Assembly: GCF_018141405.1 (NCBI RefSeq)
Contig: NZ_CP058648.1
Location: 2,185,001 to 2,249,000 of the forward strand
Reading direction: 5' to 3'
Length of the DNA: 64,000 nucleotides
Origin: Serpentinicella alkaliphila
GTDB lineage: Bacteria; Bacillota; Clostridia; Peptostreptococcales; Natronincolaceae
The notes beneath the pieces were generated by a model. The model saw nothing but the letters and a program-made list of their open reading frames with translations. It made no database searches and was not told where the DNA came from. The position numbers and the translations under genes are program-made. Below, piece by piece: positions 1-64,000 of the stretch. Each line of letters begins with the position of its first letter. Position 1 is the stretch's first letter.

Positions 1-710
1 CTAAGGCAGTGTCTATGGAAAATAAATATAGGGTTTATGACTCTATTAAAAAGGAATTGGATTTAGGTAGACAAGCCTATGTAGTATGTCCTTTGGTTGA
101 AGAATCTGAAGCTATAGACGCCCAATCTGTAACTGAAAAAGTAGAAGAGCTTAAGATATATTTTCCAAAATACGAGATTGGTATATTGCACGGAAAAATG
201 AATAGTGCTGAAAAAGATGAAATAATGCTTAGGTTTAAAAACAATGAAATACATATTCTTGTTGCTACGACAGTAATAGAGGTAGGAATTGATGTTCCAA
301 ATTCTACGATTATTCTTATTGAGAATGCAGAGCGCTTTGGACTAGCACAGCTTCATCAATTAAGGGGGAGAGTAGGTAGAGGTTCGGAGCAATCCTACTG
401 CTTTCTATTATACAAATCAAAAAATAAAATATCAGAGCAGAGACTAAAAATAATGGAAGAAACAACCGATGGCTTTATAATATCCGAAAAGGATTTAGAA
501 TTAAGAGGACCTGGAGACTTTTTTGGTATAAGACAGCATGGAATAATGGAATTTAAAATAGCTAATGTTTTCAAGCATATAAAAATCCTAAAAAAGGTTC
601 AAAATAGAGTGGAATTAATTTTAAAGGAAGATCCTTTATTAACACTAGAAAAATATCCGGCTTTAGGAAGTGTTATTAAGGATAAATTGTTGAACTTTGA
701 TGGTATTTAG
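1..710 (+). CDS. recG: ATP-dependent DNA helicase RecG, C-terminal part
   Basis: This is the last third of RecG, the helicase that remodels stalled replication forks and Holliday junctions; the 5' part lies outside the window. The open frame runs in from the left edge. Visible are helicase motif V (VATTVIEVGIDVPN), motif VI (QLRGRVGRGSEQSY) and the RecG-specific C-terminal segment LELRGPGDFFGIRQHG, which belongs to the part that couples ATP hydrolysis to DNA translocation. It is followed by rsmD and coaD, the usual Firmicute order. Identification is secure; only the N-terminal wedge domain cannot be judged. Confidence 0.95.
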   Translation, partial: KAVSMENKYRVYDSIKKELDLGRQAYVVCPLVEESEAIDAQSVTEKVEELKIYFPKYEIGILHGKMNSAEKDEIMLRFKNNEIHILVATTVIEVGIDVPNSTIILIENAERFGLAQLHQLRGRVGRGSEQSYCFLLYKSKNKISEQRLKIMEETTDGFIISEKDLELRGPGDFFGIRQHGIMEFKIANVFKHIKILKKVQNRVELILKEDPLLTLEKYPALGSVIKDKLLNFDGI

Positions 711-814
711 TTATATTAGACTATTTATTTCAAAAAGAATAAATACTATAAATAATATGTAACTATTTGTAAAAAAATATGTTAAAATATAGATAAGCAT
801 TCAGGAGGATATGA

Positions 815-1375
815 ATGAGAGTTATTTCAGGTAAAGCAAAGGGTTTGAAACTAATACCACCTAATGATATGAAAGTTAGACCAACTACTGATAGAATTAA
901 AGAAGCAATATTTAGTTCTATACAGGGGTATATTGATGGAAGTGTTATTTTGGATTTATTTGCTGGAACTGGTAGTTTGGGGATAGAAGCTCTTTCGAGA
1001 GGATCAAGTAAGGCGTATTTTGTAGATAGCAGTAAGGAATCTATTAAAATCATTAATGATAATTTAGGGAGTACAAAACTAAAAGACGATGCTGAAGTGT
1101 TATTTATGGATGCAAAATTAGCTATTAAGAAGTTGGCTAGAGATGATGTAAAGTTAGATATAATTTTTTTAGATCCTCCTTATAGGGAAGCTCTAATTGA
1201 AAGTATAATTATTGATCTTGTTGATAACAATTTGGTTAAAGAAAACACTATAATTATTGCTGAGCATGAAATTGAGCTAGCCCTTTCAGAAGAAATTAAG
1301 TCCTTTTATAAATTTAAAGAAAAAAAATACGGCAAAATTATTATCTCTTTTTATAGGAGTGAGGAGGAAGACTGA
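815..1375 (+). CDS. rsmD: 16S rRNA (guanine966-N2)-methyltransferase RsmD
   Basis: The 186-residue SAM-dependent methyltransferase should modify G966 of 16S rRNA in the 30S subunit. The SAM-binding loop [15 protein letters not shown] is at about residues 46-60 and the catalytic DPPY motif at 120-123, both in the expected places, and the length is typical. The ATG at 815 follows AGGAGG (803-808); an ATG four bases upstream is out of frame. The 3' end meets coaD, whose ribosome-binding site lies within the last codons, so the two are translationally linked. Confidence 0.94.
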
Positions 1376-1376
1376 A

Positions 1377-1853
1377 GTGGGAAAAGCAATTTATCCAGGT
1401 AGTTTTGACCCGATTACAAATGGGCACTTAGACATAATTGAGCGTGCAGCTAAAATTTTTGATGAGGTAATAGTTGTGGTTTTACCAAACGTTAGTAAGA
1501 ATAATTTATTTACTTTAGAGGAAAGAGTAAATCTAATTAAAACTGTAACGAAAAAGTTTAGTAATGTCAGTATAGATAGTTATTCTGGGCTTTTAGTAGA
1601 TTATGCAAATAAAAATAATATTACAAACATTGTTAAGGGCCTGAGAGCAGTTTCAGATTTTGAATATGAATTTCAGATGGCTTTAATGAATAAAAAATTA
1701 AACCCTGAGGTAGAAACGGTTTTTCTAATGACAAGCAATAATAACTCATATTTAAGTTCTAGCATTGTTAAAGAAGTTGTTAAATATGGGGGTTGTATTT
1801 CAGATTTAGTACCACCAGAAGTAGAAAAAGAAATGATTAAAAGATATACATAG
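1377..1853 (+). CDS. coaD: Pantetheine-phosphate adenylyltransferase
   Basis: CoaD transfers AMP from ATP to 4'-phosphopantetheine, the penultimate step of coenzyme A synthesis. The nucleotidyltransferase motif [13 protein letters not shown] lies near the N-terminus, followed by [12 protein letters not shown] and the YLSSSIVKE signature. I place the start at the GTG at 1377, after GAGGAGGAAG (1362-1371) and just past the rsmD stop; this gives 158 residues, the family length. The longer frame from 1359 would put the start upstream of that Shine-Dalgarno sequence. It probably forms an operon with rsmD and the next gene. Confidence 0.94.
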
Positions 1854-1877
1854 CTACACATTAAATGGGGGGATTGT

Positions 1878-2318
1878 ATGAATGTTTTAAGGCTAATAGA
1901 TGAAATTGAGGATATTATAGATAGTGCTTCATCAATACCATTATCCCATAAGGTTTTGGTTGATAAGCATGAAATTTTAGAGATCTTAAAGGAAATAAGA
2001 GTACAATTACCTGATGAAATTAAACAAGCTAAATGGATTAAAGATGAAAGACAAAAGATATTAATTGATGCACAAAAAGAGGCGGATACTATGCTTGAGG
2101 AAGCAAACAAGCATATTTGTTCATTAGTCCAGAAGGATGAAATTACAAAAATCGCTACTGAAAAGGCAGAGGAAATAATAGCTTTAGCTAAAAATGATGC
2201 TAAGGAAATGAGATTGGGTGCCAGACAATATGCTGACGAGCTACTCGAAAGAGTTGAAAGTTCTTTAATTGATGTAGTGGAAACTGTAAGAAAGAATAGG
2301 AATGAACTTAGAGGGTGA
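1878..2318 (+). CDS. Conserved coiled-coil protein, function unknown
   Basis: This 146-residue, highly charged protein has a long helical middle (about 50-130) rich in Glu, Lys, Ala and Gln, with stretches such as QKEADTMLEEANKH resembling ATP synthase b-subunit or DivIVA-type coiled coils. There is no signal peptide or membrane segment. It follows coaD by 24 bases with a GGGGGG-type ribosome-binding site, so it is probably in the same operon. I know similar proteins annotated as 'ATPase' in clostridia at this locus, but no catalytic motif is present and I assign no function. Its stop codon lies inside the following terminator hairpin. Confidence 0.8.
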   Translation: MNVLRLIDEIEDIIDSASSIPLSHKVLVDKHEILEILKEIRVQLPDEIKQAKWIKDERQKILIDAQKEADTMLEEANKHICSLVQKDEITKIATEKAEEIIALAKNDAKEMRLGARQYADELLERVESSLIDVVETVRKNRNELRG

Positions 2319-2336
2319 AAATCACCCTCTTTTTTG
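2311..2336 (+). terminator. Rho-independent terminator shared by converging genes
   Basis: The stem GAGGGTG / CACCCTC has loop AAAAT and is followed by six T on the + strand. The stop codons of both converging genes (2316-2318 on +, 2322-2324 on -) lie within the hairpin. There is no T-run on the - strand side, so it should act mainly on the coaD operon. Confidence 0.88.
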
Positions 2337-3632
2337 TAGTTTATTTTTAATTAATAATACTCCAGAACATAAAATAGATAGAATTAATAAACCTCCCACC
2401 ACTGTTACAAAAACTTCTAAGGCTGACTTAACACCTAAGAAAATTTTCTCGTTAGTATTCAAATAATCATAATACGATGATACCTTAGTTGATATATCAA
2501 AGAATCTAATAAATATAGGGTAAATAATTATAGTTAGGACAAAAGAAAGCAATCCATGAAAAAACTTAGATAACATATAAAGCTTAGTATTAATATCAGT
2601 TTCACTTATAATGCTTATGCATTGAGCGTGTATAGAAAATCCGCTCCAAGAGATAATAAATGAGGCTGCGGCGATTTTTAGAATTAAATCAGTAGTATAG
2701 ACCTCAGATAACATTTTACAACCCATAGTGATCTCGAATAGACCTGTAATTAAGGCCTCAATGTATGCCACATCTAAGTTAAATGGAATAAGTACTAAAC
2801 TTATAAATCTAGCAAAGAAGCTAATAAAACCTATTAGTTTTAGTATCTCAATAATCACTGAAAAAAGAATAATAAAACCACCAACTAATAGCATTGTATT
2901 AATCGATTCCCTTACTGCATTTCCTAAATGAATTCCTATAGGAGGTGAGTTTCTTTGATGATCTCTTAATTGAATGAAGGCATTTCTAATAGGAGAATAT
3001 TTTTTTTGCTTAAGAGCACTTAGATCGTGCTTAGATTTATAGAACCTAAATAATATGCCGATTAATATAATACTTAAGTAGTGAGTTAGTGCTATTAATA
3101 TGCCAAGTTCAGCTGACCTAAACATTCCTACTGAAACCGCTCCAATCATAAACAATGGACCGGAAGTGCTACAAAAAGCTATAAGTCTTTGAGCCTCAAT
3201 TCTTGATATTTCGTTATTTAACCTAAGTCTACTTACAATTTTAGCCCCAACCGGGTATCCCGAAGTGATACTCATAGCAAATGCAAAGGAACCTGTACCT
3301 GGGACATTGAATAATGGTCTCATCATAGGTTCAAGTAGAGCACCAATAAATTTTATAACGCCAAGTCTTATTAATAGCTCCGACCCAATAAAAAATGGTA
3401 ATAGGGCAGGCAATACAATAGTGAACCATACCATAAGACCGTTATATGCAGCATTTACTGATTGTCTGGGAAACAATACTATACTAAAGACTAATGCTAC
3501 CACTATTCCAATAAAAAAATAGGTAGTTATAAATTTGCCTATTATTGTATAAGTTTTAGGTCTTTTTTTGTATAGATAAATGAATCCACTAATGAAGAAG
3601 AGGATTAATAGCACTAAAAATATATATGTCAT
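2322..3632 (-). CDS. ylbJ: Sporulation integral membrane protein YlbJ
   Basis: A 436-residue polytopic membrane protein of the YlbJ family, required for spore cortex formation in Bacillus and carrying a nucleoside-recognition (Gate) type membrane domain. Hydrophobic segments fill nearly the whole length, starting with a helix at residues 1-22. The family stretches GLMVWFTIVLPALLPFFIG and SITSGYPVGAKIVSRL are clear. It sits next to the coaD block as in many clostridia but on the opposite strand. The start at 3632 has a purine-rich site (GGGGGC-type) upstream. The gene supports a spore-forming host, and a mother-cell sigma promoter would be expected, but I could not assign one. Confidence 0.88.
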   Translation of the reverse strand: MTYIFLVLLILFFISGFIYLYKKRPKTYTIIGKFITTYFFIGIVVALVFSIVLFPRQSVNAAYNGLMVWFTIVLPALLPFFIGSELLIRLGVIKFIGALLEPMMRPLFNVPGTGSFAFAMSITSGYPVGAKIVSRLRLNNEISRIEAQRLIAFCSTSGPLFMIGAVSVGMFRSAELGILIALTHYLSIILIGILFRFYKSKHDLSALKQKKYSPIRNAFIQLRDHQRNSPPIGIHLGNAVRESINTMLLVGGFIILFSVIIEILKLIGFISFFARFISLVLIPFNLDVAYIEALITGLFEITMGCKMLSEVYTTDLILKIAAASFIISWSGFSIHAQCISIISETDINTKLYMLSKFFHGLLSFVLTIIIYPIFIRFFDISTKVSSYYDYLNTNEKIFLGVKSALEVFVTVVGGLLILSILCSGVLLIKNKLQKRG

Positions 3633-3759
3633 TTACATGCCCCCTATAAACAGATGAGAATTATAATTTATATATATTTTTCAATGTTATACTATATTCG
3701 TATATGAAAAAACTATAATTATGTTTATTTAAGGGTATTTAATATAATTAGGTAAATTA

Positions 3760-3788
3760 AAAAGGGGTGCATTATAAATACCCCTAAT
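3760..3788 (-). terminator. Terminator of the sdpR-sdpI operon
   Basis: Read on the - strand, a GGGGT / ACCCC stem with an 11-base loop is followed by TTTTT. It lies about 20 bases past the sdpI stop, so it should end the sdpR-sdpI transcript. Confidence 0.6.
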
Positions 3789-3804
3789 TATCCCATGATA
3801 GTAA

Positions 3805-4476
3805 TTATTTATTTTTCTTATTAACTTTGTCATAAATGATCTTAGAGTATATTGCAGAAATGATGAGGGGTGCGATTAAAAAGAAAGAGTAAAGTCGTAT
3901 TAGAAAAACTTCGCTTTTGGGATTTGAAATAAGTAAACTTACTATTATGCTAAAGAAACCAAAGACTATTATAATCTTAGCAGCAAATCTATGGGTTAGA
4001 AACCATACTTCTTCATTTGATAAGGTCCATTTAGTTCTTATACCTAAAATCAAGTTTTGTTTAGATTTAGGTAAATAGTTTCCGATTAACATTAGTAGTA
4101 GGCTACAGAAGATCATTATAACTTTTGTAAATACAATTTCTGACGATAGAACATTCCTAACTTCATATACTAATAAGTAGATCCTGTATATTAGCATAAT
4201 ATTATATATATTTATAAATATAAGCAAAGCTAGAGTAGAAATATAAAATGCTTTATAATTTCGGTTATCACTTTTACTAATAACGATATACATAAAAAAA
4301 GCAAATATAAGAGCAAATATTGGTAAAGTCAATAATTCGTATTTGCTTGCGTAAGCTTCTGTACCAATGTTAATTATTTTCGGTATAGTATGTGGTAATA
4401 TAGGCAGCGTTAATGCGCTTAAAAGAAATGGTGAAATTCCTAAGGCTATTAGTATCAATTTATTCTTTTTCTTCAT
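3805..4476 (-). CDS. sdpI: SdpI-family membrane protein (immunity / signal transduction type)
   Basis: About 223 residues with six or so hydrophobic segments. The conserved SdpI core is LGIRTKWTLSNEEVWFLTHR (about residues 150-169), known in B. subtilis SdpI, which gives immunity to the SdpC cannibalism peptide and captures the SdpR repressor at the membrane. I choose the ATG at 4476 because GGGGGG (4484-4489) lies just upstream; a longer frame would begin at a GTG at 4491 inside that site. It overlaps the end of sdpR by 17 bases, so translation is coupled. No sdpABC toxin genes are in the window, so the ligand is unknown. Confidence 0.85.
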   Translation of the reverse strand: MKKKNKLILIALGISPFLLSALTLPILPHTIPKIINIGTEAYASKYELLTLPIFALIFAFFMYIVISKSDNRNYKAFYISTLALLIFINIYNIMLIYRIYLLVYEVRNVLSSEIVFTKVIMIFCSLLLMLIGNYLPKSKQNLILGIRTKWTLSNEEVWFLTHRFAAKIIIVFGFFSIIVSLLISNPKSEVFLIRLYSFFLIAPLIISAIYSKIIYDKVNKKNK

Positions 4477-4753
4477 TCTTATTCCCCCCACTAAATTGAG
4501 CTATCCATAGCATTAAATCCTCAAAAACCGATGTGTTTAGTTCGTAATAAATAAAATTCTTATGCTTAGATTCAATGATTAGATCTGCCTTTTTTAATAG
4601 TGAGAGATGATAGGAAATTGTAGCCTTGGTCATATTAAAATGAGAGGCAATCTCTCCAGCAGACATTTTATTTTTACGTAATAGAAATAATATATCTCTC
4701 CTAGCCTGATCAGAAAGGGCTTTAAAGGTTTCTTGAAATATCAAATTATACAC
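4460..4753 (-). CDS. sdpR: ArsR-family repressor, SdpR-like
   Basis: A 97-residue winged-helix protein: FKALSDQARRDILFLL, then a helix-turn-helix around MTKATISYHLSLLKKADLI and a beta-wing HKNFIYYEL. No metal-binding cysteine pair is present, which fits SdpR rather than a metal sensor. The pairing with SdpI immediately downstream is the B. subtilis sdpRI arrangement, in which SdpR represses its own operon until sequestered by SdpI. The start is uncertain: GTG at 4753 is the longest frame, but its Shine-Dalgarno site is weak. A 20-bp perfect inverted repeat 48 bases upstream could be its operator. Confidence 0.87.
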   Translation of the reverse strand: MYNLIFQETFKALSDQARRDILFLLRKNKMSAGEIASHFNMTKATISYHLSLLKKADLIIESKHKNFIYYELNTSVFEDLMLWIAQFSGGNKNEEKE

Positions 4754-4800
4754 CTACTTATATTATGTAGTTTATTATTATTCTATCGTTAAGTTACTAC

Positions 4801-4846
4801 TATAACAATATCTATTTAGAAATTTATCTAAATAGATATTGTTATA
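4801..4846. promoter_or_regulatory. 20-bp perfect inverted repeat in divergent promoter region
   Basis: Two 20-base arms (4801-4820 and 4827-4846) are exactly complementary and separated by AATTTA. The repeat lies between the divergent sdpR and hydrolase genes. It has no following T-run suitable for termination and could be a repressor operator; the regulator (SdpR-like protein is the nearest candidate) is inference. Confidence 0.5.
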
Positions 4847-4963
4847 TAATTATAACGGGGATATAATAATAGTGACAAAGGTGGATTGGTTCTAATAGAA
4901 ATATATTTAAAATTATCTCTATTAGTGATCTATTAAATTCAAAAATAGAGGGGATATTGTAAA

Positions 4964-6331
4964 ATGAAAAAACTGAAACTGATACTTGTATTAATAGTAG
5001 CTTTATCACTAGTTTTAGGGCTAGTTGGTTGTGGTACTAAAAAGACAACGGAAGTCGAACCGATTGAAGGTGAAGTAACAGATTTAGCAGAAGGGTTTGT
5101 AGATTATATTGTAGCAGAAGATTTTGAATCTGCAGTTGCAATGTTTGACGATAATATGAAAAAAGCAATGTCAGTATCTAAATTTGAACAAACATGGAGT
5201 CAATTACAAAAGCAAGTAGGTGGTTTTGAACGTAAAATAAGTAATAGGGTTGAAAAAATAAAGGAGTATGATGTAGTTTTTGTCACGTGTAAATTTGAAC
5301 AAGATAACATTGATATAAAAGTAGTTTTTAATAAAGATAAAAGAATAGCCGGGCTTTTCTTTGAACCTGCTAAAGATGTTGATGTTACTGAATATAGTCC
5401 ACCAATATATTCACAGCCTAAAAACTTTACAGAAAGTGAAATCACTATAGGGAATGATGAATGGGCATTACCAGGGACATTAACTATTCCAAATGGTGAA
5501 GGACCTTTTCCTGCGCTAGTATTAATACATGGTTCAGGACCAAGTGATAGAGACTCAACTATAGGCCCCAATAAGCCTCTTAAGGATTTAGCATGGGGTC
5601 TTGCAAATCAGGGTATTGCGGTTTTAAGATATGATAAAAGGACCCTAGTGTATGGACAGAAACTTGCTAGCTTACAAAATTCAATTACAGTTAATGAAGA
5701 AACAATTATTGATGCAAATAGAGGAGTAGAGCTACTGCTTGAAAATCAAAAAATAGATAATTCTAAAATACATGTCCTAGGACATAGTTTAGGAGGTACT
5801 TTAGCACCTAGAATTGCAGTGGAGAATGATAATGTAGCAAGCATTGTGATTTTGGGTGGTGCTGTTAGCCCATTAGAAGAACTTATTTTGACGCAAATAA
5901 AATATATTTCATCATTAGATGGTACTTTATCTGCGGAAGAAGAGTCTCACATAAAACTTATCGAAAGTCATGTTGCTAATATTAAATCTCTGGTACCTTC
6001 ATCTACAACTCCAGCTACAGAGCTACTTGGTGTACCAGCATCCTATTGGTTAGATTTAAAGGATTACAATCCTGCTCAAATGGCTAAAAATCTTTCAATA
6101 CCAATTCTAATCTTACATGGTGCAAGAGACTATCAAGTTAATATGGATGAATTGAATATGTGGAAAAATACTTTAGAAGGAAGAAATAATGTAGAGTTTA
6201 AGTTATACAGTAACTTAAATCACTTATTCATAGCTGGTGAGGGCCAAAGTAACCCAGCTGAATATGAGATTCCAGGAAATGTTGATGAGCAGGTTATAAA
6301 AGATATAAGTAGATGGATCAAGGATAATTAA
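4964..6331 (+). CDS. Lipoprotein with DUF3887-like domain and alpha/beta hydrolase domain
   Basis: A 455-residue secreted lipoprotein: lipobox LVGC with the modified cysteine at residue 23, then a small NTF2-like/DUF3887-type domain (about 40-135), then an alpha/beta hydrolase from about 155. The nucleophile elbow GHSLGG places Ser at about 275; a late Asp (HGARDYQ) and His (NLNHLF) complete a plausible triad. Substrate is unknown; relatives act on esters or dienelactone-like compounds. It is transcribed divergently from sdpR-sdpI across a region holding a perfect 20-bp inverted repeat, so common control is possible. It ends at a strong terminator. Confidence 0.85.
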   Translation: MKKLKLILVLIVALSLVLGLVGCGTKKTTEVEPIEGEVTDLAEGFVDYIVAEDFESAVAMFDDNMKKAMSVSKFEQTWSQLQKQVGGFERKISNRVEKIKEYDVVFVTCKFEQDNIDIKVVFNKDKRIAGLFFEPAKDVDVTEYSPPIYSQPKNFTESEITIGNDEWALPGTLTIPNGEGPFPALVLIHGSGPSDRDSTIGPNKPLKDLAWGLANQGIAVLRYDKRTLVYGQKLASLQNSITVNEETIIDANRGVELLLENQKIDNSKIHVLGHSLGGTLAPRIAVENDNVASIVILGGAVSPLEELILTQIKYISSLDGTLSAEEESHIKLIESHVANIKSLVPSSTTPATELLGVPASYWLDLKDYNPAQMAKNLSIPILILHGARDYQVNMDELNMWKNTLEGRNNVEFKLYSNLNHLFIAGEGQSNPAEYEIPGNVDEQVIKDISRWIKDN

Positions 6332-6371
6332 CACAATAATTAAAAAACAGATTAAAAAATATTAAAATGTT

Positions 6372-6422
6372 AAAACAGATATTTGTATACTTAAAAATAC
6401 AACTATCTGTTTTATTTTTTTT
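6372..6422 (+). terminator. Rho-independent terminator after the hydrolase gene
   Basis: An outer stem AAAACAGATA / TATCTGTTTT with an inner stem TTGTAT / ATACAA is followed by a run of T (6411-6421). Confidence 0.85.
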
Positions 6423-6557
6423 GTAAAATGTTAGGCAATTCTATTGAATAGTAAAAAATAACGGTATAGAATAGAATACATAACGAGTGATATATATCAA
6501 AAGATATATAAAAGCATGAAAAAAGCAAGAAAAAAAGATAAAGATGGAGGGAGTATT

Positions 6558-7139
6558 ATGGCGCCTAAAAAGAAATTTGCTAAGGAGACAATTACTGAAG
6601 CTGCATTTGAAATCGCAAAAACTGAGGGATTAGAGGGGATTACAATTAGAAAAGTAGCTGAAAAACTAGGGAGCTCTATAGCTCCTATCTATGTTAATTT
6701 TAAGGATGTAGATGAACTTATACGTGAAGTAGTAAAATGGATTTTTAGATTAACTGAAGAAATGCTTATAGAAGTAAGTTCAGGTAGACCTTTTTATGAT
6801 ATTGGTGTTGCAAGTTTAAAATTTGCAAAGGAATACAAAGTTTTATTTAGAGACCTAATAATGAGGAATAATGAATACTTAAAAGATTATGACGATCACA
6901 CTGGGCAATTCCTTATTAACGAAATGAAAAAAGATCCAATGCTCGATGGCTTTAATGATAAGGAACTAAAGGAGATTCTATTTAAAATGAGGGTGTATCA
7001 AACAGGATTGTCAGTTATGGTAGCCAATGGGCTTTTACCCGTTGAATATAGTGAAGAAAAATTAATTAAGAGCTTAGAAAGTACGGCTAGAGATGTAATT
7101 ACTTCTATGAGATATTTTAAGGTAAAGGGGAGTGAATAA
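6558..7139 (+). CDS. TetR/AcrR-family transcriptional regulator
   Basis: The N-terminal helix-turn-helix (about 5-50) has the TetR pattern, with ITEAAFEIAKTEGLEGITIR followed by KVAEKLGSSIAPIYVNF; the C-terminal 130 residues are a helical ligand-binding domain without recognised specificity. The ATG at 6558 is preferred because GGAGGG (6546-6551) precedes it; a frame from 6516 would add a lysine-rich tail upstream of that site. The stop abuts the start of the serine hydrolase gene, so the two are one operon and the regulator probably controls both. An upstream palindrome (GATATATATC, about 6487-6498) could be an operator. Confidence 0.87.
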   Translation: MAPKKKFAKETITEAAFEIAKTEGLEGITIRKVAEKLGSSIAPIYVNFKDVDELIREVVKWIFRLTEEMLIEVSSGRPFYDIGVASLKFAKEYKVLFRDLIMRNNEYLKDYDDHTGQFLINEMKKDPMLDGFNDKELKEILFKMRVYQTGLSVMVANGLLPVEYSEEKLIKSLESTARDVITSMRYFKVKGSE

Positions 7140-8240
7140 ATGTTTAGAGATGAGGCTTCGAGACATATGGAGGAGCTTTTTAGAAATAAAGTAAAGAAGG
7201 ACAATAAAATATATAATGCATATATGCTAATACATTCTGAGAAGTATAATATTCATCTCAATATGGCAGAAGGCGTGACGGAACAAATACAATCTAATCC
7301 TATGCAACAATTTCATATTGCAAGTATTGGTAAACTGTTTGTATCAGTATTAACTGGAATTCTTTTTGAACAGGAAAAAATATCATATGAGGATCGAATA
7401 AAAGATTACTTTAATAACGATTTATTAAATGATTTACATGTATATAAAGGGAAAGATTATACTGGCGAAATTAAAATAAAACATATTCTAAACCATACAT
7501 CTGGACTTCCAGATTATTTTGAAGATAAGCCCAAATATGGAAAGTCTATGTTAGAAATGATATTTGAGGAACCCTATAGGAGATGGAAGCCTGAGGATAT
7601 AATTATATGGTCTAAAGCTAACCTTAAATCTCATTTTCCACCTGGTAGGGGTTTTCACTATAGTGATACTGGTTATCACATTCTAGGATTGATAATTGAG
7701 AGGATTTTAGGATGTCCATTAAATAAGGCTTTGGAAGAATATATATTTAGACCTTTACACATGGACTTTACATATTTAGATACATATGAACAATCCACAA
7801 AAAATACTGGTTTTCCAGTAGCAGATGTATATTTTAATGATATCAATGTGAAGGGGTTTAACATTTTAAAAGATGATTATGCTGGTGGAGGCGTAATATC
7901 TACAACAGAGGACATGCTTAAATTTATGGAGGCCATATCAAAACATGTAATTATAAAAAAAGAAACATTTGAAAGAATGAAGGATTGGGCAGGATTTTTC
8001 AATTTTTTCTTTTTAGGTATAGATTATGGTTATGGATTAATGCAATTTAAAGAAATACCAATTCTGCAACCAAAGAAATATAATATATGGGGTAATGCTG
8101 GTTCTATTGGATCATTTATGTTTTATCAACCGGAGTTGGATACCTACTTTATAGGGAGTTTAAACCAATTTAGGTATCATTCGAAAGGTATAAGAACTAT
8201 TTTTAAAATGATAGACATTTTAACAAAATTAGAAAAATGA
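7140..8240 (+). CDS. Beta-lactamase-family serine hydrolase
   Basis: A 366-residue class C beta-lactamase/esterase-fold protein. The SxxK motif is SIGK (Ser62, Lys65), and the second motif is YSD (174-176) in place of the usual YxN; KHILNHTSGLPDYF and GYHILGLIIERIL are typical of the family. No signal peptide is seen, so it is probably a cytoplasmic esterase or peptidase rather than a drug-resistance enzyme. Translation begins immediately after the TetR gene stop, indicating an operon. Substrate cannot be told from the sequence. Confidence 0.85.
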   Translation: MFRDEASRHMEELFRNKVKKDNKIYNAYMLIHSEKYNIHLNMAEGVTEQIQSNPMQQFHIASIGKLFVSVLTGILFEQEKISYEDRIKDYFNNDLLNDLHVYKGKDYTGEIKIKHILNHTSGLPDYFEDKPKYGKSMLEMIFEEPYRRWKPEDIIIWSKANLKSHFPPGRGFHYSDTGYHILGLIIERILGCPLNKALEEYIFRPLHMDFTYLDTYEQSTKNTGFPVADVYFNDINVKGFNILKDDYAGGGVISTTEDMLKFMEAISKHVIIKKETFERMKDWAGFFNFFFLGIDYGYGLMQFKEIPILQPKKYNIWGNAGSIGSFMFYQPELDTYFIGSLNQFRYHSKGIRTIFKMIDILTKLEK

Positions 8241-8460
8241 TATAGGAATTTAGACTTTAATATGATTAAGGATATTAAGTATAGTTCAAGTTAACATATA
8301 TATTAATCTTTAAATTAAATACAAATAATGGAATAATTTTTAATTACGTAAATATAATTTAGGGATTGTACACAAATATAAATAGTAATCCTAATAGTCC
8401 ATATAATAAATTATCCTGTACTATATATATTTAAAGTTTAAATATATGGAGGGAAGTTCA

Positions 8461-9093
8461 GTGAAAAATGATAGATTTATTGTTTTTTTGGTTATAGCTC
8501 TTGTGTCTATTGCATCTCTAGTAGGGGTATCCTATCTATCAGATGATGGAATAGAGGAAGAACTAGTAAGCAATATTAAAACTATTGGAGATTATATACT
8601 ATATAGTAAACCAGATCAGGCTTTAATAATGGAAATAGGCGACGTAAAGATAACTAGGGAGCAATTAAAACTATCTAAGTCCATTGCTAAAGATAAAAGC
8701 GATATAGCGGCATATGAAAGTCTTATTAGATCAACTGTTAAGGGTTTAGTAGCACAGGATGAGGGAATAGAACTTACCCGTGAGGAAGTATTTAAGTACA
8801 TAGAACAATTGCAGAAGAATTATAATGAGAATCCAAATTCAAAAGAAGTGTTAAATCAGTATTTTGAGTCTATGAACTTAAAAGAAGGGGAGTTTTGGAT
8901 ATTAAATGAAACCTATAAAGTATATTACGATTTTCTTTTAGACAGCAAACTTAGAAGGAGTTTGGGAGAAAAAATAGTGCAAGCCAAAGGAAATCAATAC
9001 AATTATGAAGAATTACGTCAATTGGTAGATGAGGAATTGAACAGACTTATTGACTTGAAACTAAGTACTGTTAATATTAAATACTATAAGTAA
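8461..9093 (+). CDS. Membrane-anchored protein with SurA-N-like helical domain
   Basis: About 210 residues with one N-terminal membrane helix (roughly 6-22, FIVFLVIALVSIASLVGVSY) and an extracytoplasmic helical part. The segment ALIMEIGDVKITREQLKLSK followed by two helices resembles the SurA/PrsA N-terminal chaperone domain, but there is no rotamase domain. I choose the GTG at 8461, since GGAGGG lies at 8448-8453, inside any frame beginning at the ATG at 8446. It stands alone between two intergenic gaps and ends at a strong terminator. Function is unknown. Confidence 0.65.
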   Translation: MKNDRFIVFLVIALVSIASLVGVSYLSDDGIEEELVSNIKTIGDYILYSKPDQALIMEIGDVKITREQLKLSKSIAKDKSDIAAYESLIRSTVKGLVAQDEGIELTREEVFKYIEQLQKNYNENPNSKEVLNQYFESMNLKEGEFWILNETYKVYYDFLLDSKLRRSLGEKIVQAKGNQYNYEELRQLVDEELNRLIDLKLSTVNIKYYK

Positions 9094-9533
9094 GACCAAA
9101 GGTATAAAAATTTCAGATTCTGTTTAGAATGAAAATTTATAAAAATAAAAATTAACAAAATCTAGGAGGAGGCAGTTGAAAATCAACTACCTCCTCCTAA
9201 TTATTTGGAGTACTTTATTACTTGGTTTTAAAATTGTAAAGTCTCAAATAAGACTTTCATACTTTAGAGTGCACATTAATGCTAAACAGGAAACTCTCAC
9301 TACACTAAGATAAAGCTTCTCCCTAGTATAAATATGCCGTAACCGAAGACATTTGTATTGATATATATGGAATGATATAATTGTAATATAATGTAAAATA
9401 CTTAACATTTTTAGGAATCTGATTAAAACAGAATTATAAGTAATTTCAAAGATTAAGATTATTATATAACTAATACAGAATTTACAATATGACGCCAAGG
9501 AGATGACAAATAAAGGTTAAAAGGGGTGATTGT
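9094..9533. other. 440-base gap between genes
   Basis: It holds the terminator at 9163-9200. The remaining roughly 330 bases are AT-rich with no supported gene; an 84-codon frame on the - strand has no convincing start and low-complexity composition. A promoter for the lipoprotein at 9534 must lie here but none stands out. Confidence 0.5.
9163..9205 (+). terminator. Long GC-rich hairpin terminator
   Basis: A 10-bp stem TAGGAGGAGG / CCTCCTCCTA, one mismatch, then AGTTGA / TCAACT closes on loop AAA. The following bases (ATTATTTGG) are only moderately T-rich, but the hairpin is far stronger than its surroundings. Confidence 0.7.
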
Positions 9534-10411
9534 TTGAAAAGAGTGGTAATAGTTATGCTCATATGTACCACAGTTTTGTTAGTTGGATGTAATGATCATC
9601 TTGAGGTAATAGATACAAGTAAATACAAAGAAGTAGAGCTAGTTGGTGTTAATAATACAGAAGATATTTCTTTTTTACTAGATGAAGACCAATATTTTGA
9701 TAAGCTTATTTATACCTATTATCCAATGCCAAATTTATCAAAATATGAATTTTATAAAGTCGAAGATGTTCTATATGCAGACTATTATTTTTTAGAAAAC
9801 TCTAAAAGAGATGAAATACAAAATAGTAGTAACATGTTTATGGATGTTTTTTTAATCAATAAATTAAGACCCTTAGGATTAACACCGCCTAAAGAACTAG
9901 TAGAAATGAATTTACTTTTGAGTCAGGTTAATTACAGGGTATTTATAGGGGATAGAAATATTATATTAAATAATATTGATATTGCTGATGGTTCAATAGA
10001 AAGCAATTATTTCGAGGACAGTAGAGTAAAGCTACCATCTAGAGATATAATGACTGAAGCGATGCAGGAATTTAAGAAAAAGATAGAAAGAAAATTTTGG
10101 TGGAGTATCAAAGATGTTTCTTTCCAAAAAGTTTTAATGGGCATGTGTTGTTTGTGAAGTTTCAAAGTAGAACAAAGATGAAAGAAGATGCTATCAATTA
10201 TATAAAAGAAGAAATAGAACTTAATTTAGCTAATGCGCTTGCAAAGTCTTCAGAAGAAATCTATGAATCAAATCAAGATTATTTGGGAATTCTTGTAGAA
10301 TTTTACAGAGGAGATAACAATTATTATCAAGAAACTTACTGCAATGGAAAAGAAAAGTACTGGTTTAACGAATATTGGGGAAATCATGATTTCTTTACAC
10401 ATAGTCATTAG
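9534..10411 (+). pseudogene. Lipoprotein gene with a frameshift
   Basis: A TTG start after AAGGGGTGA gives a lipoprotein signal with lipobox LVGC (Cys19). The first frame stops at 10157 after 207 codons. An overlapping frame carries on to 10411 with coherent protein (FNGHVLFVKF, AINYIKEEIELNLANALAK). The two join if one base is added in the A5 run at 10126-10130, giving a single protein of about 290 residues. It is therefore either a pseudogene or a sequencing error in the A-run. I recognise no family; the mature part is a secreted, lipid-anchored protein of unknown role. Confidence 0.65.
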
Positions 10412-10794
10412 TCATATTATCTATTTAAGACGTGATTAAATAATAGAAATAAGGTTAGCTAGTTATAGCGGTTATGTTACTTCCTTCTTCAACAATGGAC
10501 TTTGGGGAGAAAGTACTTATAGTCCTGAGTAAGGGAGGATTATTAGCTAATCAGAGTAAATTTGTATGTATTGCTGATTAAAAATTGTTTAAAAATTATT
10601 TAACATTTTAAGGTTTATAGTTTAAATGTAGGAGATAGAATGTACAATAGGTAATGAATTAGGATAACGGGCTAACTGTAAATAGTATTAGTTATGTGTA
10701 AAAGAACTCAAACTATCTATAGGGATATGCCAAAAGTCAGTAGATATCCTTATATTATAACTAATAATTTAATTGCTGAATTGAGGTGTAGAAT
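10412..10794. other. 383-base leader region of the two-component operon
   Basis: It contains the phased repeat operator (10577-10631) and a -10 candidate, TACAAT at 10643-10648. The part from 10412 to about 10570 shows no gene I can support; there is no clear terminator for the preceding lipoprotein gene. The predicted untranslated leader is about 140 bases. Confidence 0.5.
10577..10631. promoter_or_regulatory. 11-bp phased TTTAA repeats, PhoP/OmpR-type operator (copy 1)
   Basis: Repeats begin at 10577 (ATTAAAAATTG), 10588 (TTTAAAAATTA), 10599 (TTTAACATTTT) and 10621 (TTTAAATGTAG), with a weaker unit at 10610, exactly 11 bases apart. The -10 element TACAAT at 10643 lies 44 bases after the start of the TTTAACATTTT unit. 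Copy 2 upstream of 13117 has the same layout. The 11-bp period is known for PhoP/OmpR-family sites; the identity of the binding protein is inferred. Confidence 0.6.
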
Positions 10795-12135
10795 TTGACA
10801 ATAAAACAACGTCTGTTCTTGTCCCATGTCATAATGACTATTATATTACTGAGTGCAATTATTATAGTGGACAATTGGAGAGGAGAAGCTGATCTTGAGA
10901 AAATAACCGAATATATTAAGCAATCGGAAATCACTTCAGAAGATAAGTATCTTTCCTTAGCTATTTATGAAGGAGATAAGGAAGTATACACTTTTGGCGA
11001 CTTCTCGGAAAATACAATGATTATAGCAGCTAATGAATCGGGCAAAAAGTTTTTTACTATGGATAACTTTGCAATATATTCCGTAGAATTCGGAAACTAT
11101 AGAGTTTATCTAATGAACCGCGCCCATAAATATGGAGAAAACGATAAGATCAAAGGTTCTGGTAATTCGTTTGCTTTTGACATTGTAATAATCATCGGAA
11201 TTGTTATTCTTGCAAATCAATTATTGAACAGAATGGTGTTTAAGAGCATTATTATTCCTCTGGATATGTTAGTGGATGGAGTGCACGAGATTCGGGATGG
11301 CAATCTGGGATGCCGCATCAGGTATAATGGAAAGGATGAATTTGCAGGAATCTGCATGGACTTTAATAACATGGCACAGAAAATACAAGAACTGATGGAG
11401 GCTAAACGGAAAGATGATGAAAATCGAAGGGAGTTGATTGCAGGAATATCCCATGATTTACGTACCCCTTTAACGTCGATCAAAGCATATGTAGAAGGGT
11501 TGCAAAAGGGAGTGGCTACCACATCACATTTACAAAAAGAATACCTAGAAACCATCGCGAATAAAGCTGATGATTTGGAGCATATAGTTAAGCAGCTATT
11601 TTTGTTTTCTAAATTGGATATTGGGGACTTTCCTTTAGTATTAAAAAATATAGACATTGGCAAGGAATTAAAACAGTATAAGAAAAGTGTTATGGTTGAA
11701 TATGAAAAAAGAGGATTACAGGTACATCTTCAAGATGCTCAGGAGGGTATAACTGTAAGAGTCGATCCCATCCAACTGCGTAACGTATTTACTAATATAC
11801 TAGAAAATACTCTGAAGTATGGTCTTCAGGAACATGGCTGTATCAAAATCAATTGCATGGCCGCTGTAGAGGACGTAAGTATAATATTTGAGGACAATGG
11901 GCCTGGTGTACAGGATGATAAGCTTGACAAGCTATTTAACGCGTTTTACCGGACTAACAGAGCTAGGAGTAATCCTGGTCAGGGTAGTGGCTTAGGCCTT
12001 GCTATCTCACGCAAGATAATAGAGAGGTTCAGTGGCTCTATTTATGCTGAGAATGTGTATGGTGGTGGACTGAAAATCGTAATTGTACTCCCAATAGTAG
12101 CAGGAGGTTCTAATGAAGAAAATATTGATTATTGA
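10795..12135 (+). CDS. Membrane sensor histidine kinase
   Basis: A 446-residue sensor kinase: TM helix at about 7-25, an extracytoplasmic domain of about 100 residues, TM2 at about 127-148, HAMP linker (150-205), the dimerisation/phosphoacceptor helix GISHDLRTPLTSIKAYVEGL with His220, and an ATPase domain with ENTLKYG (N-box), DNGPGV and GQGSGLGLAIS (G-boxes). The TTG start follows TGAGGTG (10782-10788). It overlaps the response regulator by 23 bases. There is no PAS domain, unlike typical PhoR. Its codon use looks slightly richer in G+C than the neighbours, which may mean transfer. Stimulus unknown; phosphate is one hypothesis from the operator type. Confidence 0.92.
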   Translation: MTIKQRLFLSHVIMTIILLSAIIIVDNWRGEADLEKITEYIKQSEITSEDKYLSLAIYEGDKEVYTFGDFSENTMIIAANESGKKFFTMDNFAIYSVEFGNYRVYLMNRAHKYGENDKIKGSGNSFAFDIVIIIGIVILANQLLNRMVFKSIIIPLDMLVDGVHEIRDGNLGCRIRYNGKDEFAGICMDFNNMAQKIQELMEAKRKDDENRRELIAGISHDLRTPLTSIKAYVEGLQKGVATTSHLQKEYLETIANKADDLEHIVKQLFLFSKLDIGDFPLVLKNIDIGKELKQYKKSVMVEYEKRGLQVHLQDAQEGITVRVDPIQLRNVFTNILENTLKYGLQEHGCIKINCMAAVEDVSIIFEDNGPGVQDDKLDKLFNAFYRTNRARSNPGQGSGLGLAISRKIIERFSGSIYAENVYGGGLKIVIVLPIVAGGSNEENIDY

Positions 12136-12808
12136 AGATGATTATGCTATCGCAAAGATTGAACGTGATTTCCTTATGATTAATGGTTATGAAGCAATTA
12201 TTATTGAGGATGGAGAGCGTGGGTTACAAGAGGCTCTTAAAGGTAAATATGATCTGATAATACTGGATTTGATGCTCCCGGGAAAAGATGGTTTAGAAAT
12301 TTGCAAGCAAATTCGCAATGTACTAGATATTCCGATTTTGATGGTTACTGCTAAAATTGAAAATGTGGACAAGATTATGGGGCTAGGTCTAGGTGCTGAC
12401 GATTATATCGCCAAGCCCTTTTCCCCAACGGAACTGGTGGCACGAGTTAAGGCAAATCTCGCACAGTATGAACGGATAAGTACAAAGGTTACTCAATTAC
12501 CAAAAACTGAAGAAATAGTATATGGTAATTTATATATGAATACGCAGGCAAGACGAGTTTATTTAAATGGAAAGGAAATTGACTTCAAGAATAAAGAATA
12601 CGAATTGTTGTATTTTCTTATGTCTAATCCCGAAAATGTATTCAGTCGGGAGGTATTATATGAACGAATATGGGGAATGGATGCTTTAGGTGATAGTCGA
12701 ACTGTCTCGGTACATATTAACCGGTTGAGAGAAAAAATAGAACTTGATCCAACTAATCCTGAACGTATACAAACCGTATGGGGGGCGGGATATCGATTTA
12801 AACCCTAA
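12113..12808 (+). CDS. OmpR/PhoP-family response regulator
   Basis: A 231-residue regulator with a receiver domain (acidic pocket EDD at 8-10, phosphoacceptor Asp52 in LIILDLMLPG, Lys in YIAKPFSP) and an OmpR-type winged helix from about 130 (RVYLNGKEIDFKNKEYELL, DSRTVSVHINRLREKIE). AGGAGG at 12101-12106 lies inside the kinase gene, whose end it overlaps. As an OmpR-type dimer it should bind direct repeats with an 11-bp period; such repeats lie before its own operon and before the phospholipase gene downstream, so autoregulation and control of those genes are likely but inferred. Confidence 0.93.
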   Translation: MKKILIIEDDYAIAKIERDFLMINGYEAIIIEDGERGLQEALKGKYDLIILDLMLPGKDGLEICKQIRNVLDIPILMVTAKIENVDKIMGLGLGADDYIAKPFSPTELVARVKANLAQYERISTKVTQLPKTEEIVYGNLYMNTQARRVYLNGKEIDFKNKEYELLYFLMSNPENVFSREVLYERIWGMDALGDSRTVSVHINRLREKIELDPTNPERIQTVWGAGYRFKP

Positions 12809-12836
12809 GGATAGTAAACTTAATTAAATAATAGAG

Positions 12837-12872
12837 AAAACCTCTGCTTTGATTTTAAAGTAGAGGTTTTTC
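12837..12872 (+). terminator. Terminator of the two-component operon
   Basis: A 14-bp stem (AAAACCTCTGCTTT with AAAGTAGAGGTTTT, one G-T pair) with a six-base loop runs into TTTTTT. It separates the two-component genes from the phospholipase operon, so the latter needs its own promoter. Confidence 0.9.
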
Positions 12873-12910
12873 TATGTCCTTTTGTAGTGAAGTACTCTAA
12901 CTTAAGTTTC

Positions 12911-12987
12911 ATGTAACGGTGTTTAACAATTGTTGTAATTTTGTTTAACAATTATTTAACATTTTAAAGATGGCAGTTTAAGAATAT
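12911..12987. promoter_or_regulatory. 11-bp phased TTTAACAATT repeats, PhoP/OmpR-type operator (copy 2)
   Basis: Units start at 12911 (ATGTAACGGTG), 12922 (TTTAACAATTG), 12933 (TTGTAATTTTG), 12944 (TTTAACAATTA), 12955 (TTTAACATTTT) and 12977 (TTTAAGAATAT), all in 11-bp register. A -10 candidate TATAGA is at 13000, 45 bases after the 12955 unit, matching the geometry of copy 1. The hexamer TTAACA repeated with 5-base spacing is the B. subtilis PhoP box pattern. It precedes the phospholipase gene by about 130 bases. Confidence 0.68.
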
Positions 12988-13116
12988 TTTGTAGATTAAT
13001 ATAGACGTAGTGATATCCGTACATGTATTGCACATAAGAGAATCATACCTTAATCGTAGTACTTTAATTTTTTCAATATTTCTGATTTCTAATAAACTAA
13101 TATTTAGGAGGTAGCT

Positions 13117-13701
13117 GTGTTAACATTAAACCATTTAGATCTTGCGAAATTTATTCTTCGGATTTCTACACATTCTAACTTAAGGCGGTATAGAGTACTT
13201 TTTACTTTAGGATGTATCTGGCCGGATATTAATCTATTAACGTATATTGTCGGCCATAATTCTAACAAACGTCTTACTGACGTAGAAAAGCACATGGAAA
13301 AGTTAATGAAGTTAAAGTACCTTTCTCCAGTTAATGCATTCCGTTTTGGTGTGGCCTTACATTATGTAGCTGATTGCTTCACGATGGCACATAACCCGTT
13401 AATTTTTAAAGGTAATATTATGGAGCATCTTGATTACGAAAAAAAACTGTTTTCTCAAATACGGAAACGATTTAATATGTCTGTTGAAAACTTATCTCAA
13501 TTAAAACAAGAGGAAGAGTTTGTATCAATAACACAGATGCATAAAAATTATTTAAAAAATGATATGTCATGTAGCAATGATGCTAATTATATAATTTATG
13601 CCTGTATCCGAATCACAGATATTTTAAACTCCCAGTGGGCTAGAAAAAAACTGTCGTACTGTTCAAATGCCTTTAGAAGAGGCTTGTACTTGCAAAACTG
13701 A
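13117..13701 (+). CDS. Zinc-dependent phospholipase C-like protein
   Basis: A 194-residue protein related to the zinc-dependent phospholipase C / alpha-toxin catalytic fold. His82, Asp86 and His92 (LHYVADCFTMAHN) have the same 4- and 6-residue spacing as three zinc ligands of B. cereus PC-PLC, and His104 with Glu108 match the later HxxxE pair; WPD at 35-37 may supply another ligand. Unlike secreted phospholipases it has no signal peptide, so it should act at the inner face of the membrane. The GTG start follows AGGAGGT (13106-13112). The predicted reaction is phospholipid to diacylglycerol plus phosphoalcohol. It precedes a diacylglycerol glycosyltransferase-like gene. Substrate is inferred from the family. 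Confidence 0.78.
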   Translation: MLTLNHLDLAKFILRISTHSNLRRYRVLFTLGCIWPDINLLTYIVGHNSNKRLTDVEKHMEKLMKLKYLSPVNAFRFGVALHYVADCFTMAHNPLIFKGNIMEHLDYEKKLFSQIRKRFNMSVENLSQLKQEEEFVSITQMHKNYLKNDMSCSNDANYIIYACIRITDILNSQWARKKLSYCSNAFRRGLYLQN

Positions 13702-13872
13702 GGATATCAGTTATAGACTTTCGTTAAACACAATAATAGTGATAAATAGAACTATACTAGGTACCTATAATTAAGTGCCGTTATGTATAAATATAACTTG
13801 GAAAGTAAAATAAAACTACTGAGTTAAAAAGAATACATTGGGTATTTTAAAAGATAGAGAGGCGAGGATATT

Positions 13873-15024
13873 ATGGGTAAGAGAATTGTGATTTTTACAG
13901 CATCTATTGGTAGCGGTCACGATCAAGCAGCAGAAAACATAAAAAGAGTATTATTAGCTCGTGGGCCAGGGGTTGAAGTAGAGGTATTAGATTTTATGAA
14001 TATATTACATCCTACTATAAGTCAGTTTATAGTATCTACTTATTTAAAAGTAATAGATATGTTTCCTAGTGTCTATCATTATATATATCATATTACAGAA
14101 AAAATAAGGTCCCAGGGCAAGGTTAATGATTTAATAACATATAGATATCTTAAAAAAATAACGAGATTATTGTCAACTCAGTATACAAATTTGATTGTAT
14201 TTACTAACCCATTTCCTTCAGTTATGCTTTCTTCCTTAAAGAAACGAGGTTTGTTAAATATACCAACTGCTACTATTATAACTGATTATGCGGCACATTC
14301 CGTTTGGTTAGATGACACTATAGATATGTACTTTGTAGGATGTGAGGAACTTAGACAGGATTTAATAAATAGGGGCGTAAGAAGCAACAGAATTATAGTG
14401 TCAGGTATACCTATTCATGAGAAATTTCATTTACCAGTTGATAAAGTTGCTGTAGCAAAGAAAATTGGGGTAAATACTAATCTACCGACAATTCTTATAA
14501 TGGGTGGTGGCCTTGGACTTGGCCCGATTAAAGAGGCATTAAATAGAGTAGATGAGATCAATAACCCAATACAAATACTTGTTGTAACCGGAAATAATGA
14601 GCAATTGAAATCTGAACTAGAGATTAGGCAATATAGTGATAAACATAGGGTTAAAATTTTTGGTTTCTGTAATAACATACATGAGCTTATGGAGGTTTCA
14701 CATTTGCTTATATCGAAATCTGGAGGGCTTACGATAACTGAAGCTATAAGTAAGGGACTTCCAATAATAGTAGCAGACCCCATTCCTGGACAAGAGGTTG
14801 TGAATGCACAGTATTTTTCTAGTCTCGGGGCAGCAAAACTTATCAAAAACCTAGATGAATTAAGGGATTGTATAGTTGAATTGTTATTTGTTAATCCAGA
14901 TAAACTAATGGATATGGTTAAGAACTCCTTTAATGCAGCAAAGCCAAATGCATCAGAAAATATTGTTAATAGGCTTTTGGTTTGTTTAAAAGAGCTTTAT
15001 GATAATGATGTGGCCTCTATTTAA
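13873..15024 (+). CDS. Diacylglycerol glycosyltransferase-like protein (MGDG synthase/UgtP type)
   Basis: A 383-residue GT-B enzyme. The N-terminal acceptor-side motif TASIGSGHDQAAENI (about 9-23) is that of plant MGDG synthase and Bacillus UgtP, and the C-terminal donor-binding region has ISKSGGLTITEAISKGLPII followed by DPIPGQEVVNA. The family transfers a sugar from a nucleotide sugar to diacylglycerol at the inner membrane face, making glycolipids or the lipoteichoic acid anchor; MurG is a more distant relative. It follows the phospholipase C-like gene by 171 bases with no terminator between, so it may use the DAG released by that enzyme. The ribosome-binding site is GAGGCGAGG. The stop lies in the terminator hairpin. 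Confidence 0.85.
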   Translation: MGKRIVIFTASIGSGHDQAAENIKRVLLARGPGVEVEVLDFMNILHPTISQFIVSTYLKVIDMFPSVYHYIYHITEKIRSQGKVNDLITYRYLKKITRLLSTQYTNLIVFTNPFPSVMLSSLKKRGLLNIPTATIITDYAAHSVWLDDTIDMYFVGCEELRQDLINRGVRSNRIIVSGIPIHEKFHLPVDKVAVAKKIGVNTNLPTILIMGGGLGLGPIKEALNRVDEINNPIQILVVTGNNEQLKSELEIRQYSDKHRVKIFGFCNNIHELMEVSHLLISKSGGLTITEAISKGLPIIVADPIPGQEVVNAQYFSSLGAAKLIKNLDELRDCIVELLFVNPDKLMDMVKNSFNAAKPNASENIVNRLLVCLKELYDNDVASI

Positions 15025-15050
15025 AATAGAGGCCCTGATTTTAATTTTAA
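15012..15050 (+). terminator. Terminator overlapping the glycosyltransferase stop
   Basis: GGCCTCTATTT pairs with AAATAGAGGCC (15024-15034), and T-rich sequence follows. The TAA stop (15022-15024) is inside the hairpin loop. Confidence 0.75.
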
Positions 15051-15084
15051 GTTTAAGTACTATTTTAATTAAATTTTATAAAAT

Positions 15085-16344
15085 TTAGTTAATGTATTTA
15101 GGATTAATTAAATAATCCAACTGTTGATTCCTTAACTTCTTATTTTTCATAAAAAGACTATATATATTAGTTGCCCGTATATCAAGTTTAAGAAGTTCTT
15201 CCTGCATAAGGGTCTCGGGTTTAAAGAGACTTACTTTGTTAATTAAAGGGATGTTAGATTGCTTATTGCACAGGCGGAGTATATCTCTCCCTTTGTTGTT
15301 AAATGCTAGTATTCTAGCATAGGGAGGTGGTTTTTGTCCGTATTTCTCAACCATATCCTTTGTTAAATTCAATAAAATATGCATACAAATTCGTTGAATT
15401 CTTGTGGTTGTATATCGTTTGCTCTTTACGGAACTATATAATTCTTCTAGGGACTCAGTTTGAAGGCTACTGGTGTGAAGTTTATTCTCTAATCCCTCAG
15501 TCACGTCAAAAAATCTTTTTAGATTAGTAGGGTCTTCTCTTCTAAGTATAGTCATAATAGATTGACTCATATCCATTGTTGAAATTGGACCTATTTGTTC
15601 TTTGAATAGATCATGTAGCATTCGAAAAGATGCATCAGGCATTACACTTTCAATCTTATCTAAAGAGTTATATTTATTTATATGCTCTCTAATTGCTGTA
15701 GCACTTGCTATAGATTCTTCAAGAGATAGGGAATGATACCCTGCTTTAATCCTAGTAATAGTATAAGGAGTAATAGGACTATTACGCTTAATTAGAGCCT
15801 TCAAATATTCTATTGCTAAAATATTATTTGGACTTTTAATTATTTGCTCTAGTTCAAAAATCTCTTCTTTATTAAGGGTTTTGCTTGTCTTTAAATACTC
15901 TATGATTGATAAGGATCTAGCTACAGGAAATGACATTCCTTCGCTTAAAAAGTATTTTATTTTTTCGTTATATTCTTTAGATGAATTGACTATAATATGA
16001 GCAATATCATTTAAAAGTTTCAGATTGCCACTTTCGCTACCAAAGCATATGTAATTAACTGCATTGAGTTCGTTTAATAGACTAACGGAGCCGAGGGCAA
16101 ATAGCTCAGCTGTTGAGCATGCAAATATAGTTGGCAGCTCAATGACTAAATCTACTCCACATCGAACAGCCATCTCTGCTCTAGCCCATTTGTGAATTAA
16201 GGCTGGTTCGCCTCTTTGTAAAAAATTTCCGCTCATAACAGCAATCGTATGTGTGGCACCAGTTATTTCTTTTGATTGATTTAAGTGATATAAATGGCCA
16301 TTATGAAAAGGATTATATTCAGTAACCAAACCTAATATCTTCAT
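15085..16344 (-). CDS. tmcAL: tRNA(Met) cytidine acetate ligase TmcAL
   Basis: A 419-residue protein of the YlbM/TmcAL family, which activates acetate with ATP to make N4-acetylcytidine at the wobble position of elongator tRNA(Met). The N-terminal nucleotidyltransferase-type motif VTEYNPFHNGHLYHL (7-21) and SGNFLQRGEPALIHKWAR are clear; the length is normal. It is transcribed away from ackA, with start sites about 270 bases apart before the insertion. The neighbour relation is notable since acetate kinase produces or consumes the acetate TmcAL needs. A 16-bp palindrome lies in its promoter region. Confidence 0.92.
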   Translation of the reverse strand: MKILGLVTEYNPFHNGHLYHLNQSKEITGATHTIAVMSGNFLQRGEPALIHKWARAEMAVRCGVDLVIELPTIFACSTAELFALGSVSLLNELNAVNYICFGSESGNLKLLNDIAHIIVNSSKEYNEKIKYFLSEGMSFPVARSLSIIEYLKTSKTLNKEEIFELEQIIKSPNNILAIEYLKALIKRNSPITPYTITRIKAGYHSLSLEESIASATAIREHINKYNSLDKIESVMPDASFRMLHDLFKEQIGPISTMDMSQSIMTILRREDPTNLKRFFDVTEGLENKLHTSSLQTESLEELYSSVKSKRYTTTRIQRICMHILLNLTKDMVEKYGQKPPPYARILAFNNKGRDILRLCNKQSNIPLINKVSLFKPETLMQEELLKLDIRATNIYSLFMKNKKLRNQQLDYLINPKYIN

Positions 16345-16370
16345 AGTGTTTACCTCGTATATATATTGTG

Positions 16371-16386
16371 TATACTAATTAGTATA
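16371..16386. repeat. 16-bp perfect palindrome upstream of tmcAL
   Basis: TATACTAATTAGTATA is self-complementary. It lies 27 bases upstream of the tmcAL start, over its probable promoter, and four bases from the edge of the IS-associated duplication. It could be an operator; it may also just be AT-rich promoter sequence. Confidence 0.45.
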
Positions 16387-16390
16387 ATAT

Positions 16391-16739
16391 AATGTATATT
16401 TTAATTAAATAAAGAGAAATTATCAACATAATAGTAACTTTTTTGCTTAAACGAATATTAAATAAAATAATTATGACAAAATTCGCATAAATATGCTATA
16501 ATACTTGAAAAGTTATTTGAAATTTATTATTATTGTAATGTTAGTTTTTCTATTTTGAGACAAAATATTGTCAAATAAATAAATATCTAAATTTCTTAGG
16601 AGGTTTTATTGAATGAAAGTTTTAGTATTAAACTGTGGAAGTTCTTCATTAAAGTATCAATTAATTAACATGGAGAACGAAGAAGTACAAGCAATTGGTA
16701 TTGTTGAAAGAATTGGTATAGGTGATTCTTTTGTAAAGC
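16391..16739 (+). repeat. 349-bp direct repeat flanking the IS, left copy
   Basis: It is identical by eye, base for base, to 18682-19030 (offset 2291). It contains the ackA promoter, ribosome-binding site and first 42 codons. The sequence differs immediately outside both ends, so the repeat is exactly the length of a target duplication made by the enclosed element. Confidence 0.92.
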
Positions 16740-16756
16740 GGGTCTTTGACAGTTGA
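16613..16756 (+). pseudogene. ackA: Truncated 5' copy of acetate kinase
   Basis: The left duplication supplies an intact start, AGGAGG site and the first 42 codons of ackA ([19 protein letters not shown]...). The frame then runs into the IS end and stops at 16754-16756 after 47 codons. Its promoter is a perfect copy of the working one, so a short transcript and peptide are probably still made. It has none of the later kinase motifs and cannot be functional. Confidence 0.88.
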
Positions 16757-16771
16757 ATAATAAAAAAAATC

Positions 16772-16801
16772 GCTAAAGCTTTGAAAAGGCTTTATTTTTT
16801 T
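16772..16801 (+). terminator. Hairpin with T-run near the left IS end
   Basis: TAAAGC and GGCTTTA form a short stem that runs into ATTTTTTT. It lies between the duplicated ackA promoter and the transposase, so it could block read-through into the element. Confidence 0.55.
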
Positions 16802-16873
16802 GTAAATTTTCTCAAATATTCCTTTCGTATTTTATCGTATTGTGTTATAATATAGATAACTGGGGGTGTTATT

Positions 16874-18584
16874 ATGAGATTATCACTTTCTAAATCTAAA
16901 AATGCTACTTCACTTTATGTGATAAAGGATATAATTGAAAAAAATAAGCGTACTACTAAAATTGTTGAAAAACTAGGTACATATGATGAGCTTCTTAACA
17001 AATTAAACGGGGAAGACCCTATTGAATGGGCTAAGAAATATATCGATGAACTTAATAAAAAAGAAAAAGAAGAAAATAGTACAATCATGGTTCAATACTC
17101 GCCTACAAAACTTATTGGTAAAGATAAGCAACAGTCTTTTAATGGAGGCTATCTATTTCTTCAAAAGATTTATCATGATCTAGGAATTCACAAAATCTGT
17201 AAAGAGATTTCCAATCGCCATAAATTCACTTTTAATCTTGACTCCATACTATCTAGACTTTTATATGGTAGGATTATCTTTCCTGGTTCTAAGCTTTCCA
17301 CCTATAACCTATCTACTAGATTTTTAGAAAAACCTGATTTTGATATTCAACATATTTATAGAGCACTTGAAGTTATTTCTAAGGAAACTGATTATATTCA
17401 ATCGGAGCTTTATAATAATAGTTATAAACTTTCTAAGCGTAATTCAGGAATTCTTTATTATGACTGTACGAATTACTTCTTTGAGATTGAGCAAGAGCAA
17501 GGCTTAAAACAGTATGGGTATTCAAAGGAACACAAACCTAATCCTATCGTACAAATGGGTCTTTTTATGGATGGGGATGGTATTCCACTAGCATTTAGCA
17601 TTACTAAAGGTAATACTAATGAACAGCTCACTTTAAAGCCTTTAGAACAGAAGATACTTAATGATTTCAAACTCTCAAAGTTTGTCGTATGCACAGATGC
17701 TGGACTAGCGTCAAATGACAATAGGAAATTTAATGATCAAGGTGGACGTGCTTTTATAACCACTCAGTCAATCAAAAACTTAAAAACATCTTAAAGAATG
17801 GGCACTTTCTAGCGAAGGATGGAGTTTAAGTGGTAGTAGTAAGGTTTTCGATATCTCTGATATTGAAGAAGACAATTTTGCAGATATTACTTTTTATAAA
17901 GAGCGATGGATTAAAGAAAATGGTTTGGAACAAAAGCTAATTGTAACTTATTCAATTAAATATAGAGACTATCAAAAAAATTCGAAATAAACAAATTGAG
18001 CGTCTTTGTTAAGGTAATAGAAAACAATCCATCAAAACTCAACAAGTGTAATCAGAACGATTACAAAAGATTTATAGGAAAAACAAGCGTTACATCAGAT
18101 GGTGAGGTGGCAGAAAAGGACCTCTATCGACTGGATTCAGATATTATATCAAAAGAAGAGGCATATGATGGTTTTTATCTTTGTATGCACAAATTTAGAA
18201 GATGAAGCTTCTGAAATTATTAAAGTTAATCATAAACGTTGGGAGATTGAAGAATGCTTTAGAATTATGAAAAGTGAATTTAAGGCAAGACCAGTGTACT
18301 TAACAAGAGATGATCGTATAGAAGCACACTTTACAACTTGTTTCTTGGCAATGGTGCTTTATAGATATCTTGAAAAACACTTAGATAACAAGTTCACCTG
18401 TACTGAAATCATACGAGAGTTAAGGGGTATGAATTTTTATGAAATCCTTGGCGATGGCTATATTCCAACTTACACACGCACAGATTTTACAGATGCACTT
18501 CATGAGGCTTTTGGCTTCAGAACGGATTATCAAATAATAAAAAACACACATATGAAAAATATTTTTAAAGATACGAAAAGATAA
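16874..18584 (+). pseudogene. IS1634-family transposase, frameshifted
   Basis: The first 306 codons hold the N-terminal part and the first catalytic region (YYDCTNYFFEIE, then GYSKEHKPNPIVQMGLF and FVVCTDAGLASND, two candidate Asp). The frame breaks near 17785 (shortened A-runs in the KKLKKHLK region), again near 17975 and 18010, and near 18185. The last frame keeps the third catalytic region NHKRWEIEECFRIMKSEF with the conserved Glu. About 560 residues would be encoded if intact. With at least four shifts it cannot make transposase as written; some shifts are in A-runs and might be sequencing errors, but not all. Confidence 0.88.
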
Positions 18585-18614
18585 AAAAATTACGCACTTT
18601 TTGGACAAATATAT

Positions 18615-18660
18615 AAAGCTTGTAACCTACTATTTATAACAGGTTACAAGCTTTTTTTCT
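18615..18660 (+). terminator. Terminator inside the right IS end
   Basis: A 14-bp stem AAAGCTTGTAACCT / AGGTTACAAGCTTT with a 12-base loop is followed by TTTTTTC. It separates transposase transcription from the downstream ackA promoter. Confidence 0.88.
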
Positions 18661-18681
18661 TTATTAACTGTCAAAGATGGG

Positions 18682-19030
18682 AATGTATATTTTAATTAAA
18701 TAAAGAGAAATTATCAACATAATAGTAACTTTTTTGCTTAAACGAATATTAAATAAAATAATTATGACAAAATTCGCATAAATATGCTATAATACTTGAA
18801 AAGTTATTTGAAATTTATTATTATTGTAATGTTAGTTTTTCTATTTTGAGACAAAATATTGTCAAATAAATAAATATCTAAATTTCTTAGGAGGTTTTAT
18901 TGAATGAAAGTTTTAGTATTAAACTGTGGAAGTTCTTCATTAAAGTATCAATTAATTAACATGGAGAACGAAGAAGTACAAGCAATTGGTATTGTTGAAA
19001 GAATTGGTATAGGTGATTCTTTTGTAAAGC
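18682..19030 (+). repeat. 349-bp direct repeat flanking the IS, right copy
   Basis: This is the partner of 16391-16739. It restores the promoter and 5' end of ackA, so the downstream gene is complete. Confidence 0.92.
18764..18793 (+). promoter_or_regulatory. ackA promoter with extended -10
   Basis: ATGACA (18764-18769), an 18-base spacer and TATAAT (18788-18793) preceded by TGC give an extended -10 sigma-A promoter about 110 bases before the ackA start. An identical copy is at 16473-16502. Confidence 0.7.
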
Positions 19031-20094
19031 ATGAAGCTGTAGGAAAAGCTAAAGTAATTATTGAAGAAGAAATGGCTAACCATAAAAAAGCTATCAAACT
19101 TGTATTAGAAGCTTTAGTGCACCCAGAGCATGGAGCTATCGCATCAATGAACGAAATCAGTGCAGTAGGACATAGGGTAGTTCATGGTGGAGAGAAATTT
19201 ACTGAGTCTGTAATTATCACTAAAGAAGTTAAAGATGCTTTAGAAGCATGTTCAGAATTAGCGCCATTACATAACCCTCCAAACTTAATGGGTATTAACG
19301 CTTGTGAAGAAATACTACCTAACGTACCGATGGTTGCTGTATTTGATACTGCCTTCCATCAAACTATGCCAGCGTCTTCATACATTTATGCATTACCATA
19401 TGAGTACTATGAAAAGCATGGTATTAGAAGATATGGGTTCCATGGAACATCACATAAATATGTTTCTGACAGAGCAGCTTCAATTTTAGGAAAACCTCTA
19501 TCTGAGTTAAAATTAGTTTCTTGTCACTTAGGTAATGGAGCGAGTGTTACTGCTATTAACGGTGGAAAATCTGTAGATACAACAATGGGCTTTACACCAC
19601 TTGAAGGTCTAGTTATGGGAACACGTTGTGGAGATATTGATCCAGCTATCGTAACATTCATTATGGAAAAAGAAAAAATGAACATAGATCAACTTAATAA
19701 TCTAGTAAACAAACAATCAGGAGTATTAGGTATTTCAGGAGTAAGCAGTGACTTTAGAGATATCGAAGGGGCTGCTGATGAAGGAAATGAAAGAGCTCAA
19801 TTAGCTTTAGATGTATACTATCAAAAAGTTAAAAAATATATTGGAGCTTTTGCAGCTGAAATGGGTGGAATTGATGCAGTTCTATTTACAGCTGGATTAG
19901 GAGAAAACTCTGCTGCAGCACGTAAAGAAATTTGTAGTGGTTTAGAATTCTTAGGAATTAAAATTGATGATGAGAAAAACAATGTAAGAGGCAAAGAGAC
20001 AGTTGTTACAACTGATGACTCAACAGTAAAAGTATTATTAATACCAACTAATGAAGAATTAACAATTGCTAGAGAAACAGTAGCTTTAATATAA
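18904..20094 (+). CDS. ackA: Acetate kinase
   Basis: A 396-residue enzyme interconverting acetyl phosphate + ADP and acetate + ATP, the ATP-yielding step of acetate fermentation. The N-terminal phosphate-binding motif [12 protein letters not shown], then [21 protein letters not shown] (catalytic His region) and [12 protein letters not shown] are all present, and the length is normal. AGGAGG lies nine bases before the ATG. The gene is intact because the IS insertion duplicated its first 42 codons and promoter. No pta gene is adjacent. A long inverted repeat follows the stop. Confidence 0.97.
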
Positions 20095-20100
20095 GAAAAA

Positions 20101-20134
20101 ATTGAAAGGTAGGGAGAAAAACCTACCTTTCAAT
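20101..20134 (+). terminator. Inverted repeat after ackA, probable terminator
   Basis: ATTGAAAGGTAGG pairs with CCTACCTTTCAAT (13 bp) around an eight-base loop. There is no long T-run, so it may act as a weak terminator or 3' stabilising hairpin. Confidence 0.65.
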
Positions 20135-20163
20135 AATTAAAATTAGGTATCAAGATAAAATAC

Positions 20164-20192
20164 TTGACAAAGTGGCCAAACGTTTGTATAAT
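20164..20192 (+). promoter_or_regulatory. Consensus sigma-A promoter of yceD-rpmF
   Basis: TTGACA (20164-20169) and TATAAT (20187-20192), both perfect, are 17 bases apart. The predicted leader before the yceD TTG is about 80 bases. Confidence 0.85.
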
Positions 20193-20278
20193 CAGTTTTG
20201 TTGGTAATTATAATAATAAAAAATATTGATACATTATACTTGTGAAATTATATAGTACACTATAGAGGTGAACAAACT

Positions 20279-20809
20279 TTGAAGTACAATTTAAATGATA
20301 TAAAGTATGAATCTAATGGAAAAAAAGATTTAGATTTTATAGTGGATATCGACACAATAAGTTATTATGGTGATGAATTAAAATTTTTAACACCAATTTA
20401 TGTAACTGGTGCAATTTATAGTCTTGAAAACAATATTTTTTTAACATGTAATATTAAAACTACAATGGATACAACTTGTAGTCGTTGTTTACAACACTTT
20501 ACTTATGAATACAACACAAGTATAAATACTGAATTAGTACAAGAGAAAGATGTTAATGATGATGATTCTGATGACGATATTTTAATATATAAAGAGGATG
20601 TCATTGACTTAAGTAGAATAATAGAGGAAAATATTATTACAAACATACCAATGAAACTTTTGTGTAGTGAAGAGTGTAAAGGTTTGTGCCCAAAGTGTGG
20701 AAAAGACTTAAATACACATAATTGCAATTGTAAACCTGATGAAAATGAGGAAGAAGAAAAGCTGGATCCTAGGCTTTTAAAGTTAAAGCAATTACTGGAT
20801 CAAGATTAA
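20279..20809 (+). CDS. yceD: DUF177 / YceD family protein
   Basis: A 176-residue protein of the YceD (DUF177) family, encoded beside rpmF in most bacteria and linked to 23S rRNA accumulation. It shows the family cysteines CSRC (about 67-70) and a C-terminal [13 protein letters not shown] with further Cys, a likely zinc site, plus an acidic middle (DDDSDDDI). Translation starts at a TTG after AGAGGTGA (20263-20270). It has a near-perfect promoter and is followed by rpmF within 13 bases, so the two are co-expressed. Confidence 0.9.
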
Positions 20810-20822
20810 GGAGGTGTTAATA

Positions 20823-21005
20823 ATGGCAGTACCAAAGCGTAAAACAGGCAAGTCAAAGAGAGATATGAGAAGAGCTGCAAATTCAAAATATGAGGCACCG
20901 GGATATGTTAAATGTCCACAATGTCATGAGCCAAAAATGCCACATAGAGTTTGTCCAGAATGCGGATTCTACAAAAACAAAGAAGTTATTAGCGTAGATA
21001 AATAG
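20823..21005 (+). CDS. rpmF: 50S ribosomal protein L32
   Basis: A 60-residue L32: [18 protein letters not shown] at the N-terminus and a four-cysteine zinc ribbon (CPQC ... CPEC). The ATG at 20823 is taken because GGAGGTG (20810-20816) precedes it; an upstream in-frame TTG-type start at 20814 would overlap that site. A terminator follows, which separates the ribosomal unit from the fatty acid operon. Confidence 0.97.
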
Positions 21006-21013
21006 TTAAACCA

Positions 21014-21050
21014 AATAGCGATGAGAAATCATTGCTATTTTAATTTTTTT
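21014..21050 (+). terminator. Terminator after rpmF
   Basis: AATAGCGATGA pairs with TCATTGCTATT (one G-T pair) around GAAA, followed by TTAATTTTTTT. Confidence 0.92.
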
Positions 21051-21080
21051 GGGGATACTGCATAGAAGGTATATTTATGC

Positions 21081-21109
21081 TTGACGATTATTTTTAAGTA
21101 ATATATACT
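21081..21109 (+). promoter_or_regulatory. Promoter of the fapR-plsX-fab operon
   Basis: TTGACG (21081-21086), a 17-base spacer and TATACT (21104-21109). It is the only clear promoter before fapR and lies 75 bases past the rpmF terminator, so it should drive the whole lipid synthesis block. Confidence 0.78.
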
Positions 21110-21131
21110 AATTATTAGGATTAGGTGCTAA
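21108..21131. promoter_or_regulatory. Tandem palindromes over the fapR promoter, candidate FapR operator
   Basis: CTAATTATTAG (21108-21118) and TTAGGTGCTAA (21121-21131) are both 11-base palindromes made of TTAG/CTAA half-sites. They overlap the -10 and the expected start of transcription, where a repressor would act. FapR sites in Bacillus also begin with TTAG, so autoregulation of the operon is likely but inferred. Confidence 0.5.
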
Positions 21132-21160
21132 ATATAAGTACTAATACTGAGGTGATTAGA

Positions 21161-21733
21161 TTGAAAAATCAGGCAAATAAGCTTAATAAGATCGGTAGAC
21201 AAGGAAAACTATTAGAGTACATAAAAGACGATCCCTTCTTAACAGATGAGGATCTTTGTAAAAGTTTTGGAGTAAGTATACAGACTATAAGACTGGATAG
21301 ACTTGAATTAGGAATACCTGAGCTTAGGGAACGAATTAAAAATGTTGCTGAAAAAAACTATTCTAAAGTACGAAGTATAATAGACACGGAAATAATCGGT
21401 GAATTAATCGATTTGAAACTTGGCGAAAGTGGAATTTCTATATTAGAAACAACGAAAGAAATGGCCTTTAGCAAGACTAAAATTGTAAAGGGACATCATA
21501 TATTTTCACAGGCTGAATCACTAGCCATGGCTGTTGTAGATACAGAGGTTGCTTTAACCGGAGTATCTAATATTAAGTATTTAAGCCCTGTTAACGCTGG
21601 GGACAAAATGATCGCAAAGGCAGAAGTAGTACGGGTAAGAGAGAATGACCATTTTGTACACGTTAAAATAACTGTTAACCAAGTCCAGGTTTTTAGAGGC
21701 AAATTTATTTTAGTTGCCTTAGACAGTAAATAA
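21161..21733 (+). CDS. fapR: Fatty acid biosynthesis transcriptional regulator FapR
   Basis: FapR represses fatty acid and phospholipid genes and is released by malonyl-CoA. An N-terminal DeoR-like helix-turn-helix ([20 protein letters not shown]) is joined to a C-terminal hot-dog domain ([17 protein letters not shown], then [20 protein letters not shown]). I choose the TTG at 21161 because GAGGTG (21150-21155) sits before it; the frame stays open back to a GTG at 21125. It leads the plsX-fab operon, 12 bases before plsX, and two palindromes overlap its promoter. Confidence 0.92.
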
Positions 21734-21745
21734 GGGGGGGATAGC

Positions 21746-22753
21746 ATGAAAATAGTATTAGATGGCATGGGCGGAGATCATGGCCCACAAGTAACAGTTT
21801 TAGGCGCTGTCAATGCAGTTAAAGAGTATGATGTTAATGTTATAATAACTGGAGATAAAGAAAGAATTGAAAAAGAACTAAGCAAATACGATTATCCTAA
21901 GGATAAAATTGAAATAATACATTGTGATGAAGAAATAACAAACGAAGACAAACCAGTACAGGCTATTAGACGTAAGAAAAACTCATCGATGGTAGTAGGA
22001 ATTAATCTGGTAAAAGAAAAGAAGGCAGATGCGGTTATTTCTGCTGGAAATACAGGTGCACTATTAGCAGGTGGTTTATTATTACTAGGAAGAATAGAAG
22101 GAATTGATAGACCTGCTTTAGCTCCAGTGTATCCAACTTTAAAGGGAATTTCAGTATTGATTGATGGTGGAGCTAATGCTGATAGTAAACCTAGGAATTT
22201 TTTAGAGTTTGGTATAATGGGAAGTATTTACGCTACTAAAGTTTTAAAAATAAATAAACCAAAGGTTTGCATAGCAAATATTGGAATTGAAGAGACTAAA
22301 GGAAATGATGTAAGTAAGGAAGCGTATCAATTGTTTAAAACAGCACCCTTTAATTTTACTGGTAACGTAGAGGCTAGGGATATACCTGCCGGCCATGCAG
22401 ACGTGATTGTTTGTGACGGTTTTACAGGAAATGTAATATTAAAGCTTACGGAAGGTGTTGCTGGGGCAATTTTAAGTTCTCTTAAAGTTGAATTTACAAG
22501 GACTTTTTTTACTAAAATAGGTGCACTGATTCTAAAGCCTGGTTTAGTAAATTTTAAAAAGACATTTGATTATACTGAATATGGTGGTGCCCCATTTCTT
22601 GGTGTAAATGGCGCTTTAATTAAAGCCCATGGCAGTTCAGATGCTAAGGCTATAAAAAATGCCATTAGACAAGCAAAATTATTTGTTGAAAATGGAGTAT
22701 TAGAAGATATTCTAAGAGAAATAAAGGTTTTAGGAGAGGATAATGTTGACTAA
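21746..22753 (+). CDS. plsX: Phosphate acyltransferase PlsX
   Basis: PlsX converts acyl-ACP and phosphate to acyl-phosphate for phosphatidic acid synthesis. The 335-residue protein begins [14 protein letters not shown], and contains [20 protein letters not shown] and the ending [20 protein letters not shown] typical of the family. GGGGGG precedes the ATG. Its last 11 bases overlap fabH, so translation is coupled. It is cytoplasmic but membrane-associated in other species. Confidence 0.96.
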
Positions 22754-23744
22754 TTTTATAGATGTAGGCATCGTAGGTACTGGTAGCTACTTACCTAAAA
22801 GGATAATGACAAACAAAGACATGGAACAAATCGTTGAAACATCAGATGAGTGGATTAGAACAAGAACAGGTATTGAGGAAAGAAGAGTACTTGAAGATGA
22901 GTTGGCCACATCTGATATGGCCACCGAGGCCGCTAGAATTGCTCTTGAAGATGCTAAATTATCTGCAGAAGATATAGACCTTATAATTGTTGGAACTTGC
23001 ACTCCAGATATGCCTTTTCCTGCTACTGCATGTATTGTTCAGGCTAATCTTGGGGCTAAAAAGGCAGCTGCCTTTGATGTAGAGACTGCTTGCTCAGGAT
23101 TTTTATATGCATTGACTATAGGGGAGCAATTTATTAAAACTGGATTCTACAAAAATGTTTTAGTTATAGGTGCAGAGACCCTTACTAGAATTCTAGATTG
23201 GAAGGATAGGAATACTTGTGTGATTTTTGGAGACGGTGCAGGAGCCGTTGTTCTTCAAGGGGTTGATAAGGGCTATGGTATTTTATCATCTCATTTAGGA
23301 GCTGATGGGGCAAATGGTGGATTTTTAACTCAGCCAGCAGGTGGAGCAAGAATGCCAGCAACTCTTGAAACTGTAGAGAATAGACTTCATACTATTCAAA
23401 TGGATGGAAGTGAAGTATTTAAATTTGCAGTTAGAGCAATGGGTAAAGCATCAATGAAGGTACTAGAGGATAGTAATCTTTCATTAGAAGATATCGATTT
23501 ATTGATTCCACATCAGGCTAATGTGAGAATAATTGATGCGGCAGCTAAAAGATTAAAACTAACTGATGACAAAGTATATGTAAATCTAAATAGAGTTGGA
23601 AATATGTCTGCGGCCTCCGTTCCGGTTGCCTTAGATGAAGCAAATAAAAAAGGACTTATAAAAAAAGGTGATATAGTTCTTTTAGTAGCCTTTGGTGGAG
23701 GCTTAACTTGGGGTTCTTCCATTATGAGATGGGCTAAGCAATAA
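22743..23744 (+). CDS. fabH: 3-oxoacyl-ACP synthase III (KAS III)
   Basis: FabH starts fatty acid chains by condensing acyl-CoA with malonyl-ACP. In 333 residues the catalytic triad is visible: Cys in [12 protein letters not shown], His in PHQANVRI, and Asn in [11 protein letters not shown]; the C-terminal GGGLTWGS is typical. The ATG at 22743 lies within plsX. There is one fabH in the window, followed by fabK. Confidence 0.97.
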
Positions 23745-23777
23745 GAAGTACAAAACTGTGGTTGATGGAGGGATAAT

Positions 23778-24719
23778 ATGTTTCATACAGAGCTTTGTGA
23801 TATTTTAAATATTAAGTATCCAATAATACAAGGCGGGATGGCATGGGTTGCTACTGCGGAGCTTGCTGCTGCAGTTTCAAATGCTGGTGGTCTAGGAATT
23901 ATTGCTGGGGGTAATGCACCAGCGGATATTTTAGAGCGAGAAATTAAAAAGGCGAAAAAGCTAACAAATAAGCCCTTTGGTGTTAATGTTATGCTATTAT
24001 CACCATTTATTGAGGATGTAATGAAGGTTGTATATAAGGAAGAAGTGCCTGTTATTTCCACTGGTGCAGGGAACCCTGGTAAATATATGGGTGAACTGAA
24101 AAAACTAGGTACAAAAGTTTTACCAGTAGTTCCATCTATAGCTTTAGCTAAAAGAATGGAGTCCTTAGGAGCAGATGCTATAATTGTTGAAGGAACTGAG
24201 GCTGGCGGTCATATTGGCGAATTAACTACAATGGCTTTAGTCCCGCAAATAATTGATAGTGTTAGCATTCCTGTAATTGCTGCTGGTGGAATTGCTGATG
24301 GAAGAGGTTTCTTAGCTGCATTATCCTTAGGTGCTAAAGGAGTTCAAATAGGTACTAGATTTATATGCTCTAATGAGTGCGAAGTTCATGAAAACTACAA
24401 GTTAGCAATTATTAAGGCTAAGGATAGAGATGCTATAGTTACTGCTAGATCCACAGGGCATCCAGTCCGAGTGCTAAAAAATAAATTTAGTAAAGAACTT
24501 TTGAAATTGGAAAAAGAAGGCCATGATCCAGAGGCACTATATAGTTTGGGAACAGGTAAATTAAGACTAGCTGCTGTTGAAGGTGATATGGAAAATGGTT
24601 CTGTAATGATAGGTCAAATAGCTGGAATGGTAAAAAATATAAAATCCTGTGAAGAAATTATTAATGAAATACTTGAGGATGCTAAATCACAGCTAAGCTT
24701 AATGAAAGAATTGGTCTAA
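23778..24719 (+). CDS. fabK: Enoyl-ACP reductase II (FMN-dependent)
   Basis: FabK is the flavin-dependent enoyl-ACP reductase that replaces FabI in many Firmicutes. The 313-residue TIM barrel of the nitronate monooxygenase/FabK family opens with YPIIQGGMAWVATAELAAAV, and has EGTEAGGHIGELTTMALVPQ (FMN phosphate/catalytic His region) and IAAGGIADGRGFLAAL. GGAGGG precedes the ATG. Its place between fabH and fabD supports reductase over nitronate monooxygenase. No FabI is present in the window. Confidence 0.93.
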   Translation: MFHTELCDILNIKYPIIQGGMAWVATAELAAAVSNAGGLGIIAGGNAPADILEREIKKAKKLTNKPFGVNVMLLSPFIEDVMKVVYKEEVPVISTGAGNPGKYMGELKKLGTKVLPVVPSIALAKRMESLGADAIIVEGTEAGGHIGELTTMALVPQIIDSVSIPVIAAGGIADGRGFLAALSLGAKGVQIGTRFICSNECEVHENYKLAIIKAKDRDAIVTARSTGHPVRVLKNKFSKELLKLEKEGHDPEALYSLGTGKLRLAAVEGDMENGSVMIGQIAGMVKNIKSCEEIINEILEDAKSQLSLMKELV

Positions 24720-24732
24720 GGAGGAGTATACA

Positions 24733-25677
24733 ATGACTAAACTAGCTTTTGTATTTCCAGGGCAAGGATCTCAATATGTTGGTATGGGAAAAGAGTTATT
24801 TGATAATTTTAATATAGTTAAGGATACCTTTGAAGAGGCAAGTGATAGCTTAGGTTTAGATATGAAAAAACTTTGCTTCGAAGGACCAGAAGATATTTTG
24901 GTTCAAACAGAGAATACTCAGCCTGCAATTCTAACGACAAGTGTAGCTTTTTTAAGAGTACTTCTGTCTGAAGGTGTAGATTGTAGTATTACTGCTGGAC
25001 TGAGTCTTGGTGAATATGGGGCTTTAGTTAAATCTAAAGCTATAAAATTTACTGACGCAGTAAAGTTGGTGAAAAAAAGAGGTAAGTTTATGCAGGAGGC
25101 GGTTCCTTTAGGTATAGGAACTATGGCTGCAATTTTAGGACTTGAGAGAGAAGTATTAGTTAAATGCTTAGAGGAATCTAAGGAGTATGGCATAGTTGAG
25201 GCGGCGAACTTTAATAGCCCTGGACAAATAGTTATCTCCGGGGAAGTTAAGGCTGTAGAGGCGGCTATTAAAAAGATTTCCGAAGCTGGAGCTAAAAAGG
25301 CTGTTCTCTTACCTGTAAGTGCACCATTTCATTCAAGCCTATTAAAACCAGCAGGGGATAATTTAAAAATTGAACTAAATAATATAGAGATTTTTGATCC
25401 TTCGATTCCGGTTGTATCAAATGTTACTGCTAGTAAACTACTAGCTAAAGAGGAAATAGCTCCGGCTTTAGTAAAACAGGTGAGCAGCTCAGTTCTATGG
25501 CATGACTCAGTAAAACTAATGCTAGAAGAGGAAGTAAGTACATTTATTGAAGTTGGCCCTGGTAAAGCTTTATCCGCGTTCATTAAAAAAATTGCAAAAA
25601 CAGAAGGTTATAAAGCAAACACATTAAATGTTGATGATTTAAATTCACTTAAATCCGTGCTAAATACTATTAAATAA
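24733..25677 (+). CDS. fabD: Malonyl-CoA:ACP transacylase
   Basis: FabD moves malonyl from CoA to ACP. The 314-residue sequence starts FVFPGQGSQYVGMGKE; the nucleophile motif is GLSLGEY (Ser about residue 92) where most bacteria have GHSLGEY, a variant I associate with clostridial enzymes. The oxyanion glutamine (PGQG), catalytic-region His in APFHSSLL and EVGPGKALS are present. It lies 13 bases after fabK with GGAGGAG, inside the operon. Confidence 0.96.
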   Translation: MTKLAFVFPGQGSQYVGMGKELFDNFNIVKDTFEEASDSLGLDMKKLCFEGPEDILVQTENTQPAILTTSVAFLRVLLSEGVDCSITAGLSLGEYGALVKSKAIKFTDAVKLVKKRGKFMQEAVPLGIGTMAAILGLEREVLVKCLEESKEYGIVEAANFNSPGQIVISGEVKAVEAAIKKISEAGAKKAVLLPVSAPFHSSLLKPAGDNLKIELNNIEIFDPSIPVVSNVTASKLLAKEEIAPALVKQVSSSVLWHDSVKLMLEEEVSTFIEVGPGKALSAFIKKIAKTEGYKANTLNVDDLNSLKSVLNTIK

Positions 25678-25698
25678 ATTTGATTAGGAGGGATATTA

Positions 25699-26448
25699 TT
25701 GTTAGTTAAAGGGAAAAATGCATTAGTAACTGGCGCTTCAAGAGGTATAGGTAAAGAAATAGCCCTTACTCTTGCGAAAAATGGTGCTAATGTAATTGTT
25801 AATTATCCAATTGATTCCGAAGCTGAGGCTGCGAATGAAGTAGTAAAGGAAATTGAAAAATTAAATGTTAAGGCATTAGCTGTAAAAGCTGACGTTACTT
25901 CTGAATCCGAAGTAAAAGAAATGGTGGATGCAATAGATAAAAACTTTGATACTCTTGATATTCTAGTAAACAATGCAGGTATAACTAGAGATAATCTTCT
26001 TATAAGAATGAAGGAAGATGATTGGGATAGAGTTATTGATGTAAACCTAAAGGGTACATTTATATGTACTAAAGCTGTAGCGAGAAAAATGATGAAACAA
26101 AAATATGGGAAAATTGTAAATGTTTCATCAGTTGTAGGGGTTATGGGGAATGCTGGGCAGGCAAATTATTGCGCGTCTAAAGCAGGAGTTATTGGCCTTA
26201 CAAAATCTGTTGCTAGAGAGCTTGCAAGCAAAGAAATTAATGTTAATGCCATAGCACCAGGGTTTATAGAAACAGAAATGACTGCTATACTTAGTGAGGA
26301 TGTAAAAAATCAAATGCTTGCTAATATTCCACTTAAAAAGTATGGAAAGCCTGAGGATGTAGCTAATTTAGTTCTATTCTTAAGTAGTGATTTATCAAAA
26401 TACATAACTGGCCAAGTAATTTTAGTTGATGGTGGTATGGGTATATAG
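25699..26448 (+). CDS. fabG: 3-oxoacyl-ACP reductase
   Basis: FabG reduces 3-oxoacyl-ACP with NADPH. A 249-residue short-chain dehydrogenase: TGASRGIGKEIA nucleotide motif, NNAG, catalytic Ser in VNVSSVVGVMG, and YCASK (Tyr/Lys), with GFIETEMT and VDGGMGI at the end. The start is a TTG after GGAGGG (25687-25692). It sits between fabD and acpP as expected. Confidence 0.96.
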   Translation: MLVKGKNALVTGASRGIGKEIALTLAKNGANVIVNYPIDSEAEAANEVVKEIEKLNVKALAVKADVTSESEVKEMVDAIDKNFDTLDILVNNAGITRDNLLIRMKEDDWDRVIDVNLKGTFICTKAVARKMMKQKYGKIVNVSSVVGVMGNAGQANYCASKAGVIGLTKSVARELASKEINVNAIAPGFIETEMTAILSEDVKNQMLANIPLKKYGKPEDVANLVLFLSSDLSKYITGQVILVDGGMGI

Positions 26449-26524
26449 TTATTTATATTGTTTTAGATTTAAACTGAACAATATTAAAATAAATAAAACT
26501 TAAATTTAAAGGAGGAAATATAAA

Positions 26525-26758
26525 ATGGTATTTGAAAAAGTTGTAAAAATAGTTGGAGAGCAATTAGGACTTGAAGATTTAAGTGGTGTTACACCTCAAA
26601 CTTCTTTAATGAGTGATTTAGAGGCTGACTCTTTAGATGCAGTTGAAATCATTATGGCGATTGAAGATGAGTTTGGTGTAGAGATTCCTGATGAAGACGC
26701 AGAAAGCTTCAAAAATATTGGAGATATCTGTAAATACGTAGAAAAAAACCTAGAGTAA
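26525..26758 (+). CDS. acpP: Acyl carrier protein
   Basis: A 77-residue acidic ACP with the phosphopantetheine site DSLDAVEI (Ser36) and the normal helical pattern. GGAGG precedes the ATG. It lies 76 bases after fabG, and a compact hairpin separates it from fabF; as ACP is needed in large excess, this hairpin may let many transcripts end or be stabilised here. Confidence 0.98.
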   Translation: MVFEKVVKIVGEQLGLEDLSGVTPQTSLMSDLEADSLDAVEIIMAIEDEFGVEIPDEDAESFKNIGDICKYVEKNLE

Positions 26759-26764
26759 TTTTAT

Positions 26765-26788
26765 AGTCCCGAATTTTTCGGGACTTTA
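26765..26788 (+). terminator. Short hairpin between acpP and fabF
   Basis: A perfect 9-bp stem AGTCCCGAA / TTCGGGACT with loop TTT is followed by only TTAAAA. It looks like a partial terminator or mRNA-stability hairpin, not a full stop. Confidence 0.6.
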
Positions 26789-26808
26789 AAAATAAAGGGA
26801 GGAAAAAT

Positions 26809-28044
26809 ATGAGTAAAAGAGTTGTAGTAACTGGATTAGGATGTGTTACTCCTATTGGTACAGGTAAAGATGCATTTTGGAACTCTCTTATATCAGGTGT
26901 ATCTGGGGCTGATTACATTACTAAGTTTGATACAACAGATTATCCTACTAAAATAGCTGCAGAAGTAAAAAACTTTAATCCTGATGAGTTCATTGATAAA
27001 AAAGAAAGTAAAAGAATGGATAGATATACTCAATTTGCAGCAGCAGCAGCAAAAATGGCTATAGAAGATGCTAATTTAAATTTAAATGAAATAAATAATG
27101 ATCAATTCGGGGTTGTACTTGGTTCTGGAATAGGTGGTATGGATACTCTAGAGGATCAAGGTACAAAGCATAGGGAAAAGGGAGTAAAGAGAGTTAGTCC
27201 TTTCTTTATACCTATGATGATTGCTAATATGGCTGCTGGTCACGTTTCTATGCTATATAATGCTAAAGGGCCAAATACTACAGTAGTTACTGCTTGCGCT
27301 TCTTCAACAAATGCCGTAGGTGAGGCTTTTAAAATTATTCAACGTGGTGATGCAGAGATAATGATAACAGGTGGAACCGAGGCTTCAATTACACCACTGG
27401 CAATGGCAGGTTTTTGTTCTATGAAAGCTATGTCGACTAATAACGATAATCCTAAAAAGGCTAGTCGTCCTTTTGATTTAAATAGAGATGGTTTCGTTAT
27501 GGGAGAAGGGGCTGGTATATTAATTCTTGAGGATTTGGACCACGCAATAAAGCGTGGAGCAAAAATTTATGCAGAAATAGTAGGATATGGAATGAGTGCT
27601 GATGCATATCATATAACTGCTCCAGCACCAGACGGAGAAGGGGCTGCAAGATCTATGAATATGGCTTTAAGAGATGCTAAGATCACTTATGATCAAGTAG
27701 ATTATATAAATGCCCATGGTACAAGTACTCCATATAACGATAGATTCGAAACAATGGCTATTAAAAATGTATTTAAAGAGCATGCAAAAGAACTTTGTGT
27801 AAGCTCGACTAAATCAATGACTGGACATTTGCTTGGTGGAGCAGGGGCTATTGAAGCGATTGCTTGTATTATGTCAATTCAAAACAATTTAGTGCCACCA
27901 ACTATTAACTATGAGACACCTGATCCAGATTGTGATTTGGATTATGTACCGAATAAGGCGAGAGAAAGAGAAGTTAATGTTGCTCTATCAAATTCTTTAG
28001 GTTTCGGTGGGCATAATGCGACAATTATATTTAAAAACTACTAA
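26809..28044 (+). CDS. fabF: 3-oxoacyl-ACP synthase II (KAS II)
   Basis: FabF elongates acyl chains with malonyl-ACP. In 411 residues the Cys-His-His triad is visible: [25 protein letters not shown] and [16 protein letters not shown]. The C-terminal [14 protein letters not shown] is typical. GGGAGG precedes the ATG. It is the last gene of the fab operon and is followed by a strong terminator. Confidence 0.98.
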
Positions 28045-28050
28045 AAATGT

Positions 28051-28092
28051 AAAAAATAATTATAGGATATATTCCCTATAATTATTTTTTGC
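28051..28092 (+). terminator. Terminator of the fab operon
   Basis: A 15-bp perfect stem (28051-28065 with 28076-28090) closes on a 10-base loop; the 3' arm ends in TTTTTT. It separates fabF from the rnc-smc-ftsY block. Confidence 0.88.
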
Positions 28093-28209
28093 ATTTAGAG
28101 AGTGAACATAGTAAAATATAACTTGAAATTATTGGAGTGCTAATACAATTACACTTATGTGAATTATATATATCTGTAATTACTTATATAATGTTTGGAG
28201 TGAGAAGGA

Positions 28210-28920
28210 TTGATTTTAGATAAGAATTTTAAAAAAGGTATGGAAGAAATACAAATAATATTAAACCACAGTTTCAGTTCTCTTGAAACTTTGCAGGAGT
28301 CCCTAATTCATAGCTCCTATGCTAACGAGACTAAAGGAAAAAGTATTCGATATAACGAAAGACTTGAGTTTCTAGGGGATTCTGTTTTAGGCTTAATTGT
28401 TAGCGACTATATATTTAAAAAGTATAAACATTTACCTGAGGGAGAATTAACAAAAGTCAGGGCTAATGTTGTTTGCGAACCTTCCTTAGCAAATATTGCA
28501 AAGAAAATAAACTTGGGAAAATATTTATTATTAGGAAGAGGAGAAGAAAACACCGGTGGGAGAAATCGTGATTCTATATTAGCTGATGCTTTTGAAGCCA
28601 TTATCGGTGCTCTATACATTGATGGTGGAATCGAGGTTGCTAGAGGGTTCATTATTTCTAACCTAGCAGAAAGTATCGAACTTGCCAGTAAAGGAAGCTT
28701 ATTTAGAGACTATAAGACCCATCTTCAAGAATTGATGCAAAGTAAATCTTCTGATAAAATAACATATAATGTTGTAAATACATATGGTCCAGATCATGAT
28801 AAAACCTTTGATGTAGAAGTTGTTACTTCAGATAAAGTTATTGGTACAGGGAGAGGTAAAAGTAAAAAAGAGGCTGAGCAAAACGCAGCAAAACAAGCAA
28901 TAGAAAGAGTAAATCTTTAG
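28210..28920 (+). CDS. rnc: Ribonuclease III
   Basis: RNase III cleaves double-stranded RNA, including rRNA precursors. The 236-residue protein has the signature NERLEFLGDSVLGL (about 46-59), the second acidic cluster DAFEAIIGALYIDGG, and a C-terminal dsRNA-binding domain (HLQELMQ ... GRGKSKKEAEQNAAKQA). Translation probably starts at the TTG at 28210 after GGAGTGAGAAGG. It begins a new transcription unit with smc 26 bases downstream. Confidence 0.96.
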   Translation: MILDKNFKKGMEEIQIILNHSFSSLETLQESLIHSSYANETKGKSIRYNERLEFLGDSVLGLIVSDYIFKKYKHLPEGELTKVRANVVCEPSLANIAKKINLGKYLLLGRGEENTGGRNRDSILADAFEAIIGALYIDGGIEVARGFIISNLAESIELASKGSLFRDYKTHLQELMQSKSSDKITYNVVNTYGPDHDKTFDVEVVTSDKVIGTGRGKSKKEAEQNAAKQAIERVNL

Positions 28921-28946
28921 TATGACTCTTTAGGGGGAACTTTTCG

Positions 28947-31900
28947 ATGTACTTAAAAAAAATAGAAATGCAGGGCTTTAAATCTTTTGCAAATAAAATA
29001 GAAATGAATTTTGATCAAGGTATTACTGGAATAGTAGGGCCTAATGGTAGTGGGAAAAGTAATATTTCCGACGGAATAAGATGGGTACTAGGGGAACAAA
29101 GTATCAAAAGCCTAAGGGGTAGTAAAACTGAAGACATTATTTTTTCAGGCACTGCTACAAGAAAAGCCCAAGGAATGGCTGAGGTTTCTTTAACCTTGGA
29201 TAATTCATTAAAAATATTACCTATAGAATATGATGAGGTAACTATTACTAGAAGAGTATATAGGTCTGGTGAAAGTGAGTATTATATAAATAAATCTCTT
29301 TGTAGACTAAAGGATATAAGAGAGCTACTAATGGACACAGGTATAGGGAAAGATGGATACTCAATAATTGGACAAGGTAAAATTGACGAGATATTAAGTA
29401 ATAAATCTGAGGATCGAAGATTAGTTTTTGAAGAGGCTGCTGGAATTGTAAAGTATAAAACACGTAAGGAAGACTCGGAAAAGAAGCTGCAGTCTACAGA
29501 TGATAATTTATCGAGAATAGCTGATATAATAAGTGAGTTAGAAGGCCAGTTAGGGCCCCTTGAAAGACAAAGTAAAAAGGCTAAGCAATTCTTAGAATTA
29601 AGGGAGAAGCTCCTTAATTTAGAGGTAAGCTTATTTGTAAAAGAAATAGACAAGCATGATATAGAGCTTAGACACATTAAAGATCAATTGGCTGTTTTAG
29701 AAAATTCTCTAAATGGGAGGCAGCAGGAGAAGGATGTTCTAATACAGGAATTAAAAGGATTAACTAATGAAATTTTACAAAAAGAAGAGGAATGGTCAAA
29801 GCTTCAGAGTGATAAGCATGAAGTAGAAAATAATATTCAAGCTTTAGAGGGAATAATTAACTTAAATAAAGAAAAGAAATTTAATGGGGAACAAAATTTT
29901 AATCGAATTACTTCGGAAGTTAAGGATACTAAGCATAAGGAAAATCAACTAAGAATAGAATTAGAAAACAAATTAGAGCAGCTTAAGTATTTAGAAAATG
30001 ATATTAATGAAATTATAAGTAAGTTAAAGGATACAATTAAAGAGTATGATTTACTTTTAGGTAAAAAGAATAACCAAGAAAAAGAATTAGAAAGTTTAAA
30101 ATCTAATATAATCGATTCCTTGAACAAAGCATCCGACAAGAAAAGTGAGGCTAAAGGATTTAAGACCCTTATAGAAACAATGGAATTAAGGGAAAAACAA
30201 ATAGATGAGGATATATCAACAAATAAAGTAAGCTTAAAGTCAATAGCTACTGATATTCAGCATGTTTCTAATCAATTAAAAGTTGAGGAACTGAATATCA
30301 ACAATATGAGAAAAGATATAGAAATATTGAATAATGAGACTAAACAAATTCAAGTAGATATTAATAACAAATATAAAGAGGTAGAAAAAGCCAAAGGAAA
30401 TTTAACTCATCAAGCATCAAGACTTAAGGTATTACAGGACTTAGAAAAGGAACACGATGGCTTTAGCAAGGGTGTTAAAAATCTGCTAGCTGCCTGTGAA
30501 AATAGCAAAGAGCTTGGTACTGGAGTATATGGAGCTATAGCTAATCTTATAAAAGTTTCTAATGGATATGAGCTTGCAATAGAGACCGCTCTAGGTGCAT
30601 CAGTTCAAAATATTGTTAGTGAAACTGAAACTGAAGGAAAAAAACTAATTGAGCATTTAAAGAAAAACAATTTAGGAAGAGTAACTATTTTACCAATCAG
30701 TGCTATAAAGCCTAAATTTATTAGCTCTCAAGAAGAGAATATAATAAAGGGTTTTGAGGACATATATATTGCTTTTGATATTGTAAAATTCGATAGTAAA
30801 TTTAAGGATATTATGTCCAATCTGCTTAAAAGGGTAATTATAGTACCTGATTTAACTGTAGGTATAGAGTTAGCTAAAAAGTTAGACTATAAATTTAAAA
30901 TAGTAACAATAGATGGAGATGTAATAAATATTGGAGGCTCCCTAACTGGGGGGAGTGTCTCTAAAAACAACAGTGGTATTTTTGAGAGAAAGAAAGAGAT
31001 TGATAATTTATTAGTTAATATAGAAGAATTGCATGTTAACGTGAATAATAAAGAAAGTGAGCTTGAATTAACTAAGACCCTATTAATTGATACAAATAGC
31101 AAACTTCATGAAAAAACAAACCAGCTTCAAGAAAAAATGATTGAAATAAATACCTACAATAATAAATTAGAGCAATTAAATAAAGATGAAACTAACAATA
31201 ATAGAGTTCTTGCTCAGCTAGAAAAGGAAAAGAAGCAAATAAACAGTATAATTATAGATACACAAAACAAGCTGAATATAATAATTGATGACATTAATAT
31301 AATAGAACTTGATATTGAGAGTGTTAGAAATGAGGTAGAAAATAATAAGGTCTTCTTAGAGAGCGATTCTCAAGAAATTCAAGACTTGAGCAATAATATT
31401 ACTGAAATTAAAATAAGTTTAACTTCAAAAGAGGAGCAAAAAAAATCATTGCTTCATGAAATTAACATAATCCAAGAAACTATAAAAGGCAATGCTGTAT
31501 TATATAATCAGAAAAATTCAGAAATATTAAATATAGTTAGTCAAAAAAATGAGTTAGAAAGACAAATTAAGCAAAGTGAAAATGAATCTATAAATTTAAT
31601 TAATAGTAAAAGAAAAATTATTTCACTATTAGAAGAGATAACACTAAAAAAAGATCAGCTCATTGCTATAAAGGGTAAAAAGAAATCAGAGGTTGATAAT
31701 ATACAGGTTTTAGTTGATGAACTACAGGATAGCGTCCATAAGCTTGATATAAAAAGAACAAGATTGGAAATGCAACAACAAACCTACTATAATAAACTAT
31801 GGGATGAATATGAGTTAACTTATGTAGAGGCCCTAGAAATCAGAACTGAAATAAAGGATGTAACAAATACAGCTAAGGAAATTAAAGACTATAAAACCCA

Positions 31901-32531
31901 AATAAAAGGTTTAGGAACGATAAACGAAGAATCTATAGTGGCCTTTGAGCAGGTTAAAGAAAGGTATGAGTTTTTAAAAGGTCAACAGGAGGACTTAATA
32001 CAAGCTAAGGTTTCCTTAGAAAAGGTAATTAAAGATATGGAGGAAACTATGAAAAAGCAGTTTATCCATTACTTTAACATTATTAGGGAAAACTTCAATG
32101 TAGTATTTAAAAGACTTTTTGGTGGTGGTAAGGCAGACTTAATTTTAACTGATGAGAATAATATTCTACATTGTGGTATTGATATTATTGCCCAGCCCCC
32201 AGGGAAAAAATTACAGAGCTTATCCCTGTTATCTGGAGGAGAAAGGGCTTTAACTGCTATAGCAATTCTCTTTGCAATACTTCTAGAGAAGCCTACACCA
32301 TTTTGCGTATTAGATGAGATTGAAGCCGCATTAGATGATGCCAATGTACATAGATACGCAGAACTGCTTAAGGATTTATCACCAAAAACCCAATTTATTG
32401 TTGTAACCCATAGAAAGGGAACTATGGAGTCTGCGGATGCTCTTTACGGAGTTACGATGGAAGAGGAAGGCATATCAAAACTAGTTTCGGTAAGACTAAT
32501 CGATATAATTGAAGACGAAATAGCTAGCTAA
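28947..32531 (+). CDS. smc: Chromosome partition ATPase Smc
   Basis: The 1194-residue SMC protein folds and segregates the chromosome. Walker A GPNGSGKSN is at about 32-40; two long coiled coils (roughly 170-500 and 670-1000) surround a hinge near 520-650 with GVYGAIANLI and GGSLTGGSVS; the ABC signature LLSGGERALTAIA is near 1095 and Walker B FCVLDEIEAALDD near 1120. The order rnc-smc-ftsY is the Firmicute norm. Length and all ATPase motifs are intact. Confidence 0.98.
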   Translation: MYLKKIEMQGFKSFANKIEMNFDQGITGIVGPNGSGKSNISDGIRWVLGEQSIKSLRGSKTEDIIFSGTATRKAQGMAEVSLTLDNSLKILPIEYDEVTITRRVYRSGESEYYINKSLCRLKDIRELLMDTGIGKDGYSIIGQGKIDEILSNKSEDRRLVFEEAAGIVKYKTRKEDSEKKLQSTDDNLSRIADIISELEGQLGPLERQSKKAKQFLELREKLLNLEVSLFVKEIDKHDIELRHIKDQLAVLENSLNGRQQEKDVLIQELKGLTNEILQKEEEWSKLQSDKHEVENNIQALEGIINLNKEKKFNGEQNFNRITSEVKDTKHKENQLRIELENKLEQLKYLENDINEIISKLKDTIKEYDLLLGKKNNQEKELESLKSNIIDSLNKASDKKSEAKGFKTLIETMELREKQIDEDISTNKVSLKSIATDIQHVSNQLKVEELNINNMRKDIEILNNETKQIQVDINNKYKEVEKAKGNLTHQASRLKVLQDLEKEHDGFSKGVKNLLAACENSKELGTGVYGAIANLIKVSNGYELAIETALGASVQNIVSETETEGKKLIEHLKKNNLGRVTILPISAIKPKFISSQEENIIKGFEDIYIAFDIVKFDSKFKDIMSNLLKRVIIVPDLTVGIELAKKLDYKFKIVTIDGDVINIGGSLTGGSVSKNNSGIFERKKEIDNLLVNIEELHVNVNNKESELELTKTLLIDTNSKLHEKTNQLQEKMIEINTYNNKLEQLNKDETNNNRVLAQLEKEKKQINSIIIDTQNKLNIIIDDINIIELDIESVRNEVENNKVFLESDSQEIQDLSNNITEIKISLTSKEEQKKSLLHEINIIQETIKGNAVLYNQKNSEILNIVSQKNELERQIKQSENESINLINSKRKIISLLEEITLKKDQLIAIKGKKKSEVDNIQVLVDELQDSVHKLDIKRTRLEMQQQTYYNKLWDEYELTYVEALEIRTEIKDVTNTAKEIKDYKTQIKGLGTINEESIVAFEQVKERYEFLKGQQEDLIQAKVSLEKVIKDMEETMKKQFIHYFNIIRENFNVVFKRLFGGGKADLILTDENNILHCGIDIIAQPPGKKLQSLSLLSGGERALTAIAILFAILLEKPTPFCVLDEIEAALDDANVHRYAELLKDLSPKTQFIVVTHRKGTMESADALYGVTMEEEGISKLVSVRLIDIIEDEIAS

Positions 32532-32547
32532 TTAAAGGAGGAACCAT

Positions 32548-33801
32548 ATGTTTAAGAAGTTTTTTGATAAGATATTAAAGAATGATGAGGAAGATAAGAA
32601 AGATGAAATTAAAGAGGTAGAAGTAGAACTGGAAACTGATGATATAGATGAATTAGTTACAGAAGAGGAAATACTAGCAGAATTACAATTAGGTGAGGTA
32701 AAAGAAAATATTCAAGAACAAGATGAACAAGAACTTCAATATGTCGAAGATTTAGAGGTAATAGAGGTTGATGATAAAAATAAGTTAGAAGATGAAAAAG
32801 TTGGAGAAACAAAAGAACATGAAGAGATTAAAAAAGAGGAAATTGTTGAAGAGACTGTACCAGTTGAAGAGAAACCTGAAAAAATTAATCTATTTAAAAG
32901 ACTGAAAGAAGGGTTATCAAAAACTAAGCAAGGAATCACAGATAAGGTAGACAACCTTATTAAATCATATCAAAAAATCGATGAGGAATTTTTTGAGGAA
33001 CTAGAAGAAATCCTTATTACAGCTGATATAGGTGTTCAAACTACTATGGAAATCATAGATGAGTTAAAGGATAAGGTTAAATCTAGAAAATTAACTGACC
33101 CCGAAAGTATAAAGGGATTACTAAAAGAAGAGCTAGTAGCAATTCTTAACAATTTATCAGATAGAACATTAAATGTTGATCCATCACCAGCAATTATATT
33201 GGTAGTAGGAGTTAATGGAGTAGGTAAAACAACTTCTATTGGAAAGATTGCAAATAAGCTTAGAAATGAAGGAAAGAGTGTATTATTAGCTGCAGGTGAT
33301 ACCTTTAGAGCCGCAGCTATTGATCAATTAAAGATATGGGGGGATAGAGCTGGAGTAGATGTTATAAAGCATCAAGAAGGCTCAGATCCAGCAGCGGTTA
33401 TTTTTGATGCTATACAAGCAGCTAAGGCTAGGAAGGCAGACGTTTTAATATGTGATACTGCTGGTAGATTACACAATAAAGTTAATTTAATGAACGAATT
33501 AGGGAAAGTATTTAGAGTAGTAGATAGGGAATATGGAAATGCAACAAGAGAAGTTTTGCTAGTGCTAGATGCAACTACTGGTCAAAATGCTATTCAGCAG
33601 GCCAAAGTATTTAAGGAGGTAGTTGATATTTCAGGATTAGTACTAACAAAATTAGATGGTACTGCTAAGGGTGGTATTGTAATTGCGATTAGTAAGGAGT
33701 TAAATATTCCTGTAAAATTAATAGGAGTAGGAGAGAAGGTAGAAGACCTTCAACAATTCAACGAAGATACCTTTGTTAAGGCTTTATTTGGTGAAGAATA
33801 G
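32548..33801 (+). CDS. ftsY: Signal recognition particle receptor FtsY
   Basis: FtsY docks SRP-ribosome complexes at the membrane. The first 120 residues are an acidic, Glu/Lys-rich membrane-targeting region, unusually long for a Firmicute. The NG domain follows: helical N part, then Walker A GVNGVGKTT (about 221), GDTFRAAA, CDTAGRLHNK and TKLDGTAKGG. GGAGG precedes the ATG, 16 bases after smc. The partner Ffh is encoded 490 bases downstream. Confidence 0.97.
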   Translation: MFKKFFDKILKNDEEDKKDEIKEVEVELETDDIDELVTEEEILAELQLGEVKENIQEQDEQELQYVEDLEVIEVDDKNKLEDEKVGETKEHEEIKKEEIVEETVPVEEKPEKINLFKRLKEGLSKTKQGITDKVDNLIKSYQKIDEEFFEELEEILITADIGVQTTMEIIDELKDKVKSRKLTDPESIKGLLKEELVAILNNLSDRTLNVDPSPAIILVVGVNGVGKTTSIGKIANKLRNEGKSVLLAAGDTFRAAAIDQLKIWGDRAGVDVIKHQEGSDPAAVIFDAIQAAKARKADVLICDTAGRLHNKVNLMNELGKVFRVVDREYGNATREVLLVLDATTGQNAIQQAKVFKEVVDISGLVLTKLDGTAKGGIVIAISKELNIPVKLIGVGEKVEDLQQFNEDTFVKALFGEE

Positions 33802-33819
33802 AAAAATATTAGAAAGTGC

Positions 33820-33848
33820 TTGACAGTACTTGTGAAATAGTATAGAAT
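33820..33848 (+). promoter_or_regulatory. Promoter of ylxM-ffh
   Basis: TTGACA (33820-33825) and TAGAAT (33843-33848) are 17 bases apart, in the 95-base gap after ftsY. This would give the SRP genes expression independent of smc-ftsY. Confidence 0.7.
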
Positions 33849-33896
33849 TCATCTGTAAAGCAAAAACACTTTACACATTTATTAGGAAGTGTTAAT

Positions 33897-34268
33897 ATGA
33901 TAGAGAAGAAAATTGAGATTTCTATGTTAATTGATTTTTATAGTCAGCTTCTTACGGAAAAGCAAAGAGATATAATTATGTTTTACTATAACGATGATTT
34001 ATCTCTTAGTGAGATTGCAGAGGAATATAGTATTTCTAGGCAAGCTGTATATGACACTATAAAAAGGACTGAGAAAATTCTTTATGACTATGAGGAAAAA
34101 TTAAAACTAGTAGAGCTATTTCAAAATAAAAATAAATCTATTGAAAATATATTAAACGATGTAATAAGACTAGAAGAAATTATAGATGATAGTACTAAAA
34201 GGCAAGAAGTAAAAAATGAAATAAATAGAATTAAACAGCTATTCTATGATTTGTTAAATAATAGTTAA
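33897..34268 (+). CDS. ylxM: YlxM/UPF0122 helix-turn-helix protein
   Basis: A 123-residue protein of the YlxM (UPF0122) family, almost always encoded directly before ffh. The N-terminal half looks like sigma factor region 4 ([20 protein letters not shown] followed by [20 protein letters not shown]), the C-terminal half is helical and charged. It is thought to act with SRP; in Streptococcus it modulates SRP assembly. AGGAAG precedes the ATG. It has its own promoter and lies 21 bases before ffh. Confidence 0.92.
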
Positions 34269-34289
34269 TTCATTGAGGTGGGTTAAAAT

Positions 34290-35633
34290 ATGGTATTTGA
34301 GGGCTTAGCCGAAAAACTACAAAACACCTTTAAAAAACTTAAAGGAAAAGGAAAGCTTACAGAAAAAGATGTTACTGAAGCAATGAGAGAAGTTAAAATG
34401 GCACTCTTAGAAGCTGATGTTAACTTTAAGGTTGTTAAAGATTTTGTAAATAGAGTAAAAGAGAGAGCTGTTGGTGGAGATGTTCTAGAGAGCTTAACCC
34501 CAGGTCAACAGGTTGTAAAAATAGTAAATGATGAATTAACTGCATTAATGGGTGGAACTCAGAGTAAAATGACCTTTGCGTCAAAGCCACCTACGATAGT
34601 TATGCTTGTAGGCTTACAGGGGGCTGGTAAAACAACAACCACTGGTAAATTAGCAGGACTTTTAAAAAAGCAAGGAAAAAGACCTCTTTTAATTGCTGGT
34701 GACATATATAGACCAGCTGCTATTAAGCAGCTGCAAGTTGTAGGTAGCCAAGTTGATGTTCCAGTGTTCACTATGGGAGATAAACTAAGCCCTATTGATA
34801 TTGCTAAGGCTGGTATTGAACATGGAGTTAAACATGGAAATGATATAATCCTTATTGATACTGCTGGAAGATTGCACATTGATGAGCAGTTAATGGATGA
34901 GTTAATAGGAATAAAGAAAACTGTAAAGCCCCATGAAATTCTTCTTGTAGTTGACTCTATGACTGGACAAGATGCGGTAAATGTGGCAGAGCACTTTAAT
35001 GAAAAGTTAGGTATAGATGGAGTAATACTAACGAAGTTAGATGGGGACACCCGTGGGGGTGCTGCACTTTCTGTAAGGTCTGTTACTAATAAACCAATAA
35101 AATTTGTTGGTATGGGTGAAAAGCTTACGGATTTAGAGCCTTTTTATCCAGATAGAATGGCGTCTAGAATATTAGGTATGGGTGACGTACTAAGTTTAAT
35201 TGAAAAGGCTCAAACCACATACGATGCTAAAAAAGCTAAAGAGCTTGAAAATAAAATAAAATCACAGCAATTTACATTTGAAGATTTCTTGGACCAAATT
35301 GAGCAGATGAAAAATATGGGGCCAATAAGTCAAATATTAGATATGCTTCCTGGTGCCGCTGGAAAACAGTTAAAGGGCTTACAGGTAGATGATAAGGAAA
35401 TTGCTCATATTCAAGCAATAATTCAATCGATGACTAGGGAAGAAAGACAAAATCCATCCATTATTAATGGAAGTCGTAGAAAGAGAATAGCTATGGGAAG
35501 TGGAACTAATGTTCAACAGGTAAATAGGCTATTAAAACAGTTTGAGCAAACTAGAAAAATGATGAAGCAGTTTGCTGATATGAGTAGTAATAAAAAAGGT
35601 TCAAAGTTTAAAATGCCGTTTTTCGGTAAATAG
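34290..35633 (+). CDS. ffh: Signal recognition particle protein Ffh
   Basis: Ffh is the SRP54 GTPase that recognises signal sequences as they leave the ribosome. 447 residues: N domain, G domain with GLQGAGKTT (about 107-115), GDIYRPAA, DTAGRLH and TKLDGDTRGG, and a methionine-rich M domain (from about 300) with MGPISQILDMLPG and the RNA-binding RRKRIAMGSGTNVQQVN. It is followed by rpsP, the standard order. Confidence 0.98.
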   Translation: MVFEGLAEKLQNTFKKLKGKGKLTEKDVTEAMREVKMALLEADVNFKVVKDFVNRVKERAVGGDVLESLTPGQQVVKIVNDELTALMGGTQSKMTFASKPPTIVMLVGLQGAGKTTTTGKLAGLLKKQGKRPLLIAGDIYRPAAIKQLQVVGSQVDVPVFTMGDKLSPIDIAKAGIEHGVKHGNDIILIDTAGRLHIDEQLMDELIGIKKTVKPHEILLVVDSMTGQDAVNVAEHFNEKLGIDGVILTKLDGDTRGGAALSVRSVTNKPIKFVGMGEKLTDLEPFYPDRMASRILGMGDVLSLIEKAQTTYDAKKAKELENKIKSQQFTFEDFLDQIEQMKNMGPISQILDMLPGAAGKQLKGLQVDDKEIAHIQAIIQSMTREERQNPSIINGSRRKRIAMGSGTNVQQVNRLLKQFEQTRKMMKQFADMSSNKKGSKFKMPFFGK

Positions 35634-35665
35634 ATATGTAACTTTTTAAAGGAGGTGAAATAAAA

Positions 35666-35911
35666 ATGGCAGTTAAAATAAGATTAAAAAGAATGGGTCA
35701 AAAAAAGAAACCTTTTTATAGAATAGTTGTTGCTGATGCTCGTTCACCTAGAGATGGTAGATTCATCGAGGAAATCGGCTTCTATAATCCAGTTTCACAA
35801 CCAAAAGAAGTAAGAATTGATAGTGAAAAAGCTACAAAATGGTTAAGCAATGGAGCACAACCGACTGATACCGTGAAGGACTTATTTAAGAAAAATGGAA
35901 TTATTGAGTAA
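35666..35911 (+). CDS. rpsP: 30S ribosomal protein S16
   Basis: An 81-residue S16 beginning [20 protein letters not shown] and containing [24 protein letters not shown] lies upstream. It starts the rpsP-ylqC-rimM-trmD group. Confidence 0.98.
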
Positions 35912-35937
35912 TACTTTTCTTCATAGGAGGTATATAC

Positions 35938-36165
35938 ATGGGAGAGTTAGTTGAGGTTATTGCAAAAGCTCTAGTTGACCATCCAGACCAAGTTGCTGTT
36001 AACGAAGTCGAAGGCAACCAATCAATTATCGTAGAATTAAAAGTAGCTCCTGAAGATATGGGCAAGGTAATTGGTAAGCAAGGCCGAATTGCAAAAGCAA
36101 TTAGAACTGTAGTTAAAGCAGCGGCTACTAAGGATAACAAAAGAGTTGTTGTAGAGATTATCTAA
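35938..36165 (+). CDS. khpA: KH-domain RNA-binding protein (YlqC/KhpA)
   Basis: A 75-residue single KH domain protein with the GxxG-type loop [17 protein letters not shown], always between rpsP and rimM in Firmicutes. KhpA, with KhpB, binds many RNAs and affects cell division in Streptococcus. GGAGG precedes the ATG. A 24-base perfect palindrome follows immediately. Confidence 0.95.
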
Positions 36166-36189
36166 AAGGATTAGGCTAGCCTAATCCTT
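36166..36189. repeat. 24-bp perfect palindrome between khpA and rimM
   Basis: AAGGATTAGGCT is followed directly by its complement. It has no T-run; it could be an RNA-processing hairpin or a DNA-protein site within the operon. Confidence 0.6.
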
Positions 36190-36230
36190 ATTAATATTAT
36201 AAAAGCCCTAAAGAAAAGAAGGTGTAGTGC

Positions 36231-36731
36231 GTGAAAATGCTAAGAGTAGGTAAAATAATAAATACTCACGGACTTAAAGGGGAACTAAAAGTACTTTCTC
36301 TATCAGACTATGCGGAACGCTTTGAGGAGTTAGAATGGGTACTTATTGAAGGATATAAAGAAAAGTTTTATATAGAAAGCGTAAAATACCAGAAATCAAA
36401 TGTACTAATAACCTTCAAAGGTTATAAAGATATTAATCAGGTTGAGAAATTCAAGAATAAATACTTACTTATAGATGAAACTCAAAGAAGAGAGCTACCT
36501 GAGGGTACCTATTATATTGCTGATATTATAGGATTGGATGTATATACCATGAATAATGAATATTTAGGTAAGGTTGTGGACATACTTCAAGCAGGCTCTA
36601 ATGAAGTCTATGTTATTCAATATGGTAAATCAACTCCTATAATGATACCTGCTGTTGATGAGTTTATTCCACATATTTCAATAGAAGAAGGCAAAATAAT
36701 AGTTAATCCAATTGAAGGAATGATAGAATGA
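36231..36731 (+). CDS. rimM: Ribosome maturation factor RimM
   Basis: RimM helps assemble the 30S head around S19. 166 residues with the N-terminal RimM motif VGKIINTHGLKGELKVLSL and a C-terminal PRC-barrel (EYLGKVVDILQAGSNEVYVI). The start may be the GTG at 36231 or the ATG at 36237; GAAGGTG fits either. Its stop overlaps the trmD start (ATGA). Confidence 0.95.
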   Translation: MKMLRVGKIINTHGLKGELKVLSLSDYAERFEELEWVLIEGYKEKFYIESVKYQKSNVLITFKGYKDINQVEKFKNKYLLIDETQRRELPEGTYYIADIIGLDVYTMNNEYLGKVVDILQAGSNEVYVIQYGKSTPIMIPAVDEFIPHISIEEGKIIVNPIEGMIE

Positions 36732-37477
36732 TAATTAAAATTCTAACTCTATTTCCTGAAATGTTCTATGGATTTTTAGAATCTAGCATTATTAAAAGAG
36801 CCCAGGAAAATGGATTACTAGAAGTTGAATATATAAATATAAGAGATTATGCAAGCAATAAGCATAAAAAAGTTGATGATTATCCCTATGGTGGTGGAGC
36901 TGGTATGGTAATGACACCTCAGCCCATATTTGATGCTTACGAATATGCCATTAAAGATTTTGATAAGGGTGTTAAAGCAAGAACGATTTACTTAACTCCA
37001 AAGGGTACAACATTTAATCAGAAAATTGCAGTGGATTTTTCGGCAGAGAAGCAACTGGTATTTATTTGCGGTCATTATGAAGGAATTGACCAAAGGGTAA
37101 TAGACACTATTGTTACGGATGAAATATCAATAGGAGATTTTGTTCTAACAGGTGGAGAGCTACCTACAGCCATAATGATTGATGCAATAACTAGATTACT
37201 TCCAGGAGTTTTAGGTAGTACTGAAAGTTATGAAGACGAATCCTTTTACTCAGGCCTACTTGAGTACCCACATTATACAAGACCTGAGGATTATAATGGA
37301 TTAAAAGTCCCTAAGGTTCTTTTGTCAGGTAATCACAAGGAGATAGATAGATGGAGAAGAAAATCTTCATTAGAAATTACTCTTCAGAGAAGACCTGATT
37401 TAATAGATGAAAGTAAGCTTACTAAATTAGATAAAAAGTTAATTAATGAGATCAACAATGAAAGACAACTTAAATAG
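36728..37477 (+). CDS. trmD: tRNA (guanine37-N1)-methyltransferase TrmD
   Basis: TrmD methylates G37 of tRNAs to prevent frameshifting. 249 residues with the SPOUT knot: PYGGGAGMVMTPQP, ICGHYEGIDQRV and SIGDFVLTGGELPTAIMID. It overlaps rimM by four bases. rplS follows after its own promoter. Confidence 0.97.
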   Translation: MIIKILTLFPEMFYGFLESSIIKRAQENGLLEVEYINIRDYASNKHKKVDDYPYGGGAGMVMTPQPIFDAYEYAIKDFDKGVKARTIYLTPKGTTFNQKIAVDFSAEKQLVFICGHYEGIDQRVIDTIVTDEISIGDFVLTGGELPTAIMIDAITRLLPGVLGSTESYEDESFYSGLLEYPHYTRPEDYNGLKVPKVLLSGNHKEIDRWRRKSSLEITLQRRPDLIDESKLTKLDKKLINEINNERQLK

Positions 37478-37497
37478 TCTATTCCCTAATATTTATA

Positions 37498-37526
37498 TTG
37501 AACTATAAAGTTAGGTGTGATATAAT
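37498..37526 (+). promoter_or_regulatory. rplS promoter with extended -10
   Basis: TTGAAC (37498-37503), 17-base spacer, TATAAT (37521-37526) preceded by TGA. It gives rplS a promoter separate from trmD, with a leader of about 65 bases. Confidence 0.75.
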
Positions 37527-37540
37527 TACAAAGGTATTAT

Positions 37541-37597
37541 GGGCGGTCCTCTGTGAAAGAAGTCATAAGAACGTCTAAGAAGGAAGGAGGGACTCAA
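37541..37597 (+). promoter_or_regulatory. rplS mRNA leader, candidate L19 autoregulatory structure
   Basis: In the leader, GTCCTC (37546-37551) can pair with GAGG/GGAC within GGAGGGAC (37586-37593), which is the rplS Shine-Dalgarno sequence. This would hide the ribosome-binding site. An L19 leader family is known in Firmicutes; whether this is a member needs a covariance-model search. Confidence 0.4.
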
Positions 37598-37945
37598 ATG
37601 GATATTATACAAGCTATTAATAATGAGCAATTAAAAACTGTTGTTGAATTTAATACTGGTGATACTGTAAAGGTACACGTTAGAATTAAAGAGGGTAACA
37701 GAGAAAGAGTTCAGGTTTTTGAAGGCATTGTTATTAAAAGACAAGGCGGAGGAATTGCAGAAACATTTACAGTAAGAAGAATTTCTTACGGAGTAGGTGT
37801 AGAAAGAACATTCCCAGTTCATTCTCCTAAAATAGAAAAAATTGAAGTAATTAAACGTGGAAAAGTTAGAAGAGCTAAATTATTCTATCTTCGTGACAGA
37901 ATTGGTAAAGCAGCGTTTAAAATTAAAGAAAGAAAGAATTACTAA
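37598..37945 (+). CDS. rplS: 50S ribosomal protein L19
   Basis: A 115-residue L19 ([47 protein letters not shown]). The ATG at 37598 follows AAGGAGGG; a longer frame from 37553 lies in the leader and would start upstream of that site. It ends at a strong terminator. Confidence 0.97.
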
Positions 37946-37948
37946 GAA

Positions 37949-37978
37949 AAAGGGACTGAATGCAGTCCCTTTATTATT
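37949..37978 (+). terminator. Terminator after rplS
   Basis: AAAGGGACTG / CAGTCCCTTT (10 bp) with loop AATG, then TTATTATT. Confidence 0.88.
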
Positions 37979-38039
37979 ATATATTAATCTCTAATGGATA
38001 ATAATATATAATAATTATAAGCAGTAAGGAGTGGTAATA

Positions 38040-38897
38040 TTGAATATAAATTGGTACCCGGGTCATATGAAGAAAACAAAGGACCTACTAAAGTCTCAGC
38101 TAAAGCTAGTAGATATAGTTATAGAGCTTTTGGATGCTAGAATACCCCTGAGTAGCAAAAATCCAAGTATAGATGAAATTATAGGAAATAAGCCGAAATT
38201 AATAGTGTTAAATAAAATTGATTTAGCCCATGACGGAGAAACTAGAAGATGGGAGAATTACTATAAAAGTCAGGGATTTAATGCTATACCAGTAAATACT
38301 ATGACTGGGGCAGGCGTGCGAGAAATTATGAATGAGGCTCAAAATATTACCCAGGAAAAAATGGATAATTTAAAGAAAAAGGGAATAATTAATAGACCAA
38401 TAAGATTGATGATAGTTGGGATACCTAATGTAGGTAAGTCTTCAATAATAAATAGATTAGCAGGTAAAAAAAGCGCTAAAACTGGGGATCGCCCTGGAGT
38501 TACTAAAGGTAAGCAATGGATTAGACTTAGAGGAAATATGGAGCTTCTTGATACTCCTGGTATATTATGGCCTAAATTTGAGGATGAAGAAGTGGCGCTT
38601 AACTTAGCCTTTACTGGAGCTATTAAGGATGAAATAATGGATACGGAGACTTTAGCATATAGATTAGTCCAAAGATTATATAATAAGTACGAAACTAATT
38701 TTGTAGAAAGATACAACATAGATAGGAATATTGAGGATCCATTAGAGGTAATGAATGCAATAGCAATAAATAGAGGTTGTATATTGAGCAAGAAGGAAAT
38801 TGATTATGATAGAGTGTCTAATTTAATATTAGATGAGTTTAGAGCTGGTAAGCTCGGAAAGATTACTTTAGAGTCACCCATTAATGAGGGGGAGTAG
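38040..38897 (+). CDS. rbgA: Ribosome biogenesis GTPase RbgA (YlqF)
   Basis: RbgA is needed for late 50S assembly. It is a circularly permuted GTPase: NKID (G4) near residue 58 comes before GIPNVGKSS (G1) near 128, DRPGVTKG and DTPG. The N-terminal INWYPGHMKK is the family hallmark. The TTG at 38040 is preferred, since AAGGAG (38025-38030) is nine bases upstream; the GTG at 38031 would abut it. rnhB follows directly. Confidence 0.95.
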   Translation: MNINWYPGHMKKTKDLLKSQLKLVDIVIELLDARIPLSSKNPSIDEIIGNKPKLIVLNKIDLAHDGETRRWENYYKSQGFNAIPVNTMTGAGVREIMNEAQNITQEKMDNLKKKGIINRPIRLMIVGIPNVGKSSIINRLAGKKSAKTGDRPGVTKGKQWIRLRGNMELLDTPGILWPKFEDEEVALNLAFTGAIKDEIMDTETLAYRLVQRLYNKYETNFVERYNIDRNIEDPLEVMNAIAINRGCILSKKEIDYDRVSNLILDEFRAGKLGKITLESPINEGE

Positions 38898-38898
38898 C

Positions 38899-39513
38899 AT
38901 GGAGCATATAAGTTTTGAAGTTGATCTTTGGGAAAAGGGCTATGAAAATATAGCTTTTTGCGATGAGGTGGGCAGAGGTTGTTTATTTGGACCAGTTTTA
39001 GCTGCGGCGGTTATAATGCCTAAGGGCTTAATTATAGATGGAGTTAAGGATTCTAAAAAGTTAACCCATAAAAAAAGAGAAGAGCTTTATGAAATAATAA
39101 AGCAGAAGGCAATTGCCATAGGAATTGGGATGGCAGGACCTAAAACCATAGATGAAATTAATATAAAAAAAGCAACAAGACTAGCTATGAAAAAAGCAGT
39201 TCTAAGTTTAAAGACAATGGAGAAGGAACTGATTACTCCAGATTTCATATTAATAGATGCAGAGGAGATAGATGTAAATATACCTCAACAGGCCTTAATA
39301 AAGGGTGAAGACTTATCCCATGGTATAGCGGCTGCATCTATAGTAGCAAAGGTAATAAGGGACAGAATGTGTATTGAATGGGATGAAAAGTATCCAGAGT
39401 ATGGGATCGGTCAGCATAAGGGATATGGGACCCAAAAGCATAAGGAGGCCCTTTTGAAATATGGCTCCTCTGATTTACATAGAAAATCATTTTTAAAAAA
39501 AATAATACCATAA
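38899..39513 (+). CDS. rnhB: Ribonuclease HII
   Basis: RNase HII removes ribonucleotides from DNA. About 204 residues with the catalytic FCDEVGRGCLFGP, GVKDSKKLTHKKR and FILIDAEEID (acidic residues) and AAASIVAKVIRDR. The ATG at 38899 follows GAGGGGGA (38885-38892); the frame is open to 38884 but lacks a site. It forms an operon with rbgA and ends at a two-way terminator. Confidence 0.96.
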   Translation: MEHISFEVDLWEKGYENIAFCDEVGRGCLFGPVLAAAVIMPKGLIIDGVKDSKKLTHKKREELYEIIKQKAIAIGIGMAGPKTIDEINIKKATRLAMKKAVLSLKTMEKELITPDFILIDAEEIDVNIPQQALIKGEDLSHGIAAASIVAKVIRDRMCIEWDEKYPEYGIGQHKGYGTQKHKEALLKYGSSDLHRKSFLKKIIP

Positions 39514-39518
39514 TAATT

Positions 39519-39556
39519 AGAACACCAAAGTTAGTTAACTAAAGGTGTTCTTTTAA
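39519..39556. terminator. Terminator between rnhB and the converging lipoprotein gene
   Basis: AGAACACC pairs with GGTGTTCT; the loop contains the inner palindrome TTAGTTAACTAA. TTTTAATTT follows on the + strand, and the - strand gene stops just beyond. Confidence 0.82.
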
Positions 39557-39557
39557 T

Positions 39558-40145
39558 TTACTTTGCTAGATATTGATTTGTATCGGTAAAATAAAAATTG
39601 TCTATAATTTTGTTAACTCTAGGTATAAAACCTTCCTCAAATTCACCTGGGGAACTAATTAGCATAGTTATATAAGTACCCTCCCGTTCAATAAGTATAC
39701 CATATAATCCATTTAAACCTTTGTACTCTTCTAGTGACCAAGAATAGATTTTATTAAAATCATCTACTTTTTTGAAATTGCCTTCAATAAATGGATCCGG
39801 CCTTTCTATACTTTCAGAATAGAAAGACAGTTTAAGATAAACATTTTCATTTTTAATACCCCCGTAATTAGCGAAAAAACAGTAATAATCATCCATGCCC
39901 TTGCTTTCTGTATGGATTAAAAGGTCCTCTGGAACGTAGGTTAGAAAATTCTTATGACTATAAATATTTAAAGTGATTAGTTCTTCCATACCTTCAATAA
40001 AAATATTCTCTTCTATAGTTGACATCCAACGGTTTTCTCCTGTATTATCTTGTTCATTATTATCTACAGAATTGTCAATCTTAGGACTGCATGCTACCAT
40101 AGCAATGGTAGAAAATATAATTAGCATACATAATAGTCTTTTCAT
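39558..40145 (-). CDS. Lipoprotein of unknown function
   Basis: A 195-residue secreted lipoprotein: signal MKRLLCMLIIFSTIAMVACS with lipobox Cys19, then a low-complexity Asp/Asn-rich linker (about 22-38) and a soluble domain with many aromatic residues. I recognise no family. AGGAGG precedes the ATG. It stands alone, facing rnhB, at the start of an accessory insert between rnhB and dprA. Confidence 0.75.
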   Translation of the reverse strand: MKRLLCMLIIFSTIAMVACSPKIDNSVDNNEQDNTGENRWMSTIEENIFIEGMEELITLNIYSHKNFLTYVPEDLLIHTESKGMDDYYCFFANYGGIKNENVYLKLSFYSESIERPDPFIEGNFKKVDDFNKIYSWSLEEYKGLNGLYGILIEREGTYITMLISSPGEFEEGFIPRVNKIIDNFYFTDTNQYLAK

Positions 40146-40342
40146 TGATTTTACCTCCTTAAATACATATTATTCTTATAATAATTTGACGAAGGTGAAC
40201 TTAATAAGTTTACAAAAACAATAAGATTTTATACTTTCTATATACAGAACTTGATATGGGGAATAAAGGCACTGGCATTGCATATTACTATTAGTATTAA
40301 AGATATATTTAATTATTTAAATCATAAGAAATGGAGGCATTT

Positions 40343-41008
40343 ATGGCATTTAATGTATCTGATAAATATGGAAATCATATTGGAATAACATATAAGAAAT
40401 ACCCTAAATCATAGACAGGTTAGGGAGTTTATTGCTTTGAGTCATGGTTGTAGAAACCTTTTTGGTAAAATAAAAGAAGATAAATTAACAAAGATATTAA
40501 AAGAAATTTGGAGAAATAGCTATTCGAATTTAAGTAGTTATAATGAAAGTCTGCTTTTAAGGCTATTATTAATAGAAAGGAAATTAGATTTTTTTGAATA
40601 TATTATTTTAGATAATACTCATTTTAAAGGTTACATATTATTAGACATTGAAAAATTAAAATTCGATAATGAATATACAATTATCCTTGATGATGAGTTA
40701 GACTATATTAATGAAGCATACGAGTTTTCCTATTCCTTACCTGTAATCTTTAAAGTTACAGAGATACCTAGGGTGCATATAAGTGAAATGGGTTTAGGAG
40801 AGGGACTATTAATGGGTGATTTAGCTGATTTAGGGGGGAGAAATCATACTCACAGTACATACCTGAATATAAAGTCTGGAAATGTAGAATTAACAATGTA
40901 TTCTCACTACACATTTATGCACAAAAGGATATGGTTATTCAACTGTATTTAGATGGTGAAAAGATAAAAGCTCTGCTTTGTGGTGGTGTTATATATGCTA
41001 TATCTTAA
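40343..41008 (+). pseudogene. Degraded gene of unknown function with two frameshifts
   Basis: An ATG after ATGGAGG gives MAFNVSDKYGNHIGITYKK and stops at once. The next frame, open from about 40400, holds LNHRQVREFIALSHGCRNLF and continues for about 170 codons to 40952. A third frame then gives QKDMVIQLYLDGEKIKALL and stops at 41008. Joined, they would encode about 220 residues. The breaks near 40405 and 40920 mean it is not translated as one protein. I do not recognise the family. Confidence 0.6.
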
Positions 41009-41024
41009 AATAATATAGATAGAT

Positions 41025-41070
41025 AAAGGCAAATACAAAATTATTAGAAATTGAGTATTTGCCTTTATAA
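41025..41070. terminator. Terminator between the pseudogene and the aminomutase gene
   Basis: A 12-bp stem AAAGGCAAATAC / GTATTTGCCTTT encloses an 18-base loop. It can serve transcripts from both sides, ending the - strand aminomutase message just after its stop. Confidence 0.7.
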
Positions 41071-41077
41071 GTAAATA

Positions 41078-42352
41078 CTATTTTAATAAATTTTCAATGG
41101 GTTCCGTTGGATGGTTAGGGTAGTCTAATACTTCACCTTCCCAAGTTCTAATTTTAATAGTATTTTTACCTCTAGAAACTAAATATTGTGGTAAAATAGG
41201 GGTTTTACCCTTACCACCAGGTGCATTAATAATATAAGTAGGAATGGCCATACCTGATGTATATCCTCTTAAATATTCCATTATTTCTATACCGTCATCA
41301 ACGGATGTGTTAAAGTGAGTTGTACCTACAACATGTTTAGCATGGAAAATATAATATGGTCGTACACGACATTTGAGTAGGAGATGATTAAGTAAACGCA
41401 TAATGTATTTATCATTATTCACTCCATTAAGTAGGACAGCTTGATTTCCTATAGGTACACCAGCGTTTGCCAGTTTTTCGCAAGCTTTTTTAGATTCCTT
41501 AGTAATTTCTACCGGATGGTTGAAATGGGTATTTATATAGATTGGTGCATATTTTTTTAAGATATTTATAAGATTATCAGTGATTCGTTGAGGAACAGTA
41601 ACTAAAGTTCTTGTCCCAAGTCTAATATAATCAACTGAGGGAATTGAGTAAAGCTCGCCTAATAACCAATCTAATATTTCATCAGATAAGGTTAAGGAGT
41701 CTCCACCTGTAATTAAAACGTCTCGAATTTCTGGGTTATTTCTAACATAATCGATAGATTCCTGTAATTTTTCTTTGGATCTATGTAAATCCTGGCTTCC
41801 AATATTTCTTCTTCTTTGACAGTGTCTACAATACATGGCACATTCATTTGTTACATTTATAATGAGTCGATCAGGATATCTTCTAGTTATACATCCTGCG
41901 GGATTAGTAAATTCTTCACCCATAGGGTCTGTATCGCCATCATTTGTTTGAATTTCAACGATATTTGGAATTGACATGAGTTTTATTGGGCAATATTCAT
42001 TTTCATCATCAATTAAAGAAGCATAATAGGGAGATATAGACCATCTGAAGCTACTTTCAACTTCTTTAATTTGGCGTACTTCTCTATCCGTTAACTTTAT
42101 AATTTTTGACATAGTTTCAACATCTGAAATTCTATTGTTAAGTTGCCACTCCCAATCATTCCAATTATCTTCAGTTGCATTAAAGATTTTAAGAATCGAT
42201 TGTTTCTTTTTTTCGACTTCTATTTGTCTTTCAGGATTTAAACCATTAGGAATAGAATCCTTTACATCCAAATAATCTTTAATTCTTGACTTAAGTGTAG
42301 CTGCCCTTTCTAAGGATATTTGTCGACTTTTCGATAGCTGGCTATTGTTCAT
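41078..42352 (-). CDS. eam: Glutamate 2,3-aminomutase (radical SAM, PLP)
   Basis: A 424-residue radical SAM, PLP-dependent aminomutase. The iron-sulfur motif is CAMYCRHC (CxxxCxxC), followed by the family GGDSLTLSDE; NAPGGKGKTP is the PLP-lysine region. In lysine 2,3-aminomutase two Asp (293 and 330, C. subterminale numbering) hold the lysine side chain; here the aligned residues are Lys (HAKHVVG) and Asn (IINAPGG). That Lys/Asn pair is the signature reported for glutamate 2,3-aminomutase, which makes beta-glutamate, an osmolyte. GGGAGG precedes the ATG. It is divergent from dprA and has no ablB partner beside it, which further disfavours N-acetyl-beta-lysine synthesis. Confidence 0.85.
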   Translation of the reverse strand: MNNSQLSKSRQISLERAATLKSRIKDYLDVKDSIPNGLNPERQIEVEKKKQSILKIFNATEDNWNDWEWQLNNRISDVETMSKIIKLTDREVRQIKEVESSFRWSISPYYASLIDDENEYCPIKLMSIPNIVEIQTNDGDTDPMGEEFTNPAGCITRRYPDRLIINVTNECAMYCRHCQRRRNIGSQDLHRSKEKLQESIDYVRNNPEIRDVLITGGDSLTLSDEILDWLLGELYSIPSVDYIRLGTRTLVTVPQRITDNLINILKKYAPIYINTHFNHPVEITKESKKACEKLANAGVPIGNQAVLLNGVNNDKYIMRLLNHLLLKCRVRPYYIFHAKHVVGTTHFNTSVDDGIEIMEYLRGYTSGMAIPTYIINAPGGKGKTPILPQYLVSRGKNTIKIRTWEGEVLDYPNHPTEPIENLLK

Positions 42353-42692
42353 CTTAAAATTCCTCCCTTTAAAGCTTAGGCTTATTAGATTTGTTTATTA
42401 GATTTACTCTAGTAAAAACATAAATAGATTACTCCATTAATGGAGAAAAATAGAAAAGCATTTAAAAGAATCTTTGGGTTAAAAGTTTATCATAGATTAT
42501 AAATATTGTCAAATTCCATGAAATTTCAATAAATGTTATAAAGTTTACTAATAATACAAAATATTTAAAGGGATATGTTGTTTTATATAGAATATTCAGA
42601 AATGTAGTTTAATTTTTAGAGAAAATGTATATAAAACATAATTATATATTCCTATAATAATAAAGCATTTTCTTGTTCTAGGAGGAAGAACA
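42353..42692. other. 340-base divergent promoter region, eam / dprA
   Basis: AT-rich; no gene seen. It should carry promoters for both genes. A 14-bp perfect palindrome CTCCATTAATGGAG lies at 42432-42445, about 80 bases upstream of eam, and could be an operator. Confidence 0.5.
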
Positions 42693-43784
42693 ATGGTAAA
42701 TGAACGAAACTTATTAATATGGTTTTCCCATGTAGGGAATATAAATTATGATGTAATATTAAACTTGAAACAATATTTTGGTAATTTAGAGGAGATTTTA
42801 TTAGCTAATGAAAAGCATATCTATGAAGCCTTAAGCAACAATAGAATAATTGCTGACAAAATAATTAAAAATAGAAGTGAAAAAATAATATTTTCAATAA
42901 TAGAAAGTATAAATAATAAAGACTTTCATATTATTACAATAAATGATAAAGAATATCCTAAAAAACTATGTAATATATATAGACCACCCTATGTGCTATA
43001 TTGTAAGGGCCGGATTATTGAAGATATACCAATGATTGCTGTAGTTGGGTCTAGAAAAGCCTCTGCCTATGGTAGGTGGGCAGCTTACAATTTTTCAAAG
43101 GAACTCGCAGAGTGGGGAGTTAGTATAGTTAGTGGTATGGCTCTTGGCATAGATGCTGAAGGGCATAAAGGAGCAATTGCTGGGGCAGGTACTACTGTAG
43201 CAGTATTAGGATGTGGAATTAATACATGTTATCCTCCAATACATATCTCTTTGATGGATAAAATTATCGAAAGAGGAACCGTACTAAGTGAATACCCACC
43301 AAATGTTTTACCACTTAAACATCATTTTCCAGCGAGGAACAGAATTATCAGTGGACTATCTGATGGAATAATAGTAGTTGAGGCGGCTGAAAAGAGTGGA
43401 TCACTAATAACTGTGGAACATGGTTTAGAGCAAGGCAAAGAGATATTTGCATTACCTGGAAACATTAATAGTAACTATAGTAGTGGAACAAATAAGCTTA
43501 TAAAGGATGGGGCAAAGATATTATTAACTGTGGAGGATGTATTGGAGGAAATTAGAATAAAATTTCCAAACATTAAGAAGGTCGCTAACCAAAAAGATTA
43601 TGGAGAATTAAGTAAAAATGAATTAATGGTGTACAATATAATTAAGGGGCAAATAATGCATTTCGATATAGTTTCTAGAAAAAGTAATCTAAATATAAAT
43701 GAACTAAAGGCAATACTAAAGGTATTAGAAATCAAAGGATATATTAAGCATCTATCTGGAAACATGTTTACAGTAATTGTTTAA
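42693..43784 (+). CDS. dprA: DNA-processing protein DprA
   Basis: DprA loads RecA on incoming single-stranded DNA during transformation. 363 residues: helical N-terminus, Rossmann-like core with VVGSRKASAYGRWAA, SGMALGIDAEGHKGA and FPARNRIISGLSDGIIVVEA, and a C-terminal winged helix (about 300-363). AGGAGGAAG precedes the ATG. It stands just before topA, the usual arrangement. Its function in non-competent clostridia is unclear. Confidence 0.95.
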   Translation: MVNERNLLIWFSHVGNINYDVILNLKQYFGNLEEILLANEKHIYEALSNNRIIADKIIKNRSEKIIFSIIESINNKDFHIITINDKEYPKKLCNIYRPPYVLYCKGRIIEDIPMIAVVGSRKASAYGRWAAYNFSKELAEWGVSIVSGMALGIDAEGHKGAIAGAGTTVAVLGCGINTCYPPIHISLMDKIIERGTVLSEYPPNVLPLKHHFPARNRIISGLSDGIIVVEAAEKSGSLITVEHGLEQGKEIFALPGNINSNYSSGTNKLIKDGAKILLTVEDVLEEIRIKFPNIKKVANQKDYGELSKNELMVYNIIKGQIMHFDIVSRKSNLNINELKAILKVLEIKGYIKHLSGNMFTVIV

Positions 43785-43849
43785 ATTGTTATAATGAATT
43801 TTGTTGTTGTATATTAACAATATTCCATACAAATAATGGAGGTGGCGTA

Positions 43850-45928
43850 ATGGCAAAGTCTCTAGTAATTGTAGAGTCACCTGCTAAAGCTAAAACAATT
43901 AAAAAATTTCTTGGTCCAAATTATACTGTTAAGGCATCAATCGGACATATTATTGATTTGCCTAAGAGTAAGCTTGGTGTTGATATAGATAATAACTTTG
44001 ACCCTCAATATATTACCATTAGAGGAAAAGGAGAAGTTCTTAAGGAAATAAAGGCAGAAGCTAAAAAAGCTAAAAAAGTTTATCTTGCAACGGACCCTGA
44101 TCGTGAAGGTGAGGCTATTTCATGGCATTTATCAAATGCGTTAAATATTAATAGTGAAGAACCATGCCGTATCGAGTTTAATGAAATAACTAAAAACGCA
44201 ATAAAGCATGCAATAAAGCACCCTAGAAAAATCAATATGCATTTAGTTGATGCTCAACAGGCAAGACGTGTACTTGACCGTTTAGTGGGATATAAAATCA
44301 GCCCACTACTTTGGAGAAAAATGAGAAAAGGGCTTAGTGCTGGTAGAGTTCAATCTGTTGCAACTAAGCTAATAAAAGAAAGAGAAGAAGAGATAAAAGC
44401 ATTTATCCCTGAAGAGTATTGGAGTATTCTAGCTAAATTAAAAACTAATAATGGTGAAAAATTTGAAGGAAAATTTAATCGTGGTCCTGATGGAAGCAAA
44501 GATCTTAGTAATGAAACTGAAGTTAACTCAATTTTAAGCCTTCTTAAGAAAAAGGAGTTAACTATTACGGATATTAAAGAAACAGAAAAAAAACGTAGTG
44601 CAAATAATCCATTTACTACTAGTACATTGCAACAAGAGGCATCAAATAAACTTGGTTTTTCAACGAAAAAAACCATGTCTGTTGCTCAACAACTATATGA
44701 GGGTGTGGATATAGCAAAGGAAGGCACAGTTGGTTTAATTACATATATAAGAACCGATTCTATTAGATTGTCTGATGAGGCAATAAAAAGCATAAGCCAA
44801 TATATCGAATCTACCTACGGGAAAGAGTACTTAACAAAAACAAAAAAAACTGAGAAAAAAGAGAAGGGTGTACAAGATGCTCATGAGGCCATAAGACCTA
44901 CAGAGGTTCTTAGAGAGCCAGATAAAGTTAAGGATTCCTTAACTAAAGATCAATATAAGCTATACAAATTAATCTGGGAAAGAACTGTAGCTAGTCAAAT
45001 GGCATCAGCAATTTATGATACTGTTTCCATAGAATTACAAGAAAATGATGTTATATTTAAAGCAAGTGGCTCTAGGCTAAAGTTTAAAGGATTTCTTGAG
45101 GTTTACACCTTTGGTAGTGTATCAGAGGATATACTATTACCTAAGCTCAATAAAGGAGATGTGATAAAAATAACATCAATCGAGCCTAATCAACACTTTA
45201 CACAACCACCAGCTAGGTATACAGAAGCATCTTTAGTTAGAACAATGGAAGAATTAGGTATTGGTAGACCTAGTACTTATTCTCCTACAATATCTACTAT
45301 TTTATCGCGAGGGTATGTTGAGAAGGACGGTAAAAGCTTAAGGCCTACGGAACTAGGAATAATAGTTACGGAAATTTTGGATGAATTTTTTCCTGAAGTA
45401 ATAGATGTAAATTTTACAGCAGATTTTGAAAAATATCTAGACAGTGTTGAAGATGGCCAGGGTAATTGGAAGAGCCTAATAAAACACTTTTATAAGGATT
45501 TTGAAGTAATGCTTCAAAAAGCAGAGGAAAATATGGAAGTAATTGATTTAGTTGAAGAGTCTGATGAGGACTGTAATAAATGCAATGCAAAAATGTTAAT
45601 AAAGCATGGGCGTTACGGTAAATTTCTTGCGTGCTCTAATTATCCAGAGTGTACAAATACTAAACCTATTTTAAATAAGATTGGAGTAACCTGTCCTATT
45701 TGTCAAGAGGGTGAGGTAGTGGAGAGAAGATCTAAGAAAGGTAGATTGTTTTACGGTTGTAGTTTGTTTCCTCAATGCCGATTTGTGTCATGGGGTAAGC
45801 CTATAAACGAAAAATGCCCGCAATGTAATAATGTGTTAATTCATAAGGTTAATAAGAAAAGTGAAAAAATTATGTGTAGCAGTAAAGAGTGTAAATACGA
45901 AAGAGAAGTTGTTGGGAGCGAGAGTTAG
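43850..45928 (+). CDS. topA: DNA topoisomerase I
   Basis: Relaxes negative supercoils. 692 residues: TOPRIM domain (VESPAKAKTIKKFLG, then ATDPDREGEAI), central gate with active-site Tyr in LITYIRTDSIRLSD, and three C-terminal zinc-ribbon units (CNKCNAKML...CSNYPEC, CPICQEG...CSLFPQC, CPQCNNV...CSSKEC). GGAGGTGG precedes the ATG. All expected parts are present. Confidence 0.98.
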   Translation: MAKSLVIVESPAKAKTIKKFLGPNYTVKASIGHIIDLPKSKLGVDIDNNFDPQYITIRGKGEVLKEIKAEAKKAKKVYLATDPDREGEAISWHLSNALNINSEEPCRIEFNEITKNAIKHAIKHPRKINMHLVDAQQARRVLDRLVGYKISPLLWRKMRKGLSAGRVQSVATKLIKEREEEIKAFIPEEYWSILAKLKTNNGEKFEGKFNRGPDGSKDLSNETEVNSILSLLKKKELTITDIKETEKKRSANNPFTTSTLQQEASNKLGFSTKKTMSVAQQLYEGVDIAKEGTVGLITYIRTDSIRLSDEAIKSISQYIESTYGKEYLTKTKKTEKKEKGVQDAHEAIRPTEVLREPDKVKDSLTKDQYKLYKLIWERTVASQMASAIYDTVSIELQENDVIFKASGSRLKFKGFLEVYTFGSVSEDILLPKLNKGDVIKITSIEPNQHFTQPPARYTEASLVRTMEELGIGRPSTYSPTISTILSRGYVEKDGKSLRPTELGIIVTEILDEFFPEVIDVNFTADFEKYLDSVEDGQGNWKSLIKHFYKDFEVMLQKAEENMEVIDLVEESDEDCNKCNAKMLIKHGRYGKFLACSNYPECTNTKPILNKIGVTCPICQEGEVVERRSKKGRLFYGCSLFPQCRFVSWGKPINEKCPQCNNVLIHKVNKKSEKIMCSSKECKYEREVVGSES

Positions 45929-45960
45929 TAAAATAATTACTGATCTGGGCGGTGAAATAT

Positions 45961-46494
45961 ATGTTTGAAGGCACTACGATAGTGGCTGTTAAAAAGGAAA
46001 ATGGGGATTATGCTATGGCTGGAGACGGTCAGGTTACACTGAGTGAAAGGGTAGTTATAAAACATAAGGCGAGGAAAGTAAGACGTATTTATAACGACGA
46101 GGTTATTATTGGTTTTGCAGGCTCTGTTTCCGATGCAATAACATTAGCTGAAAAATTTGAAAGCTATCTAGAGAAACATAGTGGAAATATTAAACGTGCG
46201 GCCGTTGAAGTAGCTCAAAGTTGGAGACGAGATAAGGTATTAACTAAGCTGGAAGCAATGTTAATAGCTTTAAATAAAGACACCCTACTTATTATAAGTG
46301 GTACCGGAGAAGTAATTGAGCCGGATGACAGCGTAATTGCCATTGGTTCTGGTGGATCCTATGCACTAGCTGCTGCTAAAGCCTTGGTTGAAAATACTGA
46401 TTTAAAGGCAAAGGAAATTGTACTTAAATCTATGGAAATAGCAGCAAATATTTGTGTCTATACAAATAATGAAATAACTGTTGAATCAGTATAA
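45961..46494 (+). CDS. hslV: ATP-dependent protease peptidase subunit HslV (ClpQ)
   Basis: HslV is the peptidase ring of the HslUV protease. After a short prefix MFEG, the mature N-terminal nucleophile begins [14 protein letters not shown] and [12 protein letters not shown] are family motifs. The ATG at 45961 puts the Thr at position 5, as expected; an in-frame GTG at 45952 lies within the GGCGGTG site. hslU follows after 29 bases. Confidence 0.96.
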
Positions 46495-46523
46495 GTTAAT
46501 CTTATATTAGAGAGGTGTAATTT

Positions 46524-47912
46524 ATGAGAAACTTAACGCCCCAGGAAATTGTACTAGAGTTAGATAGATATATTGTAGGCCAACAGGAGGCTAAAAAAGT
46601 AGTTGCTATTGCACTGAGGAATAGGCAGAGGAGAAAGAGGATACCTTTAGAGTTTCAAGAGGAAGTAAAGCCTAAAAATATAATAATGATTGGACCTACA
46701 GGTGTAGGTAAAACTGAAATTGCTAGAAGATTAGCTAAATTAATAGAGGCACCTTTCGTTAAGGTCGAAGCAACTAAGTATACAGAGGTTGGATACGTAG
46801 GCAGAGATGTTGAATCTATGATACGAGATTTAATAGAGGCATCTATAAGACTGACCAAGGAGATTCATATAGAAAAGTATAAGGAGCATGCTAAAACCTT
46901 AGCTAATGAAAGGTTGATTGATTTAATTGATCCTAAACCTAGAAAGCATTCAACTTTTAATAATCCACTAGATATGCTGTTTAAATCTCATGCTGACAAT
47001 GAGCAGGAAGATAGTTTAGAGGAGCAGCCTGATAAAAAGTTGAAAAGAGAGCATATAAAAAGACAATTAGAAGCAGGATTGCTAGAAGAACAAGTAGTTG
47101 AGATTGAAGTAGAGGATAGGTCCCCAACGACCCTAGGACTTTTTTCAGGCATGCCAGATGAAATGAATTTAAACCTTCAAGATATATTTGGTACTATGAT
47201 GCCTCAAAAAACTAAAAAAAGAAAAGTATCCATTTCTGATGCCAGAAAAATTCTTATAGAAGAAGAGGCTCAGAAGCTAATGGATATGGATGAGGTTATA
47301 AAACAGGCCATTTATAATGCTGAGCAAAATGGAATAATATTTATTGATGAAATTGATAAGATAGCTGGTAGACAAGGGGGTTCAGGACCTGACGTTTCGA
47401 GAGAGGGAGTTCAAAGAGACATACTTCCAATTATCGAAGGTTCAACTGTAATGACTAAATATGGTCCAGTGAAGACTGATCATATACTATTCATTGCTGC
47501 CGGCGCTTTCCATATTGCAAAGGTATCTGATCTTATTCCAGAACTACAGGGCAGATTCCCTGTTAGAGTAAATCTTAAAAGCTTAACAGAAGAGGATTTT
47601 AAGAAAATATTAACGCAACCTCAAAACGCTCTATTAACTCAGTATAAATTATTGCTTGAGACAGAAGGTATAAGATTAAACTTTACAGAGGAAGCTATAG
47701 AAGAGATTGCTAAAATTTCATATATTGCAAATGAGCGAGAAGATGATATAGGGGCAAGAAGATTACATACAATTGTTGAAATGCTATTAGAGGATATTTC
47801 TTTTAATGCCTCTGAATTAGATAGTGAAGAAGTTGAAATAAATAAAAACTACGTTCAGGAAATGTTAAATCACAAAGTTAAAAAGATAAGTGAAGACAAG
47901 TATATTATATAA
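46524..47912 (+). CDS. hslU: HslUV protease ATPase subunit HslU (ClpY)
   Basis: AAA+ unfoldase that feeds HslV. 462 residues: [20 protein letters not shown], Walker [10 protein letters not shown], an intermediate (I) domain at about 110-240, Walker [12 protein letters not shown], and the C-terminal ADIGARRL-type segment ([13 protein letters not shown]). AGAGGTG precedes the ATG. It is followed by codY after 17 bases as in Bacillus, though the recombinase gene codV is not beside them here. Confidence 0.97.
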
Positions 47913-47929
47913 ACTAAGGAGGAGTATTT

Positions 47930-48709
47930 GTGGCGATAAGTTTGTTAGAAAAAACTAGAAGAATAAATAAAATTTTGCAACATGCGCCAGATCATGTAAT
48001 TTCTTTTAACGAGCTATGTAGGATTTTAAGTAGAATACTAGATGCTAATGTATATGTTTCAAGCTCTAAAGGAAAGGTGCTAGGTGTAAGTCTTACTGAT
48101 ACGACAGAAGTACCTATAATAAATGATGAAAATACTGGAGAGAAAAAGTTTCCAGATGAATATAACGAACAATTACTTTTAATTACAGAAACAAAGTATA
48201 ATATTACCCAGGATGAACTTTTAAAAATATTTAAATACGAAATTCAAAGTTATCATAAACTAGTGACTATAGTACCGATTTATGGAAGTGCTAAACGTCT
48301 AGGTACTTTAGTTCTTGCTAGGCATGATAGCGAATTTACGGATGAAGATTTAGTAATGGCAGAGTATAGTGCGACGGTAGTTGGATTAGAAATTTTAAGA
48401 TCTCAAACTGAGGAAATTGAGCAGGAGGCAAGAAAAAAGGCAGTTGTACAAATGGCTATAGGTACATTGTCATATTCAGAGCTAGAGGCAGTAGAGCACA
48501 TTTTTAATGAGTTAGAAGGTGAAGAAGGTTTGTTAGTTGCTAGTAAAATCGCGGATAGGGTAGGTATTACTAGATCAGTTATAGTAAATGCTTTAAGAAA
48601 ATTTGAAAGTGCTGGTATAATTGAATCAAGATCACTGGGCATGAAGGGAACTCATATAAGAATTCTGAATAAGTATTTATTAGATGAATTAAGAAAATTA
48701 AAAAGATAA
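47930..48709 (+). CDS. codY: GTP- and branched-chain-amino-acid-sensing regulator CodY
   Basis: CodY represses nutrient-scavenging, sporulation and virulence genes in rich conditions. 259 residues: N-terminal GAF domain (about 1-155) binding isoleucine, and C-terminal winged helix with [20 protein letters not shown] then [20 protein letters not shown]. The GTG start follows AAGGAGGAG. Its position next to the flagellar operon and HslUV matches Bacillus. Confidence 0.97.
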
Positions 48710-48724
48710 TATATTAGTTTTAAT

Positions 48725-48760
48725 AGGAGACAAATTGATGTTGATTTGTCTCCTGTTATT
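48725..48760 (+). terminator. Terminator after codY
   Basis: An 11-bp perfect stem AGGAGACAAAT / ATTTGTCTCCT with an 8-base loop, then GTTATTTTAT. It separates codY from the flagellar leader. Confidence 0.82.
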
Positions 48761-48792
48761 TTATATCATTATATTACAAAATAAAACATTTA

Positions 48793-48822
48793 TTGACACT
48801 ATATTGCTCAAGTATATATAAT
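48793..48822 (+). promoter_or_regulatory. Strong sigma-A-like promoter upstream of the flagellar operon
   Basis: TTGACA (48793-48798), an 18-base spacer and TATAAT (48817-48822), both perfect. It would give a leader of nearly 290 bases before flgB. A short hairpin CGAGT / ACTCG (48843-48856) lies at the start of that leader. Confidence 0.68.
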
Positions 48823-49115
48823 GCATGTAAGCTTGCTTGAGGCGAGTATGCACTCGTTTCTTGTGATTATTTATACATATACACTGTCCGTTTATAAACA
48901 TAAGATAGCATAATAGTGGTGCTGAAGTCCTAAAATGCCAAAATAATACAATAAAAAAAAGGATTCTATAAAATTTATGTCGAAAATACAAAATTAACAA
49001 CTTTTACTATTAGAAATGTTGTATAATTATGAAGGAAACCCACGATTAATGTCGAAAATTATAATTAATATTTCTATACATAAACTGAAATTTTATTTAA
49101 GGGGGAGAAGTAAAA
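48823..49115. other. Non-coding leader before flgB
   Basis: About 290 bases without a supported gene. It contains a small hairpin (48843-48856), the Spo0A boxes and a second TATAAT. I looked for a cyclic di-GMP riboswitch and for a sigma-D type promoter and found neither with confidence. Confidence 0.45.
48978..49056 (+). promoter_or_regulatory. Two perfect Spo0A boxes flanking a -10 element
   Basis: TGTCGAA occurs at 48978-48984 and 49050-49056, each inside the 11-mer ATGTCGAAAAT, 72 bases apart on the same strand. A TATAAT (49022-49027) lies between, with no good -35. The first box would sit near -55 and the second near +20 of that start. TGTCGAA is the established 0A box; control of motility by Spo0A is inferred. 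Confidence 0.6.
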
Positions 49116-49523
49116 TTGGTTTTAAATAATATGTTTAAGGACGTTGACATATTGACTAAGGGATTAAATGCCTCATGGAAAAGAAATGAGGTCATTTCAA
49201 ATAATATAGCGAATGTTAATACTCCAAATTATAAGAAGATGGAAGTTAAATTTGAAGAATTATTAAAGAATCAGCTAAATAATAAAGTGCTAAAAGGTGC
49301 TAATACAAATGAAAGGCATATACCTATTGGAAACAACAGGGATTTAAATTATAAGGTGAGTACAAATAAGGATTATAGTACCCGTAGGGATGGAAACAAC
49401 GTAGACATAGATATTGAGATGGCAGATATGGCTAAAAACGACATTTACTATAGAACTTTATCGACTCAACTAAATAACAAGGTGCAAAGAATTAAATTAG
49501 TTATTAGCGAAGGGAAGAGATAA
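49116..49523 (+). CDS. flgB: Flagellar basal-body rod protein FlgB
   Basis: Proximal rod subunit, 135 residues, with the rod-family motif NEVISNNIANVNTPNYKK near the N-terminus. The TTG start at 49116 follows GGGGGAG (49101-49107); an in-frame ATG is at 49131. It is the first gene of a flagellar operon of at least 19 genes that continues past the window. Confidence 0.95.
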   Translation: MVLNNMFKDVDILTKGLNASWKRNEVISNNIANVNTPNYKKMEVKFEELLKNQLNNKVLKGANTNERHIPIGNNRDLNYKVSTNKDYSTRRDGNNVDIDIEMADMAKNDIYYRTLSTQLNNKVQRIKLVISEGKR

Positions 49524-49525
49524 TA

Positions 49526-49969
49526 ATGGGTATTTTTAATGCAATAAATATTAGTGCCACAGGATTAAGCGCTGAAAGGCTACGAATGGATGTAATATCA
49601 AAAAATATTGCTAATGCAAATACTACAAGAACTGCAAATGGTGGCCCTTATAGAAGGCAAGTAGTTACCTTTGCTACTTCTGATAATAAAACTCCCTTTT
49701 CAAAATTTCTAAACGATGCGACTAAAAAGAATGTAAAGCTTAAGGGCGTTGAAGTTACAGGGATTATAGATGATAAAACACCATTAAAACAAGTTTACGA
49801 TCCAGGCCATCCAGACGCGAATGAAGAGGGTTACGTTTTAATGCCAAATGTTGACACTATTACAGAAATGACTAATATGATTACAGCTACTAGAGCATAT
49901 GAGGCAAATGTAACAGCTATGAACACAATTAAAAGTATGGCCATGAAAGCCTTAGAAATTGGAAGGTAG
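49526..49969 (+). CDS. flgC: Flagellar basal-body rod protein FlgC
   Basis: Proximal rod subunit, 147 residues. The N-terminal ATGLSAERLRMDVISKNIAN and the C-terminal TEMTNMITATRAYEANVTAM are the paired coiled-coil ends of rod proteins. It follows flgB after two bases. Confidence 0.96.
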   Translation: MGIFNAINISATGLSAERLRMDVISKNIANANTTRTANGGPYRRQVVTFATSDNKTPFSKFLNDATKKNVKLKGVEVTGIIDDKTPLKQVYDPGHPDANEEGYVLMPNVDTITEMTNMITATRAYEANVTAMNTIKSMAMKALEIGR

Positions 49970-49976
49970 TGTGTAG

Positions 49977-50276
49977 ATGATAAATAAAATTAATCCAAGT
50001 ATTAATATAAATAATAAGGAACATAGCGTTTTAAAGAATACTGAGGAAAAACAAAGCAATTCCTTTTCAAGTATACTTACAAACGCTATTAATACTGTAA
50101 ATGGGCTAGAACAAGAAGCAGATAATTTATCAATCAAAATGGCTGCAGGGCAATTAGATAATATACATGAAGCTATGGTTGTTACTCAAAAAGCAGAAAT
50201 TTCAATGAGATATTTAATTGAAGTTAGAAATAAAGTTCTAGATGCTTATAGAGAAATTATGAGAATGCAAATATAA
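49977..50276 (+). CDS. fliE: Flagellar hook-basal body complex protein FliE
   Basis: FliE joins the MS ring to the rod. 99 residues with the family C-terminus DNIHEAMVVTQKAEISMRYL and ending LDAYREIMRMQI. It follows flgC by seven bases. Confidence 0.94.
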   Translation: MINKINPSININNKEHSVLKNTEEKQSNSFSSILTNAINTVNGLEQEADNLSIKMAAGQLDNIHEAMVVTQKAEISMRYLIEVRNKVLDAYREIMRMQI

Positions 50277-50314
50277 GTACTTAGCCAATTATAATTTTGA
50301 AAAGAGGTGGATGA

Positions 50315-51862
50315 ATGCCTGAGGCTCTAGAACAAATAAGAAATCAATTAAACGAATATTTTCAGAGTTTAGATAAAAAACAAAAAACTAAAATCTTTTT
50401 ATCAACTCTTTTCATATTAATTTCTTTAACTGCAATTATTTTATATTTTTCTAGACCACAATATGTGGTTCTTCATAACGATTTAAGTGCTAAAGAGGCT
50501 GGAGAAGTTTTAAATATATTAGAAAGTAATGGCATTAAAGCCAAATTAGATACTAGTAGTGTTGTAAAAGTACCTAGAAAAGATTTAGAAAAATCACAAG
50601 TAGCTTTGGCTACCCAAGGGATACCAAGTGATAATATATCAGAGGATTTATTTGTAGGAAGTTCTTTCATGCAAACAAGTGAGGATAGAGCTAGGGATTC
50701 TAGAATCAAGAAGCAAAATTATTTAAGAATGACGATTGAACAAATACCAGGTATAGAGAGAGCAGTAGTAAACTTATCTATACCTGAAAGAACAGGCTTT
50801 GTTTTATCAAACGATGTAGATATAGCTAAAGCTTCGGTTTATTTAGCTCTAAGTAAAAACAATTTAGATAACCCTAGTGTTGAGGGTATTGTAGGACTAG
50901 TTGCAAATGCTGTTCCTGGATTGTCTCCTGAAAATGTTACAGTTCACGGTACGGACGGAAGAATCTTAAATTCTAAGAAATCAGATGACGGCGATTTCTC
51001 TAATGCTACTGAACAACTTTCTTTACAACAAGTAGTTAAAAATGATTTAGAGAAAAGTATTACAGATTTTCTATCTGTTGTTTATGGTTATGGAAATGTA
51101 GCAGTTATGGCCAATGTTAAGCTTGATTTTAACAGTGAAGTAATGGAAGTTAGAGAATTCTCACCTCCGATAGAAGGGGAGAATGAGGGGATCATTAGAA
51201 GCATGCAATCTTTAGAGTCGATGGCTCGAAATGGTGGTGCCGACGGGATTCCGGGTACAGATACAAATACTGAGGACCCTACTCAATATGCTGAAATTGA
51301 TGCTAATACTTCAACATATACAGAAGCAAGTAAAACAATTAACTATGAAATAAATGAAGTATATAAAAAAATTGTTAAGGCAAAAGGCCAAATTCAAGAT
51401 ATAACAGTGGCTGTGTTTGTTAATACGTCTAACTTACCAGACGGAAGTTTAAGTGATGAGGAAAGACGTGAATTAACTAATATGGTTTCTGCTGCAGCGG
51501 GATTAGATACAAGGGTAGTACAAGTAGCAGCTAGAGAGTTTAATATAGATATAAAAGATAATTGGCAATCAATCTTTGATGATGCTACATTAGGTACAAA
51601 ACCGATTGTTCCATTATGGGCTATACCATTACTAGCATTCTTAATCTTAGGACTAGGATATTTTGGTTATAGAACAATCACTAAAAAGAAAAATAAAGAG
51701 GAATTAGAACCTATATTCGATACTCAAGTACAAAAACCAGTATTTGAAGAAATTGATTTGGAGTTATCAGGTTCTCAAGTTAAGCAACAAGTAGAACGAT
51801 TAGTCAGTAAAAAACCTGATGCAGTTGCTCAACTATTGAAAAATTGGCTTAGTGAAGATTAG
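50315..51862 (+). CDS. fliF: Flagellar MS-ring protein FliF
   Basis: FliF forms the membrane ring. 515 residues: TM1 at about 23-43 (LFILISLTAIILYF), ring-building domains (RKDLEKSQVALATQGIPS; FMQTSEDRARDSRIKKQNYL), TM2 at about 432-452, and the cytoplasmic FliG-binding tail VAQLLKNWLSED. AGAGGTGG precedes the ATG. Confidence 0.97.
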   Translation: MPEALEQIRNQLNEYFQSLDKKQKTKIFLSTLFILISLTAIILYFSRPQYVVLHNDLSAKEAGEVLNILESNGIKAKLDTSSVVKVPRKDLEKSQVALATQGIPSDNISEDLFVGSSFMQTSEDRARDSRIKKQNYLRMTIEQIPGIERAVVNLSIPERTGFVLSNDVDIAKASVYLALSKNNLDNPSVEGIVGLVANAVPGLSPENVTVHGTDGRILNSKKSDDGDFSNATEQLSLQQVVKNDLEKSITDFLSVVYGYGNVAVMANVKLDFNSEVMEVREFSPPIEGENEGIIRSMQSLESMARNGGADGIPGTDTNTEDPTQYAEIDANTSTYTEASKTINYEINEVYKKIVKAKGQIQDITVAVFVNTSNLPDGSLSDEERRELTNMVSAAAGLDTRVVQVAAREFNIDIKDNWQSIFDDATLGTKPIVPLWAIPLLAFLILGLGYFGYRTITKKKNKEELEPIFDTQVQKPVFEEIDLELSGSQVKQQVERLVSKKPDAVAQLLKNWLSED

Positions 51863-51873
51863 AGGTGTATTTT

Positions 51874-52884
51874 ATGAGTAAAAAAGGGGCATTGACTGGA
51901 CGAGAAAAGGCAGCAATCTTATTAATTAGCTTAGGTCCAGAGTATTCTGCGCAAATATTTAAACATCTAAATGACGATGAGATTGAAGAACTTACGTTAG
52001 AAATAGCTAATATGAGAAAGGTTTCTCCAGATGAAAAAGAAAGAATTCTTGATGAGTTTTACCAAATATGCGTAGCTCAAGAGTATATTTCTGAAGGTGG
52101 TATAAATTATGCTAAAGATGTTCTTGAAAAAGCTTTAGGTTCTCATAAAGCTCTAGAAATAATAAATAAGCTAACTGCATCTTTACAAGTTAAACCCTTT
52201 GATTTCGCCAGAAAGGCTGATCCAGGGCAATTATTAAACTTTATACAAAATGAGCATCCACAAACAATTGCATTAATTCTAGCCTATTTACCTTTTAATC
52301 AATCAGCTCAGATTCTATCTTCATTGCCACAAGCAAAGCAATCTGATGTTGCGAGAAGGATTGCTACTATGGACAGGACTTCTCCTGAAATTATTAAAGA
52401 GGTCGAATCTGTTCTAGAAAGAAAACTATCATCACTTGTAAGCCAAGACTATACAAGTGCAGGCGGAATTCAATCTATTGTTGATATTCTTAACTCAGTT
52501 GATAGGGGTACAGAGAAGAATATTATGGATACCTTGGAATTACAGGATGCAGAGCTTGCTGAAGAAATACGTAAGAGAATGTTTGTATTTGAAGATATTA
52601 TTAATCTTGATAGCACATCAATTCAAAGGTTCATTAAAGAAATTGATAATAGCGATTTAACAGTCGCATTAAAAGGTGCAACAGAAGAAGTTGCAAGTGT
52701 TATTTATGCTAATATGTCTAAACGTATGGGCGAAATGATAAAAGAGGATATGGAATTTATGGGTCCTGTTAGATTGAGAGATGTAGAAGAAGCGCAACAA
52801 AAAATTGTTAACGTCATAAGAAAGCTTGAAGAAGCAGGGGAAATAATTATTGCCCGTGGTGGAGGAGATGAAATCATTGCATAA
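51874..52884 (+). CDS. fliG: Flagellar motor switch protein FliG
   Basis: FliG is the rotor protein that meets the stator. 336 residues: N domain (LTGREKAAILLISLGPE), middle domain with EHPQTIALILAYLP, and C-terminal torque helix with VRLRDVEEAQQKIV. I use the ATG at 51874 after AGAGGTG (51861-51867); an upstream in-frame GTG at 51865 lies in that site. It overlaps fliH by 17 bases. Confidence 0.97.
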   Translation: MSKKGALTGREKAAILLISLGPEYSAQIFKHLNDDEIEELTLEIANMRKVSPDEKERILDEFYQICVAQEYISEGGINYAKDVLEKALGSHKALEIINKLTASLQVKPFDFARKADPGQLLNFIQNEHPQTIALILAYLPFNQSAQILSSLPQAKQSDVARRIATMDRTSPEIIKEVESVLERKLSSLVSQDYTSAGGIQSIVDILNSVDRGTEKNIMDTLELQDAELAEEIRKRMFVFEDIINLDSTSIQRFIKEIDNSDLTVALKGATEEVASVIYANMSKRMGEMIKEDMEFMGPVRLRDVEEAQQKIVNVIRKLEEAGEIIIARGGGDEIIA

Positions 52885-53629
52885 GGTATACAAGTCAGCT
52901 AATGTTACTCTCGGACAAAAGAAATCCCTTGAATATACTCAAGTATATACAGAGAGTGTTCCTCAACAGGTTGATAATGAGATAACAGAAAAGAGACAAT
53001 TGGATGTTGAGTTAGAAATTCAAAATCGAATTAACGAAGCTGAGCTTGAATGTGAAAGAATGATAGAACAAGCTCAGATTGAAGTGAACCAAATACTGGC
53101 TGAAGCTTATGATGATAGCAAAGCCATCATGGAGAAGGCTAAGGAAGATGGATACCAGGATGGCTTTGAGCAAGGAAAAAAAGAAGGATTTAATCTATAT
53201 AATGCTTTAATTGATGAGGTAAATCAACTGAAGCAGGAAGTATATAAGTATAAAAAAGAAACAGCGAAACAACTGGAAAAAGATATAGTTAAATTAATAA
53301 TCGATAGTATTAGTAAAATTATTAATCACGAGCTAAATGAAAATAATGAATTGATTTTAAATGTGATTAAAGTTGCTATAGATAAATGTACCTTTACAGA
53401 AAGTCTAATCATCAGGGTTAGTGAGGATGACTATGAAACAGTTAATTCATCCATAAATAGAATATATATGATGACTGAGGGAATTGACCAAGTAGAAATA
53501 AAATGTGATAAATTTTTAAAGTCTGGAAGTGTAGTAATTGACACTGTATCTGGAAAGATAGATGCAAGTATAGAGACCCAAATAAAGCAAATTGAAAATG
53601 CCTTTAATGAATTGTTAAGAAGTGAGTGA
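52868..53629 (+). CDS. fliH: Flagellar export apparatus stalk protein FliH
   Basis: FliH regulates the export ATPase FliI. 253 residues: charged coiled coil at about 35-120 (EIQNRINEAELECERMIEQA), then GYQDGFEQGKKEGF with spaced glycines, and an ATP synthase delta-like C-terminus. The ATG at 52868 follows GGTGGAGGAG within the end of fliG; the frame is open to 52850 but lacks a better site. Confidence 0.9.
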   Translation: MKSLHKVYKSANVTLGQKKSLEYTQVYTESVPQQVDNEITEKRQLDVELEIQNRINEAELECERMIEQAQIEVNQILAEAYDDSKAIMEKAKEDGYQDGFEQGKKEGFNLYNALIDEVNQLKQEVYKYKKETAKQLEKDIVKLIIDSISKIINHELNENNELILNVIKVAIDKCTFTESLIIRVSEDDYETVNSSINRIYMMTEGIDQVEIKCDKFLKSGSVVIDTVSGKIDASIETQIKQIENAFNELLRSE

Positions 53630-53633
53630 TTAT

Positions 53634-54947
53634 ATGCAAAGCATTTCCTTAGATAAGTATTACAAATCTTTAAATTCACTTAATTTAGTGAAATATACCG
53701 GGAGTGTATCACAGGTTATAGGTCTAACAATAGAGTCAATAGGGCCAGCGGTTAAGGTTGGAGAGGTATGCAAAATATTTCCGCTCAAGGGAAATGAGCC
53801 AATTTTGGCAGAGGTTGTTGGCTTTAAAGAGAAAAAGGTTTTACTTATGCCCCTAGGTGAAATGGAAGGGATTGGTCCAGGAAGTAAAGTAGAAGCTATG
53901 GATACTTCTTTGCAAGTTAAAGTAGGGCCAGAATTACTAGGTAGAGTTTTAGATGGACTAGGAAATCCTTTGGATGGTTTAAGTCAAATAGAAGATACAA
54001 CCACTTATCCAGTAATGGGTAAGCCCCCTAATCCATTAGTAAGGGCTAGAATAACTGAACCTTTATCATTAGGTGTTAGAGCTATAGACGGAATGCTCAC
54101 CTGTGGTAATGGACAGAGAATCGGTATTTTTGCAGGTAGTGGGGTTGGAAAAAGTACTTTGTTAGGAATGATAGCAAGAAATACCAATGCAGAAGTAAAT
54201 GTTATTGCACTAATTGGTGAGAGGGGAAGAGAGGTTAAGGAGTTTATTGAAAACGACTTAAAGGAAGAGGGATTGAGAAAATCAGTAGTAATAGTTGCTA
54301 CCTCAGACCAGCCACCTCTAATAAGAATGAAAGGTGCACTTCTGGCTACTTCAATAGCAGAATTTTTCAGAGATCAAGGTAAAAATGTAATGCTAATGAT
54401 GGACTCAGTAACTAGGTTTTCTATGGCTCAAAGGGAAGTTGGACTAGCTATAGGGGAGCCCCCTGTTACAAAAGGTTATACACCTTCGGTTTTTGCTATA
54501 TTACCTAAGCTTCTTGAACGCTCGGGAACTGCTGAAAAAGGAGCTATTACAGGTTTATATACAGTATTAGTCGATGGCGATGATATGAACGAACCAATTG
54601 CTGATGCTGTTAGGGGGATACTAGATGGCCATATAGTTTTATCTAGAAAGATGGCAAATAGGAACCATTATCCTGCTATTGACGTATTAGCAAGTGTTAG
54701 CAGGGTAATGTCGAATATTGTACCTGGTGAGCATAGGGAAATCTCTAACTCTATTAAAGAGGTAATTTCAGTTTATAGAGAGGCAGAGGATTTAATAAAT
54801 ATCGGAGCTTATTCAAAGGGTTCCAATAAAAAAATAGATTATGCTATTACAAATATAGAAAAAATAAATAGTTTTCTACAGCAAGGTACTCATGAAAAAA
54901 CTAATTTTTTAGAAACTCAAGAACTAATGAAAAAAATCTTAAGTTAA
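53634..54947 (+). CDS. fliI: Flagellum-specific ATPase FliI
   Basis: FliI energises flagellar protein export. F1-beta-like ATPase of 437 residues with Walker A FAGSGVGKSTLLG, GERGREVKEFIE, Walker B VMLMMDSVTRFSMAQREVG and PSVFAILPKLLERSG. Start is ambiguous: the ATG at 53634 or a GTG at 53622 that overlaps fliH by eight bases; neither has a strong ribosome-binding site, which suggests coupling to fliH. Confidence 0.95.
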   Translation: MQSISLDKYYKSLNSLNLVKYTGSVSQVIGLTIESIGPAVKVGEVCKIFPLKGNEPILAEVVGFKEKKVLLMPLGEMEGIGPGSKVEAMDTSLQVKVGPELLGRVLDGLGNPLDGLSQIEDTTTYPVMGKPPNPLVRARITEPLSLGVRAIDGMLTCGNGQRIGIFAGSGVGKSTLLGMIARNTNAEVNVIALIGERGREVKEFIENDLKEEGLRKSVVIVATSDQPPLIRMKGALLATSIAEFFRDQGKNVMLMMDSVTRFSMAQREVGLAIGEPPVTKGYTPSVFAILPKLLERSGTAEKGAITGLYTVLVDGDDMNEPIADAVRGILDGHIVLSRKMANRNHYPAIDVLASVSRVMSNIVPGEHREISNSIKEVISVYREAEDLINIGAYSKGSNKKIDYAITNIEKINSFLQQGTHEKTNFLETQELMKKILS

Positions 54948-54960
54948 AGAAGGTATGCTA

Positions 54961-55404
54961 ATGTCAAAAAACTATTCATTTCGTTTTGAAAGCATTCTTA
55001 ATTTAAAAGACAAAGTGGAAGAAAGTAAAAAAAATGAATTTGGTTTAGCTGTAAGAAAGCTAGATTTGGAGAAAAATAACTTAAATCTACTAAAAGATCA
55101 ACGGCAAGAAATGATAGAAAGCTTCAATATTAAATCTAAAAACATTACTACTGTACAGGAGTATAGAAATTTATCTAACAATTTACAAATTTTAGATAAA
55201 AACATTAACAGACAAAAATCTATAATTATGAGACATGAGAGCGAAGTAGATAAGTGCAAGGTAGCTCTAATTAATGCTAAAAGAGAGACAAAAATATTTC
55301 AAAAGATAAAAGAAAATGATTTAATAGACTTTAAATATATGGAGTCTAAGCATGAGGAAATGCTAATTGATCATTTTGTTTCATTCAAAAGTAGTAAAAA
55401 ATAG
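54961..55404 (+). CDS. fliJ: Flagellar export protein FliJ
   Basis: A 147-residue, highly charged coiled-coil protein starting SKNYSFRFESILNLKD, the FliJ hallmark (FRxxxxLxxK). It is the stalk subunit that links FliI to the export gate. The ATG at 54961 is seven bases after AGAAGG; the ATG at 54955 is too close. Its place between fliI and the ylxF-position gene confirms the call. Confidence 0.9.
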   Translation: MSKNYSFRFESILNLKDKVEESKKNEFGLAVRKLDLEKNNLNLLKDQRQEMIESFNIKSKNITTVQEYRNLSNNLQILDKNINRQKSIIMRHESEVDKCKVALINAKRETKIFQKIKENDLIDFKYMESKHEEMLIDHFVSFKSSKK

Positions 55405-55413
55405 GAGGGTAAA

Positions 55414-56646
55414 ATGGCAAAAGACCTTCAGGAATCAACTAAAAGTGGAAATTCAAATAAATTTATAATAGCAATAATTTCATTTTTTATGCTACCAATT
55501 ATTACGGTCTCAATTTTATATTTTACAAATGAAAGCTTTAAATATACTGCTAATGATTTCTTAGGTTTTTTACCTGGTAGAATAGGTGGCTATTTTGAGA
55601 ATCAGCCAACAAAAGAAGAAAAAGAAGAATTAAAAAATCAGATAGCTAAACATTACATTTCTCTTAATGAAGATAGAATAGTTGATAAACTACTTCTAAT
55701 AAAGGGTGAGGATGTTAAGCTATATAATGACTTGTTAGTTCATCTAAATAAACTAAACCCGAAGAAAATGAATGAAGTAAAGGACGAATTAAGGAAGCGA
55801 GAAATTAAAGGTGATATTCTTTATCAAATTATTGAAGAAATAGATTTAGAGCGTACTGCAAAGATAGATTCACTAGTTAAGTATTATTCTTCATTAAGTC
55901 TAATGGAAGCACTAACTGAAATAAATAGCTCTTTTGAAAAAAATGAAATTAGTTCAGAGGAATTAGCATCGGTATTTGAACGTTTACCTATTGATACTGG
56001 CTCTAGACTATTAACCTTAATGGATACTAGTTTATCAGATAGAATTAGATATCTATTACCATCTTCCTATAGAAGAACTATAGATAAACAAATAAATGAT
56101 AATTACTTAAGGGAAAAAGAGTTTATAAGGCTAGCTAAAATCTACGAAGAAAAAGCTGTGGATGAGATAATTAAAGATATAGGAAATGCAGAGAAGTATA
56201 AAATTAGGGATCTTGCAATTATCTATAGCAATATGACTTATAAAAAAAGTGGAGAAATTTTATCTACAGTTAAGGATCAGGAGTTTTTATTTAATTTGTA
56301 TAACGAGATTGACCGCTATGATGAGCTTAACAACCTTAATGAAAACCGCTCTATAGGATTAGCTAAGTCTGTACAAACGATTAAAGACTATAATGCCAAA
56401 GTTTTAGAGTTAGCAGAGGTTTATCAAAAAATGCCAAGACAGGATTTAGCTAAGATTGTTGAACAAATGATTAGAAGTAACGATGTTGTAATTTTACAGG
56501 AAGTAGGAAACGAAAGGATTATATTTACACAACAACAATTAATTGTTGATGTACTTAATCAGTTTAGATCAAATATAATAACGGAAATTATGGGACATCT
56601 AGACACTAGAAGAACTACAGAACTATCTAAAAAGTTAGTTGAATAG
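55414..56646 (+). CDS. Flagellar operon membrane protein in the YlxF/MotE position
   Basis: A 410-residue protein with one N-terminal membrane helix (about 17-37, FIIAIISFFMLPIITVSIL) and a long helical, charged extracytoplasmic part. It sits between fliJ and fliK where Bacillus has YlxF (MotE-like, about 200 residues). The C-terminal half has repeated short helical units such as LAEVYQKMPRQDLAKIVEQM, resembling MotE/MgtE-N type repeats; the pattern of 'IY..M....' recurs near 265 and 335. It is twice the usual length. A role in stator or export chaperoning is possible but not shown. Confidence 0.7.
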   Translation: MAKDLQESTKSGNSNKFIIAIISFFMLPIITVSILYFTNESFKYTANDFLGFLPGRIGGYFENQPTKEEKEELKNQIAKHYISLNEDRIVDKLLLIKGEDVKLYNDLLVHLNKLNPKKMNEVKDELRKREIKGDILYQIIEEIDLERTAKIDSLVKYYSSLSLMEALTEINSSFEKNEISSEELASVFERLPIDTGSRLLTLMDTSLSDRIRYLLPSSYRRTIDKQINDNYLREKEFIRLAKIYEEKAVDEIIKDIGNAEKYKIRDLAIIYSNMTYKKSGEILSTVKDQEFLFNLYNEIDRYDELNNLNENRSIGLAKSVQTIKDYNAKVLELAEVYQKMPRQDLAKIVEQMIRSNDVVILQEVGNERIIFTQQQLIVDVLNQFRSNIITEIMGHLDTRRTTELSKKLVE

Positions 56647-56674
56647 TACATTTAATTAGGAAGGGGGTGAAAAA

Positions 56675-57991
56675 ATGAATGGGATAAATCAATTATTAGT
56701 TATGGATTTCTCAAGTAATAAATTTAAAAATACAGAAATAGATTTTGGCTCTAAAAAAGACTCCAGCTTCCAGAATATACTTCATAACACATTTAAAAAG
56801 AATACGGACAAAAACTTTAATTTAAATAATAAGGATAATAGACTTCCAAATGATCTAAAGCTAATGAATTCACCTTCTGTGAATTTTAATAAATTTACAG
56901 CAAAAGAAGGCAGCAAGTTAACTAATGAAAGCAGTCTACCACTAGAAACAGAAACTGATGAAGTGTGTATAATTGAAACATCATCAGATGAAGAAGTTTG
57001 TGTAGAGATGTTGCTAGACTTAATAAATATGCTACAAGCTTTTGTTAATGATGAGCCAAAGGACATAACGGAGAAAATCAAAGTAGTATTCGAAAATCTT
57101 AATGAGCTTAATGTGAGCGAGAACTTTAAGCAAGAGGTTAGTATATTACTAACAGAGATCAGTAGCTTAATAGAGAATTTTGAGAAAACTGCACATAATT
57201 CGGATTTTAAGTCGGCTTACTCAGAGAAGCTTAATGAATTATTAAATAAAGTAAGCAAACTGGAGACGAAAGAAACGAACAAAAAAAATGTTAAAGAGTT
57301 GAAAGTAACAGAAGAAAAGGATGTTAATGTTATTACTACTCCTAATAATAAAGATTCAGTTAAGCCAAGCAGTAATCAAGACCATAGTTACGATACAAAA
57401 GAAAAAAAGGGTAACGAATTAAATACTAAAGAATTTAGTTCAAGTCTAGTTAATGATGAGGAACTAAAAAATGAGGGACCAAAAGAGGCTAATATTAGTG
57501 TGACACAAAGCATAAGGGGTGAATTACTCTCTAAGGTGAGTGCCAATGGTCTTCCATCAAAGGTGAACTCTAACAATATTATGACTCAAATTGCTAGTCA
57601 AATTAATAAAGTCAATCTTAATGGTCTTAATGAAATAAAAATTCAACTTATGCCAGAGAATCTAGGTAAATTGTCATTAAAGATTTCTACTACAGATAAT
57701 TTAGTATCTGCAAAAATTATAGCTGAAAGTATACAAATAAAGGAGATTATTGAAAGTAATCTTAATCAATTAAGGGATTCCTTATCTGAAAAAGGTATTT
57801 CAATATCGAATGTAGAGGTATTTGTTGGACAGGACTCTGACGCATATAGACATAAGCAAGCCTTACAGCAAATGCTTAAAGGGAAAAAATCAAATAACTC
57901 TATCGAGGATATACAATTAGTTAGTGAAGATGTTAGTATAGGGGTTTCAAATCCATATTTAGAAGAAAACAGCTTTGATATGATGGGTTAA
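56675..57991 (+). CDS. fliK: Flagellar hook-length control protein FliK
   Basis: A 438-residue protein. The N-terminal three quarters are low-complexity, rich in Asn, Lys, Glu and Ser, as expected of the molecular ruler. The conserved C-terminal hook domain (about 315-400) shows [20 protein letters not shown] and later [25 protein letters not shown] precedes the ATG. flgD follows directly. Confidence 0.9.
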
Positions 57992-58005
57992 AGGAGGGTT
58001 ATAAC

Positions 58006-58422
58006 ATGTATAATGATATAAGTGGAGTTAATAGATATAGGGACTACTCTAATACAAGCAAAAACAATCAAAAATTTAACAATGAATTGAATAAAGATGC
58101 ATTTTTAAGGCTACTGACCACTCAGTTAAAAAATCAAGACCCACTAAAGCCAATGGAAGATAGAGAGTTTATTGCACAAATGGCCCAATTTACTTCTCTT
58201 GAACAAATGCAAAACTTAAATGAGACTGTAAAATCAAATAATCAAACTATGTTAGAACACTTAGCTTCAATGAATAACAATATGGTAAAAAGCCAATCCT
58301 CAATTTTGCAAACCTTAGAAGAAATAAACAAGTCTATAAAAAATATAAATAACAAGCCTGAACAAACAACGCCAAATAATGGACAAGCTTCTGAAGAAGC
58401 TATTGAAACTGCTGAACAATAA
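58006..58422 (+). CDS. flgD: Flagellar hook-capping scaffold FlgD (short form)
   Basis: A 138-residue FlgD with the conserved N-terminal [20 protein letters not shown] and [19 protein letters not shown]. It lacks the C-terminal FlgD Ig/Tudor domains of the enterobacterial protein, ending in a Gln/Asn/Glu-rich tail. Short FlgDs are common in clostridia. AGGAGGG precedes the ATG. Confidence 0.92.
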
Positions 58423-58463
58423 GTACGAGTGTATTTTAGGAGGCAGAATAAGGTGGTGAAAGC

Positions 58464-58856
58464 ATGATTACATACAATAGAGTGAATAACAACTCTGTTA
58501 AAAATGATTTGATTAAAGGTGCGCATATCAATAAAAGCACGTATTCACATAATAAAAACATTAATTTTAATGAAATACTTCATAAAACTGTAAATAAAAA
58601 TGTTGAGTTAAAGTTTTCAAAGCATGCTTCTGAGAGACTAGATCAGAGAAATATAAAGTTAACTATGGAAGAATTAGAAAAGCTTAATAATGCTTTAGAT
58701 AATGCATCCCAAAAAGGTATCAAAGAGACCTTAATCATTATGGAGAAGAAAGCATTTATTGCGAATGTAAAAAACAAAGTAATTATAACTGCTGCCGTAG
58801 AGGAACAATTATGTGAAAATATTTTCACTAATATAGACGGTGCAATTATTATATAA
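58464..58856 (+). CDS. Flagellar operon protein, TIGR02530 type
   Basis: A 130-residue protein found between flgD and flgE in many Firmicutes. The core is FSKHASERLDQRNIKLTMEE and later IIMEKKAFIANVKNKVIITA; it has no membrane segment. Its role is not established; the position suggests hook assembly. GGTGGTG precedes the ATG. Confidence 0.85.
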   Translation: MITYNRVNNNSVKNDLIKGAHINKSTYSHNKNINFNEILHKTVNKNVELKFSKHASERLDQRNIKLTMEELEKLNNALDNASQKGIKETLIIMEKKAFIANVKNKVIITAAVEEQLCENIFTNIDGAIII

Positions 58857-58943
58857 GCCGGACCAACTGTGGAGGCTTATAAATCACTTCTGACTGACAG
58901 ATGAAGTGAAAAAAATAAAAAAAAATCAGGGGGTCATTTAATT

Positions 58944-60272
58944 ATGATGCGTTCAATGTTTTCAGCCGTATCGGGTTTAAGAGCACACCAAACTCGAATG
59001 GATGTTATAGGTAATAATATTGCCAATGTTAATACAGCAGGATTTAAGGGTGCAAGGGTAACCTTTCAAGAGGTTTTTAATCAGACCTTAAGGGGAGCAG
59101 GTTCACCTCAAGCAGGAAAAGGGGGAACTAACCCTCAACAAGTAGGTCTAGGTATTAGTATAGCCTCAATGGATACATTCCATATCCGTGGCTCTGTTGA
59201 AACAACAGGTTATAACACAGATGCAATGATTAATGGAGAAGGTTTCTTTATAGTAGCTGATGGAGACGTAAGAAGCTATACAAGAGCAGGAAGCTTTGGC
59301 TTAGATGAGGCTGGAAATTTAGTAACTGCAGATGGTTTTAAACTACTAGGGTATATGTATGACTCAGAAAGACAAAGATATATAAACTCATTAACAGGAC
59401 TTCAGGTATCGAAATCTATGAGTTTTCCTGCATTAGCAACGAGCGGAGTAACCTTTGGAGGAAATTTAAATGCTAATACCCAAATGCGTACCGGAGATGT
59501 TCCAGTTGAGATAGGGACCGCCCCCGATAATAGACCAACAACAATTAATGACCTAGGGAATACAGTAGCTAGGGATACTACCTTTACTGTTTACGATGAA
59601 AGAGGAGGAACTCATGATATTAGAGTTGCCTTTGTAAAAAGAGAAGTAGCACCTCCGACGCCACCTGCACTACCAACTTCTCAATACGAGGTTGTTTTAA
59701 TTAATAGTGATGGAACAGTACAAATACCTGATGCGGCTAATAGGGCAATTATTACATTTGATAGTAGTGGAAAACACGTAAGTGGAGGACTACAAATAAC
59801 TGTTAATCCAAGTAATGGAGCTAGCCCATTTGATTTTAGTGTAGACTTTAGTAAACTTACGGATTTTGCAAATGAATCCGATGCTTCCGCAGAGCATGTT
59901 ACTGGATATAAGCAGGGTAGTTTAAGTGACTTTGCAATTGATGCTAATGGAGTTATAACAGGGTACTTTAGTAATGGACAAATGAGGCCAATTGGACAAA
60001 TGATGTTAGCTAACTTTAGTAATCCATCTGGACTTCAAAAGACAGGGTCTAACCTTTATAGAGTAACATCAAACTCTGGTGAACCTTTAATGGGTCAACC
60101 AGGCACTGGTGGTAGAGGATCACTTAATCCGGGGGCATTAGAGATGTCAAACGTTGATTTATCAAGAGAGTTTACTAATATGATTACGACTCAGAGAGGA
60201 TTCCAAGCGAATTCAAGAGTTATTACCGCAAGTGATGAAATGCTTCAAGAAGTTGTAAATATGAAACGATAG
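58944..60272 (+). CDS. flgE: Flagellar hook protein FlgE
   Basis: Main hook subunit, 442 residues. The N-terminus MRSMFSAVSGLRAHQTRMD leads into IGNNIANVNTAGFKG, and the C-terminus NVDLSREFTNMITTQRGFQA ends with the paired coiled coil; the middle is the variable surface part (Pro/Thr-rich near 225). Two in-frame ATGs (58944, 58947) follow GGGGGTC. A GC-rich hairpin follows the stop. Confidence 0.96.
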   Translation: MMRSMFSAVSGLRAHQTRMDVIGNNIANVNTAGFKGARVTFQEVFNQTLRGAGSPQAGKGGTNPQQVGLGISIASMDTFHIRGSVETTGYNTDAMINGEGFFIVADGDVRSYTRAGSFGLDEAGNLVTADGFKLLGYMYDSERQRYINSLTGLQVSKSMSFPALATSGVTFGGNLNANTQMRTGDVPVEIGTAPDNRPTTINDLGNTVARDTTFTVYDERGGTHDIRVAFVKREVAPPTPPALPTSQYEVVLINSDGTVQIPDAANRAIITFDSSGKHVSGGLQITVNPSNGASPFDFSVDFSKLTDFANESDASAEHVTGYKQGSLSDFAIDANGVITGYFSNGQMRPIGQMMLANFSNPSGLQKTGSNLYRVTSNSGEPLMGQPGTGGRGSLNPGALEMSNVDLSREFTNMITTQRGFQANSRVITASDEMLQEVVNMKR

Positions 60273-60285
60273 AATTTAATAACTG

Positions 60286-60309
60286 CTCGGGCAGCAAAGT
60301 CTGCCCGAG
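60286..60309 (+). other. Stable hairpin between flgE and flbD
   Basis: A 9-bp GC-rich stem CTCGGGCAG / CTGCCCGAG with loop CAAAGT and no T-run after it. It is more likely an mRNA-stabilising or processing element that protects the abundant flgE message than a terminator. Confidence 0.6.
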
Positions 60310-60329
60310 TATAAATAGAGGATGATTTT

Positions 60330-60551
60330 ATGATTAGATTAACCAGGTTTAATGAGTCTGTGTTTGTTTTGAATGCTGAGCTAATTCAAACAATTGAAGA
60401 GACTCCAGATACAGTTATTACTTTAGTTAATGGTCAAAAGATTCTAGTTTTGGAAGATAGTCAAAAAGTTATAGAGAAAGTTGTTGAATATAAAAGAAAT
60501 ATATTTACTAGTCACTCTTTAGGGGAATTTAGCAAAGAGAAAGAGGTGTAG
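60330..60551 (+). CDS. flbD: FlbD family flagellar protein (SwrD type)
   Basis: A 73-residue protein beginning MIRLTRFNESVFVLNAELIQ with ETPDTVITLVNGQKILV, the FlbD/SwrD family. In B. subtilis SwrD raises flagellar motor power by supporting MotAB. Here it lies three bases before motA, which agrees with that role. Confidence 0.93.
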   Translation: MIRLTRFNESVFVLNAELIQTIEETPDTVITLVNGQKILVLEDSQKVIEKVVEYKRNIFTSHSLGEFSKEKEV

Positions 60552-60553
60552 AA

Positions 60554-61336
60554 GTGGATTTAGCAACCATAATTGGAATAGTTGTAGGATTGGTGTTTGT
60601 AGTAGCTGGTATTTTAGTAGATGGGGACTTATTAACATACCTAAATTTACCATCGATTCTAATTGTACTGGGAGGGACAGTTTCAGCAACGTTTGTTGCA
60701 TATCCTTTATCTAGAGTACTTGCGGCAATGAAAATAGTTTCAAAGGCTTTTTCTAGCAACGATGTTGAGCCTTCAGAAATCATAGGGAAAGTTATTGGAT
60801 TAGCAAATACAGCAAGAAAAGAGGGTCTACTGGCTCTTGAGGAGGCAGCAAGTGAGATTGATGATAAGTTCCTTCAAAAAGGAATTATGTTAATCGTTGA
60901 TGGAACTGACCCTGAGCTCGTAAGAAATCTTCTAGAAACAGAGTTGAACTTCGTTGAAGAGAGACATAAGGAAGGTCAAGGAATTTTTGAAGCTATGGGT
61001 TCTTATGCACCGGCATTTGGCATGATAGGTACCCTTATTGGACTTATAAATATGTTAAGATCTTTAGATGATCCTTCTACAATTGGACCAAGTATGGCTG
61101 TAGCACTTATAACAACATTTTACGGTTCTTTGCTAGCGAACCTAATATTCCTACCAATTGCAAATAAGTTAAAATTAAGAAGTAAAGAAGAGATTATGAG
61201 AAAAGAGATAATGGTTGAAGGTTTACTTTCAATTCAAGCCGGTGAAAATCCTAGAATTATAGAGGAAAAGCTAAAAGCATTCTTACCACCTAAATTAAGA
61301 GAGTCAATGGAAAAAGAGGAAGGTGTTAAAGCGTAA
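60554..61336 (+). CDS. motA: Flagellar stator protein MotA
   Basis: Stator subunit, 260 residues, four membrane segments (about 3-22, 30-50, 145-165 and 180-200), with the family core APAFGMIGTLIGLINMLRSL and the cytoplasmic loop between helices 2 and 3. The GTG start follows AGAGGTG. It overlaps motB by one base. Which ion it uses cannot be told by eye. Confidence 0.95.
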   Translation: MDLATIIGIVVGLVFVVAGILVDGDLLTYLNLPSILIVLGGTVSATFVAYPLSRVLAAMKIVSKAFSSNDVEPSEIIGKVIGLANTARKEGLLALEEAASEIDDKFLQKGIMLIVDGTDPELVRNLLETELNFVEERHKEGQGIFEAMGSYAPAFGMIGTLIGLINMLRSLDDPSTIGPSMAVALITTFYGSLLANLIFLPIANKLKLRSKEEIMRKEIMVEGLLSIQAGENPRIIEEKLKAFLPPKLRESMEKEEGVKA

Positions 61337-62094
61337 TGGCTAGGAGAAAGTCAAGCGATGACGAAGCTAAAAAAGGTGCACCTGAATGGATGACTACATA
61401 TGGGGATATGGTAACTTTATTGTTATGTTTTTTTGTTCTTCTTTTTGCTTTTTCTGAAGTAGATGCTAAAAAATTTGATGCTTTTATTCAATCATTCCAA
61501 GGTTCTTTAGGGGTACTAGATTCTGGTTTAACTATAGAACAGAGTGACTACATATCAGAGGCTATGCTACATGACTTAACGACTAAGCAGCAAGAGGAAC
61601 TCGAAGATTTTAGAAAATTAAAAGAGAGATTAGATGAATTCTTGCAAGATAGGAACCTTGATGCAGATATTTTAATTAGCTTAGAAACTAGAGGCTTGGT
61701 AGTCAGATTTCAAGATAATGTATTGTTTGACCCAGGCGACGCAAGATTAAAATCCGAATCAGAGAAAATATTGCTCGAAATTGCAGAATTTATGCAATTA
61801 CCTGAATATGAGGAAAAAAATATTAGGGTGGAAGGGCATACAGATACTGTTCCAACAGGCAATAATTCGAAATATGAAACTAACTGGGAACTATCAACAA
61901 CTAGAGCAACAAATGTAGTAAGATATTTATCTGAAAAAGTTGGTTTAAGACCTGAAAGGTTTACTGCTTCAGGATTTAGTGAATATCATCCTGTAGCACC
62001 AAATGATACTAGAGAAAACAAAGCAAAGAATAGGCGGGTTGATATAGTTATTTTAAGAACTGAGTTTATAGCTCCTTCGCCAGACCTTAATTAA
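61336..62094 (+). CDS. motB: Flagellar stator protein MotB
   Basis: 252 residues: cytoplasmic N-terminus, one membrane helix with the ion-binding Asp24 (TTYGDMVTLLLCFFVLLFAF), plug/linker, and an OmpA-type peptidoglycan-binding domain with VEGHTDTVPTGNNSKY and LSTTRATNVVRYLSE. The start codon overlaps the motA stop. Confidence 0.96.
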   Translation: MARRKSSDDEAKKGAPEWMTTYGDMVTLLLCFFVLLFAFSEVDAKKFDAFIQSFQGSLGVLDSGLTIEQSDYISEAMLHDLTTKQQEELEDFRKLKERLDEFLQDRNLDADILISLETRGLVVRFQDNVLFDPGDARLKSESEKILLEIAEFMQLPEYEEKNIRVEGHTDTVPTGNNSKYETNWELSTTRATNVVRYLSEKVGLRPERFTASGFSEYHPVAPNDTRENKAKNRRVDIVILRTEFIAPSPDLN

Positions 62095-62107
62095 ATGGGG
62101 GATATAC

Positions 62108-62524
62108 ATGAATACAAAAAAAATAATTCTTTATCTGTCAGTTGGAGTATTAATATCAGCAGTTTTTTTTGGTAGTATATTTTATTTTTTATTTATGAGA
62201 AATAGTGAGACTGCAGTTAAGCCTGTGAAAACCTATGAGTATAGTATAGGTGATTTTACAACTAACTTAGGAAATGCTAGAAGCTATTTTAAAGGCAAGA
62301 TAGTTGTGGAAGTAACTGATAAAAAGCTTGTAGAAAAATTTCCTGAAAACGATGCTAGAATTAGAGATAGGGTAATAAAGACTCTTATTGACAAAAAGCC
62401 AGAGGATATAATGAATCCAACGGGACAACAAAATTTAAGAAAAGAGTTAATTAATGAAATTGCTACACTAATGGAAACTGATAAAATATCAAACTTATTC
62501 TTTACAGATTATATAGTACAATAA
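62108..62524 (+). CDS. fliL: Flagellar basal body-associated protein FliL
   Basis: 138 residues with one N-terminal membrane helix (about 5-28) and a periplasmic domain with YEYSIGDFTTNLGNARSYFK and RIRDRVIKTLIDKKPEDI typical of FliL, which surrounds the stator. GGGGGA precedes the ATG. It follows motB by 13 bases. Confidence 0.94.
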   Translation: MNTKKIILYLSVGVLISAVFFGSIFYFLFMRNSETAVKPVKTYEYSIGDFTTNLGNARSYFKGKIVVEVTDKKLVEKFPENDARIRDRVIKTLIDKKPEDIMNPTGQQNLRKELINEIATLMETDKISNLFFTDYIVQ

Positions 62525-62562
62525 GTAAATTGTAGGTATTTTAATGGCGGGAGGTGATGTAG

Positions 62563-63558
62563 TTGTCAGAAATAATGTCTCAAAATGAAATAGACGAACT
62601 CTTAAAGGCGCTTAGTACTGGAGAGGTAAATGTAGATGAAATTAAAGAAGAGAAAATGGAGAAAAAAGTTAGAAAATATGACTTTAAAAGTCCTAAAAAA
62701 CTTGCCAAGGATCAACTACGTACCCTGCAAATTATACATGAGAATTTTTCAAGAACTTTAAACACATTTTTATCTGGATATTTAAGAAGTTTTGTACAAG
62801 CTGAAGTATTATCAGTTGAAGAGCTTTCATATTACGAATTTGGTAATTCAATTGTGAATCCATCAGTATTATCTATAGTTAATTTTAATCCATTAAGTGG
62901 ACAGATTATTATTGATTTATCACCATCTATTGCATTTACAGTAATTGATAGAATTTTAGGAGGAAGCGGAAAACCATTTGATGAAATTAGAACTTTTACA
63001 GAGATAGAAACAACGATAGTTAAGAAATTAATGAGGCAGATATTAGAAATTATGATAGACCCTTGGGAGAATGTAATAGAGCTTGAACCTAAGCTTGACA
63101 AGATAGAAACTAATTCGCAATTTGTGCAAATCGTATCACCAAATGAGACTGTTGCTTTAATTACATTAAGTTTAAAAATTGGTGAGATAGACGGAATGCT
63201 TAATGTATGTATACCTCACATAGTTATAGAACCAATACTAGAAAAACTAAGTACAAAGTTCTGGTTTTCTAGCGTAAGCAAATCTGTAACTGATGAAGAT
63301 AAGAAAACTCTACAAAAAAGAGTTGAAAAAAGCAAAGTCAATTTAAGTGCACAATTGGGATCAACACATATAACTGTTAGGGACTTCCTAGAACTACAAA
63401 TAGGAGATGTAATAGGATTAGATAAAGTAGCTCATGAGGAGCTAGAAATAGAGGTTGGCGATAAGCTGAAATTCTTTGGTGTGCCAGGAACTGTTAAAAA
63501 CAAAATGGCGATCAAAATAACAAAGATAATTAAGGGGGTCGAAGAATACTATGACTGA
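62563..63558 (+). CDS. fliM: Flagellar motor switch protein FliM
   Basis: 331 residues. The N-terminal MSQNEIDELLKAL is the CheY-P binding segment; the middle is CheC-like (ENFSRTLNTFLSGYLRSFVQ) and the end is a SpoA/FliN-like domain (LQIGDVIGLDKV). The TTG start follows GGGAGGTGA (62550-62558). It overlaps fliY by eight bases. Confidence 0.96.
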   Translation: MSEIMSQNEIDELLKALSTGEVNVDEIKEEKMEKKVRKYDFKSPKKLAKDQLRTLQIIHENFSRTLNTFLSGYLRSFVQAEVLSVEELSYYEFGNSIVNPSVLSIVNFNPLSGQIIIDLSPSIAFTVIDRILGGSGKPFDEIRTFTEIETTIVKKLMRQILEIMIDPWENVIELEPKLDKIETNSQFVQIVSPNETVALITLSLKIGEIDGMLNVCIPHIVIEPILEKLSTKFWFSSVSKSVTDEDKKTLQKRVEKSKVNLSAQLGSTHITVRDFLELQIGDVIGLDKVAHEELEIEVGDKLKFFGVPGTVKNKMAIKITKIIKGVEEYYD

Positions 63559-64000
63559 TATGTTATCCCAAGAGGAAATTGACGCACTATTAAGTGGGAG
63601 CAGTGTGTCATCTTATGAAGAAAAAGATACGTATACTTTAGCGAACATAGATTTCAACGATAATGAAAAGGATGCTATTGGAGAAATAGGTAATATTAGT
63701 ATGGGAACTTCCGCAACAACCTTATCTACATTATTAGGTCATAGGGTTAACATTACTACACCAAAGGTTTCTGTAACTAGTATAGAAGAACTTTCAGATT
63801 TATATCCGTTACCTTTTGTTGCTGTAGATGTTAGATATAAGGAAGGGCTAGAAGGAACTAACATCTTGGTTATAAAAGAGGAAGATGTAAAAATTATAAC
63901 TGACTTAATGATGGGTGGCCATGGGGTTCCTAGCGATGAGCCATTATCAGAACTGCATCTTAGTGCAATTAGTGAGGCAATGAATCAAATGGTAGGTTCA
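63551..64000 (+). CDS. fliY: Flagellar motor switch phosphatase FliY, 5' part
   Basis: The frame starts at an ATG inside the end of fliM and runs off the window. MTDMLSQEEIDALLSG is again a CheY-P binding peptide, and a CheC-like domain follows (DAIGEIGNISMGTSATTLST, later SELHLSAISEAMNQMVGS) with the ExIGNI and SEAMNQM phosphatase motifs. FliY replaces FliN in Bacillus and Clostridium and dephosphorylates CheY-P. The C-terminal FliN domain lies beyond the end. Confidence 0.93.
   Translation, partial: MTDMLSQEEIDALLSGSSVSSYEEKDTYTLANIDFNDNEKDAIGEIGNISMGTSATTLSTLLGHRVNITTPKVSVTSIEELSDLYPLPFVAVDVRYKEGLEGTNILVIKEEDVKIITDLMMGGHGVPSDEPLSELHLSAISEAMNQMVGS

Follow-up and report, generated by a model that had tools for sequence, protein, structure and literature searches.

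A Conserved 11-bp Repeat Operator Is Predicted to Connect a Kinase-First Two-Component System with Membrane-Lipid Genes in Serpentinicella alkaliphila

Introduction

The HexRK two-component system of C. difficile lies beside a predicted MGDG-synthase-type gene and, through a small regulon, controls glycolipid synthesis (PMC10128005). The associated HexSDF operon encodes HexS, the deacetylase HexD and the flippase HexF, and includes no phospholipase; the paper describing HexRK mentions no direct repeat (PMC10128005). A second system, PlcP-Agt of Proteobacteria, remodels phospholipids to glycolipids and is regulated through Pho boxes (PMC4796936). The PHO box recognized by PhoP/PhoB is composed of 11-nt units arranged head-to-tail, in which seven bases are well conserved (PMC4415409).

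Here, we describe a locus of Serpentinicella alkaliphila that shares features with each of these systems and also differs from each. A kinase/regulator gene pair has, like HexRK-HexSDF, an MGDG-synthase-type neighbour (PF06925, 2e-31), but the response regulator gene comes first in HexRK whereas the kinase gene comes first here, and the two loci differ in partner genes as well as in gene order: the neighbours at this locus encode a phospholipase C and one glycosyltransferase. The adjoining phospholipase C and lipid glycosyltransferase genes under a two-component regulator, and the logic of converting phospholipid to diacylglycerol to glycolipid, recall PlcP-Agt. PlcP belongs to a protein family other than PF00882. 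The enzyme encoded here is a predicted PF00882 zinc phospholipase C, its regulator is not PhoB, and its operator is of the regulator's own clade type rather than a Pho box. The repeats resemble PHO boxes in their 11-nt head-to-tail units, but differ from them in the unit itself (GTTTAHM rather than TTAACA), in the separate clade to which the regulator belongs, and in that the pst genes of the same genome have an array of their own. Finally, WalRK/VanRS-type OmpR regulators share both the domain family and the use of direct-repeat operators, but the WalRK regulator of this genome (locus L169) is 44% identical to the one studied here and falls outside its clade.

We present evidence for the repeat arrays as predicted operators of the response regulator from the same locus, the module being a putative autoregulated switch for membrane-lipid remodelling outside the PnpRS/pst regulon. 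We place the probability of this reading at about three in four.

Results

The window, that is, the whole stretch of 64,000 nucleotides that was analysed (G000:C1:2185001-2249000), has a G+C content of 32% and comes from a single-contig genome of 3.26 Mb. The arrays were read directly in its letters 10300-13300. The features of the locus are as follows.

10577..10631, + strand: operator array A, 5' of the kinase/regulator operon; found by direct reading and as the best match in the window to a motif trained on foreign sequences
10636..10641, + strand: predicted -10 box TAGAAT of promoter A, at the 15-nt spacing kept in foreign sites
10795..12135, + strand: sensor histidine kinase of 446 aa with a TTG start; HAMP, HisKA and HATPase_c domains (Pfam)
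12113..12808, + strand: OmpR-family response regulator of 231 aa (Pfam), in a clade with 84 foreign regulators
12831..12875, + strand: hairpin and T-run, a probable terminator separating the operon from promoter B (RNA fold -22.8 kcal/mol, z -6.7)
12911..12987, + strand: operator array B, 5' of the lipid genes, with clear TTTAA units at four of its seven 11-bp positions; found by direct reading and as the second-best motif match
12992..12997, + strand: predicted -10 box TAGATT of promoter B, with the 15-nt spacing that foreign sites and promoter A also show
13117..13701, + strand: predicted zinc-dependent phospholipase C of 194 aa (PF00882, Pfam 6e-14)
13873..15024, + strand: predicted diacylglycerol glycosyltransferase of 383 aa; MGDG_synth (PF06925, 2e-31) and GT28 C-terminal domains (Pfam)

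The kinase and regulator genes overlap by 23 bases, and the regulator possesses the receiver and winged-helix domains of an OmpR-family two-component protein (Pfam). An alignment of the phospholipase with its family, six members in all, contains 16 invariant columns, including five His, at least two Asp and one Glu; H6, D37, H47, H82, D86, H92, H104 and E108 are among the invariant residues. The protein is 21-25% identical to Clostridium phospholipases C. As a single-protein query against genome contigs it retrieved no relatives, and its matches in 60 relatives are weak and include hits to another paralog. An AlphaFold2 model built from 4 sequences is of low confidence (pLDDT 42). The best NCBIfam match of the glycosyltransferase is diglucosyl-DAG synthase, at 267 bits under a cut-off of 500. 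A gap of 171 bp lies between the phospholipase C and glycosyltransferase genes, which leaves their co-transcription a presumption. Upstream of array A, at 9534-10411, are two overlapping frames (a 207-aa lipoprotein-like one and a 104-aa one) that may be one frameshifted gene.

Direct reading bore out the 11-base register that the initial annotation had described at both places, and every unit of the two arrays lies in exact 11-bp register. Array A (ATTAAAAATTG TTTAAAAATTA TTTAACATTTT AAGGTTTATAG TTTAAATG) has units at 10577 (ATTAAA), 10588 (TTTAAA), 10599 (TTTAAC), 10610 (degenerate) and 10621 (TTTAAA). Array B (TTTAACAATTG TTGTAATTTTG TTTAACAATTA TTTAACATTTT AAAGATGGCAG TTTAAGAATAT) has units at 12911 (ATGTAA), 12922 (TTTAAC), 12933 (TTGTAA), 12944 (TTTAAC), 12955 (TTTAAC), 12966 (degenerate) and 12977 (TTTAAG). 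Common to both is the order TTTAA, TTTAA, degenerate unit, TTTAA. In relatives, the distance from the start of the last TTTA to the start of the -10 box is conserved at 15 nt, which places the -10 boxes at TAGAAT (10636) and TAGATT (12992); each box lies 37 nt from the TTTAACATTTT unit of its array. Two other candidates, TACAAT (10643) and TATAGA (13000), had been proposed at 44 and 45 bases from TTTAACATTTT; these distances are arithmetically correct, but as -10 boxes both hexamers are probably wrong, since they disagree with the conserved spacing. A simple terminator scan missed the hairpin at 12831..12875; lying with its run of Ts between the regulator gene and array B, this strong hairpin points to B as a promoter in its own right.

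A six-sequence alignment of the regulator was scanned over 85,000 species genomes and yielded 80 foreign loci, with identities of up to 73%. The kinase gene is directly 5' of the regulator gene in 79 of the 80; in the exception (L225), the contig starts ~200 bases before the regulator gene. Within the same order, genomes encode regulators that are 56-61% identical and likewise preceded by the kinase gene, and in several cases a GTTTAAC-type array precedes the kinase gene or follows the regulator gene. A maximum-likelihood tree unites the window regulator with 84 others in a single group (support 100/99), and the other OmpR regulators of the S. alkaliphila genome, PnpR and WalR included, fall outside it. 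The nearest relative in the tree is from Halobacillus (L190), which has a site closely resembling array A before its kinase gene. The likely PnpR is, like WalR, 44% identical to the window regulator, which differs in its wing (TVWGAGYRF); we take this TVWGxGY wing to be VanR-like. The regulator scores below every NCBIfam equivalog cut-off, that of PhoB included. By these sequence comparisons, its clade is an unnamed one in which the kinase gene comes first and to which neither PnpR nor WalR belongs. We found no paper in the literature on a kinase-first clade with GTTTAHM repeats, and we consider B. subtilis YvrGHb, also kinase-first, a possible member.

Expectation-maximisation was used to derive a 56-nt profile whose parameters came from 155 foreign flanks of the 80 relatives, the window being excluded; its starting layout was set by hand after the window arrays had been seen. 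A local-mode sequence model ranked A first but split B, and the full-length profile was therefore used. The profile converged, with ~55 sites, on a row of four GTTTA units whose third member is weak (consensus GTTTAHM every 11 bp), followed by TATAAT 15 nt after the start of the last TTTA. The weak third unit agrees with the degenerate unit that the initial annotation had noted in both arrays, and many units of the clade read GTTTATC or GTTTACC. Upon 5-fold cross-validation by locus, 51 of 154 flanks carried a site above the threshold of 12 bits (15/77 before the kinase gene, 36/77 after the regulator gene); as controls, the reverse strand gave 2 sites and shuffled sequences 0. Roughly two in three foreign flanks have no site. 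Applied to both strands of the window, the foreign-trained profile ranked A (22.8, at 10587) and B (20.9, at 12943) at the top, with the third match at 11.4. An operator learned from other members of the clade is present in the window both before the kinase gene and before the gene that follows the regulator gene. The claim that a single operator type stands before both gene sets is upheld by this ranking and by the common layout of A and B; on these sequence grounds, the predicted operator is genuine and conserved, as is its occurrence at both places.

The full layout was also searched for genome-wide, as had been proposed together with the claim of a single operator type. The two-unit pattern TTTAA-N6-TTTAACA (up to 1 mismatch) was not enriched in the S. 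alkaliphila genome (98+106 matches versus 90+76 for the backwards control), so that a pair of units alone carries no weight. The full-layout pattern GTTTAA-N6-TTTAA-N16-GTTTAA-N10-TA, which was drawn from arrays A and B themselves, matched with zero mismatches only at A and B in 3.26 Mb; no genomic match had 1 mismatch, and background set in from 2 mismatches on. The highest profile scores in Markov-random sequence (2 x 3.25 Mb) were 25.3, 16.2 and 15.4. In ~528 kb of overlapping stretches of the S. alkaliphila genome, including the pst and other OmpR loci, nothing besides A and B scored above 13.8. Array A was also the top match of the sequence model within the genome, its other candidates there rescoring at 9.6 or less. 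One weak profile match (13.8, L077:4329-4384, genome position ~1132328) lies near the pst operon, just before a second MGDG-synthase-type glycosyltransferase gene; this score is near chance genome-wide.

Sites above threshold in the 80 foreign loci precede the kinase gene itself in 18 of the 81 targets scanned. Other targets are genes for PAP2 phosphatases (6), VTT/DedA proteins (5, one of them UptA-like), P-type ATPases (5), ABC transporters (5), GT2 enzymes (4), PopT-like undecaprenyl-phosphate translocases (2) and phospholipase C (2). Both phospholipase sites lie 75 bp before the gene, in C. uliginosum (L252, score 20.7) and Clostridium sp. LS (L255, 20.5), and in the latter the phospholipase C gene is followed by a glycosyltransferase gene. 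In C. zeae (L198) the operator precedes a cluster encoding GT4, phospholipase C, histidine kinase and response regulator; the GT4 protein best matches alpha-monoglucosyl-DAG synthase, at 311 bits below a cut-off of 400. A distal operator in Allocopromorpha (L323), scoring 40.8, likewise precedes a GT4 gene. A phospholipase together with a lipid glycosyltransferase, the latter from two families, thus recurs as a target of the operator. Distal motif matches in 12 clade genomes include some before genes for a GT4 that resembles monoglucosyl-DAG synthase, for a MATE transporter and for ABC transporters, and no pst or pho gene is among their annotated targets. The proposal that the regulator controls its own operon and, directly, the phospholipase/glycosyltransferase pair is well supported as a prediction by the foreign-trained motif and by the independent operators before Clostridium phospholipase C genes.

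The phosphate regulon of S. alkaliphila appears to have its own regulator and its own array. A likely PnpRS pair is encoded at 2034166, its kinase being a PnpS equivalog (414 bits; cut-off 400), and WalRK is encoded separately at 987453 (L169). Against TIGR02154 (PhoB-type; cut-off 296.2 bits), the window regulator scores 207 bits and is fourth-best in the genome; the likely PnpR, at 265 bits, is under the cut-off as well. The genome's pst operon has pstS at L077:8226, and the pstS promoter bears four CTTAACA-type units at 11 bp (CTTAACATAAA CTTAACAATTC ATTAACAGTGG CTTAACC), and the clade motif rejects this array, with scores of -2.9 or lower.

These data bear on three other readings of the arrays. 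OmpR-family regulators often cross-bind, and the window arrays share the TTAAC core and the 11-bp register with the pst array, so that both regulators might use the arrays, the local one binding them and PnpR cross-binding or feeding in under phosphate starvation. Control of one two-component system by another is known from B. subtilis PhoP-ResD (PMC4415409). We consider this arrangement unlikely, given that the units differ at the bases flanking the core and that the targets found in the clade include no phosphate genes.

Quite improbable is the view that the arrays are PHO boxes of PnpR, and the two-component operon and lipid genes phosphate-starvation genes as in PlcP-Agt of marine Proteobacteria. 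Array A is one of the few places in the genome within two mismatches of three TTAACA units at 11 bp, together with the pstS array, a chemoreceptor-gene array and one other; pstS itself carries four such units, and a phospholipase and glycosyltransferase with Pho boxes are known in Proteobacteria (PMC4796936). The window arrays, however, match the clade of their own regulator in GTTTAA signature and in spacing; the profile of this clade rejects the pst array, and the clade's annotated distal targets in 12 genomes include no pst or pho genes. The initial annotation had likened the repeats to the PhoP box; with a separate PnpRS, a separate pst array and the topology of the clade tree, this identity did not hold. 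That the arrays are simply AT-rich phased sequence (curved DNA or UP elements) with no specific regulator is hardly credible: the window is 32% G+C and two-unit matches are at background, but relatives share the array strand-specifically and with a fixed -10 spacing, shuffled sequences lack it, and the full layout occurs at only two sites in 3.26 Mb.

The PHO-box-like TTAACA arrays of the genome include two at the pst locus (L077:5578-5605 and 8108-8146; genome positions 1133577 and 1136107), one before pstS and the other before a chemoreceptor-like gene of 825 aa directly upstream of pst; the latter placement suggests phosphate-linked taxis. At 3198142-3198169 of the genome is an intergenic 11-bp TTAA array with 2 mismatches to three TTAACA units, on the strand opposite its flanking genes.

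Discussion

The arrangement of arrays A and B is consistent with a regulatory circuit in which one predicted operator serves both as feedback and as output. By analogy with PhoB and OmpR, stimulation of the kinase would lead the phosphorylated regulator to bind the 11-bp GTTTAHM repeats head-to-tail, covering the -35 position and the stretch upstream of it, and the bound regulator would recruit RNA polymerase and activate transcription. At promoter A, this binding would exert positive feedback on the two-component operon, and at promoter B, behind the probable terminator, it would switch on the phospholipase C and glycosyltransferase genes. The predicted phospholipase C would then release diacylglycerol from phospholipids, from which the predicted glycosyltransferase would make glycolipid. 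As for its signal, the kinase more probably responds to envelope state than to phosphate as such.

A broader model, which we offer tentatively and at somewhat less than even odds, is that an unnamed, kinase-first two-component family, widespread in Gram-positive bacteria, monitors the status of membrane lipids or undecaprenyl phosphate and uses a rigid four-unit GTTTAHM promoter to control its own genes as well as lineage-specific envelope-lipid genes; the S. alkaliphila locus would be a phosphate-independent version that switches phospholipid to glycolipid. A promoter code that can be read for so large a clade makes regulons predictable across Firmicutes and in some Synergistota and Spirochaetota. 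In S. alkaliphila, it ties a predicted phospholipase C and glycolipid synthase to one putative regulator outside the phosphate regulon. Moreover, with undecaprenyl-phosphate transporters and phosphatases, lipid glycosyltransferases and phospholipases recurring as targets, the envelope signal of the kinase becomes directly testable.

At nine loci from Bacillales and Clostridia (L223, L231, L233, L234, L238, L239, L246, L255 and L268), the operator stands near the two-component genes before a gene for a small secreted protein with the motif GYxxYKxAxK, a possible partner of the sensor. In the window, a transposase-like gene split into two parts (306 and 161 aa; 16874-18584) lies between the lipid genes and acetate kinase and is probably a decayed insertion sequence. 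An identical 18-mer, TTTAAATACTTTTTTACA, recurs in the genome, at positions including 998451, 1670326, 1779448, 1980256, 2412730 and 2514315, and probably sits inside a repeated mobile element.
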